A stretch of 51,509 nucleotides of DNA from a virus: positions 1-51,509 of IMG/VR virus record IMGVR_UViG_3300021197_001545; one strand, written 5' to 3'. A program made the position numbers and the translations under genes. A model generated the notes under the pieces. The model saw only the letters and a program-made list of their open reading frames with translations. It was not told the origin of the DNA and did not search any database. This document shows, one piece after another, positions 1 through 51,509 of this stretch. Position 1 is the stretch's first letter, and every line of letters begins with the position of its first letter.

Positions 1-97
1 GGCTTTAGAGGGTGTGAAGATGGCAATTTATCAGGAGTTGGACTTGATTAAATCTGCATCAGATGAGCACCAGTCAGGCGCGAAGGAGATACAGTAA
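1..97 (+). CDS. C-terminal end of an unrecognised protein (5' truncated)
   Basis: An open frame enters from the left edge (complete codons from base 2) and stops at TAA 95-97, giving about 31 residues ending in GAKEIQ. The fragment is charged and probably helical, and too short to identify. It overlaps the next gene by 35 bases in another frame, which suggests one co-transcribed plus-strand operon. It could be a chance open frame, but the tight overlap with a convincing downstream gene makes a real gene end more likely. Confidence 0.5.
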   Translation, partial: ALEGVKMAIYQELDLIKSASDEHQSGAKEIQ

Positions 98-566
98 CTC
101 CACGGGCCGTATGGCCGAGGTTAGATTCCAAAGGGCAGCTAGGGCAAAAGGCCTTAACGTCACGAAGTCTAGTCACACAGAGGATAGACACGAACACATA
201 GACTACTGGCTGGCCATGTCAGGACAGAGTAGCAGATGGGGTGTAGATGTAAAGGGTAATAACCTCCCAGATGAGATCTGGTGTGAGTTTAAAAATGTAG
301 CTGGAAATCCAGGATGGATGTACGGCGGGGCTACAATCATAGCTTTTGATATGCCAGAGGAAGGCGGGTTCTCCATAGTAGACAGGGAGGAGCTCGCCCT
401 TTTTTGTGAGAAGCACGTAAAGGACGAAGCCGTCACCAACAAGAAGGATGCGTACCTAAAAAAGTACACTCGCAAGGACAGGCAGGATGTCATAACAATA
501 CTTAAGTTGCACGATATCAAGACCTTACTGTCCTATCGAGTGTGGGATTACGATCAGAGATATTGA
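63..566 (+). CDS. PD-(D/E)XK-type nuclease-like protein
   Basis: A 167-aa soluble protein with no signal peptide. An N-terminal helix carries a Glu (MAEVRFQRAARAKG, about residues 17-30). It is followed by an Asp (HIDYW) and then a strand with VDVKG, matching the E...D...(D/E)xK order of PD-(D/E)XK nucleases. A further strand (GGATIIAFDM) fits the same fold. Small phage nucleases of this type act as Holliday-junction resolvases, repair nucleases or host-DNA nucleases; which applies cannot be told here. The start ATG at 63 overlaps the upstream gene; the Met of MAEVRF is an alternative start. The fold call is by eye. Confidence 0.5.
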   Translation: MSTSQARRRYSNSTGRMAEVRFQRAARAKGLNVTKSSHTEDRHEHIDYWLAMSGQSSRWGVDVKGNNLPDEIWCEFKNVAGNPGWMYGGATIIAFDMPEEGGFSIVDREELALFCEKHVKDEAVTNKKDAYLKKYTRKDRQDVITILKLHDIKTLLSYRVWDYDQRY

Positions 567-567
567 T

Positions 568-575
568 TATCTTTG
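568..575 (+). promoter_or_regulatory. Bacteroidetes-type -7 box (TATCTTTG)
   Basis: TATCTTTG matches the Bacteroidetes sigma consensus TAnnTTTG and ends 7 bases before the ATG at 583. Transcription would then start almost at that ATG. No clear -33 TTG element is seen at the usual distance, so the call rests on the -7 box and its position. Confidence 0.45.
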
Positions 576-582
576 ATCCCCC

Positions 583-792
583 ATGAAAACAAACCGACAC
601 AAACAAATCAAGATGAATATAGATAGACTTCTTGAGCAGAACGCTAAGTATCAAGCCGCCCATAACTGCGTGACAAACACACCAGAGAGGCAGAAAGAGA
701 TCGACGACTACTGCAACAAGAACTTTATTGATCCCATCAGGAACATTGATTGTCGGACTCATGCGTTGATCGCCAAACAAAGCGATACATAA
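583..792 (+). CDS. Small hypothetical protein
   Basis: A 69-aa polar protein with three cysteines (HNC, DYC, DC) and no membrane segment or signal peptide. I do not recognise a family. The ATG at 583 sits just after a TATCTTTG box, implying a nearly leaderless message. A second in-frame ATG at 613 (MNIDRLLEQ) would leave a leader of about 30 bases and is a credible alternative start. It lies between the nuclease-like gene and the secreted protease gene, on the same strand. Confidence 0.55.
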   Translation: MKTNRHKQIKMNIDRLLEQNAKYQAAHNCVTNTPERQKEIDDYCNKNFIDPIRNIDCRTHALIAKQSDT

Positions 793-814
793 TAAGGCAT
801 TGGTCGGTTGTTCG

Positions 815-822
815 TATCTTTG
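815..822 (+). promoter_or_regulatory. Bacteroidetes-type -7 box (TATCTTTG)
   Basis: TATCTTTG (TAnnTTTG form) lies 23 bases before the ATG of the metalloprotease gene at 846, in the gap after the 583-792 gene. It is the same octamer as at 568-575. A TTG at 800-802 is too close to be a standard -33 element, so the upstream half of the promoter is unclear. Confidence 0.45.
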
Positions 823-845
823 AATGCTAATCTAATTCGAGATAC

Positions 846-2606
846 ATGTTCAACTTTAAGTTCATTTACTTCATCCTCATTACGCTGTGGTTTGTACAGT
901 TGGATGAGATGTTTGGTCAGGAGGAGTGCATTCAAATGCACACCAAGACACAGATCATGGGGCTCAAGAAGAGGGCCGATGTAAACCTTGAAGATGTACA
1001 GGTTCAGACACTACCCATTGTGTTTCATGTTGTGCATACTGGAGCGGGTGAGCCAAACAATATCTCTGATGAACAAATCCTTTCTCAGGTAGATGTACTG
1101 AACGAGGAGTTCGCTGACAGCAAGATTCAGTTCTGCATGGCTGTGCGTGACCCTGACGGCAACCCAACGAACGGGATAACTAGGTACGATGCCAGCTGGA
1201 ACGAGGACTACGTGACTGGGGGCATAGGCAACACCCCCTCAAATCTTGATCCAGTAGGGTGGGAGCAGACGCAGCTTAAGTCAGCGGCTGGGTGCTGGAA
1301 CCCTGACGAGTACATCAACTACTACGTAGTCTCAGAGATCAACGGTAATGACGGAAACAACGGGGTGCAAGGATTTGCATACCTAGGCCCCACGGGTGAC
1401 TGCAGAGATGGGGTTGTGGTCCTGTACAATGCTACGGGAACTGTAGGGGTGCAGAAGCCTGGAAGGACGTTGGGGTTTACAGGAGTCCACGAAGTGGGGC
1501 ACCACCTTTCTTTGTGGCATACGTTCTCCAACACATCCTCGTGCACTTCAGAAAGTAACTGCGAGACTCAAGGCGATCAGGTGTGTGACACCCCTACCAC
1601 TACCTCTAACTCCACAGCCCAGTGCGACGGTGGTGTGTGCCCAGACGCCCTCGTAAACAACTTCATGGACTACAGTTCTGAAACGTGCAAGGATGCCTTT
1701 ACCGTGGGTCAGGCTGAGCGCATGCACGAGATGCTGCAGGGCAGTAGACAAGGACTTGTAGACAACCTAGCGTGTGTGCCTGTCGTAGACTACGACGTAA
1801 CAGCAGGAGCCGCCTACTACCAACAAGAGTGGTGTGACCCATACCAAGACATCTGGGTTGATGTTATCAATCAGGGGACTCAGCTTATTCCTTTTGTAGA
1901 TGTAGAGATGTTTTGTAATGGGCCTCAGGAGGTGATCACTCTGTATGACCTACCGCCTGGATCTACTCAGGTGTTTTTTGAGGCAGTATACGTAGAGGGT
2001 GCTGACGAGTTTACCATCCAGACAATCTCTAGCCTTGACCAGTTCCCAGACAATGATGCCTCTTGGTGGCCCTTGGACGTTACAGAAGGAGATTTCATGG
2101 AGGTGTGGGTGACGCCTGATGTTTTTGGCAACGAGACGTCTTGGGAGCTGCGAGATGGAGAGGGGGAGATTGTACTGTCTGACGGTGGCTACGGAACCAA
2201 CAGCAACGAGACCTTCTACTATACAGCTTGTATATTCAATGACTGCTATGTGTTTGAGATAGAGGATACTGCAGGAGACGGTTTCTGCACTGTAGACTGG
2301 GATAATGACGGCGTGTGCGATATAGGTGGCGATGGAGTCCTTGCTACGGTTGGGCTTGATACATTGGTTGACACGGGCTTTGGATTGCAGTTTGATGTAA
2401 TTCAGTTCGAGTTCTGTAACTCACTGTCTCAGTGCAACATGGACTACAACGGTGACGGATACATTGGTAATACAGATGTGCTAGAGTTGCTCGTAGACAT
2501 AGGCTGCATTGGTGCCTGCTACACCGATCCCAACGATGACAATGTTGTAAACATCCAAGACCTGCTGCTCATGTTGGCAAGTACTGGTCCATGCCCCAAG
2601 GAATGA
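846..2606 (+). CDS. Secreted M43 (cytophagalysin/pappalysin-type) zinc metalloprotease with dockerin-like tail
   Basis: 586 aa. Residues about 5-20 form a hydrophobic signal sequence. The zinc-binding HEVGHHLSLWH is at 215-225 (H215, E216, H219, H225), followed by the Met-turn NNFMDYS with M274. This is the layout of M43 metalloproteases, which Bacteroidetes secrete. Paired cysteines around 233-281 fit family disulfides. Residues about 315-520 look like beta-sandwich modules. The last 57 residues hold two 12-residue dockerin/EF-like loops (DYNGDGYIGNTD and DPNDDNVVNIQD). Expected activity is extracellular cleavage of proteins; substrates are unknown. No T9SS sorting domain is visible at the end. 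The stop overlaps the ATG of the next gene (ATGA). Such a host-style enzyme is unusual in a phage and was probably captured from a host. Confidence 0.88.
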   Translation: MFNFKFIYFILITLWFVQLDEMFGQEECIQMHTKTQIMGLKKRADVNLEDVQVQTLPIVFHVVHTGAGEPNNISDEQILSQVDVLNEEFADSKIQFCMAVRDPDGNPTNGITRYDASWNEDYVTGGIGNTPSNLDPVGWEQTQLKSAAGCWNPDEYINYYVVSEINGNDGNNGVQGFAYLGPTGDCRDGVVVLYNATGTVGVQKPGRTLGFTGVHEVGHHLSLWHTFSNTSSCTSESNCETQGDQVCDTPTTTSNSTAQCDGGVCPDALVNNFMDYSSETCKDAFTVGQAERMHEMLQGSRQGLVDNLACVPVVDYDVTAGAAYYQQEWCDPYQDIWVDVINQGTQLIPFVDVEMFCNGPQEVITLYDLPPGSTQVFFEAVYVEGADEFTIQTISSLDQFPDNDASWWPLDVTEGDFMEVWVTPDVFGNETSWELRDGEGEIVLSDGGYGTNSNETFYYTACIFNDCYVFEIEDTAGDGFCTVDWDNDGVCDIGGDGVLATVGLDTLVDTGFGLQFDVIQFEFCNSLSQCNMDYNGDGYIGNTDVLELLVDIGCIGACYTDPNDDNVVNIQDLLLMLASTGPCPKE

Positions 2607-3538
2607 AAAAACTTATCTTCTTCCTCATACCTCTGCTCAGCTACGGGCAGTGTGATATAGAGATACTAGGATTCGATCCTATCTCCACGGACATCATGAT
2701 GGTTGTGAACGGAGGTGCTTGCTGCACTGAGTCTGACAGCATCGGAGAGTTCATCCTAGCCCTGGGGTTCAACCCTCCCCAGGACGAGAGTCCTTGGCCT
2801 TGCTTTGGGGATCAAGACTGGATGTTGTTGCTCTACCCTCTGGACTTCCCTGGCTTTGAGATAGGACAGGGTCCCGACAACATCTATCAGGCTGGAGATA
2901 CGATAGCCTTCAACATAGTTGAGGACACCCCGCTGGCTGGAAGTGGTACCCTACAGTGCTGGGAGCAAGCGCTTGAGGAGGGTATCTTCATGCAGGACTG
3001 CATGGTTATTACGGTGTGGCAGATCAACGATAGTGAGACTCTAGACGGTAGCTCCGCAGGTATTGCAGGTTGCGACTACCCAGACGAAGACATACCTAAC
3101 AGCTGGCTAGAGTTTTCTATGGAGGCTAACTGTGGACCGCCTCCTCCTCCCGTACCTAACGAGCCACAGCCTTGGGAGCCCGTAGAAACAACAGACACTA
3201 CCGATACTTCTGGACCTCCACCACCTGAGCCACCCAACATAGACGACTGCAAGGACCCGTGTATATACGTATCCAACGTCTTTACGCCTAACGGTGACTA
3301 CGTGAACGACACATGGAGGCCCGTTACAAAGCCTGACTGCTGGTGGAGATGGGAATGCAAGGTCTACAACCGATGGGGTGTTGTAGTGTGGGAAAGCTAT
3401 GACCCCCGTGACAAGTGGATGGGTGAGGGAGGCCTTTCCTATGTGCCTGACGGTGTTTACCTCTGGACGATCAGGGGGACTACCTACAGGTCAACCAAGG
3501 TTGTCAGTATGCAGGGGCATATAACGGTCTTCCGTTAA
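2603..3538 (+). CDS. Secreted protein with gliding-motility-associated (CHU_C-type) C-terminal domain
   Basis: 311 aa from the ATG at 2603, chosen because it gives a clean signal peptide (MKKLIFFLIPLLSYGQ) and an ATGA overlap with the protease stop; an in-frame ATG at 2591 is less likely. Residues about 17-180 form a Cys-containing beta domain of unknown function, followed by a Pro/Thr-rich linker. Residues about 220-311 match the gliding-motility-associated C-terminal domain: VFTPNGDYVNDTW, then VYNRWGVVVWES, then PDGVYLWTIRG. In Bacteroidetes this domain marks surface proteins exported by T9SS. The gene is translationally coupled to the protease, so the two products may act together at the cell surface or outside the cell. 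Confidence 0.85.
   Translation: MKKLIFFLIPLLSYGQCDIEILGFDPISTDIMMVVNGGACCTESDSIGEFILALGFNPPQDESPWPCFGDQDWMLLLYPLDFPGFEIGQGPDNIYQAGDTIAFNIVEDTPLAGSGTLQCWEQALEEGIFMQDCMVITVWQINDSETLDGSSAGIAGCDYPDEDIPNSWLEFSMEANCGPPPPPVPNEPQPWEPVETTDTTDTSGPPPPEPPNIDDCKDPCIYVSNVFTPNGDYVNDTWRPVTKPDCWWRWECKVYNRWGVVVWESYDPRDKWMGEGGLSYVPDGVYLWTIRGTTYRSTKVVSMQGHITVFR
3522..3537. terminator. Small hairpin across two convergent stop codons
   Basis: TAACGG and CCGTTA form a 6-bp stem with loop TCTT. It covers the stop codons of the plus gene (TAA 3536-3538) and the minus gene (TTA 3535-3537). A short A-run follows on the plus strand, but there is no good U-tract in either direction. This may be a weak bidirectional termination site. 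Confidence 0.3.
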
Positions 3539-3900
3539 AAGTCGCTCATCAGGACCTCGTCGATCGCTTCCTGAACGTCACCCTTGGTCGCCTCCATCGT
3601 CATCATGATGTTGGCTTGAAACCTCTTGACCTCTTCTCCTTCGTTGAATACAACAATGGTTGGGACAACTACAATCTTGTGCTCTTTTTGTAGGTCTGGA
3701 GAGGTGGCTATGTCTACACGACTAGTCTCACAGTCACTAAGCTTTTCGATCCATGGTACACTATTCTGTGAGTTAAACGAAGCGTTAAACTCAATCACGC
3801 ATATACCCGAACTGCAGGCTTCTTTCTCTTCAGCAACCCCCGCATAGGTGGCCACCAAGAAGAATGCAGAGAATACAAACAGGGTTAGTATTACTTTCAT
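3535..3900 (-). CDS. Secreted thioredoxin-fold protein lacking the CxxC motif
   Basis: 121 aa. Residues 1-21 form a signal peptide. The rest follows the thioredoxin pattern: strand VIEFNAS, a helix, strand RVDIA, then VVVPTIVVF with the cis-proline at P80, and a final helix. At the active-site position, where thioredoxins have WCxxC, this protein has SFNSQN (about 41-46). It therefore cannot do normal dithiol chemistry. Its cysteines (C29, C34, C57) lie elsewhere; C29/C34 could form a disulfide. A binding or scaffold role in the periplasm is more likely than oxidoreductase activity. It is the last gene of the minus-strand operon and its stop overlaps the convergent gene by 4 bases. Confidence 0.7.
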   Translation of the reverse strand: MKVILTLFVFSAFFLVATYAGVAEEKEACSSGICVIEFNASFNSQNSVPWIEKLSDCETSRVDIATSPDLQKEHKIVVVPTIVVFNEGEEVKRFQANIMMTMEATKGDVQEAIDEVLMSDF

Positions 3901-3903
3901 TTT

Positions 3904-4188
3904 TCATTTTAGTTGGTCTATTTTTTCTTCGATCCTCTTCATGTCCTCTTTAATCTCAGTTACGTCCTCTTGGGTAGTCATGATTGTCTGACGGACTAGC
4001 TGGTCCTTCATGTCAAACTCCATGCGTGTAATCTCTGGGGCCAAGGGCTCAGGCAGTTCTTTCGCCTCTGCGATGTCGGCCTGCAAAGCAAACCACATGC
4101 TTATCAAGACACCTAGCCCTGTTACCGCCATCCCTATAGTCTTTAGGTCTAGTGTGACCTTAGTGTCCTCCCCAATTTGCTGAGCCAT
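3904..4188 (-). CDS. Small membrane protein with C-terminal coiled coil (possible lysis accessory)
   Basis: 94 aa. One hydrophobic segment (about 18-36, IGMAVTGLGVLISMWFA) is followed by a Pro-rich stretch and a charged heptad-like helix to the end (EDVTEIKEDMKRIEEKIDQ). One transmembrane helix plus a long coiled coil recalls inner-membrane spanin subunits and some holins. It is encoded close to other envelope genes and a holin-like gene, but no lipoprotein partner is obvious. The lysis role is inference from topology and position. Confidence 0.55.
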   Translation of the reverse strand: MAQQIGEDTKVTLDLKTIGMAVTGLGVLISMWFALQADIAEAKELPEPLAPEITRMEFDMKDQLVRQTIMTTQEDVTEIKEDMKRIEEKIDQLK

Positions 4189-4189
4189 G

Positions 4190-5224
4190 TCAGATTATTA
4201 CGTAGTTAATGCCAATAGAGAAGTCGTGCCATGATCGGTCCCAGTACTTGTGGTACTTGCCCTCAGCAAACACGCCAAAACTCCTATTGAATCTTTTACC
4301 AAAGATAAGGCCTCCAGAATAATCCATCCATTGGTCGCTCTTTACGAAACGGTGGTAAGAGTATTCCCCGTCTGTGTCTACGTGGTAGGGGATCAGGTTG
4401 CCCCAGCTGTGCACCCAGAAGTCCTTTGTGAAGTGGTAGTAGTCAAACCCTACAACGAATGAATGCACCCATTGATCGGGAAGCTCACCTCTTTTTTTGT
4501 TTACGTAGTCGTCAAGTACCTGAGGCACAACTACTTCCTCCCACACTTCGTAACTGCTAGCCACAAGCTCACCCTGAGGGCTGAAGAACTCCCCTGTGTT
4601 GACGTCTATATTATAGCCCTCCTGTAGCGCCAAAGAGGTAAAGTGGAGCTGGTTGTTGTCCAGAACCCATTCGTTCAAAGGATCGTACCCGTATGGCTCT
4701 GAGAGGCGCTGCATGATGCCCGCATTCAATGACAGCTTACCTAGGTTGGCTCTCACCCTCTGCGAACCCTCGAAGTAGCTCACGTCCGCAAACCCGTCCT
4801 GAAGGTACTCTACCTTGGTGATCCATCGCTCACCCACGTACCGCAAGAAGTGGTCTTGGTCTAAGTAGTTGATTCCCTGCTGTCTACGGTAGTCACCCTC
4901 GAACAAGAACTCAAATCCTTTCACCTTACCTATCGTGGCAGCATCCCCGTAGGACTTTTCCGTGCCGTTGTAGAAGGTGTTGGCCCTGTTCTCGTATCCA
5001 AAGCGAGCGATCTTACGCACCCCAGCAGTGAACGAGTAGTCGAATGGTGTCTTGAGTACGTCTGTCTGTAGCCCGTTGCCCACAGAAAACACCTCTTGAT
5101 CTGATATAGAGTTGCCTCCGCTGAACGCTGTGTAGAATGTAGCGAACTTCAGGGCCTTCTTTACTGCCTGTCCTGATGCGCTGACGCTGACAAGAAGAAG
5201 CAGTAATGTTGCTACATATCTCAT
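4190..5224 (-). CDS. Outer-membrane beta-barrel-like protein
   Basis: 344 aa with a signal peptide (MRYVATLLLLLVSVSASGQ). The mature part alternates polar and aromatic/hydrophobic residues in amphipathic strands of about 10 residues, many ending in Tyr or Phe (for example FTAGVRKIARFGYE, FAEGKYHKYW, FSIGINYVII). This is typical of outer-membrane barrels. The last strand ends NYVII rather than the usual terminal Phe. In an infected cell it would be inserted in the outer membrane, perhaps to block superinfection or change the surface; a virion role is possible. The start overlaps the upstream stop as ATGA. Confidence 0.65.
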   Translation of the reverse strand: MRYVATLLLLLVSVSASGQAVKKALKFATFYTAFSGGNSISDQEVFSVGNGLQTDVLKTPFDYSFTAGVRKIARFGYENRANTFYNGTEKSYGDAATIGKVKGFEFLFEGDYRRQQGINYLDQDHFLRYVGERWITKVEYLQDGFADVSYFEGSQRVRANLGKLSLNAGIMQRLSEPYGYDPLNEWVLDNNQLHFTSLALQEGYNIDVNTGEFFSPQGELVASSYEVWEEVVVPQVLDDYVNKKRGELPDQWVHSFVVGFDYYHFTKDFWVHSWGNLIPYHVDTDGEYSYHRFVKSDQWMDYSGGLIFGKRFNRSFGVFAEGKYHKYWDRSWHDFSIGINYVII

Positions 5225-7644
5225 TGCTTGATGATTTTCTTTTTGACTCTTCTGTTCTCGTAGTCTATCACGAACATATATGCTCCGTCAGGCAAGTCAC
5301 CTAGGCTTATCACCTTGTCCTTTGTGGGGTCTATTACCTTCTGACCCAGTGAGTTGTATACTGTTGCAACAGCTCCTGCAGGGGACTGAATCCTTACTAT
5401 ATCTCTGGTTGGGTTGGGGTTCACCTCGCAGATGGTGTTGTCTAGGATCGTTACGTTGGTCACCCCGTCACCGCAGTACTCGTACAGGTTTATGCAGTAC
5501 GCATCCCATCCCACCTCACAGCAGTAGGGGTCTACCTCAATCACCCATGAGTAGCAGTAGTCGTTGGCCCAGTATGGTGATCCAGCACCCGTTACACAGC
5601 CAGCGTCATACACGCAGTCGTCAGCATCTGTGTTGGCCTCTTCGTTGTAGTTGTAGGCGTCGATGTCTAGGCAGCCCTCGATCACAGGGATGCAGGAGTC
5701 AATGTCTACGTTAGCCTCTGGGTCGTAGTTAAGTGCTTCAGGATCAGTGCATCCGAACAGAGCCAGCGTAACGCATGAACCGTCATCGTAGTCAGCCTCA
5801 AAGCCTTGCTCGTAGTACTCAAGGTACCCAGCCTGTGTGCAGCCCGCTGCGTAGTAGCATTCACTATCATCAATGTTCGCCACGCTGCTGTAGTTCTGAG
5901 CCGCTTCGTCTGTACATCCAGGGACAAATGGTTCGCACGTATTGCCGCAGTACGGAGTCACTGAGTAGGTGTTAGGGTATGGTACCATGCTCCACTGAGC
6001 CACGTCGATTAGCGTGTCCCCTGTAGGCCCCATCAGCATGAATCCACACTGCTCCACTTGGTTCTGTGACTGAGGAGTCGTAAAGAAGTAAATCTCAATC
6101 TCTTCCTCGGACGACAGGTAAACATCAAAGGACTCATCGTTACCATCGTTAGGCCCCATCTTGTACTGAGGTGAAGTCCATCCGTCTTGGTACACACCCA
6201 GCCAGCTGCCAAACCATCCGTCTCCCACCCCATCTGTAATAGTCAGAGTGTAGAAGCAAGAGTCTATGGCGTCCTCTGTGTTGGCCAGAGAGTCGTAGTT
6301 GAAGTAAGAGTCATCTATGCACCCATAGACCTTTAGTGTCTCACACAGTAGATCTACAGAGATGGTTGCGTCTGGGTTGTACTCAACGTAGTCTGGGTCA
6401 CCGCATCCCACCACATCATCTACATCCAAGCATAGAGGAGTAGCAAACTGAGACGACACGCTGTATCCAAAGTCAGCTACAGGTAGGGACCAAAGTGTAT
6501 CTCCACAGGCCTCAACCATAACGTATCCGTCCTGACCACCCCACTGTGAAGCCCCCATGCCGTCGCCGTAGCTGTCGTTAACGACAATCTCTAGCTCGTC
6601 GCCTGTAGTAGCACAAGTGGCAAACAGGAGGGGAACGCCTACAATGTCATCAGATAGCTGGCCTACAGACAGGTCTATAACTAGCTCGTCAGAGGTGACG
6701 TTCTGTATGGTGAAGCTCGTCTCTGATGGGTAGTTGTCGAGGATGAGGGTAGTGACTATCTCTGTCTCCCATGGCTCGCACTCAGCCCCTAAGCCTGCGC
6801 AAGAGCCGTTGTCGAAGTTAGCCCAGGGGTTCCAGTTGCTTGCGTTAGGGTTGACGCATCCTGGCACAGCCCCACAAGGCAGGCAGCTCTCCCAACAGAA
6901 AGGAGGTAGCGACACAGGACCATCAACTACGAGGTTTCTGTTTACATATCCAAACTCATCGAACAAAAAACAAGGAGACTCAAGAACACCTACTGGTTGT
7001 TCCTGAACCTCCCATTCGTCTGCAGAGAACTTCCATAGGTAGCTACCCTGCTGTATGGAAGCGGTAAGCTCCCACACCCCATCACCGTCATCATCGGTCA
7101 TCTGAGAACAACTGCCGCACCATGCGTTCCATGTACCGTTTACTTCGGGTATGTCTATCTCAGGCGGATGCGGTCCATTAAGATCCAGCCTAAATGTCAC
7201 ATCGTACTGGCAGTTTTCTCCATCAAAATATGCTTCAGGGTTGTAGTTGTTGGCTTCTGAGTCCATACAGTCTACAAGGGGTGGAGGGCAAGGTAGTACT
7301 TCGAACGGAATAGTAATCTGAGCCTGAGCAAAGTCATACACAAATGCACTGACACCACACGTATTCTCTATGCCAAACCACCCCTCTCCAAACTCACAGC
7401 AGATGCCGTCACCAAACTGATCGCTTACCACGAGGTTGTACTCCCCAACAGGAAGCACTACGAGTTGTTCGTTGTATGATGCGTTGACGAAGGGCCCAGC
7501 AGCAGCGTACACGCTGTCACTACCCACCATGTAGATTTCCCATGTGCTCTCGCCCCCATAGGCGTCGGCCTGGAACTCTACGTTTACCCAACCTGTCTGC
7601 GCTGTAGCAAACAGTGGCAATAGCATCAACAACAAACCTCTCAT
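5221..7644 (-). CDS. Large secreted repeat protein with T9SS type A sorting domain
   Basis: 807 aa. Residues 1-16 are a signal peptide (MRGLLLMLLPLFATAQ). A T9SS type A sorting domain ends the protein (about 738-807; NPNPTRD, then VYNSLGQKV, then LPDGAYMFVI). Between them lie at least eight copies of a Cys-bounded unit of the form GCxDxxAxNYxxxAxxDxxxC, for example GCTDPEALNYDPEANVD and GCLDIDAYNYNEEANTD. Residues about 150-240 (VNGTWNAWCGSC, GDGVWELT, YLWKFSAD) resemble a CBM20/glycogen-binding-type sandwich. Expected fate: export by the host T9SS and attachment at the cell surface or release. The function may be adhesive or carbohydrate-binding. The same Cys-bounded unit occurs in the phage tail protein at 24988-27897. 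Confidence 0.85.
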   Translation of the reverse strand: MRGLLLMLLPLFATAQTGWVNVEFQADAYGGESTWEIYMVGSDSVYAAAGPFVNASYNEQLVVLPVGEYNLVVSDQFGDGICCEFGEGWFGIENTCGVSAFVYDFAQAQITIPFEVLPCPPPLVDCMDSEANNYNPEAYFDGENCQYDVTFRLDLNGPHPPEIDIPEVNGTWNAWCGSCSQMTDDDGDGVWELTASIQQGSYLWKFSADEWEVQEQPVGVLESPCFLFDEFGYVNRNLVVDGPVSLPPFCWESCLPCGAVPGCVNPNASNWNPWANFDNGSCAGLGAECEPWETEIVTTLILDNYPSETSFTIQNVTSDELVIDLSVGQLSDDIVGVPLLFATCATTGDELEIVVNDSYGDGMGASQWGGQDGYVMVEACGDTLWSLPVADFGYSVSSQFATPLCLDVDDVVGCGDPDYVEYNPDATISVDLLCETLKVYGCIDDSYFNYDSLANTEDAIDSCFYTLTITDGVGDGWFGSWLGVYQDGWTSPQYKMGPNDGNDESFDVYLSSEEEIEIYFFTTPQSQNQVEQCGFMLMGPTGDTLIDVAQWSMVPYPNTYSVTPYCGNTCEPFVPGCTDEAAQNYSSVANIDDSECYYAAGCTQAGYLEYYEQGFEADYDDGSCVTLALFGCTDPEALNYDPEANVDIDSCIPVIEGCLDIDAYNYNEEANTDADDCVYDAGCVTGAGSPYWANDYCYSWVIEVDPYCCEVGWDAYCINLYEYCGDGVTNVTILDNTICEVNPNPTRDIVRIQSPAGAVATVYNSLGQKVIDPTKDKVISLGDLPDGAYMFVIDYENRRVKKKIIKQ

Positions 7645-8084
7645 TTCTTTGATTTCTCTATGGTTCTACCAGCGAAATATGCACCGAAGGCGGTTAACAT
7701 AAGTATCTCAAGCAAAGATACATAGGAATCCTTGACGTTAAATGGCCAGTTGTCCATGCTATCAGCCACCATGGTCAACATAAACATGCTCATAAGAGCG
7801 ATCAAAGTCACTGGTCTGATAAGCTTTGCGAGCTTTACATCGCTACCCATATCAGCCTTCCAGCGCTCCGTTACGTTTTCCTGAAACCTTACCTCTGCGT
7901 CGATCATGGCTTGCGCCTCTGCAGGGTCTACATCAGGCTCATTGCCAAGTAGATTCTTAACAATACCCAATGCCCCTTTGTCTGGTAGAGCGTCCCCCAT
8001 AATTGTCAGCACGTTTGGTGCCTTTGACTTAAGCCAAGCTCCAAGCTTGGTGTCTTTAATCTTTTTGCCCCCTGAGTCTTTCAT
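7641..8084 (-). CDS. Holin-like protein with two membrane helices
   Basis: 147 aa. A soluble N-terminal half with a helix containing RFQENVTERWKADM is followed by two hydrophobic segments (about 89-108 and 121-139) and a basic tail (GRTIEKSKK). This arrangement resembles the gene-transfer-agent/3TM-type holins of marine phages. A holin would permeabilise the inner membrane at lysis. The start lies inside the end of the giant virion gene (29-base overlap) and the stop forms an ATGA overlap with the next gene, so it is expressed late with the virion genes. Confidence 0.6.
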   Translation of the reverse strand: MKDSGGKKIKDTKLGAWLKSKAPNVLTIMGDALPDKGALGIVKNLLGNEPDVDPAEAQAMIDAEVRFQENVTERWKADMGSDVKLAKLIRPVTLIALMSMFMLTMVADSMDNWPFNVKDSYVSLLEILMLTAFGAYFAGRTIEKSKK

Positions 8085-11000
8085 AAGTTTGGTTGAATTT
8101 CATGATTATTTTTCTCTCTTTATCTCTAAGCTCTTGAATCCTAGCTGTCCTCTCTGGGAATCCTTCTATCTTCTCAGCCTGTCTTCTTCTCTTTCTTAAC
8201 TGCTTAAGTTGTTGATTATAAGCGTTTAACAGCTCATCAAGTTTGGCAATGCCAGAGTAGTAGCCCTTCTCGGACCTCCTTGAGTCCCTGTTTTTCATCT
8301 CCCTAGCAAGCTGCTTTACTGTGACTCCGTTATCCTTAAACTCCTGAAAGTCATAGAACTTAGATGGCTCACCATATATCTTCCTAAGTAGAGGAATATC
8401 GTTAAATGCCAACTCAAGATCAGGCGTATCGGTTTCTTTTCTAACTATCTTAAATGCAGTTTCTCCGCTCCTCTTAACAAACTGTCCTGCTCCTCCCAAG
8501 AAGTATTCAAAGAAGTGCCAAGCCTTGTCTGGATTTACGTCTATAGCTCCAGGACGCTCTTCGCTGCCTCCAGTTACCTGATTGACCCAAGATGCAAGGC
8601 TTCTCAGTTGATCAGGTGATTTGAAAGACATACTTGACTCTGGCTTTGGGGTCCCGTAGGGGAGCTGCTCCATAAATACCTGTCCTCCAAAGTGAGTTTC
8701 GTTGTTGTTTATCTCAATTATAGGCTTGAAGGCTGTGGGTGTTAATGCCTTCGTTGCGTAGGTATATAGGTCTCTAGACTGCCCAAAGGATACTGGAACG
8801 AAAGAACTCATAAACGAACTAGACAAGAACAGCAAGGCCTCGTCTACATCCTTGCCTCCCTGAGTCACGTCTACTGACGCAGACCCAACATTGGCAAAGA
8901 TGTTAAATCCATAAGGCATGGGAATGGTTATATAGTTCTTACCGTCGAACATCATAATCATATTCCTTTCTTTCACGTAGTCTGGAATCTTGTCGTAGAA
9001 CAAAACACCATCCTCGTCCTCATCAGACAAAGCCCTGTTAAGCATCGTAATCATAGCATTAAACAATGCTAATCCAGCTGCCATTTTCTGAGCGTTGTTG
9101 ATTCTCTGGTACCACTCTCTTGTAGATCCATCTGGCCTTGTGGCTGGCTTACCAGTAGTTAAAGACTTAAGAACTCTAGCTGTACCCTGTACAGATGCGT
9201 TAAAGAACAGATACACTGAGTTCAACACCTGTCCGTACTCTCCGTGCTTGTTGAAGTTTACTGTGATGTTTTTGGCCAACTGAGCTGCCTTCTCTCTGCT
9301 TACACCGTTCTCCCTTGCGGCGATGTATGCTGACAGCCTTATGCTGTTCTCAAAGGCATCATTGATTCCTTCGATCGCCTTACCAAAGTCTTTTGCTTTA
9401 CCAAAAATCTTTTGAGCTGGGGTCTTTCCGTTCTTAGACACAGCTTCGTCTATTTCGGACGCATAATCCTGAAGCCTTTTCGTGTATGCCCAGCCAGTTT
9501 TACCGCCATCATCTTTGAACTCTTGGAAGTATTTGCCTATAACTGGAGGCATGTCCTTTCCAACACTATCTCTTAGGAGCGCCTTAAGAGAAGGTACAGC
9601 GTTGGACATGATGTCAGCCACAATGCCCTGTTCGTTCAAGACTCCTCCTTCTATTTCTGCCTCTGCAGCAGCATTGAATATAGCAGACTGTATGTCCCTT
9701 GAGAAGTTAGAGATTATAAATTCTGGGTTCAGTGTTGTAAATGATGCCCTGAGCCAGTTGTTAGGGACAGACAAGACCTTCAAGAACATGTTTGTCTTTG
9801 CTACCCCCATCCCTCTAAGTGTCTCAGCATAGCTAGCGTCTCTGAACCTGATAAATCTCTGCTTTCCATCTACTCTAACCCCAACTACATGGCCATCAGA
9901 AGCTTCTGCATTTTTTACTATGCTCCAAACGTTAGGGTTTGGGTTGTTCTCAACAAGGTTGTACAAGGTATTCATCACCTCGTTGGTCCTGCCGTTGATG
10001 TGAGCCTGAGCGTTTTGAGATATGATCTGGGCAAGAATGTTTTCTGCCTCTGACTCTCTACCTGTTGCTCTCTTTGTTGAGGGGTCAGTAATAGAAAGGC
10101 TTGATGCCGTGGGGTATGGGCTCCTCGTAGCGGCTGATTCGTCGTTAGCCAATCCAGATAGGGGCACGTAAAACTCAAACATGCTTTCAAAAGCATCAAT
10201 GGTCTCTTGACTCTCCGAGCCGCTTTCTACGTACGCCTTTCTAGTGCTGTCCTGGATGTCTCTAACCAATCGCTCTACCTTGTCTAGGGCTTGTCTTTTG
10301 GGTGCCAAGCGAGATAGAGTCTGTTCGGCCTGCTGGTTTGTTTGACCACTACCATTCTTAGTCCCGTTTCTTTCTTCTATAACCCTGTTTCTCTCGTTGA
10401 CGTGCAAGGCATACAAGAAGTCCGATACATCCTGCTGAGTGAGGCCTTCGTCTTTCATCACCTCTGTGATTGCATCAACCCTCTTCTCAAGCTTCTTGAG
10501 GTCCTCTGCAGCTTTACCGTACATCAACTCCTCAGCCATCTGGAAGTCCTCTTCTTTCCTTGTAGCGAAGCCTCTAGACTTCTCTATCTCAGATTGAAGG
10601 TCAAGGATGCCTTGGTACTTGTCTACTATCTTCTGCTTAAACAGGCTCAAGAAGTTTTCACTAGCAGACTTCTCACCAAGCGTCCATGTAGACGGATCCG
10701 ACTTGACGTTGTTTTTTATAACGCCACGAGCTCTCATGGTTCTAGATCCTATCTCCTCAACCTTTTCTCTCTCTTGAGCCATTTTTTGCTCAAATTCTTC
10801 TCTTAGCTTTTGCTCTTGACCCTCAATAAACTCTTGACCACGACCCTCAGTGTCTGTTGTTGGCTCAAACTCTCTAGTCATAATGAGCTGAGCAGCAGCA
10901 GATGGAGAGATGCCAAGAAGCTTTTCAACCCTTACAGGACTATCTAGCTTGTAGATCCCTTCTAGACCACCAATCTGATATGGGAAAGCCTTTGTAAAGT

Positions 11001-14000
11001 CTTCAAACTGACCATCCTCAGAAAGGGCTTCATCAATGTTTATTGTCATTACAAATCCAACAGAACCAGCTCCAAATGGAGTTGTTCTACCTTCTGAGTC
11101 AGTGACTTTCAAGCTAGGGTCTATAGCCATAGCCTGATATTCAAGGTCGCTTAATGTGCCTAAGTCTATCTGATGAGATCGTTTTTTACCATATTGTCTT
11201 CTTTTTCCAGACCTATCTAGAAGGTTCAGTTTTGAGCCCATCTTTTCCCTAAGGTCAAAACTAGTAAGATCTTTTTGATGGTCTTCATTTATTCCTTCTG
11301 GATTTAGAAGCAATATGTCATACAGGTTTTTTATTTGATCCGCAGTGCGACCCTTCGTAGAAACAAACTTGTTTGTTTTAGGGTCAATTCCAAGATCAGA
11401 TTTTTTCTGCGTGTCTGCTAAAGACTTGTAGTAGGCTGAATTAGTTATGAGCTCAAGAGGCGTTTTGGATAGCCCTTTATACTTTTCAGTAAGAGCATTT
11501 ATAAGCATTTGTCTAGCTTCTGACTGACTTTTTTCACGAATAAAACTACCCTTTGATTCTGTAGCTCTTTTATCCAACACTCTGTCCATCAATGCGTTAA
11601 CCATTGTAGAGTACAGCTTTGGATTTTTAAAGGCGTTAGCTGCGTTGTTTGTGTTTACAAATACATGGACCCTAGTCTGCCCTTTTTCTTTAAGAGATCT
11701 AAGCTGTGTAAGGCTTACCTTTCTTTTTGAGCTGTCTGCGTGAGACAATGACAGTTTTCCTCCTGCTTGCTGCACCTTAAATACATCAGCAACACCAGAA
11801 TCTAGTTTGTATTCTTTTCCGTAAATGTTCATGGTTGCGGCCCCCAAAGCGTCATAGGAAACCAGCACCCATGGGGCATCCTGAAGATCAGGTATAGACT
11901 TTACTTCATAAGGGAGGTCTTCTACGTTTACTGATACATTGCTAGAAACAAGCGTCTTGTCAGAAGCCTTTGTGCCGTAATTCTTTTCCCTTCTAGACAT
12001 GAAATCACTAATGATCTCCTCGTCTGACGGAACTATCTCCCCCTTTGCTCTTCTAACTCCCTTGTCTTCTTTGAGCTCCTCGTTGGTGGCTGGGTCTACG
12101 TTGTCTATCTCTCTTACAGAGTCGCCGCCCTCAACAACCTCGTTCGTCTCTATTCCAAGAAGCTTGTTGAGCTTTTCCTCAAGAGGCTTTGTCCTCTCCA
12201 TCATCTCTTCTCTGGTGCGAGAAGACATAGCGACGGCGCTTATCTGAGACTTTAGACCTGCAATTTCATTGGCCTTGGCCTGTCTTTCTAGCTGCCTTTG
12301 ATTCTTTGTCTTAGGCCCTTGAGTATACACAAGCTTGTTGTTCCTGTCAACCTTAGGTTTAGGAATCTTTATGTATTTACCGACTTGCTGCCCATCTCTT
12401 TCTATTATGTAGTAAGGCCTTATAATTCTACCAGGTCTTCTTTGATTGGCAGTCATGTAGTTGTACCAGTTCCTAAAGTGGAAGTAGTCCTTCACCTTTA
12501 TAGATTTCAGCACCCCTGTGTTGGGCTTAACCTCTTTGCCTTCTCTTTCAAAAAAGTCCTCTCTGTAGTACACGACCGTGTCCTTTAGGTAGTCAAAGGG
12601 TAGCTTTGCCTGACCCTTAGCTCTTCTCGTGCCCTCTACCTCAGCGTCATACCTACCCATAATCTCTGTTTCTTCACCTTTGAGGCCCCTAGATACCTTT
12701 TCGGCTAGGGTAAGAAGATCGTCCGCATTGCTTATGGTATTGCCCTCAACCTCTCCGTTCCTGGAGAACATATTGGACAAAAAGTCTATGAACTTTTGCA
12801 GTGCGTTTCTATTGTCTGGAGCGCGGTAAACAGCAGGCCTTTGAGCGTAGTCAAGAAGAAACCCCATTACAATCTCCTCTTCAAACTCAGCAAGATTGGA
12901 AGCATCGTAAAACGGCTCTCTTCTAAGAACAACTTCTCTAGCTGCTGCATTAAATTCAGCGCCCTCTATGGGAGTCATCTTACCCCCTACAAACTCAAGA
13001 CCTGCCATCTCTAGCAGAGTGTCAAACAAATTGCCCCTAGCCTCGTCATCTTTCCTGAGAAGTGGCTCTAACACAAAGTGCAAAGCCTCCTCTGTTACGA
13101 CATCCTGGCCTTGCTGAGCAAAGTTAGGGCCTATGTGCAAGATTCCGCCTCCCGATCCATCTGGAACAAACAACCCAAAGGTTACACCGTTTTCAGGATT
13201 TTGAAGCTCTGTAGCCCCTTCCTCCATCATCTGATCGCTAGTTGCGTACAGGCTCTCTTGAGTCCTGTGGTATCTAGCCCTTACCTTGCCCCGCCCAAAT
13301 CTCTTTGCAAATCCTTTAACGATAGAGTTTAGCTTAGATATTACAGACGTTGGCACAGCTGTGTTTGCACCACCCTGCTCAAGCGTTTCACCCGCATTTA
13401 ATGACAGCTCAATAGAATCATCCTTAAACTCCTGGCCTGCCTCTTGCTCTGCTTGCTGACCTTCTGTAAAGGGAATCCTTTTCCCTTTCTCGTACTGGTC
13501 CAGCAGGTTGACGAAATCCATGCCGTCAATACCAGAAGCGTTGGCTATTCTTCTGGCCTGCTGCCTTAGCTTACCGTATGTAGTTACATCGCCTCTCTCT
13601 CTTGCCGTCTTAGCAGAGTCCAAAAGGCTGTACACCTGATCCGCTACGTCTTGATTAGAGAACCCGACTGCGTCATCATCCTCCTTGCTTACTTTCTCTA
13701 GCTCTGCCTCTTGCTCTCTACTAACCTGTACGGCCTCGGCGCTTTCTTCTATCAGCCCCATCAGCTGATTGGTGGAAGGCCTATCCTTGGACAACTCGGC
13801 AAGCTCGCTTTCTTTTATGACCTTTGACTCTATAGCTGACTTCTCTGCGTAGAGAGACTCAAACTGAGCAACCAAGGCGTCCTTTTCTTTCCCTTTAGAT
13901 GATTGGATCTGATCTCTGATATCAGAAAGCTTCTGATTGAGATTTAGAATTGTCTTCTTGTCGCCTTCTTCAAGTCTGTCGTAAAAAGCATTTCCAATAG

Positions 14001-15837
14001 AGTGCAACCTAAACAGTCTGTCTTGCTCTTGCAGAAGAGTGCTTCTAAGCCTTGATCTTTCTTCAGGGTTGGTTACGGAGTCTATTTGAGATTCAATAGC
14101 CTTTACGACCTGCTTCTGCATCTCAATGCTCTCCTTGACCTTAGAATGACCCAGGTTGCTAGAGAGCTTTCCAATAGACGACATCGCCCCGCCCATCATA
14201 AGGCCACCAAGGAATCCGTCAGCAATGGCGTAAAAGTTGACTTCTTTTTTAGGCTTTACACCGTTAGCAAAGTCATATACGTTCTCTATGTTCTCCTGTA
14301 TAACAGACTGAATGCCTTCTTCAAATCCCTCAACAAGTGTGGACTTGCCGACCTCTCCCCATCCCACCCTTCCGTAGTCTATGTTTTTAAGAGCTGCATT
14401 TTTAGATTTCATTGCAGCCTCAGAAACCCTCTTGGGTGCGCTCATAAAAGCTCTTCCAGCTAACTGTTCACCCGATCTAAAAATCCTAGCAAGCGCCAGC
14501 TCGGACCCGCCGACCATGGTGGCCATAAGGTTTTTTTCTGTACTTGTTAGGTCGTCTCTTTCATCTAGCTGCCTTCTAAACGAACCTGCGCTTTTAAGAC
14601 CAAGACTTGCCAGGTAGACGTTAGACTTGGTTAAATACTTAGCCACTCCTTTTGCTCCAGATTTAGCCAGCCCTGCGCCACCCAAAGTGTAGATTTGAGC
14701 AACCGCCTCTGGAAACAACTTTATTGCAAAATCAGACACCTTAAGAATCTTCTGCCCCACACCTTCACTTTCATCCCAAAGGACTTCAGTCACATCCCTT
14801 TGTTGATTGTTGTCATTTACGCCTATGTCTTTGCTCATCTGCTGATTAAAGCCCTGAACATTAGCATTTGCCCTTTCTAAAAACCTATTGAAGCCTTTGT
14901 TCTCAGCAGTAAGTGCGTTAGCATACGTAGATATATCAATAAGCGCTTGAGCCCCCCAAGAAGCAACCGTGCCAACGAACGGAGTAACCAGAGGTATGTA
15001 GTCTACGTTGTTGTAAGACTCCTGCCCCCTTTCGAATTGCTCTTCTACCCCCCTTCTTTCCTCTACCTCTGACTCAAGGAAGTTCATGTCAAAGTTAGAT
15101 GCAGGATCAAAGGAGGTGTCAAACCCAAGAGACCTGTTTATCTCATTCTGCCTTTTAGTTGCAGCAGCTAAATTCTTTTCTTCGTTCTGTATTGCAGAAT
15201 TTATAGAGTCAAGAGTGCTCTGGGTAAACTCAGGAGTCCTTTCTGTTGTTGATGCAGAGAACCACCTAAGCATGGCGTCCTGAATCGGATTTATTGCCAT
15301 CCCTGGGGATCTATCTAACGCAGCCCTATATCCAGCAGGATCATATCCTAAGCTCTCAAGAAGTCTTTCTTGCCTGTTTTCCTCACCCGCAGGGGTGTCA
15401 CCAGACTCTAATTCCACCTTAGCCTGCTTGAGAAGTCTTAGGTTCTTAGAGGCTCTAGAGAAGTTGTCGTCTGCGCTTGTTACAACATCAGGGTCTGATT
15501 GCTCAAATCCCTCAAGAGCATTCATCCGAGCCCTTGTATTAACCTCTTGCTGCTTGGCCTCCCTAAGTCTTTTTAGGTACTCCTTGTACTGCTCCTCTTG
15601 CTGCTTCTTCGCATCCTCCATCTTGAGGTACATCTCGCCATTGACAAGGTCTCTGTCGAATCCCTGTATCATAGCAGAGTTGACCATCTGCTGAGCCGTA
15701 TACCCGTCTCTTTCGTATGTCTGAAAAAGGTTTAGTAGCTCATTTCTACGATCCTCGTTAGAAGGTCCTTGCTGTAGCGGAGAACCTTGTTGCGCCGCAG
15801 ACCCTTGATTGAGGGGGTTAGAGTATATGTCTGACAT
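8056..15837 (-). CDS. Giant internal virion (ejection) protein with LPD38-like region
   Basis: About 2,593 aa from the ATG at 15837 (MSDIYSNPL), one base after the upstream stop; an 18-codon extension is open but would overlap that gene. Mostly hydrophilic and helical, with long Glu/Arg/Gln coiled-coil stretches (about 550-800 and 1650-1850). Around residue 915, VTEEALHF lies where related polyvalent proteins may carry a degenerate metallopeptidase-like motif. Around 2030-2200, NNWLRASFTTLNPEFIISNF and FENSIRLSAYIAA resemble the large polyvalent protein-associated domain LPD38, seen in phage proteins thought to be injected with DNA. It is comparable in position to T7 gp16: the largest, promoter-distal ejection protein. 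No T7-type RNA polymerase motif was recognised. Confidence 0.7.
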   Translation of the reverse strand: MSDIYSNPLNQGSAAQQGSPLQQGPSNEDRRNELLNLFQTYERDGYTAQQMVNSAMIQGFDRDLVNGEMYLKMEDAKKQQEEQYKEYLKRLREAKQQEVNTRARMNALEGFEQSDPDVVTSADDNFSRASKNLRLLKQAKVELESGDTPAGEENRQERLLESLGYDPAGYRAALDRSPGMAINPIQDAMLRWFSASTTERTPEFTQSTLDSINSAIQNEEKNLAAATKRQNEINRSLGFDTSFDPASNFDMNFLESEVEERRGVEEQFERGQESYNNVDYIPLVTPFVGTVASWGAQALIDISTYANALTAENKGFNRFLERANANVQGFNQQMSKDIGVNDNNQQRDVTEVLWDESEGVGQKILKVSDFAIKLFPEAVAQIYTLGGAGLAKSGAKGVAKYLTKSNVYLASLGLKSAGSFRRQLDERDDLTSTEKNLMATMVGGSELALARIFRSGEQLAGRAFMSAPKRVSEAAMKSKNAALKNIDYGRVGWGEVGKSTLVEGFEEGIQSVIQENIENVYDFANGVKPKKEVNFYAIADGFLGGLMMGGAMSSIGKLSSNLGHSKVKESIEMQKQVVKAIESQIDSVTNPEERSRLRSTLLQEQDRLFRLHSIGNAFYDRLEEGDKKTILNLNQKLSDIRDQIQSSKGKEKDALVAQFESLYAEKSAIESKVIKESELAELSKDRPSTNQLMGLIEESAEAVQVSREQEAELEKVSKEDDDAVGFSNQDVADQVYSLLDSAKTARERGDVTTYGKLRQQARRIANASGIDGMDFVNLLDQYEKGKRIPFTEGQQAEQEAGQEFKDDSIELSLNAGETLEQGGANTAVPTSVISKLNSIVKGFAKRFGRGKVRARYHRTQESLYATSDQMMEEGATELQNPENGVTFGLFVPDGSGGGILHIGPNFAQQGQDVVTEEALHFVLEPLLRKDDEARGNLFDTLLEMAGLEFVGGKMTPIEGAEFNAAAREVVLRREPFYDASNLAEFEEEIVMGFLLDYAQRPAVYRAPDNRNALQKFIDFLSNMFSRNGEVEGNTISNADDLLTLAEKVSRGLKGEETEIMGRYDAEVEGTRRAKGQAKLPFDYLKDTVVYYREDFFEREGKEVKPNTGVLKSIKVKDYFHFRNWYNYMTANQRRPGRIIRPYYIIERDGQQVGKYIKIPKPKVDRNNKLVYTQGPKTKNQRQLERQAKANEIAGLKSQISAVAMSSRTREEMMERTKPLEEKLNKLLGIETNEVVEGGDSVREIDNVDPATNEELKEDKGVRRAKGEIVPSDEEIISDFMSRREKNYGTKASDKTLVSSNVSVNVEDLPYEVKSIPDLQDAPWVLVSYDALGAATMNIYGKEYKLDSGVADVFKVQQAGGKLSLSHADSSKRKVSLTQLRSLKEKGQTRVHVFVNTNNAANAFKNPKLYSTMVNALMDRVLDKRATESKGSFIREKSQSEARQMLINALTEKYKGLSKTPLELITNSAYYKSLADTQKKSDLGIDPKTNKFVSTKGRTADQIKNLYDILLLNPEGINEDHQKDLTSFDLREKMGSKLNLLDRSGKRRQYGKKRSHQIDLGTLSDLEYQAMAIDPSLKVTDSEGRTTPFGAGSVGFVMTINIDEALSEDGQFEDFTKAFPYQIGGLEGIYKLDSPVRVEKLLGISPSAAAQLIMTREFEPTTDTEGRGQEFIEGQEQKLREEFEQKMAQEREKVEEIGSRTMRARGVIKNNVKSDPSTWTLGEKSASENFLSLFKQKIVDKYQGILDLQSEIEKSRGFATRKEEDFQMAEELMYGKAAEDLKKLEKRVDAITEVMKDEGLTQQDVSDFLYALHVNERNRVIEERNGTKNGSGQTNQQAEQTLSRLAPKRQALDKVERLVRDIQDSTRKAYVESGSESQETIDAFESMFEFYVPLSGLANDESAATRSPYPTASSLSITDPSTKRATGRESEAENILAQIISQNAQAHINGRTNEVMNTLYNLVENNPNPNVWSIVKNAEASDGHVVGVRVDGKQRFIRFRDASYAETLRGMGVAKTNMFLKVLSVPNNWLRASFTTLNPEFIISNFSRDIQSAIFNAAAEAEIEGGVLNEQGIVADIMSNAVPSLKALLRDSVGKDMPPVIGKYFQEFKDDGGKTGWAYTKRLQDYASEIDEAVSKNGKTPAQKIFGKAKDFGKAIEGINDAFENSIRLSAYIAARENGVSREKAAQLAKNITVNFNKHGEYGQVLNSVYLFFNASVQGTARVLKSLTTGKPATRPDGSTREWYQRINNAQKMAAGLALFNAMITMLNRALSDEDEDGVLFYDKIPDYVKERNMIMMFDGKNYITIPMPYGFNIFANVGSASVDVTQGGKDVDEALLFLSSSFMSSFVPVSFGQSRDLYTYATKALTPTAFKPIIEINNNETHFGGQVFMEQLPYGTPKPESSMSFKSPDQLRSLASWVNQVTGGSEERPGAIDVNPDKAWHFFEYFLGGAGQFVKRSGETAFKIVRKETDTPDLELAFNDIPLLRKIYGEPSKFYDFQEFKDNGVTVKQLAREMKNRDSRRSEKGYYSGIAKLDELLNAYNQQLKQLRKRRRQAEKIEGFPERTARIQELRDKERKIIMKFNQTYERLRGQKD

Positions 15838-15838
15838 G

Positions 15839-18463
15839 TTATGCTCTTGAAGATGGTTGGCCGTCCTCTTGTTGCGCCAAAAGCACATCAAAGGCTCCGC
15901 TCTCTTTTACCTTTTGATACAATCTTATATCTTCTTGTCTTGCAATCGCCTCTACTATGCTGGCTGTAGGTATTTCGCTAGCCACAGTATCTGGAGTGTA
16001 TGACGTTCCAAGTTGCTCGTTAACAAAGCTAAGAAGGTTTCTAGTATAAACCTGAGGATCGTTAGAGTCTCCAGATGGAGCGTATATGTCTATAAGGTCA
16101 AATATAGATGCCCCTTCTTCTACGGTTCTGCTACGACCTCTTTGTTTTGCGCTAATGTCCCAGAACAATCCCTTAAGACCATCTTCATAAGATGCAAAGG
16201 TTTGATACTTGCCAGTTCCAGTTTGTAGCTGACCTAGAGCATGAGGGTTATTAGGGTTAGGCCTTAGGTTTCCAAAGTTTTTAGCCAAAACAGCAACCCC
16301 TCCTCCCTGACTTCTCACCTCTTGCTCCCATGGCTGAAGTAATTCTTGAGCTTCATCGACAGTTATTTCACCCTCAGGCAATCGTTCAGATTCGATTTCT
16401 TGACCACCAATTTGATTTTCAAGGGTAATGTCATCTAGAGGGTTACCTCGGTCATCAACAAAGCCAACAGACTGACGACCATTTTCATCAGTGTTTATTA
16501 CTGGGTATGGTAGCACACCAGTTCTGTTTCTGTATTCATCTTGAATCCTTTGCACTTCTGCCCTAGTGTCAAGCGGCAAAGATGCTAGGTCTTCAGCAGA
16601 CCTGTCAACAAGCTCGTCTCTAGACTGAGTGCGTTCTTGACGCTCTGGACTTGTTTCGGGCAGCGGAGAGCCTTCACTACGCTCTTCAGATGGCACCTCA
16701 GTGGACCCGCTCCCTGGAAAAAGGAATCCAAATGGATCGTTTAGGAAGTCCCTAAAAGCATTTCCAGAACTCCCTTCAGGAGGTGTTGATGGGGCTTGCG
16801 TTGCAGGGGCGGTCTGATCATCAGATCCTGGCTGTGGCCTAGGCTGCTGGTCAGTAGGCTGATCTGGAGGAAGAGACTCAGGTGGGATTCTATTGTCTGG
16901 TTGTACGTCAGTAGCTTCTGCCCGTTGGTTTTGTCTTTCTATTTCTCCTCTTCTTCTTTCGTTGTCCTCTTGAAGCCTTCTGTTTGTGTCTTGGCCCATA
17001 GAGACCCAAGTTTCATCAGTTATACCTCTAGCCTCTAAGTTTCTTCTTATTTCCTCTGCCCTGGGGTCATCACCATCAATGTCTATGTATTCGGGTATTG
17101 GGACATCAATGATTGAGGACGAAGCATCGTCTGCAGTTGCGGGTCTAAGATTACCCGTCTCAATGTCTCTCACCATTGGCACCATGGTATTTACCTCAAC
17201 CATGTGCTCTCCCCTTGGGCCTGTAGAAATATGCGTTACACTGTAAGCGCCATTAGGATTTGTCTCACTCTCCTCTATAGGTTCGTCGAGCTGATAAGCT
17301 GCAACATCAAGAGTGTCTCCTTCTAGCCTAGTAGATCTAGCGTCTGGGTCTCCAGAAGCATCTGAGTCTTCTGTTATTTGAAGACCCCCAGCGTTTAGAG
17401 GTATGTTTCTGCTTTGACCACTAAGACCTGGGATAGAAGAGTCTCCTCTTCTAGATCCAGAATCCTCACCTCCGAACCTGTTTACGTCTATAAAGGTTTC
17501 TCTTGCTTTTTTAATCATGAAAGCAAACTCATCCATCCTGTCAGGGTGGTTAGACAAATCCCCTGTAATAAAGGCTTCTATCTCTTCGTCGGACAGACCG
17601 AGGCCAGCCTGATCCGCTAGGTCTCTGATTGTAAGCTCTCTAAACTTTCTTTGACGCTCTGTAATGACAGACCCAGGAGCGTTTCTTGTCCCCATGAGGT
17701 TGTCAAACTCAGCTCCTGCCGCTTCGTCTGCAGTGACAGCACTTCCGTCTTCTTTTACGGTCTGCATTCTTAGCTTAACAGCCGTGGCTGTTTCTGCTGC
17801 GCTAGCGACATCATACAATGTCGGAGGAGCTACCTTTTCGAGGTCTGGCATAAAGGCTGAGTTTCCGAGCTGGTATTTAGCCAAATCAGAAATCCTTACT
17901 GTGTCGCCAGTCAGAGGGTCATTAGCTACGAAGTTACCTGCCTCATCGACATTCATGCCTTGCAAACCAGCATTAAGTTGATTGTAAGTCTCTTGAGCTT
18001 GATCAAACTCATTGCCTACAACTCTGTTGCCTGTTTCGCCCCAGAACTTATCTGAGTTGTTTTGTTGCTGCCTAAGTTGTACGTCAAGGTATGTGTTGCC
18101 TGTTCCGTCTGCAGTGCCCGCTACGCCATGAGTGTTATTGTAGTGCCCAGTAAACATATCAATTTGAGCATTGTAGTCCGCTACTATTCTGGCAAACTTG
18201 CTGGGGTCATCGTTATAAAGCCCCTGCTCATACTGATACTCTATGTATTGACGCATCTTTTCAGCAGACTCTCTGTCGCCGTCATACATCTGACCAAGAT
18301 CATTTTTGTACAAATTTGTCTTGAACTCCCTGTCTTTCTCCCGCCTATTTATTACAACAGTTCTGGCCGCATCCAAAGCTTCCTTTGAATCGGCCATCCC
18401 CTGGTCTATTTGCGTCTGATAGTTTGGAATCTGATCGGGGACCCCGTAATAAAGCTCTGCCAT
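15839..18463 (-). CDS. Virion protein with C-terminal peptidoglycan-cutting (P5-like lytic transglycosylase) domain
   Basis: 874 aa. The N-terminal half is helical and hydrophilic. The middle (about 490-640) is a Pro/Gln/Ser/Glu-rich disordered linker. The C-terminus (about 725-850) carries NFGNLRPNPNNP, FASYEDGLKGLF, SIFDLIDIYAPSGDSNDP and YTRNLLSFV. This series matches the P5-type lysozyme-like domain of phage structural proteins, which cleaves peptidoglycan during genome entry. It is part of a three-gene ejection block with the giant protein and the gp14-like protein. Start and upstream stop overlap by one base (TAATG), so translation is likely coupled. Confidence 0.72.
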   Translation of the reverse strand: MAELYYGVPDQIPNYQTQIDQGMADSKEALDAARTVVINRREKDREFKTNLYKNDLGQMYDGDRESAEKMRQYIEYQYEQGLYNDDPSKFARIVADYNAQIDMFTGHYNNTHGVAGTADGTGNTYLDVQLRQQQNNSDKFWGETGNRVVGNEFDQAQETYNQLNAGLQGMNVDEAGNFVANDPLTGDTVRISDLAKYQLGNSAFMPDLEKVAPPTLYDVASAAETATAVKLRMQTVKEDGSAVTADEAAGAEFDNLMGTRNAPGSVITERQRKFRELTIRDLADQAGLGLSDEEIEAFITGDLSNHPDRMDEFAFMIKKARETFIDVNRFGGEDSGSRRGDSSIPGLSGQSRNIPLNAGGLQITEDSDASGDPDARSTRLEGDTLDVAAYQLDEPIEESETNPNGAYSVTHISTGPRGEHMVEVNTMVPMVRDIETGNLRPATADDASSSIIDVPIPEYIDIDGDDPRAEEIRRNLEARGITDETWVSMGQDTNRRLQEDNERRRGEIERQNQRAEATDVQPDNRIPPESLPPDQPTDQQPRPQPGSDDQTAPATQAPSTPPEGSSGNAFRDFLNDPFGFLFPGSGSTEVPSEERSEGSPLPETSPERQERTQSRDELVDRSAEDLASLPLDTRAEVQRIQDEYRNRTGVLPYPVINTDENGRQSVGFVDDRGNPLDDITLENQIGGQEIESERLPEGEITVDEAQELLQPWEQEVRSQGGGVAVLAKNFGNLRPNPNNPHALGQLQTGTGKYQTFASYEDGLKGLFWDISAKQRGRSRTVEEGASIFDLIDIYAPSGDSNDPQVYTRNLLSFVNEQLGTSYTPDTVASEIPTASIVEAIARQEDIRLYQKVKESGAFDVLLAQQEDGQPSSRA

Positions 18464-19545
18464 TATGCTTGGAATTGAGGTTGGCTCATCAGGTCCTTAA
18501 GGAACGACATAAGTCTCTTGGAGTCTCCAGAGCTGATAAGTTCTTCCATCATTTGTGTTTGGTCTGGGTTGAACACCAACTCACCTCCAGTGAGCTCTGC
18601 TTCTTTGACTCCAGACTCTTCGTCTACTAAAGCCTTTTTGTTTGTGCTGTGGTTAAACTCACCCTCTGTCTCCATTACCTCACCTCCGTGTCCGTAGGAA
18701 AGCTTGCCGCCTTTTGCTACGTTCTGTAGGCCAAGCCTGGTGCTAAGTTGAGCATCAGTTTCGGCAGTGTATCCAGACGAATTGGCGTTCAAGTCAAAAG
18801 GATTTTGCACGTTTATACCGTCACTCTTAAACAAACCTCCAAGGCTTGGGTCTCTCCCCTGCATTTCTAACCCCGTGTTAATAATATTTGCGCCCCCCTG
18901 AATAAAGGCTTGGTTGCGCTGTCTTCTGGCTTCTTGCTTTGCGTCCTGAGCGGCTCTACGGGCGCTTCTGGCAGCATCAAACTGCCCCTGGGCCCTAGCA
19001 ACCTCTGTATCCATCTGCGTCTGTCTAGCCCTTACGTTTGCGTCTGAGGTAGCATCCTGTACTGCCCCAAGAGTAGACGCAGCGCTCTGCCTTCTGCCCA
19101 GAGAGGCTATGGATTGTTGTTGAGCTAAGTTTGCAACGTTGCCTGCTGTGCTTTGGGCCGTCATAGCTGCCAGCCTAGGGTCTACAGAGGCTGCATTAGC
19201 GCTAGTAGCTAATGACTGCTCTAAGGCCCTCTGTGCAGCCATCTCTGGCGCTCTGCTCTGAGCTATATCGTATGCCTCAAGGTTCTTCTCTGAGAACTTA
19301 AACTTCTCTGGCTCGAACTCAAGAACTCCGCTCTTTAGTCTTTCAAGATCATTAGAGGCCCTAGTTCTATCCTTTTCGGCCCTGTCCATGGCTCTCCTAG
19401 CCTGATCGCCAGCTGCGTTGGCTGCGCTAACCCCAGAGATGATTCCTGGTGCTGCAGTAAGAGCAGCTAGCAAAAGAGGCGCGATGGCATAGTCAACGCC
19501 CTCCATGGGGGTCAAAAGCCTTATTATTATATCAATGAAGTCCAT
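18463..19545 (-). CDS. T7 gp14-like internal virion protein
   Basis: 360 aa from the ATG at 19545 (MDFIDIIIRLL); the frame is open 19 codons further but that would run into the upstream gene. A hydrophobic segment (IAPLLLAALTAAPGIISGV) is followed by a long Ala/Arg/Gln/Asp helix (ARRAMDRAEKDRTRASNDL), as in T7 gp14, which forms the outer-membrane part of the ejection channel. The C-terminus has GGELVFNPDQTQMMEELI and ends SQPQFQA, a tail I have seen in similar marine-phage proteins. Its place just after the tail genes and before two larger helical proteins repeats the T7 14-15-16 order. Confidence 0.6.
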   Translation of the reverse strand: MDFIDIIIRLLTPMEGVDYAIAPLLLAALTAAPGIISGVSAANAAGDQARRAMDRAEKDRTRASNDLERLKSGVLEFEPEKFKFSEKNLEAYDIAQSRAPEMAAQRALEQSLATSANAASVDPRLAAMTAQSTAGNVANLAQQQSIASLGRRQSAASTLGAVQDATSDANVRARQTQMDTEVARAQGQFDAARSARRAAQDAKQEARRQRNQAFIQGGANIINTGLEMQGRDPSLGGLFKSDGINVQNPFDLNANSSGYTAETDAQLSTRLGLQNVAKGGKLSYGHGGEVMETEGEFNHSTNKKALVDEESGVKEAELTGGELVFNPDQTQMMEELISSGDSKRLMSFLKDLMSQPQFQA

Positions 19546-19564
19546 GTTGTAAAAATAGTAAATA

Positions 19565-22500
19565 TTAGGTAGTCGGGTCAAGCTTACTTTGTGTGTACTC
19601 AAGGTTTACAGCATAAAGCTCTGCTTTGTCCTGTGTATCTGTAACGCAAGTTACGGTAGCGTATGAATCTCTTAGCTGGTCACCGTATATAAGTGAATCG
19701 GCTTGTACAAAGAGATCTAATGAATCGTCGGAGTCCTGCGATGTTGCCTGTGGGTCTACGGTACCTGGGCCAATGGAAAGCCCCTGAATCTTCTTAATAG
19801 TAATAGATTTGCCTTCTATTTTAGTAACTACTGCCTTAGTAGAAAAGAAAAGGGGAAAAGATCGATCACCCTGATCTCTTATATAGAAAATCTCAACTTC
19901 ATCACCCACGGGGACAAAATGCTTTATCTCCTTATCAAGAGTTATTGTGGCCTCGTTAGCGAGCCCGATGCCTGAAAGCTGATCAATAAGGCTAGAAGGC
20001 GACACAGTTCCAAGAGAAAAGAACTGAGAGCTGTTTCCGCTTCTTGACGCAGTAGATCTGGGAATACTAGCGTACTTAACTCCTTCGTAATCAGTAAATT
20101 GTTTAACCTGTGACCTGTCGTTAGATGTACTTAGATTTACATCCCAGTCATTATTTGCTTCAAGGCTTATCGCGTTAAACTCTTTTATCAAGGATGGTGA
20201 GTCTGTTTCAGAACCATTGGCCACAGACTTAAACATAGACACACAAGGAGCGCCATAGAAAGAATTTCTATTCTCTTTGTCGTTATGAATCCAAACCATT
20301 GGAGATGTTGAATCATTGACCCCCGTACATCTAAATGACAAGAACTCGTTTCTTACGTTCGCGTAGCAAGTAGATGAGAAGTCATATCGAGTAGACCACC
20401 TTCCGTCACCGCCTGGAGAGTAAGCTATACTAGCCAAAGAAACGTTTATGTCGCTTGTGTCTCCTGGAGAAGAATTATAATCAGAGTTAATAAGCTGATC
20501 TTTTGTCAAGAAATTTGGCGTTCCAACAGATGAATTAAATTCCATCAAGCTAAATATCATCTCATCATTTACAGGGTCATAGCCCATTACAGCCCTTCTG
20601 TTGATAGGTGTGGTTAACAAGAACTCTGAGATTTTATTTTTAAAGTACTTATCCATAGACCTTTCGGATATAATATCGAGGCCTTTCTGATCAATCTTTA
20701 CAATCTTTTGATTATCTAGGTCAGCAAAGTATATGACGTCATCCTCAACAACTACCGATGATGGAGATCCAGAGCTCCCGTAGTCTATAGGGTAGAAGCT
20801 AGCAGCGCCCAAAACTTTGTTTGAAACACTTACACTTTCTTGCCCTGAAGCGGTGCTAAGCACATCCCTACCCAAAAGCACATCAGAAACTTTCTTTCTC
20901 TGAAGCACTGTAAGCTTGTTCCCCCTTGGCACTATGTAGTCTATAGCCCCATTTTCTATGGGTAAGTCCTTAAAGTTCATAGACAGAGGGAAGGACGAGA
21001 AGTTGTTGTCAAAGATGTTCGTGAGGGTCCTCTCCGAGAACGTTATAGACGTTTCATTCCTAGTCTTTCTTTCATTGGGTATCACGAAGCAAGGCCTTCC
21101 GTATCCTTTTGAAGAAGAGGCGTGGTAATCAATTACAGAGTTTGTCTCAAGCGATACAGGCAAAAAGTTAGATCCAGAGGTGTCTTCTCCAGCAGAGCTA
21201 GAGATAAGGCTTGCAAAGTTCCCGCCTGTAAACTTTTGAAGGTTTACTGGCACCTGCCTGTAGAACACGTCTCCCTTCTCTATGGTTATTATGTTTGGGA
21301 AGTGTACATTTTCTCCACTTAGTGGTTTGCACTGACCCCCGTAAGTATTTGAGAAATTATCATTTGTACCATCATAGCCCAGCTCGTAATAAGTAGTGAG
21401 GTCTTCATCACCGCCCTTTTTAGGAGTAAAGATCTCTACCACGCATCGCCTCTCCCAGTTTGCATTTGTCTTAGCTGCTAGGCCTGCGTTTATGCTAAAG
21501 TCAGATAAGCCAAAAAGATCAGAATTTAGATTGTTCTTCACTACCAAGAACTGGCCGTTAAGCCTCCCTCTATTGTTTGAAACAGAAGGATTTATCTGAT
21601 TTTGTTTTCTCGTAACAGTAGATACTTTATCGCCGTCGTACACGTAAGTATCTACACTCCCCTCATCAATAGATGTGTCTGCAAAAGGATGGTTCTGCAT
21701 GTCTTCATCAAGAGTAACAACCTCCGTCACGTCAAACACCTCTTCACTTGAAGCGTATATAATGCCAGTGTTGTTGAAATCGTAGTAGCTTATCACTCTA
21801 ATTTTATCACCTGGGGTAAACCTGTAAAGGTCCCCTGTAAGGTCTTCTTGGTTTTTAGCCCCCCCAGCTGTCGCGTAAGATATATCAGTCTTTTGCAAGT
21901 AGTTCAAAGACAAGAAAAACTTGTTGTCGTCGGGGTCAGCATTTTTCTTAGCAAAGGCTCCGTCTACAGAGTATTGCGTAAAACGCTCTACAGTACTGTT
22001 CCCCCCATATACTATCCTGTAGTCTGTGGCCCACGAAGGGGCCTGGCTAGTTATCTTTATCTTAACAGATACACCCCCTTTTTGAGACTGAGAAGGTCTG
22101 TCTAGATCAGAGTATCCTTTTACAAACACGGGGTCTATAGGTACTACGCCTGATCTCCTACCCCTTTCGTCATAGTAGACTACCCCAAAGTTGTGAAGGG
22201 CATTTGTCTTAAATGACCCTATATTCCCGCCACTATCGAGACCTTGGAAATTAGATACGGTAGGCAGTATGTTAAAAGTTCCAGCGCCTGTAGAGTTTGG
22301 TATGTAGGCCTCTGATGATCCATCTTCAGTAGGTGTGGCTTTGTACTTTAGGCTTACGATAGTTGCAGAAGAGTTGCCACCCGACGAATTGTCAATATCT
22401 TCTACTACGGCAGCTCTTTTTTCGATTACGAAAGAATCGAACACTGTGCCTCCGCCATCGCCGCTGTGGTCATTGAGAGAATCCCCCTCCATAAACGGCA

Positions 22501-24988
22501 TGTTTACTACCCTCCCCAAAAGCGTTTCTGCAAAAACACTGCCGCTAGTATTCATAGCGTTAGCACTTCCTCCAACCATATTTGTTAGTCGGCAAGCTTG
22601 CAATCCAATAAAGTTAAGATCAGTCCTAGCCCCATTGAAAACAGCTGTTACATCTTGAACCTTTACAGCCCTAGCTTGAAGCTCGCCTTGCATGCCGCCT
22701 GGACCGCATTGACCATCGACAAGGGAAAACCTGTTGTTTTGTTCGTCTGCATTTGTAACACCAGAAGCCACAAAGTTTTCGTAAAAATCTCGTAAGTAAG
22801 TGCCCCCGCTAGGGGTTCCATCTATTTCAAGATATTCTTCATTAAACCCACCTATCTTGCCGTCCCACTTGCTAGACATAGTGCCGAAAACATCACTGGG
22901 TTTTCCGCTGATAGGCTCTTTAAGGGCGTCTAGGTTGGAACCTGTGTTGTATTCATACCCAATGTCAACTAGATTCTCCTCAAAGTTTTCAATAAATGAA
23001 GACACGAATTCAGAAAGCTGGCAGGTCCAACCCTCCTCACCCCAATCGGCATCGGTAAAGTTGGCCTCCCTGGGGTCCTCATAGACCTTCCAGGATCCAA
23101 TAGGTGCTGGGAAGTATCTCCCTTTATTCCTGTCGTCTTGGCTGGAGCTTCCTGTTTTTATAACATCGGTGACCTGTCCTCCAAGAGTCTGAGAGTTATC
23201 AATGCTTTTTACGTTGGGCCATCTAAGCCTCTGAATCCCTTCATCGTTTAAAACTTCTTTTGTCCAAGGAGAATTGCTTCCGTTTGGCCTCACCATAGGA
23301 GAAAAACCAACTTGTGGTATAGGGAGGCAAGTCTTTACATCGTTGACATAAAGCTCAGACATACATATCTTAACTCTGTCTACATAGTTGGTGCCCCCGT
23401 TGGGGTCAAAGTTACCACTGTCTTTTTCGCATGCAAACCTAGCCTTAGCTTTGTTTATGATGAAGAACCCGTCTGGGGGATCGGTTTGGGCGCCATGCAC
23501 ACAACAGATAAGATCAGCCAAGGATTCATTTTGAAATATCTCTTGGCCTTCGTTTAGACCTAGGTTTATATTAAGCTCTGCAATCCTTTCATTGCCAGCT
23601 CCAAACGTCACATTACTAGATTGGGTTAACCCACAAAGCGTGTTGGCTATAATATTAGAAACTGTTTCTTTGGAGGTAGCGCTATTAAGAATAAACTGAA
23701 CCTCAAAGACAAGCTGGTCACCCTTTATTATTACGGGCGCAAATGGAGTTGATCCTACGCGAAGATCTTGTGCCGCGTTTGGGCTACCGCTATTCCAAGT
23801 GCCAGAGACAAGGTTATCCTCCCCCCCCTGAACCCCGACCCCGAAAGAGTTTGTGATGTTAGAAAGTACATTGGAAGGGCCTCCTGGAACCTGAGAGAGG
23901 CCCGTTAAGTCACCGTTGTCAAACATACCGCTACCAGCAAGGTGTCCAGCGTCTCTTTCAAGAGACCCATGCACTGACTTTTCATTGCTGTTAAATGGAA
24001 CTGCGGCGTTGTAGGCGTGAAAGTTTCTTTGAGGGTTTACTATGATTTTAACGGAAAACTCTCCAGGCGCAATTTCATCTGGAAGGCCTGTCACGTCAAG
24101 ATAGAAGCCAGAGTTTTTTGTTACAGCTTTTGTGCTAAAGGCTATATTGCTTCCGCTTTCATTAACCACCATACTGGGCACTGCTTTGATTCCAAAATCA
24201 AAGAGATCAGCAGGCTTGTCCTTGTATATAACCGTGGCTTCTGTCTTAATAGAAAAAGTGTCGAATCCTTCTTCGTAGTTTGCATACAGCATCCTGTTGT
24301 CCGCCACAGCCAAAGACTTGGCTTTTTGAGGAACCCTGTCAAAAGACTTAGTTGCCTCTGACTGAGGAAGCACAGCAAAGACTCTGTCGTTAAGGAATGA
24401 ATAAGTGCCTACAAAAGGACTACCTACGTCAGCGGGATCAAAAGAAGGCGAGTCAGGATTGTCTACAGATATCTCATCTATTATCTTCATAACCCCGTTG
24501 TCACCCTCCCTAAATAGAATCCTTATTTTGTATATCTCAAGGGAAGGCCTAGGGATGTACAAGAGGCATCTATTGGGTATGTTTGCTGTCTCTATGTCTT
24601 GAGACCCCAAAAACTGTATCTCCTCTGGATACGCAACAGCAGAAAAGACAGCAGGCGCTGAAACCGTGTTGTCTCTGTATATGTTTTGATACGAAAACAC
24701 CATACCGTCAGAAGCCTTGAAGTTGGACTGAGATATAAGCGGGTCATATTCAAAATCAAACTTTATCTCTTTTAACGGGGACTTAGGACATGCAGTTATA
24801 AAATCCTTCATGTCTTCTCCCGACCCATACCCCAGAGCATTACCAGAGTAATTGTCATCACCCTCTATAGCTCTTCTCACGTTAAGCTTTTTAGGCTCAT
24901 TTGTATCGTCCGTGAAGTAAAGGATAGTGTCAACCTCTGGATCAGATCCAGCAAATGGCTGTACGTCTGTTACGTTATCTATAGGCAT
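19565..24988 (-). CDS. Tail propeller/nozzle protein, main part
   Basis: 1,807 aa, beta-rich, no signal peptide. It starts abruptly with TILYFTDDTNEPKKLNVRRA (about 21-40), a motif that normally follows an N-terminal propeller segment in the large tail (stabilisation or nozzle) proteins of crAss-like and flavobacterial phages. Later come NFGVVYYDERGRRSG and, near the end, VVVEDDVIYFADLDNQKIVK with MGYDPVNDEMIF, also typical of that family. Its missing N-terminal segment is found in the next gene upstream, and the two genes join at a TAATG stop-start. It probably forms the tail hub or nozzle with that partner. Confidence 0.6.
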   Translation of the reverse strand: MPIDNVTDVQPFAGSDPEVDTILYFTDDTNEPKKLNVRRAIEGDDNYSGNALGYGSGEDMKDFITACPKSPLKEIKFDFEYDPLISQSNFKASDGMVFSYQNIYRDNTVSAPAVFSAVAYPEEIQFLGSQDIETANIPNRCLLYIPRPSLEIYKIRILFREGDNGVMKIIDEISVDNPDSPSFDPADVGSPFVGTYSFLNDRVFAVLPQSEATKSFDRVPQKAKSLAVADNRMLYANYEEGFDTFSIKTEATVIYKDKPADLFDFGIKAVPSMVVNESGSNIAFSTKAVTKNSGFYLDVTGLPDEIAPGEFSVKIIVNPQRNFHAYNAAVPFNSNEKSVHGSLERDAGHLAGSGMFDNGDLTGLSQVPGGPSNVLSNITNSFGVGVQGGEDNLVSGTWNSGSPNAAQDLRVGSTPFAPVIIKGDQLVFEVQFILNSATSKETVSNIIANTLCGLTQSSNVTFGAGNERIAELNINLGLNEGQEIFQNESLADLICCVHGAQTDPPDGFFIINKAKARFACEKDSGNFDPNGGTNYVDRVKICMSELYVNDVKTCLPIPQVGFSPMVRPNGSNSPWTKEVLNDEGIQRLRWPNVKSIDNSQTLGGQVTDVIKTGSSSQDDRNKGRYFPAPIGSWKVYEDPREANFTDADWGEEGWTCQLSEFVSSFIENFEENLVDIGYEYNTGSNLDALKEPISGKPSDVFGTMSSKWDGKIGGFNEEYLEIDGTPSGGTYLRDFYENFVASGVTNADEQNNRFSLVDGQCGPGGMQGELQARAVKVQDVTAVFNGARTDLNFIGLQACRLTNMVGGSANAMNTSGSVFAETLLGRVVNMPFMEGDSLNDHSGDGGGTVFDSFVIEKRAAVVEDIDNSSGGNSSATIVSLKYKATPTEDGSSEAYIPNSTGAGTFNILPTVSNFQGLDSGGNIGSFKTNALHNFGVVYYDERGRRSGVVPIDPVFVKGYSDLDRPSQSQKGGVSVKIKITSQAPSWATDYRIVYGGNSTVERFTQYSVDGAFAKKNADPDDNKFFLSLNYLQKTDISYATAGGAKNQEDLTGDLYRFTPGDKIRVISYYDFNNTGIIYASSEEVFDVTEVVTLDEDMQNHPFADTSIDEGSVDTYVYDGDKVSTVTRKQNQINPSVSNNRGRLNGQFLVVKNNLNSDLFGLSDFSINAGLAAKTNANWERRCVVEIFTPKKGGDEDLTTYYELGYDGTNDNFSNTYGGQCKPLSGENVHFPNIITIEKGDVFYRQVPVNLQKFTGGNFASLISSSAGEDTSGSNFLPVSLETNSVIDYHASSSKGYGRPCFVIPNERKTRNETSITFSERTLTNIFDNNFSSFPLSMNFKDLPIENGAIDYIVPRGNKLTVLQRKKVSDVLLGRDVLSTASGQESVSVSNKVLGAASFYPIDYGSSGSPSSVVVEDDVIYFADLDNQKIVKIDQKGLDIISERSMDKYFKNKISEFLLTTPINRRAVMGYDPVNDEMIFSLMEFNSSVGTPNFLTKDQLINSDYNSSPGDTSDINVSLASIAYSPGGDGRWSTRYDFSSTCYANVRNEFLSFRCTGVNDSTSPMVWIHNDKENRNSFYGAPCVSMFKSVANGSETDSPSLIKEFNAISLEANNDWDVNLSTSNDRSQVKQFTDYEGVKYASIPRSTASRSGNSSQFFSLGTVSPSSLIDQLSGIGLANEATITLDKEIKHFVPVGDEVEIFYIRDQGDRSFPLFFSTKAVVTKIEGKSITIKKIQGLSIGPGTVDPQATSQDSDDSLDLFVQADSLIYGDQLRDSYATVTCVTDTQDKAELYAVNLEYTQSKLDPTT

Positions 24989-27897
24989 TAGTATCCGTAT
25001 TTCTTTGTTGCTTTCTTCTTGGTAGAAGAAGATGATGTGGGTGTAATAGGCGCTGGGGTGGCGTCTTCAGGCGTTGCATCCCTAGTAGTACTGGTGGTAG
25101 TAGTGCCGTTAGACCCGCCTGCACTAGCTCCGTTGCCAGCAGAAGAGGTAGGCTCGTCGCCTAGCGTTATAGTGTCTGCAGTAAACTCCTCGGTGACCTG
25201 AACTCCGTCTACATTCCTGTCCTCGACGGATGGGTTTGCTTGCAGATACTTTAGATTTGATGAGTCTTCTGGGGGGGCACTTCCGCTCGTTATGCGCAGG
25301 TATTCAAGACTGTCGCCTTGCTGATCCTGAGCCTGGAGGAAAGCCCTAAAGCCCACGATGTAAATCCTTCCGTTAGTTGTTATGCTTCCGCTTTGTGGGG
25401 CCAACGCCCCCAGTGAATGCGCGGCACCAATAGTGCCACCCCCGCTTCCACCTATACCTAAAATTTCAAAGTGATCATTAACTGAAGAGTATACCCCGCT
25501 TGAGTTTTCTGCATAAAGGCCCCCACCTACGTTTTCAGGAGGTTCACCACTAGTGAACTCGTAAAATCCAGTGGCTTGCTGGGGAGTCTCTAAGCCTGGC
25601 TGCCTAACAGACATGCTTATCTTATTAGCTACTCTAAGTGTCCCCTCCCCAGAAAGGAAAACACTAAAAGTCGGCTCATAAAGACCGCCACCTGCGATTT
25701 TCTGCTCGTCACTAGCTCCACCTTGGATGACTCCTGTGCTAGGAAATGATCTAATTAAACTGTGTTGGTAATTAAAGTCAGTGCCAGTTTGAGCCAATGA
25801 CCTGTTTCCCTTTTTTTCAAAATTCTGTGTATCTAAGCTAACAATTTGTGCTGTGGGCCTATAAGCAGCACTTGCTATTGAAAATGGGTCGGTGTCTGTT
25901 CGAGGAAAGTAATACCAATTTGTAGGAAAGCTTCCACCCCCAACGACGTCATCGACGCTATTTTGCCCAATATACGTACCGTTCAAAGAAGGACCTTCTA
26001 TGTTCACCAACGGCGCGGAATTCAAAAGGTCTGCAGTTGGTGCCCCTGTTGCAGTACCGTAATAATATATGCTAGTGGAAGAAGGAAAGAACTGACTTAT
26101 CTGCGACTGCAAAGCACTACCTGTAAATTCACATGCCGCGTAAATAGGGTCGTTAATATTGGTTGTGAAAAACACAAAAATAAATTCTGGAGGGTCGTCG
26201 ATGTCGTTGCCTGGGTCTGGAGGCGGTGGGTCGTCCAAAATCCTCTGTTGGCCTCCCCCACCGTCTGCGTCATTGACGACATCATCTTCGGTAAGGACTC
26301 CAGGGACGCCCTCCTCAGCAATGTCTTCAAACAACTCCTGGAAATCTATCCACTCACTGCTTTCTCTAAAATCAAAAACTGTTTTTGCTGGAGCAAATCT
26401 TCTGCCAGCAGATACATCATTACCCCTCCAGGATACGCTAACGTGTGGGGTATCACACCCAAATCCGAATCCAGGAAAGAGAAGGTCCGTTATATCTTTA
26501 AACGTCCCACTAACGTTGTCGACGGCATCAAGATAATCGGTAAAAGCGTCAAAATTACCATCCACAAGACTACCGCTGATCATAGAAGACGTAAGGCAGT
26601 AGTTGGGGGACCTTGACCCAGCCATAATACCATTAAGGCTTTTAAAGCCCACAGCGTTAGTTAGAAGATAGTTAGTGGATTCTTGAATAAAATCCTTTAC
26701 TGTTTTATCAGGATCCCTTTCTCCAGCATTGTATATCTCGACATTCCACTCAAACGTAGGTTTGGAGGGCGAAGGTATAGACTGGTTGAGGGTCCCGTTC
26801 CAAAGAGTGTTCTGCGTTGAAGTCTCCAACTCTCTAGTCCACGCAAAAAGTTCATTAAGGAAATCCTCCTTAAATATAACTTTTATGGATGCTTGGGCTC
26901 GGTACGCCTGATCAAGTAAATTGCTGTCTACTGATATTACTCCCTGGGAAGAATACTGAAGCCCATGAGATCTGGAGTTAAGGTTTGTCTCCCTTTCTAG
27001 TGGGCTGGTGTCGTATCCTGAAGGAAGATTGTAAGAGTTAGTTACGGGCTGCCCGTTTAACGCTTGAAACGTAATTTCAGCTGTGACGCTAGCTACCACG
27101 TCTTCTATATTAACCCCATCTTTAAATGGATCGGAATCAAGGAAAGGGTGATCATCGTTAAGAGCTATACTAGCTTGGCTTGTTACACTAAAATTCGATG
27201 AGCCATTGATTGGTCCGTATATATGGTTGGCTATTGTAGAGAAGTCTACGCCTATGCAGTACGGTATGTCAATAGGATCAGGCAAGATACAAGTGCCGTT
27301 ATCAATTGTAGCATTAGGATTGTAATTTAATGCAGAGGCATTTGTGCATCCTGACACATTTTCATTTACATCAAAATCGTTATCGCCATCGCCCTCGCTG
27401 CCTGGATTTCCACCACCCCCCGTGTTATCTGGATCGCCTTCATCAACGGCTGTAGCACCACCCTCTGTATCATCTTGAGTAGAGTCAGCTATAACCCCAG
27501 CCTCTACAACTCTTTTGATTTTTACGAAGTCCGCAGAGACAAACCCATTTCTAGGAAACTTCAAAAGGCTTGAAGTGAATATTAGTCTGTAGGACTTGGC
27601 CTCAGCGCTATAAGCCCATATAGAGTGCTTATCGCTGCTGTTGAATACAAATAGGTACACTACACCGACTGCGTCGTCAGAAACGCTTCCTATGACGTAA
27701 TTAGCGCCCGTGAAGTCATCCGTGTCGGCACCAAGGAAGTCTACGGGGGTGTTGGCCTCGGCGTTCTTTACAACACCGCCCTGACCGTCTTCGTTGGTTC
27801 TGATGGCTACATTAAGCGCATCAATTAGGTCTGTAGGCTTGAGCAGACGCTCATCAAGTGACTTGTTGAGCTGTCTAGGTGTGATCTTACTCTTCAT
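24988..27897 (-). CDS. Tail propeller/nozzle protein, N-terminal part with inserted adhesive-type modules
   Basis: 969 aa. Residues about 1-130 (LLKPTDLIDALNVAIRTNED, then GVVYLFVFNSSDK, then FVSADFVKIK) match the N-terminus of large phage tail propeller proteins. The continuation of that family lies at the start of the following gene. Residues about 130-969 appear inserted: an Asp/Gly-rich linker, one Cys-bounded unit GCTNASALNYNPNATIDNG (about 182-200), several beta modules and a Ser/Thr/Gly/Pro tail ending in Lys (STKKKATKKYGY). The Cys-bounded unit is the same type as the eight in the T9SS-sorted protein at 5221-7644. The inserted part is a good candidate for host binding. Confidence 0.55.
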   Translation of the reverse strand: MKSKITPRQLNKSLDERLLKPTDLIDALNVAIRTNEDGQGGVVKNAEANTPVDFLGADTDDFTGANYVIGSVSDDAVGVVYLFVFNSSDKHSIWAYSAEAKSYRLIFTSSLLKFPRNGFVSADFVKIKRVVEAGVIADSTQDDTEGGATAVDEGDPDNTGGGGNPGSEGDGDNDFDVNENVSGCTNASALNYNPNATIDNGTCILPDPIDIPYCIGVDFSTIANHIYGPINGSSNFSVTSQASIALNDDHPFLDSDPFKDGVNIEDVVASVTAEITFQALNGQPVTNSYNLPSGYDTSPLERETNLNSRSHGLQYSSQGVISVDSNLLDQAYRAQASIKVIFKEDFLNELFAWTRELETSTQNTLWNGTLNQSIPSPSKPTFEWNVEIYNAGERDPDKTVKDFIQESTNYLLTNAVGFKSLNGIMAGSRSPNYCLTSSMISGSLVDGNFDAFTDYLDAVDNVSGTFKDITDLLFPGFGFGCDTPHVSVSWRGNDVSAGRRFAPAKTVFDFRESSEWIDFQELFEDIAEEGVPGVLTEDDVVNDADGGGGQQRILDDPPPPDPGNDIDDPPEFIFVFFTTNINDPIYAACEFTGSALQSQISQFFPSSTSIYYYGTATGAPTADLLNSAPLVNIEGPSLNGTYIGQNSVDDVVGGGSFPTNWYYFPRTDTDPFSIASAAYRPTAQIVSLDTQNFEKKGNRSLAQTGTDFNYQHSLIRSFPSTGVIQGGASDEQKIAGGGLYEPTFSVFLSGEGTLRVANKISMSVRQPGLETPQQATGFYEFTSGEPPENVGGGLYAENSSGVYSSVNDHFEILGIGGSGGGTIGAAHSLGALAPQSGSITTNGRIYIVGFRAFLQAQDQQGDSLEYLRITSGSAPPEDSSNLKYLQANPSVEDRNVDGVQVTEEFTADTITLGDEPTSSAGNGASAGGSNGTTTTSTTRDATPEDATPAPITPTSSSSTKKKATKKYGY

Positions 27898-28742
27898 CAG
27901 ACCTTAGGTGATTGCTTAAAGTTTTGTCTGATAACCTGTAGAGCATCTTCCTTAGAGAAGGACTTCATCCTTGCGTTGGCTTTGCGTCTCTCGTTGTAGT
28001 ACTCTGAACGTGCTCTGGCTTTCTCACCCTGTGGCACAGTAGACTTACGCTCTACGAGCTTGTAGTACATGTAGCAGCGAAGAGCTTCTTCGAGGTACAG
28101 ATGTACTGTGGGGTTGGTAGATCTAGCTTGATCAGCTATGTACTCTATGACGACTTGACTGTACTTTGAAGTAGTGTCAAGCTCGATCCTGTTTTGGTCT
28201 AGATTCATTCTGTATGAACCAGATTTGTGACCACCTCCCAATCCATAAAGCCTTCCGTTAGAAGTTCCATGAACAAAGTTCCTAAACAGGTAGGAGTCGA
28301 AAGCATCTGCTAGGCTGTCTGAGCTTGCATCAGCACCCGTTGTGACAGACTTTGAGTCAACCCTATCAAACACCCCGTCACTGTTTGCGTCATTGGCGCT
28401 GCTAGAAACGCCTACTGCGGCCCCAGAAGAATCAGCGTAAGACTGAGAGTAGTTTATGTTTTTGTTTTCACCAAACACATACACCATACCGTCTTCACCA
28501 ACAACCCCAATCTTTATGATGTCTACAAAATCATCAGGCAGCTCCACAGTATTGTTAGAAGACGTTATGTCCAGCTTAAGAGACCTTACCTCATTGGACA
28601 GGTCAAATCCCATTTCACGTATGCCGCGAAGGGCGATGCTCCTCATGGCAACGTCAGAGGCGTTTGCGATGTAGTCGTCACCCTCTGAGGTTAGGACGAA
28701 ATCAGATATAACCTGATCAAGTGTTGTTGTATTCCTTGCCAT
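27897..28742 (-). CDS. Ring or tail-tube protein
   Basis: 281 aa. The N-terminal helical part (LDQVISDFVLTSEGDDYI, ALRGIREMGFDLSNEV) and strand series (NNTVELPDDFVDIIKIGVVG) are followed by a C-terminal helix pair (LYLEEALRCYMYYKL, then KARARSEYYNERRKANARMK). This is the pattern of ring or tail-tubular proteins in short-tailed Bacteroidetes phages, broadly comparable to T7 gp11. It should sit between the portal and the nozzle. It overlaps both neighbours by one base (TAATG and TGATG), so it is coupled with the other tail proteins. Confidence 0.6.
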   Translation of the reverse strand: MARNTTTLDQVISDFVLTSEGDDYIANASDVAMRSIALRGIREMGFDLSNEVRSLKLDITSSNNTVELPDDFVDIIKIGVVGEDGMVYVFGENKNINYSQSYADSSGAAVGVSSSANDANSDGVFDRVDSKSVTTGADASSDSLADAFDSYLFRNFVHGTSNGRLYGLGGGHKSGSYRMNLDQNRIELDTTSKYSQVVIEYIADQARSTNPTVHLYLEEALRCYMYYKLVERKSTVPQGEKARARSEYYNERRKANARMKSFSKEDALQVIRQNFKQSPKV

Positions 28743-29434
28743 TATTGTCTCTGTTCTTCATATTGAGCACCTACGTACAAATCCTTATCCTTGATGTTGA
28801 TGCCAACCATCTTAGCAATCTCAGCTACAAGCTCCTGCTCATACTGATAAGGCAGTTCAAAGTTTGAGCTACCGCTATCTTGGAAAAGCTCGACCGTGGC
28901 GCCATTAGGCAATGAAGCCGTTTTGGATTGATAGACTGGAAGAGCGGGCTCTCTGTAGTACCTAAGCGTAACCTTTGTTATAGTAGTAGGGAACACCTCT
29001 ATGGTGTCCGACATAATAGCTACAGGAAAGGTAGAACTAGGGGCAGATAAAGTGCTGTTTAACAAGTGGTTAATCTTAGACTCATCAGTCAAAATATGCA
29101 CTGGAGTCTTTGCTGCATTCTTAACAGCGCAGTTGATAAACATCACATAGTCTTCAGGCTTGCTGAATCCGTCTCTGGACTTACTCAAGTCCTTCTTTTC
29201 TGCAAATACAGCAAGGTCGTTCTTGGATCTCTCTACCAAAGAGAAAGCCCCATGGCCGTCAACATTCGCTCTCCTCAACTTCTTGCCCTCAACGAACTCC
29301 CTAAAGAGCTCATAGTATATGTTTAGCTGAGCAATCTTAGCGAAGGAATTGAACTGGGCTGGAGTGATAAATCCCTTTTGGTCTTTATTAGCCAGGTTCT
29401 TTACCGCTTCGTATACTGACTGTACGAGTATCAT
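28742..29434 (-). CDS. Ring/adaptor tail protein
   Basis: 230 aa. The N-terminus has helices (VYEAVKNLANKDQKGFITPA, FNSFAKIAQLNIYYELFRE). A central region contains KPEDYVMFINCAV, and strands carry FPVAIMSDTIEVFPTTI with VTLRYYREPALPVY. The order of PEDY, a strand, a Pro-linked IEVFP strand and YYREP is shared by ring proteins of crAss-like and flavobacterial podoviruses. It is the first gene of the tail block, preceded by a TATATTTG box and an intrinsic terminator that separate it from the capsid block. Confidence 0.6.
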   Translation of the reverse strand: MILVQSVYEAVKNLANKDQKGFITPAQFNSFAKIAQLNIYYELFREFVEGKKLRRANVDGHGAFSLVERSKNDLAVFAEKKDLSKSRDGFSKPEDYVMFINCAVKNAAKTPVHILTDESKINHLLNSTLSAPSSTFPVAIMSDTIEVFPTTITKVTLRYYREPALPVYQSKTASLPNGATVELFQDSGSSNFELPYQYEQELVAEIAKMVGINIKDKDLYVGAQYEEQRQ

Positions 29435-29451
29435 TAGTGATTGTTTGGAAA

Positions 29452-29459
29452 CAAATATA
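29452..29459 (-). promoter_or_regulatory. TATATTTG -7 box before the tail block
   Basis: On the minus strand TATATTTG (TAnnTTTG form) ends 17 bases before the ATG at 29434 and directly follows the terminator at 29462-29486. It would start a separate transcript for the tail genes. No clear -33 TTG is seen because that space is filled by the terminator hairpin. Confidence 0.5.
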
Positions 29460-29461
29460 CG

Positions 29462-29486
29462 AAAAAGGCCAGCACTAGGCTGGCCT
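29462..29486 (-). terminator. Rho-independent terminator after the AT-hook gene
   Basis: GGCCAGC (29467-29473) and GCTGGCC (29479-29485) form a perfect 7-bp GC-rich stem with a 5-base loop. On the minus strand it is followed directly by TTTTT. This is a textbook intrinsic terminator placed between the gene ending at 29510 and the tail-block promoter. Confidence 0.8.
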
Positions 29487-29509
29487 CTTTGTATAGCTGG
29501 GTTGTAGGG

Positions 29510-30358
29510 TTATGCTATGCGATCAAGCTCGTCTTGAATCTCTGCATATACGCTAGCTCCTTTTTCTGTCAAGCAGAACCTAGACATGATGTCTGTGGCA
29601 TCCTGACCATGAGGAACAGATACGATGAGACCGTTAGAATCGTACCATCTTACGGAATCCTTGGAGTCCTTCAATATTTGATACTCTAGGGCCTGACGAA
29701 TTGTTGCCTTGCACTTTACCACAGGGTCGTCAAAGGCGCTGATAAATGAGCCTGGAGTCTTTTTAGCAATCTTGAGGAGGTCGTACTTGACCTCAGATAC
29801 AGCTCTGTCGATGTTAACCTTAAAGAACAAGGCTACCGCAAGCAAATCATTAAGCTCTGAGTTTCTAACCATTGCAACAGCGTCAAAAACCTCAAACTCC
29901 TTTTTTACCTCTTTTTCAGAGTTGACCCTAGTGTCTAGCTTTTTAAACAGATTACCTCCATTTCCTTTGTTAGATGGGTGGATATCCAAGAACTTTCTAA
30001 GGTTAGGTTGATCGGCTCTTACCGTAAGGAATCCATTTTTAAAAACAATAGGTTCTACTCTGCTCAATTCGCTCTGTTCATGCTTCCAAATAGAATCTTC
30101 GTTTGGACAATACCTAGCAAGTTTAATTGAGTCAGAACCTTCGTGATAGACGCGAAGCTCCTTAGTCATAAGCATAAAGGCCACACCTTTGTTTTTAATT
30201 GCTTCGTAAGTGCATGCCCTATCCTCTGAAATATTTTGCTTGATAGCAAGCTTTTTCTTAGGTGCCGCTGGGGCGGGTGTTGCTACTGCAGCTGGTGCAG
30301 CTTCTTGTGTCTGGGCCTTTTTAGGGCGCCCAGGAGCCCGTCGTGTTTGTTGTGCCAT
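29510..30358 (-). CDS. Hypothetical protein with an N-terminal AT-hook-like motif
   Basis: 282 aa. Residues 6-16 (RRAPGRPKKAQ) hold a GRP core flanked by Arg/Lys, as in AT-hook minor-groove binders. An Ala/Pro linker and a KKK stretch follow. The remaining 240 residues are soluble alpha/beta with no family I recognise. It lies between the capsid and tail blocks and is bounded by candidate terminators on both sides, so it may have its own expression level. A DNA-binding role, for example in packaging or transcription, is suggested only by the motif. Confidence 0.6.
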   Translation of the reverse strand: MAQQTRRAPGRPKKAQTQEAAPAAVATPAPAAPKKKLAIKQNISEDRACTYEAIKNKGVAFMLMTKELRVYHEGSDSIKLARYCPNEDSIWKHEQSELSRVEPIVFKNGFLTVRADQPNLRKFLDIHPSNKGNGGNLFKKLDTRVNSEKEVKKEFEVFDAVAMVRNSELNDLLAVALFFKVNIDRAVSEVKYDLLKIAKKTPGSFISAFDDPVVKCKATIRQALEYQILKDSKDSVRWYDSNGLIVSVPHGQDATDIMSRFCLTEKGASVYAEIQDELDRIA

Positions 30359-30393
30359 AATTAAATAGAATTAAAAGAAAGAAGTAAAAGAGA

Positions 30394-30410
30394 GGGAGGC
30401 CTTTCCTCCC
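30394..30410 (-). terminator. Candidate terminator after the 110-aa gene
   Basis: GGGAGG (30394-30399) and CCTCCC (30405-30410) form a 6-bp GC stem with a 5-base loop, and the flanks can extend it slightly. On the minus strand it is followed by TCTCTTTTACTTC, a poor but T-rich tract. It lies between the gene ending at 30423 and the next start at 30358. Confidence 0.55.
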
Positions 30411-30422
30411 CCTCAGTTACAG

Positions 30423-30755
30423 TTAGGCTACTGCTGTTCCGCCAGCAGAAGATGTAAGGATAAGCCAAGATGATCCAGTCCACATCAACGTAGCGTGGTC
30501 GCCCTTGTTAGTCAGGGTGATTCCGTTGAAGTTGTTGCTTCCGTAGGGATCAGGTGAAATGTTTATAACTACATCATCGTTTGTGTTACAAGCAATATTG
30601 AGCAATGTGCCAGGCACAGTACCACTTCCAACAGCGATTGTAGAAGTAGAGTCAACTCTCATTTCGCTTGCGTCTCCATTCCAGGTATCCGTACTTTCGG
30701 TGACAACTTGTCTGACTCCGTCAAGAAGGATAGGGAAAACATTTTTTTGCGCCAT
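30423..30755 (-). CDS. Small beta-rich virion protein (decoration or fibre-type)
   Basis: 110 aa, no signal peptide, rich in Thr, Ser, Asn and Gly. The strand series ending NKGDHATLMWTGSSWLIL is typical of small trimeric caps or decoration proteins of phage capsids and fibres. It lies directly downstream of the major capsid gene and is bracketed by two hairpins, which could set its level relative to the capsid protein. The exact place in the virion cannot be told. Confidence 0.5.
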   Translation of the reverse strand: MAQKNVFPILLDGVRQVVTESTDTWNGDASEMRVDSTSTIAVGSGTVPGTLLNIACNTNDDVVINISPDPYGSNNFNGITLTNKGDHATLMWTGSSWLILTSSAGGTAVA

Positions 30756-30778
30756 GATTGTAAGTATTATGAAGATAA

Positions 30779-30802
30779 GGGGAAGCCCCGAAGGACCTCC
30801 CC
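30779..30802 (-). terminator. Strong hairpin with a cUUCGg tetraloop after the capsid gene
   Basis: On the minus-strand RNA, GGGGAGGUCC and GGGCUUCCCC pair over 10 bp (two G-U pairs) around a UUCG loop closed by C-G, one of the most stable RNA tetraloops. The following UUAUCUUC is only weakly U-rich. It may act as a partial terminator or as a 3' stabiliser that raises capsid mRNA, with read-through into the 110-aa gene. Confidence 0.6.
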
Positions 30803-30820
30803 ATCACTTCAGGTTAGTTA

Positions 30821-32257
30821 TTAGGCTCCGCGCAAGATAACGTGCTGGTTAGCAGCCCTGGTCACCAACTGGCACTCAGAACGGTAGTGGAACTTGGCGA
30901 CATCAGAGCCGTCAGTTTTGTTACCGATCACTGCACCACCAGTTACCCAGTGCTCCAACTCACGAGAGTATCCGTTGGACTCCTTGTATACCATCTCCAA
31001 AGCTGGAGCTGACAAACCAGACTGAGGGTCAACGACGCTAGACATAGGAACCATAGCTCCTCTGTACTCAGCAGCAGTCATACCTCCAGCCAACTGTGGA
31101 TCGTTCATCAACTTCCAATCGTGCTTGTGGAAAGTGTATCCACCACGAGTAAAGCTTTTGAATCCAAGCTGTACAGCCAAATCAGCATCGTTGTTAAACG
31201 CGCCGAACTGACCAGCCAAACCAGCTGTAGTCTGAGTAGCAACACCTCCAGCCAACATGTCGTCAATATCCAAAGAGGTGCGACGATCCAAGTACATAGC
31301 GTACTCAGCAGGTGCGCCCTCCTTGTCAAGAGAGATGAGCAAGTTGTCGAGAGTCTCCATGCTGTCGAAGATTCTTGCAGTAGCATCACCAGTAGCAGTG
31401 ATACCTCTAGCAGCAACAGCTGCAAAGTACCCCTCAGAACCAGCAACACCACCTACTTGGGATGCGATAGTGCCAGTGCTAGCTGTCTTCTCAGAGAAGA
31501 GCATCATCATCTCACGCTTGTCCATGAAGCGCTTGCGCGTCTCCATTTCGCCTTTGATGTACCATCTGTAATCACCACCGCCTACGTTAATGTAGCCAAT
31601 GTTTGTTGCCTGCGACCCAGCCACCTGATACATATCCTTGAGGATATTGTATCCGTTAGTAAGCTTTCTGACTTCGGCATCTTTGCTGACAGTAATGTCG
31701 TCAGAGGTAGAGCCCTGAGCAAAAGTGTTACCAATGATAGCCAGCTCTTCGTTAGTGTCAATAAGTCCAGCACCTGCGGCTGTACCGTCCATGCGGTCCA
31801 CAGTGCAAGAGCAGTCTGATGAAGATGAAACGGTGAGAACCACAAATACCTCTCCAGTATTCAATCCCATCAAAACGTCGCCCTTGTTGAGAATTTCATC
31901 ACCAAACTCCACTATTTGTGGCAAAGAGCCGATGCCCACGCCATTAACTTTGTCGATAACGAGCTTCTTTGTGCCGTGGGTGTAGCTGGCGGCATTAAGC
32001 TTCGTATGACGACGACCCTCCTCGTACCACTGAACAAAGTCAGCAGTACCGCCAGAGCGAACGGCGCCTGTAAGCTTCAGGAATCCAGTAATGCCCTGGT
32101 CTCCGTAAGCCTTGATTAGTTCATCCCGTACATCGGGCTTGTTTACATCGAGCAATGTGTCGATGGTAGTGTATTTTTCTGGGGTGTTAAACAGGCCGCC
32201 GCGCGTTATTGCTCCGTCGGCCACGTTTGTAATCCCACTTCCTTCTGAAAGTGCCAT
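30821..32257 (-). CDS. Major capsid protein
   Basis: 478 aa. The size, position directly after the scaffold gene and sequence character (EGSGITNVADGAITRGG N-terminus; KGEMETRKRFMDKREMMMLF helix; SLDKEGAPAEYAMYLDRRTS; ESNGYSRELEHWVTGGAVIG) fit the HK97-fold capsid proteins of crAss-like and flavobacterial phages. The KGEMETRKRFM helix probably belongs to the long spine helix of the P-domain. It is followed by a strong hairpin that may stabilise its mRNA. The base composition is more regular and codon-biased than in neighbours, consistent with high expression. Confidence 0.8.
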   Translation of the reverse strand: MALSEGSGITNVADGAITRGGLFNTPEKYTTIDTLLDVNKPDVRDELIKAYGDQGITGFLKLTGAVRSGGTADFVQWYEEGRRHTKLNAASYTHGTKKLVIDKVNGVGIGSLPQIVEFGDEILNKGDVLMGLNTGEVFVVLTVSSSSDCSCTVDRMDGTAAGAGLIDTNEELAIIGNTFAQGSTSDDITVSKDAEVRKLTNGYNILKDMYQVAGSQATNIGYINVGGGDYRWYIKGEMETRKRFMDKREMMMLFSEKTASTGTIASQVGGVAGSEGYFAAVAARGITATGDATARIFDSMETLDNLLISLDKEGAPAEYAMYLDRRTSLDIDDMLAGGVATQTTAGLAGQFGAFNNDADLAVQLGFKSFTRGGYTFHKHDWKLMNDPQLAGGMTAAEYRGAMVPMSSVVDPQSGLSAPALEMVYKESNGYSRELEHWVTGGAVIGNKTDGSDVAKFHYRSECQLVTRAANQHVILRGA

Positions 32258-32263
32258 ATTTTC

Positions 32264-33316
32264 TTAGAGTTTAAAGGTTGTTGTTCCTCTGCCGCTCATG
32301 ATATTTTTAAGTTGTGAGGCGACAGAGTTTTCATTTCCTTGAGGTGCTCTCTGGGCTGTGTTCATACTCACGTTTGCTGCCTTATTAACAAGACCTTTTT
32401 GTCCATCGCCGAGCCCCTGCTTATAAGCATTGGCCACGATGCTGTCTATGTTGTCTACAACAGCTTTGTGAGAGTTGAACTTATCAAAGTCCCAGTTCCC
32501 ATCCTCTTGGATGTAATTGTCAAAGTATGACTCGATCTGCGTGTTTGAGTTCTTCAGTTGAGTCCTGTAGTTGTCATCAAGTCCAAAAGTGAAGGATTTC
32601 CCTTCACCAAGTTCAAACTCAAGACCCTCAAGGGCATCTACCTCAGAAGACATAGTGTTGATCCAGTCATCATCAACGAACGACTCAGCGGCATTAGAAT
32701 TAGCCTCAGGCGCAGAGTACTGAGATCGGAGCTCCTCGATCTCTCTCTTTGCAGTTGCGGCGTCCATCTTCAGCTGAAGCTGAGAAAGCCTTACCTCCTC
32801 TTCGGAATGAAGATCGGGATCGAGCTTATATTTGCTACCTACCAAAAGGTTCAACTCTTCGTTGCTCAGATCTGGGTATTGAGCCGCAGCATTGATTCTA
32901 ACAGCAGTCGCATCATCCATTTCGGATGGGTTGAGTTGCTGATAAGTAAACCAATCCCTGGGATTTCTACCTGTATCTGAAACGAAGTCGGCTATTGCCT
33001 GAACCCTTTCGTCGATAGCGGATTGTGTATTAAGATCATCAAGACTGCTAACATCTCTACCGAGCCTTTCGCTCAAGAAAGAATAGACTGCTTGCTCCAC
33101 TTCTTGGTCACTGTACTGAGCGTCGTCTGACGTCTGTACTGGTTCCTGCGTATCCACATCAGCGGGTTGCGCTTCAGGGTCTACGTAGGGGGTATCCTCG
33201 TACTGAGGAGTTTCCTGTTGAGTTGTTTCGGGCTGTGTGCCCATATCAGCAGCAAGAGACTCCTGAAGAGCCTCTGCTGAGTCCACAAACTCAAGCTTTG
33301 TTGGTTCGTTTTCCAT
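32264..33316 (-). CDS. Capsid scaffold protein
   Basis: 350 aa, acidic, rich in Glu, Asp, Gln and Ser. The N-terminal 80 residues are disordered with many Glu, Pro and Gln. The central part is helical, with a coiled-coil stretch (RLSQLQLKMDAATAKREIEE). The C-terminus is basic (QLKNIMSGRGTTTFKL), as in scaffolds that contact the capsid shell. It lies 6 bases upstream of the capsid gene, the usual scaffold position. No protease motif was seen. Confidence 0.65.
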   Translation of the reverse strand: MENEPTKLEFVDSAEALQESLAADMGTQPETTQQETPQYEDTPYVDPEAQPADVDTQEPVQTSDDAQYSDQEVEQAVYSFLSERLGRDVSSLDDLNTQSAIDERVQAIADFVSDTGRNPRDWFTYQQLNPSEMDDATAVRINAAAQYPDLSNEELNLLVGSKYKLDPDLHSEEEVRLSQLQLKMDAATAKREIEELRSQYSAPEANSNAAESFVDDDWINTMSSEVDALEGLEFELGEGKSFTFGLDDNYRTQLKNSNTQIESYFDNYIQEDGNWDFDKFNSHKAVVDNIDSIVANAYKQGLGDGQKGLVNKAANVSMNTAQRAPQGNENSVASQLKNIMSGRGTTTFKL

Positions 33317-33346
33317 TTGTATTTAAATTAAATTGTGTTTGAAATA

Positions 33347-33697
33347 TCAAGGGCCGAAGTAGCAGATAATGCCGCCAGTAGCATCTGCTGCTGGGGTGAC
33401 AGAAGTCCATCTACCGAATATAGTAAGGCCAGCTGGGAACTTAGCACCAGACAGTTGAACACCGCCATCGCCTTCGCCATCTCCACCATCGTGAGCTGCG
33501 CCAACCGTGTTAAAAAAGTTTTCAGCATCAGCCGCCACCAAAGCACCTAAGATGTTTTCCTGAAGAAACTGTATGGCTATAATTACCATCCCGTCGGGAG
33601 GTGTAACTGGTGACGCAGCGTCACTGTGTGAGCAACCATGCTGACCAAACGCCATGAGGTTTGCACCTCCATTATTGTATATGCTATTAGCTGCCAT
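33347..33697 (-). CDS. Small probable virion protein
   Basis: 116 aa, with no signal peptide or membrane segment; Gly/Ala/Asp-rich with beta character (GMVIIAIQFLQEN, LTIFGRWTSV, GGIICYFGP). The N-terminus MAANSIYNNGGANLMAFGQ resembles a family of small structural proteins in marine phages. It lies among three other small beta-rich genes upstream of the scaffold, so a decoration or head-completion role is likely but unproven. Confidence 0.5.
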   Translation of the reverse strand: MAANSIYNNGGANLMAFGQHGCSHSDAASPVTPPDGMVIIAIQFLQENILGALVAADAENFFNTVGAAHDGGDGEGDGGVQLSGAKFPAGLTIFGRWTSVTPAADATGGIICYFGP

Positions 33698-33706
33698 GAT
33701 TGTCTA

Positions 33707-34114
33707 TTATGCGAGAGACACAGATGAGTTATCTTGACCGAACACACCGTACTCGATCACAGAGTCAACCTTAGTGGCTATGCACTCGTAAGTCTTGTCT
33801 GGAGATACGGGGATGAAAGCAAACTCACCGCCGCCGATCTTGGCTACTGCAGCTGTATTGCTTTCTGTTTCGTTTCGGACAAAGATGTAATCCTCTTTTC
33901 TTGCCTCAAGGTTTCTGATGTAAACGTAAGCACTTTCAAGCTTATCGTCAGCCTTGTAGATGACCAAGTCATCGGTGTCAGCAGCAGTACCCTTGACCTT
34001 GGCTTTTATCAAACTCCCAGAGTCTGCGAGAAGGTTAGAAGCTACTGATACGTCAAGAGAGGTGCTGAGAACATCTGTAGATGAAACTCTAAGTGCTATT
34101 CTTACTGTTGCCAT
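33707..34114 (-). CDS. Small beta-rich virion protein, paralogue A
   Basis: 135 aa beginning MATVRIALRVSS. A central pattern YVYIRNL, then DYIFVRNE, then KIGGGEFAFIP is shared with the proteins at 34114-34533 and 48810-49235. It describes strand, turn, strand and a Gly-rich loop ending in an aromatic-Pro. The three look like paralogues. Probably a capsid-surface or fibre-tip beta sandwich. Its ATG overlaps the stop of the gene upstream by one base (TAATG). Confidence 0.5.
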   Translation of the reverse strand: MATVRIALRVSSTDVLSTSLDVSVASNLLADSGSLIKAKVKGTAADTDDLVIYKADDKLESAYVYIRNLEARKEDYIFVRNETESNTAAVAKIGGGEFAFIPVSPDKTYECIATKVDSVIEYGVFGQDNSSVSLA

Positions 34115-34533
34115 TATGCGAAGGTGTCAACAAACACCGACCATTCGATGCTCATGTTAGAATCAGAAGTCTTAATGTCGATGTCAGCAGCAGTGCCTGT
34201 GGTATCGGCAGTCCAAGGCATAAACAAAAAGTCTCCAGCATACAACCGACCGAGCTCTGTAGCCCCAACAAAAACAGTGACAAACTGAGCGGCGTTCGTA
34301 GAAAGATTCTTGAAGTAAACCTTATGAGCCTTATCGTCAGTGTAATCGTTAGCGTCGATAATTTTAGATTGAGAACTCAACGCTGATGAAAAAGTACGAC
34401 GTCTAATGCCAGTCGTCTGAGTCAGACCAGTAAGGTTGCCAGCTTCCGTAAGCGTAGCTGTTGAAGTCAATGACAAACTATCGCTCGTAAGATCAGAGCT
34501 AGTGAGAGTCAGATTTGCGGTGGTGGTTGCCAT
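34114..34533 (-). CDS. Small beta-rich virion protein, paralogue B
   Basis: 139 aa. An N-terminal Thr/Ser/Leu-rich stretch is followed by KVYFKNLS, then FVTVFVGAT, then RLYAGDFLFMPW, the same order of elements as in the adjacent paralogue at 33707-34114. It is the first gene after a TATATTTG box and is coupled to paralogue A. A structural role is inferred from composition and location beside scaffold and capsid genes. Confidence 0.5.
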   Translation of the reverse strand: MATTTANLTLTSSDLTSDSLSLTSTATLTEAGNLTGLTQTTGIRRRTFSSALSSQSKIIDANDYTDDKAHKVYFKNLSTNAAQFVTVFVGATELGRLYAGDFLFMPWTADTTGTAADIDIKTSDSNMSIEWSVFVDTFA

Positions 34534-34550
34534 TTTTTAAGTATTTGCCA

Positions 34551-34558
34551 CAAATATA
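34551..34558 (-). promoter_or_regulatory. TATATTTG -7 box before the capsid block
   Basis: Minus-strand TATATTTG ends 17 bases before the ATG at 34533. It could drive the block from paralogue B through scaffold and capsid. No clear -33 element is visible. Confidence 0.45.
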
Positions 34559-34562
34559 GGCA

Positions 34563-34940
34563 TTATTTCTTTTTGGAGTTTTTGCCTTTGCCTGAGGCAA
34601 TCTTAGCAGCTTCGCGCTTTCCGAAAGCAGACTTTACACGAGCCATAGCCCAAGCATGCTGAGATGTCTTAGGTCTGTTGCCAGAGCTCATGTAGGCAGC
34701 GAGGCCCCTTTTGTATACTTGCTTTTGAGCAGCATTGAGGTTTGACATACCGCCACCTTTCTTGTACATACGGACCTTACCGCCCTTCTTGTAGCTGGGC
34801 CCCAAGATAGAGGGGACCTTCTTCTTTTTCGGCCCTGTAATCGAGGGAGTCTCTTCAATCTTTTTTGAGCTCATGTGGTTAAGCTTCTTTAGAAATTCTT
34901 TCACCTTGCCTCCCTTAGCCATTTTTTTCTTTGCCTTCAT
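34563..34940 (-). CDS. Lys/Gly-rich small phage protein
   Basis: 125 aa, strongly basic. The first 65 residues are Lys/Gly/Ser-rich and probably disordered (KKGGKVRMYKKGGG). Residues about 68-105 form a compact helical unit (AAQKQVYKRGLAAYMSS, then SQHAWAMARVKSAFG) that recurs in small proteins of marine phages. A nucleic-acid-binding or minor virion role fits the charge. Its ATG overlaps the upstream microprotein stop as ATGA. Confidence 0.5.
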   Translation of the reverse strand: MKAKKKMAKGGKVKEFLKKLNHMSSKKIEETPSITGPKKKKVPSILGPSYKKGGKVRMYKKGGGMSNLNAAQKQVYKRGLAAYMSSGNRPKTSQHAWAMARVKSAFGKREAAKIASGKGKNSKKK

Positions 34941-35083
34941 AGTGCATCTCTTTGCTTCATTAGTGCATCCAAGTTCTTTGGATATGGTTTGCCTTTTTTA
35001 TATATAGCGGCTATTCTTTTGATAAGCTCAGCTCTTTTTTTAGGGTCTTTACTCCCCTTCAGATATTTCTTGTTGATTTTCAT
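34937..35083 (-). CDS. Basic 48-aa microprotein
   Basis: 48 aa with sequence MKINKKYLKGSKDPKKR at the N-terminus and an ELIKRIAAIYKKG helix. It is supported by its junctions: the ATG overlaps the upstream stop by one base (TAATG) and the stop overlaps the downstream ATG as ATGA. Function unknown; it belongs to a run of three very basic small genes. Confidence 0.6.
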   Translation of the reverse strand: MKINKKYLKGSKDPKKRAELIKRIAAIYKKGKPYPKNLDALMKQRDAL

Positions 35084-35274
35084 TATCCCTTGGGGTGATT
35101 AACAAGCTTAAATTTTGCTTTAGCTACAGCTCCTGGGTGAGGCTTGTAGTCTCCCTTCATAAGAAAGTAGCGTCCACGCTCTTCCATCCAGTGGAATCCT
35201 TTGGGGGGATCTACGGACTGAGTCTTAGAAGACACCTTAAGCTTTCCTCCCTTATTGTACTTGACGGTATTCAT
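35083..35274 (-). CDS. Basic 63-aa protein
   Basis: 63 aa from the ATG at 35274, chosen because it forms an ATGA overlap with the gene upstream; a GTG two codons earlier is also open. Contains KYNKGGKLKV and a FHWMEERGRYFLMKGDYKPHP segment with several aromatic residues. Many small proteins in this window share the KGGK motif. I do not recognise a function. Confidence 0.55.
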   Translation of the reverse strand: MNTVKYNKGGKLKVSSKTQSVDPPKGFHWMEERGRYFLMKGDYKPHPGAVAKAKFKLVNHPKG

Positions 35275-35561
35275 CACCACTTTACTTTGTTTGCCCAGTA
35301 CGCAGCACTGCTAGGACCTTTGGCGATGTTCTTCCTATGACGAGACTTGAAGGATTTTCTTTTGGCCTTCATCTTTGCAGACTCCCCCGCTTTGGGCTTA
35401 CCTGCTGTACTAGCCCCCTTCTCTCCGAATCTGATAATCTTAATCTTCCCGTTTACACGGACAGCCACTATATGAGACTTCTTCCCAGAAGAAGACCTTT
35501 TAGGCTTACTCAGACCTGACAGCCCGTACCTTTTAAGCTTTTTCTTTTCAGATTCATTCAT
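35274..35561 (-). CDS. Conserved basic small phage protein
   Basis: 95 aa. The core SHIVAVRVNGKIKIIRFGEKG and the C-terminal KSFKSRHRKNIAKG plus AAYWANKVKW match a small basic protein found repeatedly in marine phage genomes. The beta-hairpin with RFG and a terminal helix ending in Trp suggest a compact domain of about 60 residues. Function unknown. It lies 4 bases after a TATATTTG box, so its message would have almost no leader. Confidence 0.55.
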   Translation of the reverse strand: MNESEKKKLKRYGLSGLSKPKRSSSGKKSHIVAVRVNGKIKIIRFGEKGASTAGKPKAGESAKMKAKRKSFKSRHRKNIAKGPSSAAYWANKVKW

Positions 35562-35565
35562 GACT

Positions 35566-35573
35566 CAAATATA
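35566..35573 (-). promoter_or_regulatory. TATATTTG -7 box abutting a start codon
   Basis: Minus-strand TATATTTG is separated by 4 bases from the ATG at 35561. With the usual spacing from a Bacteroidetes -7 box, the transcript would begin at or within the start codon. No -33 TTG is visible. Confidence 0.5.
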
Positions 35574-35575
35574 CG

Positions 35576-37789
35576 TTATTCCTGTAATTGATTATATCTT
35601 CCAACAACCTCGGTATTATTCATTGCGTAATCGTATACCTTAAGAGTCTTTACATCAATGCCAGGAGCTGATGTCCAACCACCCTGCATGTTTTTTCCGA
35701 TAATGAAAGATTGATTAACCCCCGAAAAGCCAACGCCTAAAGTTTCAATATCCTCTCCAATAAGGACGCCATTTACGTAATGTTGGGCTCTATTATTCTC
35801 TACATCATAGACAAACTGAACGTAGTACACCGTGCCGTCAGGGACTCCAGCGTCAGATACCCCCAAGTCAAAGTTTTCGTCACCTGTTGCAACAAAAGAG
35901 TTAAAATTAACCCTTGCCGAATAAGGCGGAACCCCTCTGTTTTGATTGTTTCCTGCGTAAACGTTTATTTGAAGGCCATTTGCAATTTTTTCTCCGCTTT
36001 CCAAAACCCTGGGGGTTTGGGATGTGCCGTAGTTAATGCCACCTCCCCCACCCGTGGTCCAATAATTTGAATAACCAAAGAACTTATAGTTGTCTAGGTT
36101 GCCAGTAGACTCAGCAGCAACACGAAAGTCTTTTGTTGGATCTAGCCTAAAGACGAACTCAAAAGTAAAGCTGCTGTCGTAAGGAATAAACGAATCTCTT
36201 ATGTAGTCATTAAGATTTGTAGTGAGGGGGTCTGGTACTGTAACAACCTGTCTTGTAAAATAATTACTGCTGTTGATTCTAATGAAACCGTCTGAAGTCT
36301 TTGTAGGGCTACCGATAGCATCAAAGTCAGATAGGTTGCCAGAAGAGTCTTGCCACTGGGTATCCCCGTCAATCCATGAGTTTGAATCTAAATCAAGAAC
36401 AGGCCCTCTGTAAGTAATAAACTCACTAGAGGCCTCAAACGACTTGACGGAAACATCAACATTGACGTCATAATTCACTATAGCCTCCTGATTCCAAGGT
36501 ATATCAACAGTAACGTCAGGCTTTCCGATATCGTCTGCTATGTTGAACTGAACGTAAGACGGGTAGTTGAGAAGATCTACACTCTTTGACGGACTTACAT
36601 CCTGGGCAAACTTCTTGTGTATGTTAAGGTGCTCCTCTTCAGTAAAGGTTCGGTCGTAAAAACCCCAAGCATAAATATCGCCACTTTGTACTGCGCTGGC
36701 ACGAAGCGTAGAGTCATTATTGTTTGCCACCCCTTTTATCCAGGTCCCACTGCTGCTGTCATTTCTAGAAGAGGACACATCTCTCTCCCCTACAAATTTA
36801 CCGTTGACGTAGGTGCGAGCCTTGTTGCCTTCGTATGTAACAGAAAAAACATCGGGACCTGCTGGGGCCATGGATGCCCGCTGGACGCCGTTTCCAACAC
36901 CGCCTGGCTCAGGAAACATACTAAAAAGATCATTCCCTACATTGGCGTACCTAGCAACAAACTCGTCTGTATATAAAGCGTCTTCTAGGATGTACCTACC
37001 TTGAGAATATATATAATAGTCACGTATTGTATATAAAGTATGTCCTACTCGATAAAAGAAATAGTAAGCGTACTGAGGATCGGGTACACCGTCAGTAGAA
37101 GCACCATAGTTGAATCGCGCTCTGTTGTATGTATGTAGGTTTCTGTGAGCATACCCGCCGCTACCTCTGCTACTAAACCATAAATTGTCAGTTTTGCCAA
37201 GGATGGCATCATTTAGCTCGACATCAATATCGTCCTCTTCGGCGTAATCAGCAACATTTGCTCCAGCAGAAACTATAAAGGCGGTAAAGCTTGAAGGGAC
37301 GTCAGAAGGGGCTTGCCATCTTAAGTATTTAGTGTTTACTGTTTTGTCTTTGTTTAGACTTACGTAAGACCCAATAGAATCTGAGCTCGCTTCAAAGGAA
37401 TCTAGCAAAGTGCCCGAATCATCCGCAGGGCCGTTTGAGGATACCCCTGTAGCGTCAGCATTTGTGCTTAGCTGCCTTATTTCGCAGTTTCTTTCGTTAC
37501 CACTTAGATCGAAAAGAGTACCACCAGCCCCTGGATAGCAATCAGGGTTAGACACGTCAAACAAAAACCTACATTGATCAGTAGGTAAGGTAAGGGTGTC
37601 TCTATCGACACTAGCCAACCATTCGCTATTGGTGTCTACGTCTGCGGCATAAGAAACGACAGATAGAGAAACATCAGCCGTGGCCGATTTTACATCCCTA
37701 GACCCCTCCTCTATATTTAATGGATCTACAGATACGTCTTTGGCGGCAACGGAGATATCTACATTAACAGTATATGAGTAAACACTCAC
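35576..37789 (-). CDS. Fibre or adhesin with two LamG-like lectin domains
   Basis: 737 aa, starting at a GTG directly after the upstream stop. The N-terminal 60 residues (YSYTVNVDISVAAKD) may anchor to the virion. Two regions look like concanavalin A/LamG sandwiches: about 70-395, with VTYEGNKARTYVNGKFVGE, and about 460-737, with FEFVFRLD, YDVENNRAQHYVNGVLIGE and TLKVYDYAMNNTE. The YVNG strand, then a gap, then a LKVYDYAM end is the LamG signature. A sugar-binding receptor protein is likely. It is coupled to a fibre-base-like protein at 37790-38209. Confidence 0.65.
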   Translation of the reverse strand: MSVYSYTVNVDISVAAKDVSVDPLNIEEGSRDVKSATADVSLSVVSYAADVDTNSEWLASVDRDTLTLPTDQCRFLFDVSNPDCYPGAGGTLFDLSGNERNCEIRQLSTNADATGVSSNGPADDSGTLLDSFEASSDSIGSYVSLNKDKTVNTKYLRWQAPSDVPSSFTAFIVSAGANVADYAEEDDIDVELNDAILGKTDNLWFSSRGSGGYAHRNLHTYNRARFNYGASTDGVPDPQYAYYFFYRVGHTLYTIRDYYIYSQGRYILEDALYTDEFVARYANVGNDLFSMFPEPGGVGNGVQRASMAPAGPDVFSVTYEGNKARTYVNGKFVGERDVSSSRNDSSSGTWIKGVANNNDSTLRASAVQSGDIYAWGFYDRTFTEEEHLNIHKKFAQDVSPSKSVDLLNYPSYVQFNIADDIGKPDVTVDIPWNQEAIVNYDVNVDVSVKSFEASSEFITYRGPVLDLDSNSWIDGDTQWQDSSGNLSDFDAIGSPTKTSDGFIRINSSNYFTRQVVTVPDPLTTNLNDYIRDSFIPYDSSFTFEFVFRLDPTKDFRVAAESTGNLDNYKFFGYSNYWTTGGGGGINYGTSQTPRVLESGEKIANGLQINVYAGNNQNRGVPPYSARVNFNSFVATGDENFDLGVSDAGVPDGTVYYVQFVYDVENNRAQHYVNGVLIGEDIETLGVGFSGVNQSFIIGKNMQGGWTSAPGIDVKTLKVYDYAMNNTEVVGRYNQLQE

Positions 37790-38209
37790 TTAGACAGAAT
37801 CGTAATGCGTTACGTCTTCGTTTACCAAAAAGCTCCCCTGTACCCAAGTCTGAATAGAGCTATCGTCTTTTGCTGCTTGTATGTCGTAGACGTAGTTGCC
37901 TCCAGGGATGGCCTTCATGGGGGTGTCGTCAATAGTAATAGAAAGTTTTCCTGATGAACCTCCAGAGGTTGGATCTAACAATATGTCACCATAAACTCCA
38001 CTGCCAGACGTGGTGTCTGAAAGCAAAGGGGTGTTGCTGTCATCCTCATCACTGCTTCTTACGTGCATGTGAAAAGTATATCCAGAATTGATGGGAATAG
38101 TTACATTAGAATTTGAGCTGTCCCTAAAAGTTATGTCTATAGCAAAAGTGTCACCTCTGCGACATGTGATGTCAAGGGTTTGAGCTATATCTGTGTTTAT
38201 ACTAGCCAT
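37790..38209 (-). CDS. Fibre-base or upper-baseplate-like protein
   Basis: 139 aa. CRRGDTFAIDITFRDSSN, then GYTFHMHVRSS, then GKLSITIDD and GNYVYDIQAA follow the pattern of BppU-N-type domains: GDT, a strand with ITF, then a strand with mxVR. These connect receptor-binding proteins to the phage body. It lies between the portal and the LamG fibre gene and is coupled to both (TAATG with the portal, adjacent stop-start with the fibre). Confidence 0.6.
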   Translation of the reverse strand: MASINTDIAQTLDITCRRGDTFAIDITFRDSSNSNVTIPINSGYTFHMHVRSSDEDDSNTPLLSDTTSGSGVYGDILLDPTSGGSSGKLSITIDDTPMKAIPGGNYVYDIQAAKDDSSIQTWVQGSFLVNEDVTHYDSV

Positions 38210-40656
38210 TACAGGTTAAATATTTCGTTGATGGATTTTTCTTTTTGCACCTCAGGAAGTTCACCCCTCTCGCCCTTTCTCTGAGACATAAGCTTAGACT
38301 GCTCTGTAGCCTGCTTCTTTACCCTGTCGTCCTTTCTGTCCTCTTTCAACACCTCTATCTTCTCCTTAAACTCCTGATCGTCAGTTTTGAATCCAAGGGT
38401 AGCCTGAGCTCTTATCATCTCTATCTCCTTGCGGAACTCATGAAGAGCTGTAGCCACCTGAACCTCAGACTGCGCCTTGAGCTGAATCTTCTGAGCTTCT
38501 ATCTGAGCTTCCATCTGTGCCTGCTGAGCAGCCATCTGAGCCGTAGCCTGCTGTTGCTGCATAGCCATCTGCTGTTGCTGCTGAGCTTGAGCTTGTTGTA
38601 GCTGCTGAGCCTCAGCCTTGCGCTTCTTTCTTCTTACCACAAGAAGCCTTTCTGCTTGATCGACGTTCTTTAGTTCTCTTATCGCAATAGCATCTTCAAG
38701 ATCTATTTCTTTCTGACCTAGAGATATCTGAATCATCTGCTCTACAGCGACTCTCTCCTGATCCTCCATCTCCTTGACAACGATAACGCCGAAGTTGTAC
38801 ATAGGCATATCGTCAAAGGAAGAAAGGACTTCCATATTGGCACTGCCAATGGCTTCTTTGTATGCGTTAAATATGACAGACTCCTGAGGTAGGATCTGAA
38901 CACACTTTATGATATCGCTACAGACTCTCTTGAAAAGAACCATTGAGCAATCAGTGATGTTGTAGATAGCATTGTTGCCCGCCTTAATAGCATTCTGCTG
39001 AACCCCCACCAAGGTCTCTCCCTTGGGGGTGGTACCATCCATCATCTCATTGATACCAGTGGCATCTCTGATAAGCTTTAGGTAGTGATTGTATATACCT
39101 ATCAGCTCATTGATGTTTCGGATGCTGTTGCCTATCTCCCTAATTGGTGGGTTTTGGAATCCGCCCTCAGGGTTCTTACTTCTGTAATAGAAGACACCAG
39201 TCTGCTCGTAGATATCGTGTAGCTCAAGAGGTTGCAATTCTCCGCCCTTTCCGAGCTGTACGTTTTCCAATCCCTCGATGTCGATGATGAGACCGTCAGG
39301 CTTCGCCTTTGCAATAGCTTGTTGAATCTTAAGGTGAGTGAGCTGAAGCATATCAGCAAAACCCACACATCCGTCAACCAATGACTTAGGCATCATGTCC
39401 TGCATATTGGTAGATATGCAAGAGTAAGAAAGGGTAGCTCTAGTTAGGTCCTGAGCATTCTTGGGGACGTTCTTTTTGCGACCGTAGTCAAAGAGTATCC
39501 CTGCCCCCAAAACGTAATATCCTCCATACAGGGTCTCTACCTCCATCTTATGAGGAGTGCGATCGAAAACGCTCCCTGCTTTTTCCTTGTACTCGTAACC
39601 TTTGTAGTAGAAGCCCATATTACCAAATCGGCTTTCCTTCTCTTCAAAGTAGATGCAGTCTACTGACTTGAACTCAAACTCCAACACATCAACTAGATAC
39701 TCGTCGTATCCATAGTCCATTGTGTTCGTGAGATTGTTTCTAGACTTTTTATAAAGACTAGAAGAGTTGTTCCCGTACTTGCCAGAGACATTATTGGCAA
39801 TCTTAGAAATTTGCTTTTCGTCTATCTCTCCAGCCGAGAGGCGGCGGAGCTCAGATATAGATATCTTCTTTACATGACCAGCATAAACAAGGTCACCCAT
39901 ATTGGGATCTTCCGTTTGGCTATGAACAAAGTCAGAGGGGTCAACGTACTCGGTTACAATCCCATAGTTGGGATCGTTAGATCTCTTTACAACTGCAAGC
40001 CCGCAGGACACAAGGTCATTTACGCAGCGCCTAAAGGTTGTGTCATTAAAGTCGTTCCACTCAAGAGTCATGGTAGCTGCCATCTGAGCAGCTATTTCGG
40101 CATCGGTTTTAATGCTGGTGCCGAGGAAGATCTCAGCCTCTTCGAGGGTGTCTGGAATGGTAGAAGGGTCTGGACCTATAGTCATACCAGTCTTCTCCTT
40201 TACCTTCATAAGCTCGGCTTTAGCTACAACAGCAGCCTCAAGCTTCTTCTTCTCCATGTCCTTCTTTGTGGAGGACAAGGGGTCAATAGCCTCTACGTTA
40301 GGCTGAGGCTTTCTAGAAAGGACGTTGTTTACAACGATCCTAACAAACTTGGGAAGGATGGGTACGGGAGTAAAGTCTAGGTTTAGCAGCGTACCATCAG
40401 CTCCGTTAGGGTTTAGGGACGTAAGAAGTTTTCTGTAAATAGATGTTTCTTGGGTACCGTTAGCGTACTTCTTGTTCTTTTCGAACATATCGTACCTCCT
40501 CTTAAATATAGACCCGCTATCCTGAACACTACCCCACTGCTTCTCTATAGCCTTTGCAAAATTCTCACCGTACTTCTTTGACTCTTTCTCCTCTGCAGAC
40601 GCCAACGGGTTCGGAAAGTTTTTTGACCCAGACTTATTTTTGTTTTCTCCGTACAT
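38209..40656 (-). CDS. Portal protein
   Basis: 815 aa. The size, helical character and position between terminase and capsid genes fit a portal. Blocks such as PKFVRIVVNNVLSRKPQPNV, EYVDPSDFVHSQTEDPNMGD and IRDATGINEMMDGTTPKGET match portals of crAss-like and flavobacterial podoviruses. The C-terminus (about 685-790) is an unusual Gln/Ala-rich coiled coil followed by a charged tail, which probably projects from the clip or crown into the capsid. Upstream is a TATATTTG box. Confidence 0.8.
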   Translation of the reverse strand: MYGENKNKSGSKNFPNPLASAEEKESKKYGENFAKAIEKQWGSVQDSGSIFKRRYDMFEKNKKYANGTQETSIYRKLLTSLNPNGADGTLLNLDFTPVPILPKFVRIVVNNVLSRKPQPNVEAIDPLSSTKKDMEKKKLEAAVVAKAELMKVKEKTGMTIGPDPSTIPDTLEEAEIFLGTSIKTDAEIAAQMAATMTLEWNDFNDTTFRRCVNDLVSCGLAVVKRSNDPNYGIVTEYVDPSDFVHSQTEDPNMGDLVYAGHVKKISISELRRLSAGEIDEKQISKIANNVSGKYGNNSSSLYKKSRNNLTNTMDYGYDEYLVDVLEFEFKSVDCIYFEEKESRFGNMGFYYKGYEYKEKAGSVFDRTPHKMEVETLYGGYYVLGAGILFDYGRKKNVPKNAQDLTRATLSYSCISTNMQDMMPKSLVDGCVGFADMLQLTHLKIQQAIAKAKPDGLIIDIEGLENVQLGKGGELQPLELHDIYEQTGVFYYRSKNPEGGFQNPPIREIGNSIRNINELIGIYNHYLKLIRDATGINEMMDGTTPKGETLVGVQQNAIKAGNNAIYNITDCSMVLFKRVCSDIIKCVQILPQESVIFNAYKEAIGSANMEVLSSFDDMPMYNFGVIVVKEMEDQERVAVEQMIQISLGQKEIDLEDAIAIRELKNVDQAERLLVVRRKKRKAEAQQLQQAQAQQQQQMAMQQQQATAQMAAQQAQMEAQIEAQKIQLKAQSEVQVATALHEFRKEIEMIRAQATLGFKTDDQEFKEKIEVLKEDRKDDRVKKQATEQSKLMSQRKGERGELPEVQKEKSINEIFNL

Positions 40657-40675
40657 CTGTGGGGGTGCGTTTTTG

Positions 40676-40683
40676 CAAATATA
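40676..40683 (-). promoter_or_regulatory. TATATTTG -7 box before the portal gene
   Basis: Minus-strand TATATTTG ends 19 bases before the portal ATG at 40656, in the gap after the terminase stop. A second TATTTG lies just upstream, so two nearby starts are possible. Confidence 0.45.
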
Positions 40684-40702
40684 GCAAATACGTAGGTAAG
40701 CG

Positions 40703-42823
40703 TCAGTAAGGCTTAAATGACCTCAGAAAGTTTTTAGATGAAAAGTCTTGTGCGACCTTTTTGGGCCTTTCTTTTTGAGAAGCAAGAAGGCAAAGACCAG
40801 AGCTTATCGTAAGGTCAAACTTGGTTCTGTTGTCTATCTTAAACCCTATCCAGTCCTCAAGAGTTTCGTTAAACACCATATTGCCCATCTCTCCAGTATC
40901 ATAGTTTATTCCAACGTGATTATGGATGTAAGCCTCTATTGATTGGGCATGAGCCTGTATCACATCCTGAGAGTTAGATGGGATGCCTTTTGTCTTAACA
41001 TTTACTTTGGCATTCGCGCTCATAAGGTGTTGAGGCCTGTTCATTAGATAGCCGTCATAACCTCTTGATTCAAAGTACCTTGCAATGCCGTACTTGTTGT
41101 TCTCAATTAGTATTGGATACCCGTAAAAGAATGCAGCCATAAGCACATCTTCATAAAAGATTTTAGCTAGAGGAGGGCGGGACGCATACTCTACAACAAA
41201 TGTATTACACGGGTGCTCCATGTTGAACTTGTTGTAAATGTGTAGCGCACCCTTAGACCCCCGTCCATCGACGGTGGCGTCAAGGTCGTAAGAGTCAACC
41301 CCACCTACCCCCAGCTCTGCATTTGGAGGAACGCGCTTTCCACGCTCAAATCTCTTTTGGTTTCTGACCCCGTCTGGCGGCATCCAAGAAACCTTAAACC
41401 TACCTCTGTGGTCTGGAGAGAAAATCACCTCAGTATCCTTCTCTCCGTTTTTCCAGACAAAGTTGCCCCTTACAATGGGGTTAGGGTATAGCTCATCGTT
41501 GTGCTGTATCTGCTCATAGATTTTACCTACGTTGAATATGCTACCCTGTATGCTATCCCTAAAGGCCTCGTCCTCAGTAAAAGGGAACTGCCTAATCACC
41601 TCGTTCATCTCAGAAGCAGAGTGCTTCAAAGACTCCCTTTCGTTTTTAAGAAACGTCTTAGCCCCGTGATTTATCTCTTCTCCGTCAAGGCCCAGCACTG
41701 GGGATTCTGGATCATCAGTCACGGGCTTTCCATGAGCATCAAAGAACCCTTCAAGGGATTCGTAAGAAGGGATGAATAAACGGTAAAGACCGCTTCTTGT
41801 TCTTCCGTTGGCGTTTCTTTCTTGAGGGTCAGAGCTGTCCCACAAGGATCTATACTCCTTACCACCTTTGTCCATGGGGTTTACGGTACTACCTACAAGA
41901 GCCTTACCTACAATCTTTCTACCTACAATCAAGCAGGTTCTTTGAATCCTCCAGGCGTCTTTTATATCTGTGGGCTTCTCCCACTTGCCAGCCTCATCAA
42001 GATAGAGTATGTGAAGCTTTTCTCCGTCGTAAGCGTTGTTTGTGGTATTCTTCCAGTTGATCACTGTATTCAAAGCCTCTCCCGTCTGAGCGGTCTTGTT
42101 CTTCTTAGTAATTCTTTTGCTGGGCTCCCTGAAGGCTAGCTCCATGCGGGGGTTAGTAGTACCGTCCTGGATAGGCTTAAAGAAGAATGGGTAGTGCCTA
42201 AACATATACACCACCTTCTTCATGAAGATGTTTTCCTGAGCGTCTTTACCAGTCTTAGACTGGATGCCGAGGAGTTTGTCCTTGACCTGAGTAGCTTCAT
42301 CAAGAAGCACAGCAGAGCAGATATTTGTATACCCGCTCCGCCTGCACTTAGTGTACAGCTGCCCTATGCAGCGTGGGTCCGCCTCACACGCAGCCAAATG
42401 TAAGAAGATATTTCTTTGGAACTCAAGATAGCTCGGATGCCCGATATCCATCCTAGTCCACTGGAGCATCATGTAGTGACGCCCCGTAATATATGTAGGC
42501 TCACCGTTATTATAAAACCAAAAGCCCTCACGCCTACGGCGAAACTCCTCTTCGATATACGGAGAAAACTTCTGTCTAAACTCCCTTGGCATCTCCCCCC
42601 ACTCATCCATAGACTTAATCCTAGACAGCTCCTCTGGCATAGAAATCCTTTCCCACATCTGCAGGTTGTTTGGACGTCCATGTCCTGCAATTTTCTTTTT
42701 GGGAGGCTTAGCGGGAAGAACAATGAGTAGCCCACCGAGCTCAATACTCTTACCTTGCGAACCGTTGGGACAAATTGAGACAGCAGGGTCTTCATATCCT
42801 TCTATGTTTATTAGAACACTCAA
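40703..42823 (-). CDS. terL: Terminase large subunit
   Basis: 706 aa. The start is a TTG at 42823 that overlaps the upstream stop (TTGA), since no ATG lies nearby. A Walker A-like segment KCRRSGYTN (about 159-167) and Walker B ILYLDE (272-277) form the packaging ATPase. The C-terminal nuclease domain contains GGVDSYDLDA (about 505) and later FVVEYASRPP and YPILIENNKYGI, giving acidic residues for metal binding. Walker A is degenerate (Arg-Arg-Ser-Gly), as in many large terminases. It packages DNA through the portal, encoded downstream. Confidence is high from motif order, length and position. Confidence 0.88.
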   Translation of the reverse strand: MSVLINIEGYEDPAVSICPNGSQGKSIELGGLLIVLPAKPPKKKIAGHGRPNNLQMWERISMPEELSRIKSMDEWGEMPREFRQKFSPYIEEEFRRRREGFWFYNNGEPTYITGRHYMMLQWTRMDIGHPSYLEFQRNIFLHLAACEADPRCIGQLYTKCRRSGYTNICSAVLLDEATQVKDKLLGIQSKTGKDAQENIFMKKVVYMFRHYPFFFKPIQDGTTNPRMELAFREPSKRITKKNKTAQTGEALNTVINWKNTTNNAYDGEKLHILYLDEAGKWEKPTDIKDAWRIQRTCLIVGRKIVGKALVGSTVNPMDKGGKEYRSLWDSSDPQERNANGRTRSGLYRLFIPSYESLEGFFDAHGKPVTDDPESPVLGLDGEEINHGAKTFLKNERESLKHSASEMNEVIRQFPFTEDEAFRDSIQGSIFNVGKIYEQIQHNDELYPNPIVRGNFVWKNGEKDTEVIFSPDHRGRFKVSWMPPDGVRNQKRFERGKRVPPNAELGVGGVDSYDLDATVDGRGSKGALHIYNKFNMEHPCNTFVVEYASRPPLAKIFYEDVLMAAFFYGYPILIENNKYGIARYFESRGYDGYLMNRPQHLMSANAKVNVKTKGIPSNSQDVIQAHAQSIEAYIHNHVGINYDTGEMGNMVFNETLEDWIGFKIDNRTKFDLTISSGLCLLASQKERPKKVAQDFSSKNFLRSFKPY

Positions 42824-42966
42824 AAGTAGGGTTGATTAGACAGGAACTCCAACCAGTCAAGAACGGTTACTATGCCGTCACCATCGTAGTCGTACAGCTT
42901 ATTGTCTGTGCCAAAGGAGTTGTAGAACCCTGCCACCTCCTGCATGAAGTCAAGGAAGTCCTGCAT
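42820..42966 (-). CDS. 48-aa microprotein with a single EF-hand/dockerin-type calcium loop
   Basis: Residues 26-37 (DYDGDGIVTVLD) form a complete 12-residue loop with Asp at positions 1, 3, 5 and 12, Gly at 6 and a hydrophobic at 8, followed by helix WLEFL. The N-terminus is a short amphipathic helix. One loop in so small a protein suggests it works as a dimer or by binding a partner. It is coupled at both ends: TGATG with the upstream gene and TTGA with terL. It resembles the dockerin-like end of the protease at 846-2606. Confidence 0.65.
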   Translation of the reverse strand: MQDFLDFMQEVAGFYNSFGTDNKLYDYDGDGIVTVLDWLEFLSNQPYF

Positions 42967-43151
42967 CAATACACTTGACCCCACCTGTTGCTTTTGAAGC
43001 TAGGGGCTCCTGTCTTGGGGTTCTTAAGGACCATGTACTTTCCACATGGACACTGAATTTGATGCTGGGCCTTGCCGTCAACAAACTTGATGGTAACCCC
43101 AGACTTATCCTCTTCGTGCTTTTCGTCGCAATCACAAATGTAAGTAGCCAT
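42966..43151 (-). CDS. Small zinc-ribbon-like protein
   Basis: 61 aa. Two CxC pairs, CDC at 6-8 and CPCG at 34-37, separated by a beta hairpin (VTIKFVDGKAQHQIQ) are the layout of a zinc ribbon. The C-terminus is basic. Such proteins often bind nucleic acids or proteins. It lies just downstream of tRNA-Arg and is coupled by TGATG to the EF-hand microprotein. Confidence 0.55.
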   Translation of the reverse strand: MATYICDCDEKHEEDKSGVTIKFVDGKAQHQIQCPCGKYMVLKNPKTGAPSFKSNRWGQVY

Positions 43152-43170
43152 TACTTTGAATTTAATTTAG

Positions 43171-43244
43171 TACACCCGCAGGGACTCGAACCCCGAACCC
43201 TCGCCTTAGAAGGGCGATGCTCTATCCAGTTGAGCTACAGGTGC
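43171..43244 (-). tRNA. tRNA-Arg (anticodon TCT)
   Basis: Read on the minus strand, 74 bases fold as a cloverleaf: 7-bp acceptor (GCACCTG with CGGGTGT, including G-U pairs), D-stem GCTC/GAGC, anticodon stem TCGCC/GGCGA with loop CTTCTAA giving anticodon TCT, and T-stem CGGGG/CCCTG with loop TTCGAGT. CCA is not encoded. It reads AGA codons. Confidence 0.92.
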
Positions 43245-43249
43245 ATACC

Positions 43250-43477
43250 CTACCTGCTGCGTCTTCGCTTAGGTCTATTGTTTGCTCTGTTTTTAGATTC
43301 AGGCTGAGGTGTAGTTTTGTCAGACGACCCTAAGTGAGATTCGTCGAGACCATCACCGTTTCCGTAAGTTCCCTTTTGACGGTTGATTTTATTAAGATCA
43401 GCTCTGTAGTTCTTGGCTTTGCCGCCCTTACCGTACTTAGCGTACTCTTTCTTGTAGTCTCTCTTTTTGACTTTCAT
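43250..43477 (-). CDS. Basic small protein between two tRNAs
   Basis: 75 aa starting MKVKKRDYKKEYAKYGKGGK, with a RADLNKINRQKGTYG middle and an Arg/Lys/Asn-rich end. The layout (DYKKEY, a basic helix, a GDG turn, then RSKN-like end) recalls small HNH-derived proteins of marine phages, but the usual Val-Asp-His is replaced here by LDESH, so nuclease activity is doubtful. The ATG is 4 bases after a TATATTTG box. It ends 5 bases before tRNA-Arg, so gene and tRNA are probably one transcript. Confidence 0.55.
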   Translation of the reverse strand: MKVKKRDYKKEYAKYGKGGKAKNYRADLNKINRQKGTYGNGDGLDESHLGSSDKTTPQPESKNRANNRPKRRRSR

Positions 43478-43481
43478 GCTA

Positions 43482-43489
43482 CAAATATA
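43482..43489 (-). promoter_or_regulatory. TATATTTG -7 box abutting a start codon, directly after tRNA-Ile
   Basis: Minus-strand TATATTTG is 4 bases before the ATG at 43477 and 8 bases after the 3' end of tRNA-Ile. The -33 region would fall inside the tRNA gene, so any upstream contact must use tRNA sequence. Confidence 0.5.
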
Positions 43490-43497
43490 ATAAATTG

Positions 43498-43571
43498 TTG
43501 GGGCGGCGGGACTTGAACCCGCGACTTCCTGTGTATAAGACAGACGCTCTAACCAACTGAACTACGCCCCA
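43498..43571 (-). tRNA. tRNA-Ile (anticodon TAT)
   Basis: Read on the minus strand: acceptor TGGGGCG/CGCCCCA (7 bp), D-stem GTTC/GAGC, anticodon stem TCTGT/ACAGG with loop CTTATAC giving anticodon TAT, and T-stem GCGGG/CCCGC with loop TTCAAGT. No CCA is encoded. It reads AUA directly, unlike the usual bacterial tRNA-Ile with a modified CAT anticodon. The first pair being T-A rather than G-C is also less common. Confidence 0.88.
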
Positions 43572-43621
43572 GTTGAAAAACCCTATGATACGTAGAGGGT
43601 CGTCTGACGAAAACCAACAAC

Positions 43622-43765
43622 TCAGTCTTCTTCTTTTTCGTTCCAGGAGTCCTCCCAGAACTTGTAATCTGTTTTATTGTGTTGCCATACTATTTCTTTC
43701 CAATCATTTAGAGAATCTTTCAGCGAAACCTCCGCTGTAGTCTCTTGCTTCTTCGATTGATCCAT
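43622..43765 (-). CDS. Acidic Trp-rich 47-aa microprotein overlapping its neighbour
   Basis: The frame starts MDQSKKQETT and continues with SLNDWKEIVWQHN, KTDYKFWEDSWN and an EKEED end: four Trp and a strong acidic finish in 47 residues. It begins inside the 3' end of the 43704-43994 gene (62-base overlap, other frame) and ends before tRNA-Ile. The regular aromatic/charged pattern outside the overlap argues for a real protein. Function unknown. Confidence 0.5.
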   Translation of the reverse strand: MDQSKKQETTAEVSLKDSLNDWKEIVWQHNKTDYKFWEDSWNEKEED

Positions 43766-43994
43766 TGGTGGCTAGATCTTTAATCATTTGTTCTAGTCGC
43801 TGTCTTTCAACGATTAGCTCTTTTGCATCAGTAGCTGTCTGCTTGATAGACTGCAGCTCAGCCTTACGTGCGCTCCCGTTGATCTCAGGATCAACAGGCT
43901 TCTTGATCTCGTCGATCATGTTGTTGATAGCCATCTCCATCGACGACATCAAACGCTTAGCAGCGTCAATCGTTGTGAACTTCTTCTTCGACAT
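43704..43994 (-). CDS. Small helical protein (possible small terminase subunit)
   Basis: 96 aa, almost all helix: MSKKKFTTIDAAKRLMSSM, INNMIDEIKK, then a coiled coil AELQSIKQTATDAKELIVER. The C-terminus is Gly-rich and charged. A small helical protein upstream of terL could be a small terminase subunit, but no DNA-binding motif is obvious and several genes intervene. It overlaps the GroES-like gene by 29 bases. Confidence 0.45.
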   Translation of the reverse strand: MSKKKFTTIDAAKRLMSSMEMAINNMIDEIKKPVDPEINGSARKAELQSIKQTATDAKELIVERQRLEQMIKDLATNGSIEEARDYSGGFAERFSK

Positions 43995-44565
43995 ATAGCA
44001 TATCTTCTGGACGGGTCCTGTAATACTCCTTATCGTTTATCACGATCCTGTAGTCTGACTTGTTTCTTATGCCTACCACATCACCTTGCTTTACACCGTA
44101 CTCCTCGCTACCTGGGCAAGCCCTAAAGATTTTAGCTCTTGACACCTCTTTCTCCTTAAGGGTAACCACCTCTATGGTCTCTGACTGGACATCTTCTTTC
44201 TCCTCAAGGCCTTCAAGCAAACACCACTTTGACATAGCGATAATGTCTTCCTCGCCTTCTGGCGTGTAGGCTATGGCATGAGATGAGGTGGCTACATCTG
44301 GGTCATACCTAACGGTATAGCACCCATCAAAACCAGGGAGGGGGGTGCCTCCATTGATAACCACCAAGTGATGAAAGTAAAGAGTATCCCCTACCTTAAC
44401 TGGTGTCTTGTGTCTAGCTGGGAGAGCTACGACCTTGCCGCTTGTAGTTCTATGGCGGAACTGATCAAACTTTGTCTCCATAAAGATCTCTACGCCATTT
44501 CCGAGATCGACAGTGTCGTTGAGCCTTTTGGGGATCTCAACAACAAACCCTAACATGCTTTCCAT
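43966..44565 (-). CDS. GroES-like co-chaperonin
   Basis: 199 aa. VEIFMETKFDQFRHRTTSGK, then VVALPARHKTPVKVGDTLYF, then a loop (GGTPLPGFDG), and at the end RIVINDKEYYRTRPEDMLYV give the order of strands, mobile-loop region and closing strand seen in GroES/Cpn10 and in phage counterparts such as T4 gp31. At 199 aa it is about twice the usual length, and the C-terminal half repeats a barrel-like pattern (SRAKIFRACPG, YGVKQGDVVGI), so it may hold two barrels. It would cap the host GroEL to fold phage proteins, probably the capsid protein. TAATG coupling with the gene upstream. Confidence 0.6.
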   Translation of the reverse strand: MESMLGFVVEIPKRLNDTVDLGNGVEIFMETKFDQFRHRTTSGKVVALPARHKTPVKVGDTLYFHHLVVINGGTPLPGFDGCYTVRYDPDVATSSHAIAYTPEGEEDIIAMSKWCLLEGLEEKEDVQSETIEVVTLKEKEVSRAKIFRACPGSEEYGVKQGDVVGIRNKSDYRIVINDKEYYRTRPEDMLYVEEEVHND

Positions 44566-44801
44566 TAGAAATTTAAATCAAATTCAACTATGCAGGGCAT
44601 TTCATCCACTGCCTTCCAAAGGACCTCAGATCCTTCACTGCTAATATACACAAGGTATCTTGTTTTTCCATGGAGATGGAGGTGTCTATCGTCCATTATT
44701 ATTGTAGAAACCTCCCCTCTGCCAGCTCTCATGCCGACATAATAAGCCATGGCATCCTTCGGGTTTTTCCCGATGATGATCTTCCTAATAAGTCCTTCCA
44801 T
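44565..44801 (-). CDS. Small hypothetical protein
   Basis: 78 aa, probably alpha/beta. KIIIGKNPKDAMAYYVGM resembles a short N-terminal motif (G-x-x-P then AMxYxVG) shared by small proteins of Bacteroidetes phages. VSTIIMDD and YLVYISSEG form strands and a short helix ends LWKAVDEMP. I do not recognise a function. It is coupled by TAATG to the GroES-like gene. Confidence 0.5.
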   Translation of the reverse strand: MEGLIRKIIIGKNPKDAMAYYVGMRAGRGEVSTIIMDDRHLHLHGKTRYLVYISSEGSEVLWKAVDEMPCIVEFDLNF

Positions 44802-44802
44802 T

Positions 44803-45108
44803 TTAATTAAGTGAGATGCCCAATCCGTCGAGTAGATCGTCTATATCGGGCTTGTTCATATCGTATGAGTCTTGCATAAATCCACACAGAGCTTCTACCT
44901 CTTCGTCATTTTCGAGGTTGTGATGAAAGAAGGCTTTCATAGCGCTTGTGTTCTCGTTCAATGGCTCAAGAATGCCAACAACAATAGAAGACATCACCCT
45001 ATCTTCAAGTCCATACCTTTCTATAATGTCGTTAACGGTAAAGGCAAGCTCTTGAATTTCGAACCAAAAGCCTTCTTCCTCCATATCTTTGTACTGATCG
45101 AACTCCAT
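44803..45108 (-). CDS. Acidic helical hypothetical protein
   Basis: 101 aa, strongly acidic, mostly helical (FEIQELAFTVNDIIERY, EEVEALCGFMQDSYDM, DIDDLLDGLGISLN). No signal peptide or membrane segment. It is the first gene of a minus-strand run and starts only 5 bases from the ATG of the divergent winged-helix gene. A candidate promoter lies at 45171-45178 inside that neighbour. An acidic partner or regulator is possible, but no family was recognised. Confidence 0.5.
   Translation of the reverse strand: MEFDQYKDMEEEGFWFEIQELAFTVNDIIERYGLEDRVMSSIVVGILEPLNENTSAMKAFFHHNLENDEEVEALCGFMQDSYDMNKPDIDDLLDGLGISLN
45084..45091 (+). promoter_or_regulatory. TATCTTTG -7 box for the winged-helix gene, inside the divergent gene
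   Basis: Plus-strand TATCTTTG ends 22 bases before the ATG at 45114 and lies within the coding sequence of the minus-strand gene at 44803-45108. It is the same octamer as in the boxes at 568-575 and 815-822. No well-placed -33 TTG is seen. Confidence 0.45.
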
Positions 45109-45113
45109 ATTTA

Positions 45114-45536
45114 ATGCCTAAAAGTAAAGTTGCAAAAAAGAAACTCTTCCGCGAGTTTTCCGTACTGAATCAAAGGTACGTAAAAAATAACTTCCTTAAA
45201 TACCTGAGGCCTAGGACTATAGCGTTCTGCAAGCGATATGATATCTTTGAGAAAGAACTTATGTTTATGCTCTGGGCCTACGACATGGAGTTTTGGACTC
45301 TCAGGCATGCGGCAGAAAAATACCAGTATGTAGAAAAAAAGCTAGCAGAACGTATTGTCTATCAGCTAGTTAAGGAGGGTTACATCTACAAACACTTTGA
45401 TAAGATGACACCCTCAATCAAGATGGAGGATCATTTATTCAGGGAGGAAACAAAGTACAACTACAGGGTAAGATATGCGCTTACGCAAAAGGCCCGCTTA
45501 TTAGTGCAGGCCTTTTACAGGGAGTTAGAAGGGTAG
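45114..45536 (+). CDS. Winged-helix (MarR-like) regulator
   Basis: 140 aa. A basic N-terminus (MPKSKVAKKKLFREF) precedes a helical domain: KELMFMLWAYDMEFWTLRHA, then KLAERIVYQLVKEGYIYKHF, then a wing-like hairpin with YNYRVRYALTQKARLLV. Helix-turn-helix followed by GYI and RYALTxKAR is the MarR-type winged-helix order (recognition helix, wing, LTxxG-like helix). It is the only plus-strand gene inside the late minus-strand region, flanked by a 5-bp divergent gap and a 2-bp convergent gap. It may control the switch between the flanking transcripts. Confidence 0.6.
   Translation: MPKSKVAKKKLFREFSVLNQRYVKNNFLKYLRPRTIAFCKRYDIFEKELMFMLWAYDMEFWTLRHAAEKYQYVEKKLAERIVYQLVKEGYIYKHFDKMTPSIKMEDHLFREETKYNYRVRYALTQKARLLVQAFYRELEG
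45171..45178 (-). promoter_or_regulatory. TACCTTTG -7 box for the 45108 gene, inside the winged-helix gene
   Basis: Minus-strand TACCTTTG (perfect TAnnTTTG form) lies 62 bases upstream of the ATG at 45108, within the coding sequence of the divergent regulator. It is a candidate start for the 45108-to-43704 transcript. The -33 element is not clear. Confidence 0.4.
45487..45516. terminator. Candidate bidirectional terminator at a convergent gene pair
   Basis: AAAAGGCC (45487-45494) and GGCCTTTT (45509-45516) form a perfect 8-bp stem with a 14-base loop. T-runs lie at the outer end on both strands. It is inside the last codons of the winged-helix gene, facing the convergent gene that ends at 45539. 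The symmetric A/T-flanked form fits a two-way terminator. Confidence 0.5.
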
Positions 45537-45538
45537 GG

Positions 45539-46048
45539 CTATGCGTTGGCAAGATTGTGAGGAACGCTTTGTATCGAAAGAGATCCAGAAAATCCGACTC
45601 TTTGCAAATCGGCAAAAACTTGAAAACTGTTATTGCCAGTTCCACTGTGAGCTGCAGCCTGACCTGAGTCGGAACTAAAGTCCAAATCATCAAGCGGGCC
45701 TCCTGCATCAGTAAAAAAATAAAGAGAATTAAACCCACCAAAGTCAAGGAAATTATCCATTGTCGCTGAACTTGCAACAGTTTGAGTAACAGAGGTGGTT
45801 GAGTTTGTAATTCTGACATTTGTCAATGTAAAATCTGACGCCTGGTCCACTCCTTCGTTAAAGTCTGCAGTATTAACAAAAAGTCTGATGTCAAAAGAAG
45901 TTGTTGATGCGGTAATGACGGTTCCATCCCCAGAATCATCAGATGGTGCTCTTACAAGGGTAAGGGTTGGGTTAACTATGAACGTTAAACCAGGAGGCTC
46001 ATTATTAACAAAAGAGCTACTATGAACACATGATGTTAACCCTAGCAT
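45539..46048 (-). CDS. Beta-rich probable virion protein
   Basis: 169 aa, rich in Ser, Thr, Asp, Asn and Phe with strand patterns (LTFIVNPTLTLVRA, SFDIRLFVNTADF, FTLTNVRITNS). It starts MLGLTSC, similar to the MLGLGIS start of the LamG protein at 46498-47322, which suggests a shared short attachment segment. No clear signal peptide. Likely a surface or fibre accessory. It ends 2 bases from the convergent regulator gene. Confidence 0.45.
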   Translation of the reverse strand: MLGLTSCVHSSSFVNNEPPGLTFIVNPTLTLVRAPSDDSGDGTVITASTTSFDIRLFVNTADFNEGVDQASDFTLTNVRITNSTTSVTQTVASSATMDNFLDFGGFNSLYFFTDAGGPLDDLDFSSDSGQAAAHSGTGNNSFQVFADLQRVGFSGSLSIQSVPHNLANA

Positions 46049-46106
46049 TATTTCAGTAATTACAAATATCTAGTAAGTTTCTTGTTCAGCGCTTCTACTC
46101 AATGTT

Positions 46107-46238
46107 TCAGCGGCCCTGACCTCTATACTTCTTCTTGTACTTTGAAGAATGCTTGTGATTTGAAGTCTGTGACTTAGCATGGACTCCAGGGCGTTTTGCG
46201 TTAGGGGGAGGTGCATACGTGTTTAGTTGCTTGGCCAT
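46107..46238 (-). CDS. 43-aa conserved microprotein (Pro/Lys-rich)
   Basis: Starts MAKQLNTYAPPPNAKRPG, then VHAKSQTSNHKHSSK, ending YKKKYRGQGR. The order NTYAPPP, GVHAK and a basic YRGQG end matches a microprotein I have seen in many marine phage genomes. It is probably disordered and nucleic-acid-binding by charge; function unknown. It starts 5 bases after the 46244-46498 gene. Confidence 0.7.
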   Translation of the reverse strand: MAKQLNTYAPPPNAKRPGVHAKSQTSNHKHSSKYKKKYRGQGR

Positions 46239-46243
46239 TCTAT

Positions 46244-46498
46244 TTATTCTGGTATTTCTTGTTCTTCATACCACCCTTCGCTTTCATCAGCGACAATAGC
46301 TCTCATCTGAGCGTGAGTGTATGTAGTGTATGAGTCAAACACACTTGGTGTAGACCCTCCATCCCAAGACATGATGACTCTGTCGTCACCAGAAACAGAC
46401 CTCCTGAGGGAGTCCTTAACCTTGATGGACGAGGCAGCGACCATGTCGTCGGTGACGTCTGCGTAGTTAATGATGCAGTAAGTTCTGTTCGGATTCAT
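46244..46498 (-). CDS. Small hypothetical protein
   Basis: 84 aa, alpha/beta, acidic C-terminus. CIINYADVTDDMVAASS, RVIMSWDGG and YTHAQMRAIVADE are its main elements. No family recognised. It is coupled to the LamG gene upstream by a one-base TAATG overlap, so a role with that surface protein (for example chaperone or attachment) is possible. Confidence 0.5.
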   Translation of the reverse strand: MNPNRTYCIINYADVTDDMVAASSIKVKDSLRRSVSGDDRVIMSWDGGSTPSVFDSYTTYTHAQMRAIVADESEGWYEEQEIPE

Positions 46499-47322
46499 TA
46501 TGTTGGTACGCTTGTGGAGAATGTAGCCCCAGTGATTGCGAAGTCATTGCTGTTGGCACTTCCGTCGGTTCCGTTGTCTTCAAGCCTCCAGTACCCAACA
46601 AGCCTACTTCCATGTGCTGCCAATTCATCTCTAGGAACTCCACTGTTGTATATCTCCGATACCTGACTGGCGGTTAGGGCAGTGTTGTAAAAAGCAATTT
46701 CATCCAAAGAGAGCTCTTCATAAGTGCCTACAGTCCCGTTAAAGTTCTGCGTGGGTATCTTGAAGTTTGCAGCCTGTTGAGAGGAGAAATCATCGTCACC
46801 AGAAGTGTCTGAGGCTGTCCTGTCTACCCCGTTGATATATATCTTTCCAGTTCTAGTGCCCCCAGAGACGGAACTTGTATATGCTACATGAAACCATGTG
46901 TCGTCAGACAAGATCGAACTTAGGTTGGTACTAAAAGTATTGAAATAGTATGTACTGCCTCCCACGGTGTATGCAAAATTCATGGCTCCCTGAAAGCTTG
47001 ACGTCTGGTGTGATGGTGGCCAAATAATACCAAGGTACATTATTCTGGTCGGGGAGAATGCAAACTCCTCCAAAAGAGCTGACCTACCGTTGTTGCCGCT
47101 GGAGTCCATGATGTCGGCAGCCTTCATCCAGTACGAAATAGTAAACGAAGCAGAACCCAAGAGAGATTGAAATGTAGTGTTTGGATTCGAGGCAAACTCC
47201 ATGGTGTCGTTGACCCCGTCAAAAGACAAGGACTTGGTGTTAGTGAAAGAAGATCTACCACCTATCAAAGCACCAGCTTCTTGAGTAGAAGCGACAGCAG
47301 AAGAAATACCTAGCCCCAGCAT
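46498..47322 (-). CDS. LamG-type lectin-domain virion protein
   Basis: 274 aa. A short N-terminal segment (MLGLGISSAVASTQEAG) is followed by one concanavalin A/LamG-like sandwich: SLSFDGVNDTMEFA, ASFTISYWMKAAD, DTWFHVAYTSS, GKIYINGVDRTAS and LSLDEIAFYNTALTASQVSE. This is the full series of Laminin_G_3-type strands, ending with the usual D-E-I-A-F-Y-N and a helix. It probably binds carbohydrate on the host surface. It is coupled to genes on both sides by TAATG overlaps. Confidence 0.75.
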   Translation of the reverse strand: MLGLGISSAVASTQEAGALIGGRSSFTNTKSLSFDGVNDTMEFASNPNTTFQSLLGSASFTISYWMKAADIMDSSGNNGRSALLEEFAFSPTRIMYLGIIWPPSHQTSSFQGAMNFAYTVGGSTYYFNTFSTNLSSILSDDTWFHVAYTSSVSGGTRTGKIYINGVDRTASDTSGDDDFSSQQAANFKIPTQNFNGTVGTYEELSLDEIAFYNTALTASQVSEIYNSGVPRDELAAHGSRLVGYWRLEDNGTDGSANSNDFAITGATFSTSVPT

Positions 47323-47453
47323 TATCCGCTGCAGCTTTCGCAGTCCTCTGGTGCATCGAGGTTGCAGGTTATCTCGCCAGACTTAACCTTGTCCTCTTGC
47401 TTTTTCAGCTTGTCTTTATCCAAAAAGCTGATGTCGTCAAATTCGTCTTCCAT
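47322..47453 (-). CDS. 43-aa acidic Cys-containing microprotein
   Basis: MEDEFDDISFLDKDK, a Lys/Glu helix, then GEITCNLDAPEDCESCSG with three Cys at the C-terminus. The stop overlaps the LamG ATG by one base (TAATG) and the start lies 2 bases after the endolysin stop, which supports translation. The Cys cluster could bind metal or form disulfides. Function unknown. Confidence 0.6.
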   Translation of the reverse strand: MEDEFDDISFLDKDKLKKQEDKVKSGEITCNLDAPEDCESCSG

Positions 47454-47455
47454 AG

Positions 47456-47935
47456 TTATAGTCCTTTGCCAAATATTACTTCGTAGTAAGTCTTTCCTTC
47501 ATCATCACGACAAGCCTTGAGGCAGCGACCACGATTAACGCCATCGTAAACATAAGAAACGTGAACCCAATCAGGATTGTCTTCATCACCAAACTCCCAA
47601 ATGAGCTGATCAAACGTAAGGTTGTTGAGTATATACTGGAAGATTTCAGCGTTCGTACACTTTCCGTATACGTCTGCATCAAGATCCAATGCTCTTCCCT
47701 CCACATGCTGACTACGAGCTGAGCCCCCGATCGCAACATTGAGCTCAGCCGAACGATACCCGCTCGACACGAATATAGGACACTTGAAAGCGCTCCTAAG
47801 AGGTTGAAATACGTGCTCTGCAACCGCCTTGAGATTTCCTTGTACCCAATCATCTGGAGTGTTATCTATGTTAAGACGCTTAGCCGTAATGCTTTTGGTC
47901 ACCTCTGCCAATGACAGATTCTTAGATAGCTTCAT
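47456..47935 (-). CDS. M15-family peptidoglycan peptidase (endolysin)
   Basis: 159 aa. SGYRSAELN (58-66), SQHVEGRALDLDAD (75-88) and WVHVSY (123-128) give the zinc ligands H77, D84 and H125 of M15 D,D-carboxypeptidase/endopeptidases. The full domain is present and there is no signal peptide, so it would need a holin (candidate at 7641-8084) to reach the cell wall. It cleaves peptide cross-links at lysis. The ATG overlaps the upstream stop by 4 bases. Confidence 0.88.
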   Translation of the reverse strand: MKLSKNLSLAEVTKSITAKRLNIDNTPDDWVQGNLKAVAEHVFQPLRSAFKCPIFVSSGYRSAELNVAIGGSARSQHVEGRALDLDADVYGKCTNAEIFQYILNNLTFDQLIWEFGDEDNPDWVHVSYVYDGVNRGRCLKACRDDEGKTYYEVIFGKGL

Positions 47936-48432
47936 CGTCTTCTGAAACGACGCTTACGTTGCTCAATGCCTTCCCCTACATTAGATCTGCTTGGTTGAGG
48001 CTTAGAATAGAATTTATCTTTCATGGCAACTTCCTTTTGAACATTTCTAACAGTAGATGGAGATAGTGTTCTCATCTTTTGCATTGGAGCTCTCATTCTT
48101 TCTACTGGACCAGGGGCCTCCTTTTTTCCTAAATCCGAGAAAGGATCAAGCATGTCCTTCCTATTAGGTCTCATTTCTCCCCCCTGAGCAGAAGGCATCT
48201 GATCAGCAGCTTCGTTGAACTCGTCCATAGCCTGTGAGGTTTCATCCAGGCCCAAGGCTTCTCGAATTGCGTCAAGGGCACCAGGCTTTGCCAACCGACC
48301 CATGTATTGCCCTGGATTTGCATGCCCAAATATCATAGTTGCCAAACCCTGCAAGATCTTAGAGTAGTCAGTTCCAGCCTCCTTTTCTGGGTCTCCGTTG
48401 CGACCTCCGTTTTGATATCTTAATGTCTTCAT
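47932..48432 (-). CDS. Hypothetical protein with RYQNGG N-terminus
   Basis: 166 aa. The N-terminus MKTLRYQNGGRNGDPEKEAG resembles short N-terminal tags (basic, then GG and GDP) in several small genes of this region. The middle is helical; the C-terminus is Arg-rich (EGIEQRKRRFRRR). No enzyme motif was found. It lies directly before the endolysin with a 4-base overlap. A minor virion or DNA-associated role is possible from the charge. Confidence 0.45.
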   Translation of the reverse strand: MKTLRYQNGGRNGDPEKEAGTDYSKILQGLATMIFGHANPGQYMGRLAKPGALDAIREALGLDETSQAMDEFNEAADQMPSAQGGEMRPNRKDMLDPFSDLGKKEAPGPVERMRAPMQKMRTLSPSTVRNVQKEVAMKDKFYSKPQPSRSNVGEGIEQRKRRFRRR

Positions 48433-48508
48433 TATTGACTCTTATTTTTTCGTTTTCTACAACAGGGTCCTTTCGCTTGCGCTTAGGATTAAAGTAGAAT
48501 TTATTCAC
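48368..48508 (-). CDS. Candidate basic 46-aa microprotein (GTG start, overlapping frame)
   Basis: The GTG at 48508 overlaps the upstream stop (GTGA). The frame reads NKFYFNPKRKRKDPVVENEK, a Lys/Arg tail follows, and it ends at 48368, sharing 65 bases with the start of the 48432 gene in another frame. The junction and the non-overlapping half look protein-like, but the overlapping half may be incidental. Function unknown. Confidence 0.4.
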   Translation of the reverse strand: MNKFYFNPKRKRKDPVVENEKIRVNNEDIKISKRRSQRRPRKGGWN

Positions 48509-48786
48509 TTAGACGCTCTACCGATTTTTCTAGCTCCTCTCTTAACCATTCGATCAGCCTTTTTAAACTTACCCTCTTGAGAAGCTTTTTGAGCTTTATT
48601 AAAAATAAGGTCTTTTCCTTTTTCTATTTTCTTTTTAGGGTCAAACTTACCGCCCTTTTCATACTTCATGCCTTTCATGCCTTTCTTGACACCGCGACCC
48701 TGAAGGATATCAGCCATAGTCACCTTACCGTCTTTGTTTAGATCGGGGAACTTACCGCCTTTCTTGTAATTCTTCTTTGGTTTCAT
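48505..48786 (-). CDS. Basic 93-aa protein with an EF-hand-type loop
   Basis: Start at 48786 (MKPKKNYKKGGKFPDLN), supported by a TATATTTG box 4 bases upstream; the longer open frame would have to start upstream of that promoter. Residues 15-26 (DLNKDGKVTMAD) form a complete EF-hand/dockerin loop followed by helix ILQG. The rest is Lys/Gly-rich with helices (KAQKASQEGKFKKADRMVKR). A calcium loop in a basic protein may link charge neutralisation to assembly. Together with 42820-42966 it is one of two microproteins here with a single loop. Confidence 0.6.
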   Translation of the reverse strand: MKPKKNYKKGGKFPDLNKDGKVTMADILQGRGVKKGMKGMKYEKGGKFDPKKKIEKGKDLIFNKAQKASQEGKFKKADRMVKRGARKIGRASK

Positions 48787-48790
48787 ATTA

Positions 48791-48798
48791 CAAATATA
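48791..48798 (-). promoter_or_regulatory. TATATTTG -7 box abutting a start codon
   Basis: Minus-strand TATATTTG is 4 bases before the ATG at 48786. It also decides that start: the longer open frame would begin upstream of the promoter. No -33 TTG is visible. Confidence 0.5.
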
Positions 48799-48809
48799 TA
48801 CGTATTTTA

Positions 48810-49235
48810 TTAAGCCCCCGCGAAGATCTCTACGTCGCAAGAACCAGTGTCTGCGAGTATCCCGATAGAATCTATGTTGGCCAAAGAAACAGATGCCCCA
48901 CCAGAAGCGTTGGCATCCATAACAGAGTTGTTGAGGATGAAACTGTCTCCAGCCTCAAGCTTTACAAAGTACTCTTCGTTGTTGCCACTGACCCTCACAG
49001 TCACGAAGTTCGTGTTGTCAAGATTGGTCATCCTCAAGTAATCAATAGTACCATCCTCTATAGTACCAGCTGCAACAGCTGAGCCGAAAAGGACTACTGT
49101 CTGCTCTGCAGAGTGCAAGCATGTAACGATCCTGTGGTCGATCTGTGTTATGCTCTCTGTGTGGGTGTTGGTAGAACCACGAGAAGCACCGTTTAAAGTC
49201 ACTGCCTCTGTTATTGTTACTGTAAGTGTAGCCAT
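48810..49235 (-). CDS. Small beta-rich virion protein, paralogue C
   Basis: 141 aa beginning MATLTVTITEAVTLNG. YLRMTNLDNTNFVTVRVSG and VKLEAGDSFIL share the pattern of the two proteins near the scaffold (33707-34114 and 34114-34533): strand ending in NL, strand FVTV, then an acidic/Gly loop before a FxF strand. It may be a third copy for another virion position. The ATG lies 4 bases after a TATATTTG box. Confidence 0.55.
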   Translation of the reverse strand: MATLTVTITEAVTLNGASRGSTNTHTESITQIDHRIVTCLHSAEQTVVLFGSAVAAGTIEDGTIDYLRMTNLDNTNFVTVRVSGNNEEYFVKLEAGDSFILNNSVMDANASGGASVSLANIDSIGILADTGSCDVEIFAGA

Positions 49236-49239
49236 GAGG

Positions 49240-49247
49240 CAAATATA
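49240..49247 (-). promoter_or_regulatory. TATATTTG -7 box abutting a start codon
   Basis: Minus-strand TATATTTG is 4 bases before the ATG at 49235, the same arrangement as at 35566, 43482 and 48791. No -33 TTG is visible. Confidence 0.5.
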
Positions 49248-49258
49248 GTGACTTCTTC

Positions 49259-49912
49259 TTAATCCCTATATGATCCAGAAGCATCTCTGAATCTGTCGAG
49301 ATACTCACCCATGGTCATGTTCCCCGATGTAGGCTTCTTGTCTAAAAACTCCTGAGCCGTAAGACGACCCTCCCTAAGATCCGCCATGTAATCCCTAAAC
49401 CTGCCGTAACCCGCAAAGTGAAAACCAGCCATGAAGTCATCTTCAGTTAAACCAAGACTATTCCATACGCTTGGAGCTATCTCACTCTGATACCTGTCGT
49501 AGTTGCTCCTAGCTTGATTCCTTAGTGAGGTTTCACCAGCAACGCCTTTGTCCACCCTGTTGGTCATAAACCCATATTGGTCCGTCTGGGTGTCCTCACC
49601 CTGGAAAAACCCTGGGATGACCTGAGCAGCACCTCCTGCGCTACTACCTAAAGCATTCTTTAGATCGCTCTTCCTGTTGAAAACGTCAGTAAGCTCCTGC
49701 TTGTTCCTAGGGAAAGAGCTAGACTCCGCAGCAGTGATGCCAGCAAGGAAGGCATCAGTGGAAAGACCACGAGGTCCATCACCCTCTTCGTGAAACTCGT
49801 TAAAACCTACAGGTGTAAGGTACCCGTCAGCATCCCTAGTGTAACCCTTAGGGGGATCACCGTTCTTCTTGTTGACTTTCATGCCCTCTTGGGCTTTTCT
49901 ACGTAATCTCAT
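49259..49912 (-). CDS. Hypothetical protein with a degenerate SLT-like segment
   Basis: 217 aa. Residues about 50-110 (FLAGITAAESSSFPRNK, then ALGSSAGGAAQVIPGFF) recall the ES...SSAGAxGLMQ core of lytic transglycosylases/goose-type lysozymes, with Glu in the AAES position. The later part (LTEDDFMAGFHFAGYGRF) is helical. The match is partial, so it may be a muralytic enzyme, a non-catalytic relative or unrelated. The N-terminus is basic (MRLRRKAQEGMKVNKK). It follows a long leader with a good host-type promoter at 50018-50048. Confidence 0.4.
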   Translation of the reverse strand: MRLRRKAQEGMKVNKKNGDPPKGYTRDADGYLTPVGFNEFHEEGDGPRGLSTDAFLAGITAAESSSFPRNKQELTDVFNRKSDLKNALGSSAGGAAQVIPGFFQGEDTQTDQYGFMTNRVDKGVAGETSLRNQARSNYDRYQSEIAPSVWNSLGLTEDDFMAGFHFAGYGRFRDYMADLREGRLTAQEFLDKKPTSGNMTMGEYLDRFRDASGSYRD

Positions 49913-50017
49913 GCTTAGATACTACTATTCCCGCGCCATAAACATAAAGGACTCCTCTGTGTAAACAGAAAAAACATTCTTAGAAGCCTATCCCTTTTAG
50001 AGTCGCTTGATATGCCG

Positions 50018-50048
50018 TAAAGGTATAAACAAAATTCTTAAAAGTCAA
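50018..50048 (-). promoter_or_regulatory. Host-type two-part promoter for the 49912 gene
   Basis: On the minus strand TTGAC (50048-50044) and TACCTTTA (50025-50018) are separated so that TTG and TACC lie 20 bases apart, close to the Bacteroidetes -33/-7 arrangement; the last base differs from TAnnTTTG. Transcription would start about 100 bases before the ATG at 49912. The rest of the 49913-50090 gap is AT-rich. It holds a 6-codon frame (49945 to 49925) preceded by AGGAG, and nothing else I can support. Confidence 0.6.
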
Positions 50049-50090
50049 CCCTAAACAAACGCTTTAAGCAAAGGCCTCTAAGTTATTGAT

Positions 50091-50561
50091 TTACTTAATG
50101 TTATCCTCGCTTATGTCTTGAGCGCTGTCGTAGACACCAAGTAGATTCCCTAGTATTTCAAGGTATTTTGGTGACTGCCTTGCTAGTTTTATTAGATCAG
50201 GTGCTCGCTGTGGAGCCTTCGCCAAGCCTCCAAAAGGAAAGACGCCAGCCATGTCTACTGCTTCATTGAAATTTGGAATGAAAGTCTCTCTTTGTCTCAT
50301 TCGCTTCCAAGCATCGTCGGCATCATCAATAGATAAAATTGATCCGTATACAGGAACCATCTCTAAGAGGTTTTCAATGAGGCTGTCCTCATGGGAAGGG
50401 AGTCCTCTTATTGAGGTAGCACCCTGATCTCTACCGCTAACACTAGGGTAGGGTGAGCGTTCTTTTCTTGCCTCTAAAAGCTTAATAATGGCAGGATCCA
50501 AAGGCTTCTTAACTCTGGTGTTGTCCTGCTTAGCTGGTTCTCCTATCTTTTTTATCCTCAT
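50091..50561 (-). CDS. Hypothetical protein
   Basis: 156 aa from the ATG at 50561 (MRIKKIGEPAK); a TTG two codons upstream is open but the TATATTTG box at 50565-50572 points to the ATG. The N-terminus is basic and disordered; the rest is helical with a possible hydrophobic patch (GVFPFGGLAKA). No motif recognised. It is the first gene of the minus-strand genes next to the hairpin-rich region. Confidence 0.5.
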   Translation of the reverse strand: MRIKKIGEPAKQDNTRVKKPLDPAIIKLLEARKERSPYPSVSGRDQGATSIRGLPSHEDSLIENLLEMVPVYGSILSIDDADDAWKRMRQRETFIPNFNEAVDMAGVFPFGGLAKAPQRAPDLIKLARQSPKYLEILGNLLGVYDSAQDISEDNIK

Positions 50562-50564
50562 ACG

Positions 50565-50572
50565 CAAATATA
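50565..50572 (-). promoter_or_regulatory. TATATTTG -7 box abutting a start codon
   Basis: Minus-strand TATATTTG is 3 bases before the ATG at 50561. It marks the left edge of the hairpin-rich region, so transcription leaves that region leftward here. Confidence 0.5.
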
Positions 50573-50978
50573 CCCAAAAAAAGAAGGGAGTTATATAGAG
50601 GGTGGGGATTATATATGTATATGAGCGGTCTACGCCGCCAACCGAAACGAAGTTTCGATAACCCTCTCGGCAACTTTACAGCGTTTACGCTGTAACTTTT
50701 AGCTTTTTGCCTGACTTACAGTCAGTTAGCTTGGTTTACTTCTACCGTTGGTAGAAGGTCTGTGCAGGCAGTCGTTGCTCCGAAGGAGAGGACAATCCCC
50801 CAACTACGTTGACTTGAAGCTACGAACCACCCCTTAACGGGGTGACAAATCAAACCGAATCGAGGCTCTTCATGCGCAGCTAATGTACGAGGATAACTTG
50901 TTATCCTTCAATGTGTTAGCTGGCTTCAACTCTACTACTACTAACGTAGTTAGTTGTAGTAAAAATCAGGGAGATAGA

Positions 50979-51030
50979 GTTGTAGTATAAGAGAGAAGAA
51001 GTCTTATGACTTCTCTCTTATACTACTAAC
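50979..51030. repeat. Long imperfect hairpin (about 22 bp)
   Basis: Left arm 50979-51003 and right arm 51008-51030 pair around a TTAT loop, with a 3-base bulge on the left and a 1-base bulge on the right. It is the largest fold in the array and is centred about 85 bases before the start of the Lys/Ala-rich gene. Its outer sequence (GTTGTAGTA / TACTACTAAC) is also related to the hairpin at 50934-50960, so alternative pairings are possible. Confidence 0.75.
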
Positions 51031-51077
51031 TCCTAAAGGGTTTGAGAAGTCGTCCTTTAGGAAGTCAAACTTCATTA

Positions 51078-51094
51078 ATTCATTTCCAATGAAT
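51078..51094 (+). promoter_or_regulatory. Hairpin enclosing the start codon of the Lys/Ala-rich gene
   Basis: ATTCATT (51078-51084) and AATGAAT (51088-51094) form a perfect 7-bp stem with loop TCC. The ATG at 51089-51091 lies inside the right arm. In the mRNA this would hide the start codon, so translation could depend on a protein or on an alternative fold of the upstream array. Confidence 0.5.
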
Positions 51095-51509
51095 AGTTTC
51101 AATTTCTCCGACTGCCGTAAGGCAGTTAACCAAGCTTCTTTCCGTCCAACAAAGAGCCGAAAGGCTCTTGCTTCAAAGCTTCTTGCAGAAGCTTTAGAGT
51201 TCGTCGCTAACCTCGAAGAGGTTAAAGAGCCTTCGAAGAAGGCTAAGAAGTCTAGACGTAAGTCTAGAAAGAAAGCAACCCCAACTCAGAGAGTTGCTGA
51301 CAGTCAAGAAAAAGCCTTTCATGGAAAGGCTGACAGTCCAGTCAAGCCTTCGAAGAAGGCAAAGACAGCTTCCGTTAAGGAAGCTAAAGCATCTCTGAAA
51401 GAGATGGATGAGAAGAAAGCCGTCAAGAAGTCAGCGAAGCTGAAGGCCAAAGCAGTGGCTTCAGGGGTCAACGAAGTTGACAGAGTAGCTTCCTTGGAAG
51501 CTAAAATCG
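51089..51509 (+). CDS. Lys/Ala-rich protein, 3' end beyond the window
   Basis: 140 open codons from the ATG at 51089 to the edge, no stop. After a first part with SDCRKAVNQASF and ALASKLLAEALEFVANLEEV, the sequence becomes Lys/Ala/Ser/Glu-rich (KKAKKSRRKSRKKA, PSKKAK twice, VKKSAKLKAKAVASG), like histone H1-type tails or nucleoid proteins. The hairpin array runs through the whole coding part. Loops fall in more than one codon phase, so the hairpins are not a simple by-product of repeated codons. The reading frame could instead be fortuitous within a structured RNA, but codon content favours a real gene. No TAnnTTTG box was found upstream. Confidence 0.6.
   Translation, partial: MNSFNFSDCRKAVNQASFRPTKSRKALASKLLAEALEFVANLEEVKEPSKKAKKSRRKSRKKATPTQRVADSQEKAFHGKADSPVKPSKKAKTASVKEAKASLKEMDEKKAVKKSAKLKAKAVASGVNEVDRVASLEAKI

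Follow-up and report, generated by a model that had tools for sequence, protein, structure and literature searches.

The window, that is, the whole stretch of 51,509 nucleotides analysed here, is an entire single virus contig (IMG/VR record IMGVR_UViG_3300021197_001545). Its terminase, portal and virion genes place the virus among podophages of Bacteroidota, as a distant relation of Flavobacterium phage elemo and of Cellulophaga phages (one virion protein is about 30% identical). From about 50.57 kb down to 3.5 kb the genes point leftward, while a rightward ORF starts at 51089 and is truncated by the contig end; the initial annotation was correct in placing a divergence point between leftward and rightward transcription here. 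Near the opposite end of the window (846-2606 and 2591-3538, plus strand; 5221-7644, minus strand) lie genes for an M43-type metallopeptidase, a CHU_C secretion signal gene and a Por_Secre_tail protein, which are host type-IX-secretion-like proteins carried by the phage. The features around the divergence point are as follows, relatives being called dense or sparse according to their hairpins:

50014..50048, minus strand: putative host-type leftward promoter, TTGACTTTTAAGAATTTTGTTTATACCTTTACGGC (sequence and alignment)
50602..50619, plus strand: conserved boundary element GTGGGGATTATATATGTA, a G-rich block and an A+T run (present at 26 dense loci and most of 24 sparse loci)
50643..51014, no strand: non-coding part of the array, with 8 perfect mini-hairpins starting at 50643, 50676, 50711, 50739, 50828, 50890, 50940 and 50997 (hairpin scan; relatives have homologous hairpins with altered stems)
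50790..50799, no strand: second conserved block, GGACAATCCC (alignment with relatives)
50982..51026, no strand: long interrupted hairpin GTAGTATAAGAG...CTCTTATACTAC, directly before the ORF (sequence and long-stem scan)
51078..51503, no strand: part of the array overlapping the ORF start and lying inside the ORF, with 14 perfect mini-hairpins starting from 51078 to 51486 (hairpin scan)
51089..51508, plus strand: ORF of 140 aa (cut by the contig end) for a lysine-rich protein

The array is far outside what chance would produce. Scanning for arms of at least 6 bases and loops of 2-6 bases recovers 22 perfect hairpins in the 861 bp from 50643 to 51503, with starts between 50643 and 51486, which is exactly the number of perfect inverted repeats first reported for about 860 bp. 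Two checks proposed at that stage were run and bear out the excess: dinucleotide shuffles of the region retain 1.47 +/- 1.18 hairpins (maximum 7, n=500), and elsewhere in the contig an 860-bp window holds 1.34 on average and 5 at most. Chance or base composition as a cause is thereby ruled out; the expectation of 0.8 originally given had the right order of magnitude and was slightly low. The weaker or longer hairpins mentioned alongside the perfect ones are also present, such as the interrupted hairpin at about 50982-51026. The stems are mutually distinct along the array and no tandem repeat was found in the region, so that neither a tandem nor a dispersed repeat family accounts for it. Regular spacing or phasing can likewise be discarded, the coefficient of variation of the spacing being 0.61 vs 0.59 for random placement.

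In the window, 11 of the 22 loops are of the G..A type (GAA six times, GTAA twice, and GTA, GAAA and GTTAA), and the closing pairs are C-G in 17 and T-A in 5, with a 5' purine in none. The conserved loop type proposed by the initial annotation is therefore half right: G..A loops do make up half of the set in the window, but relatives keep the closing-pair rule and not one loop. Across relatives, the robust statement is that loops of 2-3 nt are closed by a 5' pyrimidine and a 3' purine.

The left edge of the array is set by the boundary element (GTGGGGATTATATATA, at 50602 in the window), which is conserved and single-copy. In the relatives checked there is one copy per genome, the two matches in the G018 genome being the terminal overlap of its circular map. 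Hairpins begin about 25-40 bp to the right of the element, and no part of the array lies to its left. The mean over 26 dense loci is 0.1-0.5 hairpins per 200 bp left of the element, 3.2 at 0-200 bp to its right and a maximum of 6.6 at 600-800 bp, within the ORF; beyond 2 kb the density is back at background. In relatives, the array extends beyond the point where the present contig ends. This extension, the start at the element and the overlap with an ORF had escaped the initial annotation. Among dense loci, 21 of 26 carry the second conserved block 180-220 bp to the right of the element; among sparse loci, 9 of 24 do. Read as its reverse complement, GGGATTGTCC, the block is similar to the GGGGATT within the boundary element. 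The two blocks, GGGGATTATA at 50602-50619 and GGGATTGTCC in reverse at 50790-50799, are thus opposed and about 180-200 bp apart, like paired binding sites. On the left arm of the divergence, the TTGACTTTTAAGAATTTTGTTTATACCTTTACGGC site is kept in relatives and has no hairpins around it; it seems to resemble the Bacteroidota TTG/TAnnTTTG promoter and is probably a leftward host-type promoter.

Long hairpins form a class apart. In relatives, several early genes are preceded by stems of 16-21 bp whose mismatches always fall at the same position, frequently as two near-identical copies per genome (e.g. at +1319 and +2380 from the element in L164, and at +1026 and +2209 in L095). In the long-stem scan, G-T outnumbers A-C by 34 to 18, unlike in the mini-hairpins. 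On this pattern the long hairpins look RNA-like, and they may serve as processing, termination or promoter elements.

The right half of the array falls inside the ORF for the lysine-rich protein, which measures 166-205 aa in relatives and is mostly helical (AlphaFold model with a mean pLDDT of 70, confident only for two N-terminal helices). No relatives of the protein were found in Pfam, PHROG, phage records (isolate phages included) or bacterial genomes. Its codons carry the hairpins by choice: 13 lie wholly within the window ORF, against 1.7 +/- 1.2 after synonymous codon permutation with the protein held fixed, and in nine homologues 10-17 are present against 1.2-2.1 left after permutation, an enrichment in all nine. 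Protein-coding constraint is therefore ruled out as the cause of the array. As separate observations, the portal gene of the window (38209-40656, minus strand) has 8 perfect hairpins vs 1.8 +/- 1.3 after the same permutation, and the alleles of the lysine-rich protein (ORFs of L084-L106, alignment A1) are freely recombined mosaics of alternative modules, for example AFHGKADSP vs ALKTNEVGP or ASLKEMDEK vs ASAKAVSEATG; the hairpins could mark exchange points between such modules. Two sparse relatives, L124 and L125, keep the element, but the small basic first protein encoded in the same place (about 72 aa) is a different one.

The array is a recurrent feature of a lineage. Searching IMG/VR with the ORF product returned 23 contigs from many samples, all of them with the array, and a search with the conserved element returned 108 contigs, of which about 40% are hairpin-dense and the others grade down to none. 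More than 25 independent contigs, from related and uncultured podophages of marine-type Bacteroidota, have the array. Its recurrence in many independent metagenome contigs rules out an assembly artefact. Among 18 complete or near-complete genomes, 4 are hairpin-dense, each with a single array immediately to the right of the element; its density is 22-26 hairpins per kb, against 5-8 in the next densest kb. Many relatives have the same element with few hairpins, and the array is thus not essential to the element's role. Neither element nor array occurs in the scanned part of the elemo phage, and a pattern search of bacterial genomes gave a single match, in Campylobacter, at about chance level. 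About 18 of the 23 array contigs (those of L085-L105) end within about 4 kb right of the array. The frequency of such ends first suggested a fixed genome terminus, an idea that was dropped because near-complete contigs break at other positions and the G018 genome is circularly closed; with breaks elsewhere in several near-complete contigs, the ends probably reflect assembly breakage in a variable early region.

Relatives also make it possible to ask how the stems change. In 21 close pairs, 9.5% of the columns outside stems are substituted, whereas stem columns show 2.65% uncompensated and 2.4% compensated change. Loss of pairing is therefore 3.6-fold rarer than change elsewhere, about half of the stem changes are compensated, and stem changes of both kinds together (5.1%) reach about half the level seen outside stems. 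Leader and ORF agree in this pattern. At degenerate third positions, sites lying in a stem in either homologue differ at 0.24 and sites outside stems at 0.31, and hairpins are retained at homologous codons of divergent proteins. A single site can carry quite different stems, as GAGATAACttGTTATCTC, GATACAACttGTTGTATC and GATAACgaGTTATC do in alignment A2. Compensatory stem changes, which the initial annotation had suggested looking for, are thus present, and the selection on shape that it had proposed is supported by compensation, by the protected stems and by codon choice.

How much of this is mutation? Template switching is known to homogenise the arms of inverted repeats and to invert their spacers (PMC8604942, PMC8794818), and in a yeast assay quasi-palindrome events were observed only under high transcription (PMC3820800). 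Both spacer inversion and arm homogenisation are seen at the array. Among homologous hairpins, 16 pairs have 3-nt loops that differ at every position, and in 7 of these one loop is the exact reverse complement of the other (P 0.013 with the loop pool as null; 2-nt loops are uninformative); moreover, the compensated changes include transversions and clusters of 2-3 adjacent pairs. The loop inversions fit the footprint of template switching on folded DNA, which makes it likely that the array folds in vivo and means that part of the stem compensation may be mutational. Taken to its limit, this would make the array a by-product: in a strongly transcribed or often single-stranded stretch, template switching would perfect arms and flip loops, and the hairpins would have no function of their own. 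The onset at a promoter-like element and the decay thereafter would suit such an origin. However, pure homogenisation predicts near-neutral compensated change, whereas total stem change is well below the outside rate, which argues that selection acts alongside mutation; nor does it account for the depletion of uncompensated change, the persistence of hairpins at homologous codons of divergent proteins or the sparse relatives that have the same element without hairpins. We regard a purely mutational array as unlikely.

Another rival reading is a long structured RNA, in which leader and first early gene mRNA would form small stem-loops for stability, regulation or evasion; a large structured RNA was among the initial suggestions. 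Helices kept as RNA should tolerate G-U over A-C, and compensation via G-U favours transitions. Neither is seen here. Broken pairs in the 21 close pairs are G-T in 14 cases and A-C in 14, mismatches in the ORF alignment are G-T in 99 and A-C in 183, and unique one-mismatch hairpins have 5 and 7, respectively; the 51 compensated changes comprise 23 transitions and 28 transversions. Loops of at most 3 nt account for 81% (background 45%), too short for a structured RNA, and closing by 5' pyrimidine and 3' purine for 94% (background 51%, P 3e-47). The d(C-GNA-G) and C-TT-G mini-loops are unusually stable in DNA. Moreover, the antisense strand folds equally well, with RNA fold z-scores of -9.3 and -9.2 and DNA fold z-scores of -13.6 and -11.7 on the two strands, and leader loops occur in both orientations (T..C 35 and G..A 18; TT 24 and AA 21). 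No Rfam family matches the array at gathering scores; the best weak match, BTnc231, falls in the area of the long hairpin and scores 30 of 80 bits. It is true that the hairpins begin just right of a promoter-like element and follow the early operon, that one RNA fold z-score reaches -9.3, that GTAA and GAAA are RNA-type tetraloops and that long RNA-like hairpins precede early genes. Yet the lack of a G-T preference over A-C, the compensation by transversion, the short loops, the pyrimidine/purine closing and the equal folding of both strands make us fairly confident that the array folds as DNA, and a structured RNA is quite improbable.

A third possibility is that the hairpins are a binding array for the lysine-rich protein or another hairpin-reading phage protein, with a role in segregation, in organising the nucleoid or in decoying host nucleases. 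The hairpins do sit within and ahead of a gene that encodes a basic protein, and a DnaA-like gene tracks their density (4 of 4 dense, 5 of 6 intermediate and 1-2 of 8 sparse genomes). On the other hand, such gene correlations follow phylogeny, the contrast of gene content between dense and sparse genomes yielding clade-linked genes only; relatives keep small basic first genes without hairpins, and the model of the lysine-rich protein shows no DNA-binding fold. We consider this reading distinctly improbable.

Least probable of all is that the array consists of multiplied hairpins at which an injected RNA polymerase of the N4 type would load or start transcription. In favour of this, the virus is a podophage and encodes giant virion proteins, C-GAA-G is the commonest loop in the ORF, and the promoters of N4 are hairpins extruded from DNA, with a sheared G-A pair in their 3-base loop and with non-conserved stem bases that need only pair (PMC4496689). 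Against it, the giant virion proteins of the window and of the G002 genome have no family, solved-structure or motif match to an RNA polymerase, the strand of G..A loops differs between leader and ORF, no stem, loop or start-site bases are conserved at a fixed distance (only the closing-pair rule and a weak A preference at -3, with random spacing), and 25 promoters in 1 kb would be pointless. The Pfam model of the virion RNA polymerase matched nowhere and is uninformative, and a very divergent enzyme may have escaped these searches; the N4-type promoter mentioned at the outset is left with no detectable polymerase.

The best explanation is that a lineage of Bacteroidota podophages has a locus acting in cis through DNA structure, with about 22-27 short hairpins folding in DNA. 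More specifically, we infer an origin/early-promoter locus whose hairpins serve as priming or loading sites, and give this reading a probability of roughly 0.4. The early genes right of the array encode a DnaA domain-IV-like protein, a primase-DnaB helicase, a RecE-like exonuclease and a Holliday-junction resolvase-like protein; in L115, an early gene (4614-5054, plus strand) has the C-terminal, box-binding domain of DnaA. The element is single-copy, includes the ATTATATATA run and lies near these replication genes. Such a unique A+T-rich element agrees with an origin, as a consistent observation and not as proof, and the element could equally be only a promoter. GC-skew turning points match transcription direction and do not discriminate an origin. 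Of the initial proposals, an origin-like or hairpin-reading DNA locus remains the best fit as a putative one, for which the analysis yielded no binding protein or activity.

In the proposed mechanism, both replication and early rightward transcription would begin at the element, with its A+T-rich part acting as an unwinding site. It might open by forming an R-loop in the manner of T4 oriF; there, a transcript pairs within an A+T-rich stretch and the other strand is left single (PMC3016281). The strand exposed right of the element would then fold into mini-hairpins acting by their shape and position and not by their sequence. Most likely they would prime or load the phage primase-helicase, and they might also fence the strand against single-strand binding or annealing proteins. 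Template switching on the folded strand would re-perfect arms, and selection would remove broken hairpins.

The array matches no described genetic element. It is not a known RNA, repeat family or ordinary origin, and our literature searches found no description of such a hairpin array. Whether it represents a new type of viral DNA element, a sequence-free, shape-conserved mini-hairpin array spread over a control region and a gene and folded as single-stranded DNA at the start of replication and early expression, we put at slightly under an even chance. If true, this would be evidence that secondary structure of DNA can itself be selected for and inherited beyond isolated promoters or origins. 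The significance lies in dozens of distinct hairpins per kb, in compensation at the DNA level and in a constraint imposed on the codon choice of an overlapping gene. The array also offers a natural system in which to locate single-stranded stretches of phage DNA in the cell and to tell selection and template switching apart as causes of perfect hairpins.

Several known systems share part of this description. REP/BIME and Rickettsia palindromic elements are families of palindromes, some of them inside coding genes; their copies share sequence, whereas the stems of the array differ almost everywhere. The complementary-strand origins of phages G4 and M13 and the sso of plasmids use folded single-stranded DNA for priming, as proposed here, but have one to a few hairpins, sequence-specific recognition and a single-stranded DNA replicon. 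The R-loop origins oriF and oriG of T4 (PMC3016281) resemble the locus in their promoter-like element, A+T-rich unwinding stretch and downstream exposed strand giving access to the primosome; no hairpin array is described there, and the present locus is a putative origin. Coliphage N4 promoters have in common with the array short DNA hairpins, loops of about 3 nt, partly free stems and a place in a podophage early region, but they are three promoters with conserved bases (PMC4496689), against about 25 dissimilar hairpins per kb, partly intragenic and with no polymerase found. Finally, known template-switch sites (PMC8604942, PMC8794818) show the same perfected arms, loop inversions and multinucleotide compensated changes; those are scattered single events, whereas the array is dense, conserved and bound to one locus, with its stems protected.
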